A stretch of DNA of 6,980 nt from a bacterium (GTDB lineage Bacteria; SM23-31; JAUVVT01): positions 1 to 6,980 of the forward strand of contig JAUWXV010000198.1 in the NCBI GenBank assembly GCA_030616165.1, in the 5' to 3' direction. Shown here in pieces: positions 1-6,980 of the stretch; position 1 is the first letter of the stretch, and each line of letters starts with the position of its first letter. The translations under genes were made by a program, and so were the position numbers. A model generated the notes under the pieces. The model saw only the letters and a program-made list of their open reading frames with translations, was not told the origin of the DNA and did not search any database.

Positions 1-446
1 TGGAATATATCGCTTTAATATATGCCAATGTTTATGTTCAAAGACAGAATCCATATGTAGAGGCAGGGTTTGTGGCTATATTTTATGATAAAATGATTAA
101 GGGTGAAAGGGCAGTGATATTTGGAGATGGAAAACAAACAAGGGATTTTATATTTGTTGAGGATGTTGTAAGGGCAAATATGATAGCCTTAGAAAGGCGG
201 ATTGTAGGATGTTATAATATTTCTGCTGGTATAGAAACAGATATTAATAAAATTTATAAGGAAATTTCGAACTTGACAGGATATAAATACCAACCTCAAT
301 ATGATTCTCCCAAGAAAGGAGAACTAAGGAAGTCTGTTCTAAGTTACACAAAAGCAGAAAAGGAACTTGGATGGAGACCAGATATTAATCTTATGGGTGG
401 TCTTGAAAAAACTATTGAGTATTTTATGAAATTAAATACTACTTAA
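1..446 (+). CDS. NAD-dependent epimerase/dehydratase (UDP-glucose 4-epimerase-like), 3' part
   Basis: This is the C-terminal 147 codons of an extended short-chain dehydrogenase of the sugar-nucleotide epimerase/dehydratase family. The frame is open to the left edge (first full codon at 3), so the N-terminal NAD-binding Rossmann half and the YxxxK catalytic pair lie outside the window. The GTG at 72 is internal. Visible family landmarks are ALxYANVY (codons 12-35), the hallmark IFGDGKQTRDFIFVEDVVRA (codons 117-176) that lines the nucleotide-sugar pocket, and a C-terminal PxxxGELRxSxxxxxKAxxELGW segment followed by a helix with GLEKTIEYF. Such enzymes act in the cytoplasm on UDP- or dTDP-sugars for cell-envelope glycans; exact substrate cannot be told from this half. 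The first 71 nt lack several residues that are nearly invariant in the family (see findings), so this end may contain sequence errors. The gene is followed by folE after 53 nt. Confidence 0.9.
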   Translation, partial: EYIALIYANVYVQRQNPYVEAGFVAIFYDKMIKGERAVIFGDGKQTRDFIFVEDVVRANMIALERRIVGCYNISAGIETDINKIYKEISNLTGYKYQPQYDSPKKGELRKSVLSYTKAEKELGWRPDINLMGGLEKTIEYFMKLNTT

Positions 447-499
447 AATATTAAGTGAGGAAGATTTCAATCAGTACAAAACATTTTGTGGAGGCATAG

Positions 500-1048
500 A
501 TGCAGGAATATATAAAAGGAATTCTTAAAGAGATTGGAGAAGACCCTCAAAGAGAAGGTCTTATGAAAACCCCTATGCGAGTCGAAAAGTCTTTAAAATT
601 CTTGACTAGTGGCTATAAAAAGGACATAACTGAGATATTAAATGGAGCGCTGTTCGAAGAAAAGTATGATGAGATGATAATTTCCAAAGATGTAGATATA
701 TTCAGCCTTTGTGAACATCATCTCCTTCCGTTTTTTGGGAAGTGTCACATTGCTTACATTCCCGATGGAAAGATTATTGGTCTAAGTAAGATTCCAAGAA
801 TAGTCGAGGTTTTCAGCAGGAGACTGCAGGTTCAGGAGAGACTGACAACACAAATCGCTAATTCCCTCTATGAAATTTTAAAACCTCAAGGAGTTGGAGT
901 GGTAATAGAAGCAAGACACCTTTGTATGATTATGAGAGGTGTGGAAAAACTAAATGCCGTGATAACAACGAGTTCTCTTCTTGGATGTTTTAAAGATGAT
1001 GTAAATACCAGGTCAGAGTTTATGAATCTGATAAAAGAAAAAAGTTAA
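500..1048 (+). CDS. folE: GTP cyclohydrolase I
   Basis: Cytoplasmic enzyme converting GTP to 7,8-dihydroneopterin triphosphate and formate, the first step of folate (and tetrahydropterin or queuosine-type) biosynthesis. The 182-residue length is normal for short bacterial FolE. The zinc site is intact: Cys71 and His74 in [12 protein letters not shown], and Cys142 in [10 protein letters not shown]. The catalytic His pair (His73, His140) is also present. Further family signatures are [24 protein letters not shown] (residues 93-116), TTSSLLGCF (156-164) and the C-terminal NTRSEF (169-174). The N-terminal helix with EDPxREGLxxTPxRV (14-28) is typical. The ATG at 500 is supported by a GGAGG at 490-494, 5 nt upstream. 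It sits 53 nt after the epimerase gene and may be co-transcribed with it. No other folate gene is visible in the window. The zinc ligands are conserved, so this is type IA and not the zinc-independent FolE2. Confidence 0.97.
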
Positions 1049-1055
1049 TGTTATC

Positions 1056-1086
1056 AAAAATATTTTCCTTAATAAATAATATTTTT
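1056..1086 (+). terminator. weak AT-only inverted repeat after folE
   Basis: Perfect 9-bp inverted repeat, AAAAATATT (1056-1064) and AATATTTTT (1078-1086), with a 13-nt loop and a T-rich right arm, starting 7 nt after the folE stop. It has the shape of an intrinsic terminator but contains no G-C pair, so a stable hairpin is doubtful. In DNA this AT-rich it may be chance. Confidence 0.22.
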
Positions 1087-1147
1087 ATATCCCATAGTAA
1101 AGCAATTTAACCATCCCGTTTATTCGAGATGAATTAGATATATAGGA

Positions 1148-1174
1148 TAGTGGGACAGACATTCCTGTCTGTCC
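1148..1174 (+). repeat. REP-like hairpin, copy 1 (GTGG head on + strand)
   Basis: Perfect 9-bp stem GGACAGACA (1153-1161) and TGTCTGTCC (1166-1174) around a TTCC loop, preceded by TAGTG (1148-1152), so a GTGG tetranucleotide overlaps the 5' base of the stem. Copy 2 at 4038-4064 on the other strand matches 23 of 27 positions, and two of the four differences form a compensatory pair in the stem. Known REP elements mobilised by RAYT (IS200/IS605-like) transposases have a short conserved 5' tetranucleotide (GTAG type) next to an imperfect palindrome; this fits that plan. It lies in the leader of the symporter gene, 44 nt before its ATG, and could fold in the mRNA. Confidence 0.8.
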
Positions 1175-1218
1175 AAAATTCTTTGCCTGCTTTTTTTAAA
1201 AAGAATATAATAATACAA

Positions 1219-2679
1219 ATGCAAAAAGAATATTTTACTTCCAGATGGGGCTTGATATATGCAGCATTAGGAATGGCTATAGGGACTGGTAATGTTTGGA
1301 GGTTTCCAAGAATTGCTGCCAAAAATGGAGGCGGAGCTTTTATTATTGCATGGATAGTTTCTCTTTTTTTATGGTCTATTCCCATTCTTATCATAGAATT
1401 CGGTATAGGTAAAAAAACCAGAAAAGGAGTAATCGGTGCATTTGGAAAAATTATCGGAAAAAGATATGTCTGGATGGGTTCATTTGTTGTCTTCTGCACT
1501 ATGGCAATTATGTATTATTATTCTGTTGTGATGGGATGGTGTCTGAAATATTTCATCGCATCTTTTTCAAATACAGTTTTAGCAAGTAATACTTCTGAAT
1601 ACTGGAATAACTTTACTTCCGGTTTTCAGCCTGTTCTTTTCCATTTTATATCTATAATTATTGTATCAATTATTGTCTATTTGGGAGTTATTAGAGGGAT
1701 TGAAAGGGTTAACAGAATATTAGTTCCCACTCTTTTCATTCTTCTTTTTGTGTTAGCAGTGCGTGCTATTTTTTTACCCGGTGCGGAAAAGGGATTAAAT
1801 TTTCTTTTCAATCCTGAGTGGGGGAAATTATTTCATCATCAGATATGGCTTGAGGCTTTAACACAAAGTGCGTGGTCTAATGGTGCGGGGTGGGGATTGT
1901 TATTAACGTATTCTATCTATATCAGAAAGAAAGAGGATATAGTTTTGAATTCTTTTTTAACAGGATTTGGTAATAATTCTGCTTCACTTATATCTGCTAT
2001 CGCTGTATTATGCACTATTTTTGCAGTCCTGCCTGAGTATGAAGCCCTGAAGGCGGTAAGTTCTGACAATACTGGTTTGACATTTATCTGGATTCCAATG
2101 CTTTTTGAAAATATTCCGGGAGGAATTCTTTTTATGGCGATTTTTTTTCTTGGACTTACTTTAGCCGCTCTCTCTTCTTTGATTGCAATGGTGGAACTTG
2201 CAGTGAGAATTTTTATTGATTTCGGGCTTGAAAGACGTAAAGCCATTTTTATTGTAGCTTTTTTAGCATTTTTTTTGGGAATTCCTTCCGCAGTTAGTAT
2301 GGGATTTTTTAATAACCAGGACTGGACTTGGGGTTTAGGGTTAATGATTAATGGTTTTTTTATGGTTTTCGCTGTTATTAAATACGGAACAGAAAATTTC
2401 AGAAATAATATTATTAATACCGAAGGCAACGATATTAACCTCGGTAAATGGTTTGATATAATAGTAAAATATGTTATTCCTGTGGAATTTTTTAGTCTAA
2501 TCGGATGGTGGTTTTATCAATCAATTACTATATTAGATAAAAATGGCTGGTGGAATCCACTTCATATTTACAGCGTTGGAACATGTTTATTTCAATGGGG
2601 GTTTGTTATATTTGTCTTTATAATTCTTAATAGGCGGATTGCGGATAAGTCATTGTTAAAAACAAATATAGAAAAATAG
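1219..2679 (+). CDS. neurotransmitter:sodium symporter (NSS/SNF) family transporter, MetP-like
   Basis: Inner-membrane Na+-coupled secondary transporter with the LeuT fold; substrate probably an amino acid. About 12 hydrophobic segments are visible in 486 residues. Signatures: TM1 GMAIGTGNVWRFP (18-30) followed by NGGGAF (36-41), the unwound TM6 stretch SNGAGWG (220-226) then LLLTYSIYIRKKEDIVLN, and TM8 AALSS (316-320), whose Ser319-Ser320 match the Na2-site Thr-Ser of LeuT. By eye, Gln216, Ser220, Asn252 and Ser256 match chloride ligands of eukaryotic members; Ser256 replaces the LeuT Glu290. The ATG at 1219 is chosen because the conserved N-terminus (TSRWGLIYAALG) begins just after it; a GTG at 1150 in the same frame lies inside the REP-like hairpin and would add 23 unconserved residues. 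No clear Shine-Dalgarno precedes either start. A MetS-like small subunit gene follows after 34 nt, which suggests import of methionine, alanine or similar. Confidence 0.93.
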   Translation: MQKEYFTSRWGLIYAALGMAIGTGNVWRFPRIAAKNGGGAFIIAWIVSLFLWSIPILIIEFGIGKKTRKGVIGAFGKIIGKRYVWMGSFVVFCTMAIMYYYSVVMGWCLKYFIASFSNTVLASNTSEYWNNFTSGFQPVLFHFISIIIVSIIVYLGVIRGIERVNRILVPTLFILLFVLAVRAIFLPGAEKGLNFLFNPEWGKLFHHQIWLEALTQSAWSNGAGWGLLLTYSIYIRKKEDIVLNSFLTGFGNNSASLISAIAVLCTIFAVLPEYEALKAVSSDNTGLTFIWIPMLFENIPGGILFMAIFFLGLTLAALSSLIAMVELAVRIFIDFGLERRKAIFIVAFLAFFLGIPSAVSMGFFNNQDWTWGLGLMINGFFMVFAVIKYGTENFRNNIINTEGNDINLGKWFDIIVKYVIPVEFFSLIGWWFYQSITILDKNGWWNPLHIYSVGTCLFQWGFVIFVFIILNRRIADKSLLKTNIEK

Positions 2680-2713
2680 CAAATTTACACAAATTTAAAT
2701 ATATTATAGAGAA

Positions 2714-2833
2714 ATGGAGTTTGGAACCATACTGATGATTATTCTAATTCTTTCTGGTATATGGGGAGGATTTATTTTTTGCATTGTATTGGCTTGGAAA
2801 AAAGAAAAGATGAAATTGAAGAATAAATCATAA
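2714..2833 (+). CDS. MetS-like small subunit of an NSS-family amino acid importer
   Basis: A 39-residue membrane microprotein. It has a two- to four-residue N-terminus, one hydrophobic helix (about residues 5-27: TILMIILILSGIWGGFIF and onward) and a very basic tail (WKKEKMKLKNKS). The pattern of a short polar start, a Met/Ile-rich stretch, then WGG (17-19) in the middle of the helix followed by a basic C-terminus matches what I recall of MetS, the small subunit needed with MetP for methionine/alanine import in Corynebacterium glutamicum. Position supports this: it starts 34 nt after the stop of an NSS transporter, on the same strand, and such subunits are normally encoded directly downstream. 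The Shine-Dalgarno is weak (TAGAGA just before the ATG). The assignment rests on pattern and context and was not tested by a search; a generic single-helix peptide is the alternative. Confidence 0.75.
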   Translation: MEFGTILMIILILSGIWGGFIFCIVLAWKKEKMKLKNKS

Positions 2834-2869
2834 ATTGTTTCTATTTAAAAAGGAATAAAAATCTTTATA

Positions 2870-2890
2870 AATCAGGCAATTATGCCGATT
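2870..2890 (+). other. imperfect hairpin between the transport genes and the TPR gene
   Basis: AATC (2870-2873), a bulged A, GGCA (2875-2878), loop ATTA, TGCC (2883-2886), GATT (2887-2890): an 8-bp stem with one bulge. It lies 37 nt after the MetS-like stop and 46 nt before the TPR start. No T-run follows on the + strand, so a classical intrinsic terminator is unlikely. It could mark the end of the transport transcript or sit in the leader of the TPR gene. Confidence 0.3.
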
Positions 2891-2936
2891 ATATCAATAA
2901 GGAAAAACTAAATATATACTATTTTTATCAGAATAA

Positions 2937-3950
2937 ATGAATAGTTACAAAATTATTTTTATATATATAATATTATTAATATTTTTTCTGAATAAGACAG
3001 TCTTATCGCAGGAAGAAAAAACTATAGATGAAATAATAGACAATTTAAAGATATCAGTAACAGAGAATCCGGCAGATACATCGTTGTATTTTTCCCTTGG
3101 TGATGCATACAGTAGAAAGGGTCTTCTTGAGGCTGCGTATGGAGAATATGAGAAGGTCTGGAGAATGAATCCAATAAATGTTAAGTCCTTGATAAAAATG
3201 GGTATAGTTTTACTGAGAAGGGAGATGTGGGATGAAGCGGAAGAAAAATTTAACGATGCTTTGCGTATAGGTTCTGCTGCTGGAGAAATTCAATTTGAAA
3301 GAGGATTGGAACATGAATTTAATCTCAGGTATGATAGTGCAATTAAGGAATATGATAAAGCAGTTGAAGAATATATTAACTTAATTGAAATGTATAAACA
3401 TTTGGGAATTCTATCTGGACATAAGGGAAAACCTGAACAGGGGATTCAGTATTACCAGAAGGCCGTCGATATTAAGAAGTCCTTATCTGTATCATATCAA
3501 CATCTTGGTGTAGTTTATAGAAAAAATGGAATTATCGATAAATCGATTGTCTCATTTCAGGAAGCTTGTGAGGTAAATCCTAATAATGAGACAATATATT
3601 ATAATCTTGGCTTATCGTATTCATTGGTTGACACACTCCTTGAGGATGCGGTGGGTGCTTTTAAGAAGTCAATCGAGATAGATTCTACAAATGCCGATGC
3701 CCATTATCAACTTGGAATGGTTTATGGCAGACTGGGAAACCTTGCGAACCAGATTTGGGAACTGCAAAAAGCAGTAAAAATCAAGCCCTATTATGCTCAG
3801 GCTTGTATTGATTTGGGTATTGCTTATTATAATAATAAGCAGTATCTTTCTGCTTGGGATCAGGTTAGAGCAGCAGAAGAATTAGGTTACAAAGTTTGTG
3901 AAGATTTTATTAGGGTTCTTGCCAGAGTTTTACCTAAACCGAAGGATTAA
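2937..3950 (+). CDS. exported tetratricopeptide (TPR) repeat protein
   Basis: A 337-residue protein with an N-terminal signal peptide: Lys5, a hydrophobic core at about 6-19, and a likely cleavage near VLS-QEE (residues 22-27). There is no lipobox Cys, so it is probably periplasmic or secreted and not a lipoprotein. The rest is almost all 34-residue TPR units, about eight by eye, starting near residues 46, 80, 114 (irregular), 150, 183, 216, 251 and 285. Clear examples are YFSLGDAYSRKGLLEAAYGEYEKV near the start and AHYQLGMVYGRLGNLANQI later. TPR arrays form right-handed superhelices that bind peptides or other proteins; no enzymatic domain is visible and the partner is unknown. The ATG at 2937 is the only start that supplies the signal peptide, but no good Shine-Dalgarno precedes it. 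It is separated from both neighbours by non-coding DNA and is probably its own transcription unit. Confidence 0.9.
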   Translation: MNSYKIIFIYIILLIFFLNKTVLSQEEKTIDEIIDNLKISVTENPADTSLYFSLGDAYSRKGLLEAAYGEYEKVWRMNPINVKSLIKMGIVLLRREMWDEAEEKFNDALRIGSAAGEIQFERGLEHEFNLRYDSAIKEYDKAVEEYINLIEMYKHLGILSGHKGKPEQGIQYYQKAVDIKKSLSVSYQHLGVVYRKNGIIDKSIVSFQEACEVNPNNETIYYNLGLSYSLVDTLLEDAVGAFKKSIEIDSTNADAHYQLGMVYGRLGNLANQIWELQKAVKIKPYYAQACIDLGIAYYNNKQYLSAWDQVRAAEELGYKVCEDFIRVLARVLPKPKD

Positions 3951-4037
3951 AGTTTTTCTTCTATTTTAATCTGGGTGGATTTGTAATTTTTTAAAATTAT
4001 TTTATATGCCTTAAAAAATAAATCCTTTCATTAATAT

Positions 4038-4064
4038 GGTCAGACAAGAATGTCTGACCTACTA
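4038..4064 (-). repeat. REP-like hairpin, copy 2 (GTAG head on - strand)
   Basis: Perfect 9-bp stem GGTCAGACA (4038-4046) and TGTCTGACC (4051-4059) around a 4-nt loop. Read on the - strand it begins TAGTA and then the stem, so a GTAG tetranucleotide overlaps the 5' stem base. In that orientation it differs from copy 1 at only four of 27 positions: head G/A, loop C/T, and one stem pair changed from A-T to T-A. The pairing is therefore kept while the sequence drifts. It sits 87 nt after the TPR stop and could also act as a transcript 3'-end barrier. Confidence 0.8.
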
Positions 4065-4147
4065 TACTTATCGTTGTTTTATTATAAATATATGTATATT
4101 ATAAAAATTTTAATAGACCCAAAAAGTTTAAACTATTAATTCATTTT

Positions 4148-4165
4148 TTAATCAATATTGATTAA
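4148..4165. promoter_or_regulatory. 18-nt perfect palindrome, possible operator of the peptidase gene
   Basis: TTAATCAATATTGATTAA is its own reverse complement over all 18 nt, with no spacer, 95 nt upstream of the peptidase ATG. Length and symmetry suit a dimeric regulator. I do not recognise it as the site of a known family; it contains ATCAAT/ATTGAT in the opposite orientation to an FNR-type site. AT-richness raises the chance of random palindromes. Confidence 0.4.
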
Positions 4166-4260
4166 TTTGCTCCTTACTCTACTAATCCCATAATAATCAA
4201 AATCATAAAATAATATAATAATTGTAAGAATTTTAAAACAAATAAAAAGGGGAGGTTGAA

Positions 4261-6351
4261 ATGGACAGGAAGTTTGTATTAAAGATTAGAGTTCATATTT
4301 TTACTTTGATATTTTTGGTATTATTTTCAGCGGTTTCAAATTCTCAAGATATGAGGATTATACCGGAGACTATAATGCCTAAAAAGATGGTCAATGATAT
4401 AGTGAATGAGATATCTGGAACATTGGTTTATAATCATATAATTGAAATTGCTGGCTATAATCATAATCGAAAACAGGAAGAATATCAGGGACTTTATTTT
4501 GAGAGTGAGTATATTATAAAGAGGGCTGAGGAATATGGATTTTCGGATGTCCATGTTGAACATTTTCAACAGGGCAGAAATCAGTGGGATGCCGAAATAG
4601 GAGAATTGTGGTTAGTTACGCCCGAAGAGAAATTGTTAATTAGTTATCGGGATGTACCAGCCTGTCTGGCTCAGGGCAGTGAAACAGTTGATTTATCAGC
4701 AGATTTAGTATATGTTGGCTCAGGATTGGATTCTTCGGAATATTTAAATAATGAAGTTGAAGGGAAAATAGTTCTTGCATCCGGTTCGGCCGGGAGAGTT
4801 TATCGGCTCGCGAATGGTTTCGGTGCGGTTGGTGTTGTGGGATATGGTCAGTCAAGAGGTGTGGATTATCCGGATCAGATTGTATGGACAAGGATTAGAG
4901 TTCAACCGGGTGCATCAGCAAAGTTTGCATTTACTATTCCAACAAGACTTGGAAACGAACTTGCACAGATTTTGAATAGAGAGAAAAATGTGAAGGTTCG
5001 TGCAAATGTTAAAACCACGTATTATAAGTCAGATTCAGAGGTTCCGACTGCTTTGATACCTGGAAACGGGACTTCAGACCAGGAAGTTGTATTATGCGGA
5101 CATCTCTTTGAAGGGATAGCAAAACAGGGAGCACTCGACAATATCAGCGGGTGTGCCGCAATTCTTGAAGCAGGAAGGGCTCTTATTAAGTTGATTGAAC
5201 AGGGTAAAATCGAAAGACCAAAAAGATCAATCCGATTTTTGTGGATACCAGAAATGTCTGGCACAAGAGAATATCTTCGAAGATATCCAGAAGAGGTAAA
5301 GAAGATTATAGCTGCTATAAATCTTGATATGGTTGGAGAAGACGTCAAGAAAAATCACAATAGTCTTGTACTTTATCGTTCGGTAGATTCCAGAGGGAGT
5401 TTTTTGAATGATATATGTCAGGAATTATTTGAATATGTGGGAATTACAAACAGAGAGAGGGTTCATGATCGCGGCTGGACAAAGATGCTTAATCCCATTT
5501 TTGATCCCAATGGCTCCAGAGATCCATTTTATTATAATATTGAAAGATATTACGGTTCGAGTGACCACATTGTTTTTCTCGATAGAGAGTTTGGGATTCC
5601 AGCGGTAATGTTTAATAATTGGCCTGATATGTTCTATCATTCAAATGAGGATAGACCTGATAAAGCCGATCCTACCCAGTTAAAGAGGGCGGTATTTTTA
5701 GCTCTTGCTTCTGCTTATGTCATCGCCGATGCTGGAGCGGATAATACACAAAAAATATTGGCTCTAATTTTTGGGAAGGCTAATGTGAGGATTATGAAAG
5801 ACCTTGAAAAAGGATTGAAGTATCTTCAAATGAGTTATCCTTATCAACTGAGAGAGAGGTATAAAGAGGTCAAAAATAATATTCATGCTGCTTATATTAG
5901 AGAGATTATAAACATAGAGTCTATAAAAGTATTGGCTGAAAGTGATGTTGTTGCAGAAGAGGAAATTTCAAATATAAAAAATATCCTTGTTAATTCAGAA
6001 AAGGAGACACAGTCAAAAGTGACCGAATTGTATAAAATGATGTGTGAAAGGTATGGACAAGATGCAGATGTGCCTCGCCTTACAGAAGACGAACCGTATG
6101 CCTCAAACATAACTCCAGTATCTAATGAAAAGGATTCAAAAAGTGGTTCTGGGGCTTCGGGAAGGGGAGGTTCACGGAGATTATCTCAGTTTTCAAGGTT
6201 GGAACTTATGAATTTTATCGATTCGGGATTATCTATACTTGATATACAAAACTCCATTTCATCTCAGTTCGGAATGGTGGAAATTAAAGATGTGATAGAT
6301 TTCTATAAAAACCTTGAAGAAAGAGGTTTGATTGAACTTATCAGGAAATGA
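4261..6351 (+). CDS. exported M28-like metallopeptidase with PA domain and C-terminal winged-helix-like domain
   Basis: A 696-residue protein. Residues 1-29 are a signal peptide (basic start, core IFTLIFLVLFSAV, likely cleavage after SNS), so it acts outside the cytoplasm. About 140-230 looks like a protease-associated (PA) insert (LVYVGSG, VEGKIVLASG, GAVGVVGYG). The M28-type core follows: CGHLFEG (279-285), QGALDNISG (289-297), WIPEMSGT (328-335), INLDMVGE (353-360), SSDH (433-436), and a closing WPDMFYHSNEDRPD (454-467). Probable zinc ligands are His281, Asp293, Glu331, Asp356 and His460. Two family catalytic landmarks differ: HxD is HLF, and the Glu-Glu pair is Pro-Glu. Residues 505-600 are charged and helical; 624-640 is a Gly/Ser-rich linker; 641-696 resembles a winged helix. 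The start is fixed by a very good GGAGGT at 4251-4256. Likely an aminopeptidase or a relative of the DUF4910 group; activity is not certain. Confidence 0.88.
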   Translation: MDRKFVLKIRVHIFTLIFLVLFSAVSNSQDMRIIPETIMPKKMVNDIVNEISGTLVYNHIIEIAGYNHNRKQEEYQGLYFESEYIIKRAEEYGFSDVHVEHFQQGRNQWDAEIGELWLVTPEEKLLISYRDVPACLAQGSETVDLSADLVYVGSGLDSSEYLNNEVEGKIVLASGSAGRVYRLANGFGAVGVVGYGQSRGVDYPDQIVWTRIRVQPGASAKFAFTIPTRLGNELAQILNREKNVKVRANVKTTYYKSDSEVPTALIPGNGTSDQEVVLCGHLFEGIAKQGALDNISGCAAILEAGRALIKLIEQGKIERPKRSIRFLWIPEMSGTREYLRRYPEEVKKIIAAINLDMVGEDVKKNHNSLVLYRSVDSRGSFLNDICQELFEYVGITNRERVHDRGWTKMLNPIFDPNGSRDPFYYNIERYYGSSDHIVFLDREFGIPAVMFNNWPDMFYHSNEDRPDKADPTQLKRAVFLALASAYVIADAGADNTQKILALIFGKANVRIMKDLEKGLKYLQMSYPYQLRERYKEVKNNIHAAYIREIINIESIKVLAESDVVAEEEISNIKNILVNSEKETQSKVTELYKMMCERYGQDADVPRLTEDEPYASNITPVSNEKDSKSGSGASGRGGSRRLSQFSRLELMNFIDSGLSILDIQNSISSQFGMVEIKDVIDFYKNLEERGLIELIRK

Positions 6352-6367
6352 GTTTTGTTATCCTGAT
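6340..6367 (+). terminator. hairpin spanning the peptidase stop codon, possible terminator
   Basis: ATCAGGA (6340-6346) pairs perfectly with TCCTGAT (6361-6367), 7 bp with three G-C pairs, and the stop codon at 6349-6351 lies in the 14-nt loop. The following sequence is A/T-rich but has no immediate T-run, so this is a weak terminator candidate. Confidence 0.3.
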
Positions 6368-6459
6368 TAATACATAAAATTATTTATTTTAAAGACGATG
6401 TTATCGACACTGAGTCCGAGATTTAAGATATTTTCTAAATATGATTAATTTTACAAATT

Positions 6460-6557
6460 TGATAAATTTTTATCATTTTGTGATAATATTTTATCATTTT
6501 GAGAGAATATTTTATCATTTTGTGATAAAAAATGATTAAAAATTATCATTTTTATCA
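6460..6557. repeat. phased array of TTATCA/TGATAA half-sites
   Basis: Hexamers lie at 6460 (TGATAA), 6470 (TTATCA), 6481 (TGATAA), 6491 (TTATCA), 6502 (AGAGAA, decayed), 6512 (TTATCA) and 6523 (TGATAA). The steps are 10, 11, 10, 11, 10, 11 nt, so each TTATCA-to-TTATCA period is exactly 21 nt. TTATCA is always followed by TTTTG within the last three full units, giving the 17-nt inverted repeat TTATCATTTTGTGATAA at 6470 and 6512. Less regular copies follow: TGATTA at 6533, TTATCA at 6543 and at 6552. All half-sites would face one side of the helix, as expected for cooperative binding of a dimeric protein. Confidence 0.75.
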
Positions 6558-6715
6558 TTTTGTTTATATTAATAAAAAATTAGCATTGTTCATTATTCTA
6601 TGTATTACAAGGGTTTGCGAATTTATTAAAAAAATATTTTTTTTATTATCATCAAAAAAACAACAATTTTTTTTCTGAAAAATGTGTAAATTGTTAAAAA
6701 ATAGAACAATAAAGA

Positions 6716-6740
6716 TTATCACTATGATAAAATCCTATCA
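6716..6740. repeat. second cluster of the TTATCA/TGATAA motif
   Basis: TTATCA (6716-6721), 3-nt spacer, TGATAA (6725-6730), 4-nt spacer, CTATCA (6735-6740) followed by TTT. It uses the same hexamer, alternating orientation and about 9-10 nt steps as the array at 6460, and lies about 160 nt further right. A loop between the two clusters by the same protein is possible. Confidence 0.5.
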
Positions 6741-6787
6741 TTTACATAAATATTGAGTTTAAGGCTGAACACCATCGCCAGCAGAGA

Positions 6788-6813
6788 GGACAACCCGAGG
6801 GTTGTCCCTACAA
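6788..6813 (-). repeat. REP-like hairpin, different subfamily (GTAG head on - strand)
   Basis: GGACAACCC (6788-6796) and GGGTTGTCC (6799-6807) form a perfect inverted repeat around GA; in practice an 8-bp stem with a 4-nt loop. On the - strand the stem is preceded by TTGTAG, so it carries the same GTAG-type head as copy 2, but the stem sequence is different. It is much more GC-rich than its surroundings; the GC-richer flank at about 6761-6787 may belong to the same inserted unit. Confidence 0.7.
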
Positions 6814-6927
6814 TTAATCCCAATCAATATATTACAATTGTATTATATTTTCGTACTAAAGCTTTTTATTAACAATTCATTCTGAAGGTTAATTTTTTTA
6901 GTTCATCGAAATATAAACAAGTTTCTA

Positions 6928-6967
6928 ATTGTTATTGATAATAATATCACATTATAAATATAACAAT
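6928..6967. promoter_or_regulatory. nested inverted repeats at the right edge
   Basis: Outer arms ATTGTTAT (6928-6935) and ATAACAAT (6960-6967) enclose an inner pair TGATA (6936-6940) and TATCA (6945-6949). The inner pair is the same GATA-type half-site as in the array but with the opposite order and a 4-nt gap, which loosely resembles a Fur-type box. It may belong to the promoter of a gene beyond the window. Confidence 0.25.
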
Positions 6968-6980
6968 ATATATTCGTAAA

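Follow-up and report, generated by a model that had tools for sequence, protein, structure and literature searches.

A helically phased half-site array in a dispersed bacterial element: a candidate recognition site for phage-type small terminase proteins

Among the closest described counterparts of the locus presented here is the phage small terminase subunit (TerS) with its pac or cos site, as represented by SPP1/SF6, by PaP3 and by the Bacillus cereus prophage protein of PDB entry 2ao9, the last being described as a putative nonameric TerS (PMC7672466). A recent review (PMC9611059) describes the way in which TerS recognizes DNA as unclear and a matter of controversy, and a wrapping, nucleosome-like model is discussed in the TerS reviews (PMC9611059, PMC7672466). 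Some phage satellites (PICI/SaPI, PICMI) carry a terS gene of their own together with a pac/cos site that redirects packaging. Other relevant systems are REPIN-RAYT and further master-gene repeats, where many short gene-less copies accompany a few protein-coding ones and persist through speciation, and MITEs of the Tc1/mariner-IS630 type, which have TA as target. Mobile promoters are dispersed homologous promoter regions.

The DNA considered here (the window, that is the whole stretch of 6,980 nucleotides that was analysed) is contig 155 (C155) of a draft genome of 3.74 Mb; position 6980 is the end of this contig. Its right-hand part carries one copy of a dispersed element with a promoter at one end and a phased array of hexameric half-sites at the other. 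The element is like the phage TerS systems in that some copies encode a helix-turn-helix protein of the same family, in that its site is close to terS and in that multiple contacts would be made along the DNA. Unlike them, its terS is solitary, with no terL; its site is an array with regular 10-bp phasing; gene-less copies lie dispersed by the dozen; and the half-site switches between copies. With the satellites it shares the occurrence of terS beside a candidate site, the chromosomal location and a phage-related promoter, and the same genome also contains a packaging module (C76) and a head operon (C238), both of phage type. However, the element measures only about 0.3-1.2 kb, most copies are without a gene, there are dozens per genome, and in none of the copies inspected does an integrase, replication or regulatory gene lie between the promoter and the array. 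Many short gene-less copies beside a few protein-coding ones, and persistence through speciation, recall REPIN-RAYT, whereas here the master protein would be a DNA-binding protein of the terminase type, not a transposase, and promoter and phased array are part of the copies. As in Tc1/mariner-IS630 MITEs, TA-flanked inverted repeats occur, but only in the lineage of the window copy, and the array element is independent of these ends. Finally, as with mobile promoters, a conserved promoter is scattered before unrelated genes, but the element has a phased array and terS in addition, and many copies do not precede a gene. No earlier description of the element was found among the papers listed in a literature search.

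The features of the window copy and of its surroundings are the following.

4261..6351, forward strand: gene of an M28-family peptidase (PF04389, E=1e-18), convergent with the element; its stop codon lies a few bases before the element start
6359..6378, no strand: left terminal inverted repeat in degenerate form, TCCTGATTAATACATAAA differing from ACCTGAATAATTCATAAA by 3 mismatches, with TA in front of it; its right counterpart lies past the contig end
6460..6557, reverse strand: phased half-site array, 10 slots of which 8 are exact TGATAA/TTATCA, steps of 9-11 nt
6566..6705, reverse strand: block of conserved non-coding sequence next to the array (...GTTCATTATTCTATGTATTACAAGGGTTTGCGAA... to CTGAAAAATGTGTAAATTGTTA), common to element copies
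6716..6730, no strand: extra inverted pair TTATCA-CTA-TGATAA inside the element, also seen in C253, C33 and C84 (several copies)
6770..6830, no strand: variable interior with a small dispersed hairpin repeat, GGACAACCCGAGGGTTGTCCCTACAAT, which is independent of the element
6925..6980, reverse strand: promoter end of the element, pointing leftwards to the array; -10 TATATT at 6962-6957, spacer ..ACGAATAT..
6931..6964, reverse strand: imperfect palindrome GTTATTGATAATAATATCACATTATAAATATAAC, which overlaps the -10 region and may be the operator of the element promoter (alignment A3, model R1)

The array comprises 10 slots over 98 bp. These are TGATAA at 6460, TTATCA at 6470, TGATAA at 6481, TTATCA at 6491, AGAGAA at 6502, TTATCA at 6512, TGATAA at 6523, TGATTA at 6533, and TTATCA at 6543 and 6552, the steps being in order 10, 11, 10, 11, 10, 11, 10, 10 and 9 nt. 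The initial annotation, made from the letters of the window, had reported the first seven slots, six of them exact and AGAGAA deviating, with alternating 10- and 11-nt steps and a 5-nt spacer that is TTTTG every time. All of this is found where it was said to be, and the phase runs on through three more slots to 6557. Its count of eleven exact hexamers between 6460 and 6730 was reproduced as well, and the array indeed lies in DNA without genes, from 6352 to the common end of window and contig at 6980. In this region (79% A+T), 12 exact hexamers are present against 1.57 +/- 1.22 expected from composition-matched shuffles (maximum 7 in 2000); over the whole window, 27 copies of TGATAA/TTATCA compare with 10.9 expected. 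A window-wide scan gave the array a phased-chain score of 7.2, the shuffle maximum being 4.2, and in a separate scan its phased-chain score likewise lay far above shuffles.

Nearly all of 6354-6980 is dispersed repeat. When 6340-6980 was compared with the same genome, 54 matches were obtained, about twenty of them strong; several sit at contig ends, as expected because repeats break assemblies. About twenty separate short matches, to positions 444-512 of this query, are due to the hairpin repeat of the variable interior. Leftward in the window, the order of the element is a sigma70-like promoter with palindrome, a variable interior, the conserved block and the phased array. Across copies, the promoter-like end is invariant, with TTCTTGAC or TTCTTGTAT, ..ACGAAYAT.., TATATT and then a palindrome that ends in ATAAC and covers the -10 and start region (alignment A3). 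The -35 of the window copy is situated beyond the contig end; it reads TTGTAT or TTGACA in other copies. A sequence model of the promoter end recovers 27 solid copies in this genome (window copy: C155:6925-6979, E=6.4e-11). A second genus of the family yields 15, and four further genomes of the class yield none at E<=1e-4. The other genus keeps the same element order, with TGATAA, TGAGAC and TGACAA half-sites, and a core related to the conserved block, AATACAATAAATAATGAAC, is present there. Exact ends and a target duplication of the basic promoter-array element were sought in the copies and none were found; similarly, the repeated flank of C319 and C329 provided no third flank copy without element that could serve as an empty site. 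The neighbours seen around the copies are ordinary host genes.

Among 49 scanned copies from the two genera, phasing scores are mostly 4.2-10.6, as compared with a shuffle 99% point of 3.0 and a maximum of 4.2. Direct half-site pairs are separated by steps of 9 (37 cases) or 10 (61 cases), converging pairs by 10 (59 cases) and diverging pairs by 11 (30 cases). Whole arrays are filled by TGATAA, TGGGAA, TGAGAC or TGACAA (common form TGRNAM), so that the half-site switches at all slots together while the phasing of about 10 bp stays. Orientation also varies, some arrays being all direct (GAGAC; five TGATAAAAAA in L234) and others alternating. The proposal in the initial annotation that protein binds along one face of the DNA is thereby strengthened, since the steps of 9-11 bp hold in all these copies, for direct and inverted arrangements and with a changing hexamer. 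Neither of the two observations that the initial annotation had named as refuting it was made: 19 of the 20 exact TTATCA-N5-TGATAA sites of the genome fall within element copies or related arrays, and the array recurs in the nearest relative. As for context, a single operator, a partition site, iterons or nucleoid nucleation had been listed; what this list missed, a dispersed and probably phage-derived element with a promoter and, in some copies, a TerS-like gene, was not visible from the window alone.

In two of the TGATAA copies, C128 and C339, an open frame for a protein of 125-132 residues lies between promoter and array. Altogether, the genome contains seven TerS-like genes. One of them, the C76 gene, is a genuine phage terS, standing beside terL and a portal gene. 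The remaining six are solitary and all located among host genes (C339, C173, C192, C329 and two in C128, C128a and C128b); each follows the promoter and is itself followed by an array. None has terL next to it, terL being present only in C76 and in the class relatives. The solitary genes match PF13022 with E values of 1e-14 to 3e-15, above the curated cut-off, and PHROG 24579 (terminase small subunit) with E values down to 3e-14; this family membership holds for the gene-bearing copies and not for the gene-less copy of the window. The only convincing relative of solved structure is 2ao9 (profile E=1.1e-4). For two close pairs of terS, dN/dS is 0.31 and 0.63. The half-site follows the TerS clade, with TGATAA in C339 and C128a, TGGGAA in C173 and C192, and TGAGAC in C329 and C128b; this match between protein and site is a small sample because only six gene-bearing copies, in three clades, are available. 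Distant TerS-like relatives in other phyla and in viral contigs have no phased array within 900 bp.

In the GAGAC group, four gene-less copies at unrelated loci (C16, C277, C293 and C319, i.e. L144, L146, L147 and L148) have in common one internal deletion of terS, which fuses the first ~20 with the last ~8 codons, and C233 represents another stage of decay. In the GGGAA group, little else than promoter and array is left in C112, C147, C149 and C317. To judge from these sequences, gene-less copies are deletion derivatives. Their origin is indicated by a phage head operon in C238 (L055 228-3768), where the same promoter occurs ~40 bp upstream of a coiled-coil gene, the gene of a major head protein (PHROG E=3e-58) and a virion protein gene (E=5e-15). 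Of the first gene in this operon, the leader and the initial codons can still be recognized behind the promoter of C112, C147, C149 and C317, and also of C128a, which is a terS-bearing copy. Because these remnants persist behind the element promoter, the elements are best read as having arisen, by deletion, from a phage transcription unit of which promoter and array would have been kept and terS often lost. By analogy, keeping nothing but cis-acting sites would correspond to the behaviour of defective phages.

Apart from this, it may be mentioned that the C238 head operon directly adjoins host genes and a HepT/MNT nucleotidyltransferase pair. The packaging module of C76 (L066 1-10953) has the gene order ~335-aa gene, terS, terL, and a module of the same order is found in four class relatives (L069-L072), that is in every class genome searched except the nearest relative. 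This class-wide module could be a common prophage or a remnant resembling a gene-transfer agent.

Considering these properties, we would give slightly better than even credit to the view that the array is a conserved terminal recognition site of TerS-type ring proteins, carried by a phage-derived dispersed mini-element. It draws together direct observations on the array, the promoter motif, the copy number, the solitary TerS genes, the shared deletions, half-site switching, the second genus and the phage-operon remnants. According to this view, the element would consist of a promoter with a palindromic operator, a terS-like gene or its deletion remnant, and the phased half-site array. Full-length copies would encode a phage-type small terminase that displays its N-terminal helix-turn-helix on an oligomeric ring; a ring with outward helix-turn-helix motifs is suggested by the homology to 2ao9 (PMC7672466). 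TerS would contact its cognate array through one half-site in each helical turn; about 100 bp would in this way wrap round the ring, and half-site specificity would track the TerS clade. Full copies would be recognized in cis, whereas gene-less ones, including that of the window, would keep their cis-acting ends and be recognized in trans. The window copy would have spread further inside a unit with Tc1/mariner-like inverted repeats. The binding of TerS to the array, the wrapping round the ring and any use of the site, whether to signal packaging for a defective phage or satellite, to control transcription or just to spread and persist, are what we infer from this arrangement.

Several points weigh against parts of the TerS reading. 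The case for the array as a pac site is circumstantial, coming from clade-specific half-sites beside terS, and such a role is not seen in phages because no phased array was found near the terS of C76 or near the phage terS loci of the four relatives; this absence counts against packaging use. G001, a 70% complete genome of the second genus, has many arrays, and the sole solitary gene of TerS type in it (C68) lacks both the promoter and an array, which argues against TerS as the universal binder. Alternating inverted half-sites are not predicted by a simple cyclic ring, to which the direct arrays would fit better. It is with much reserve, and as a rather unlikely extension, that one may imagine minimal phage-derived packaging parasites, made of a late promoter, terS and a pac-like array or of promoter and array only, dispersed to dozens of chromosomal sites in at least two genera, with the specificities of TerS and array switching in concert and the arrays as possible seeds of transduction. 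If arrays start packaging, the chromosomes of the group would hold dozens of built-in start points for transduction; if they act on transcription, the elements make up a dispersed regulon born from a phage. Matched TerS-like clades and arrays with different half-sites would offer a direct system in which the code of recognition could be read and the wrapping model put to the test.

Other explanations may be envisaged. The element could be a mobile promoter or regulatory leader, the array acting between promoter and gene as an operator or roadblock for a repressor and the dispersal resulting in a regulon. The strong conservation of the promoter motif (alignment A3) speaks in its favour, and so does the gene that comes next after the array, a same-strand gene in 26 of the 38 gene-less copies (two-sided binomial p about 0.03) and, in G001, in 10-11 cases against 2. 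Downstream examples are hisS and the genes of aspartate-semialdehyde dehydrogenase, sulfatase, amidohydrolase, CstA, Maf, PIG-L and an ABC transporter. However, the downstream genes have no common function, the interior of the element is often interrupted by other repeats, and convergence with the next gene is observed for the window copy, for 11 others and for all six terS-bearing copies. We regard this explanation as unlikely; the element may, secondarily, serve to regulate the genes behind it. Another candidate is a transcribed RNA element, either a leader or a small RNA, whose half-sites would form hairpins by pairing. TTATCA/TGATAA do change together to TTCCCA/TGGGAA and TTGTCA/TGACAA, and shuffled versions of the window array fold less well than the array itself (z=-4.0). 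Yet direct GAGAC arrays fold like shuffles (z=-0.17) while retaining the 10-bp step. Because direct arrays do not fold, pairing is not kept in all members and the hairpin reading was rejected, with very little probability left to it; moreover, a 10/11-nt period would have no reason in RNA, and no Rfam match was found in the window. In parC/tubC-like sites, small repeats in direct orientation recur about once per helical turn. Their resemblance to the present arrays, together with the dozens of dispersed copies, might evoke chromosomal centromere-like or nucleoid-nucleation sites, but the sequence of the site varies between copies within one genome and a promoter and phage-operon remnants are attached to it, which makes this idea scarcely credible.

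There remains the possibility of a purely selfish MITE, whose array would only be a transposase-binding end and whose copies would be moved by a transposase. Indeed, copies of the window type are found in units of 0.9-1.0 kb bounded by inverted repeats ACCTGAATAATTCAYAAA and flanked by TA. C253 and C191 are complete units, with TA on both sides in C253 and a changed right-hand TA in C191; of such a unit, the left end is seen in C84 and in the window and the right end in C33. Repeats of the ACCTGAATAATTCAYAAA type number 73 genome-wide, against 0 for a reversed control pattern. The copies are also non-coding and multiple, as MITEs are, and the deletions shared by gene-less copies look MITE-like. 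On the other hand, most array copies are without such inverted repeats, none being found in C211, C172, C92, C103, C177, C108 and all inspected GGGAA and GAGAC copies, and for the basic promoter-array element the search for target duplication mentioned above was negative. Furthermore, a transposon would explain the spread of one lineage only, because units with the same ends have unrelated, array-free interiors. So the window lineage appears to have been captured by a Tc1/mariner-like MITE and most other array copies not, and a MITE as sole explanation seems improbable. Insertion of the array into a standard inverted-repeat unit of ~235 bp was considered and discarded: only the terminal repeats match, and therefore no empty site is available. 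Independently of the array, the genome harbours a MITE family of ~220-240 bp with the terminal inverted repeat ACCTGAATAATTCAYAAA and flanking TA (e.g. L210 282-516 and L211 868-1102).

Finally, short hairpin repeats are present in the intergenic DNA of the window at 1153-1175 (GACAGACATTCCTGTCTGTC), 4035-4063 (GGTCAGACAAGAATGTCTGACC) and 6784-6813 (GGACAACCCGAGGGTTGTCC), the last being widely dispersed in the genome.
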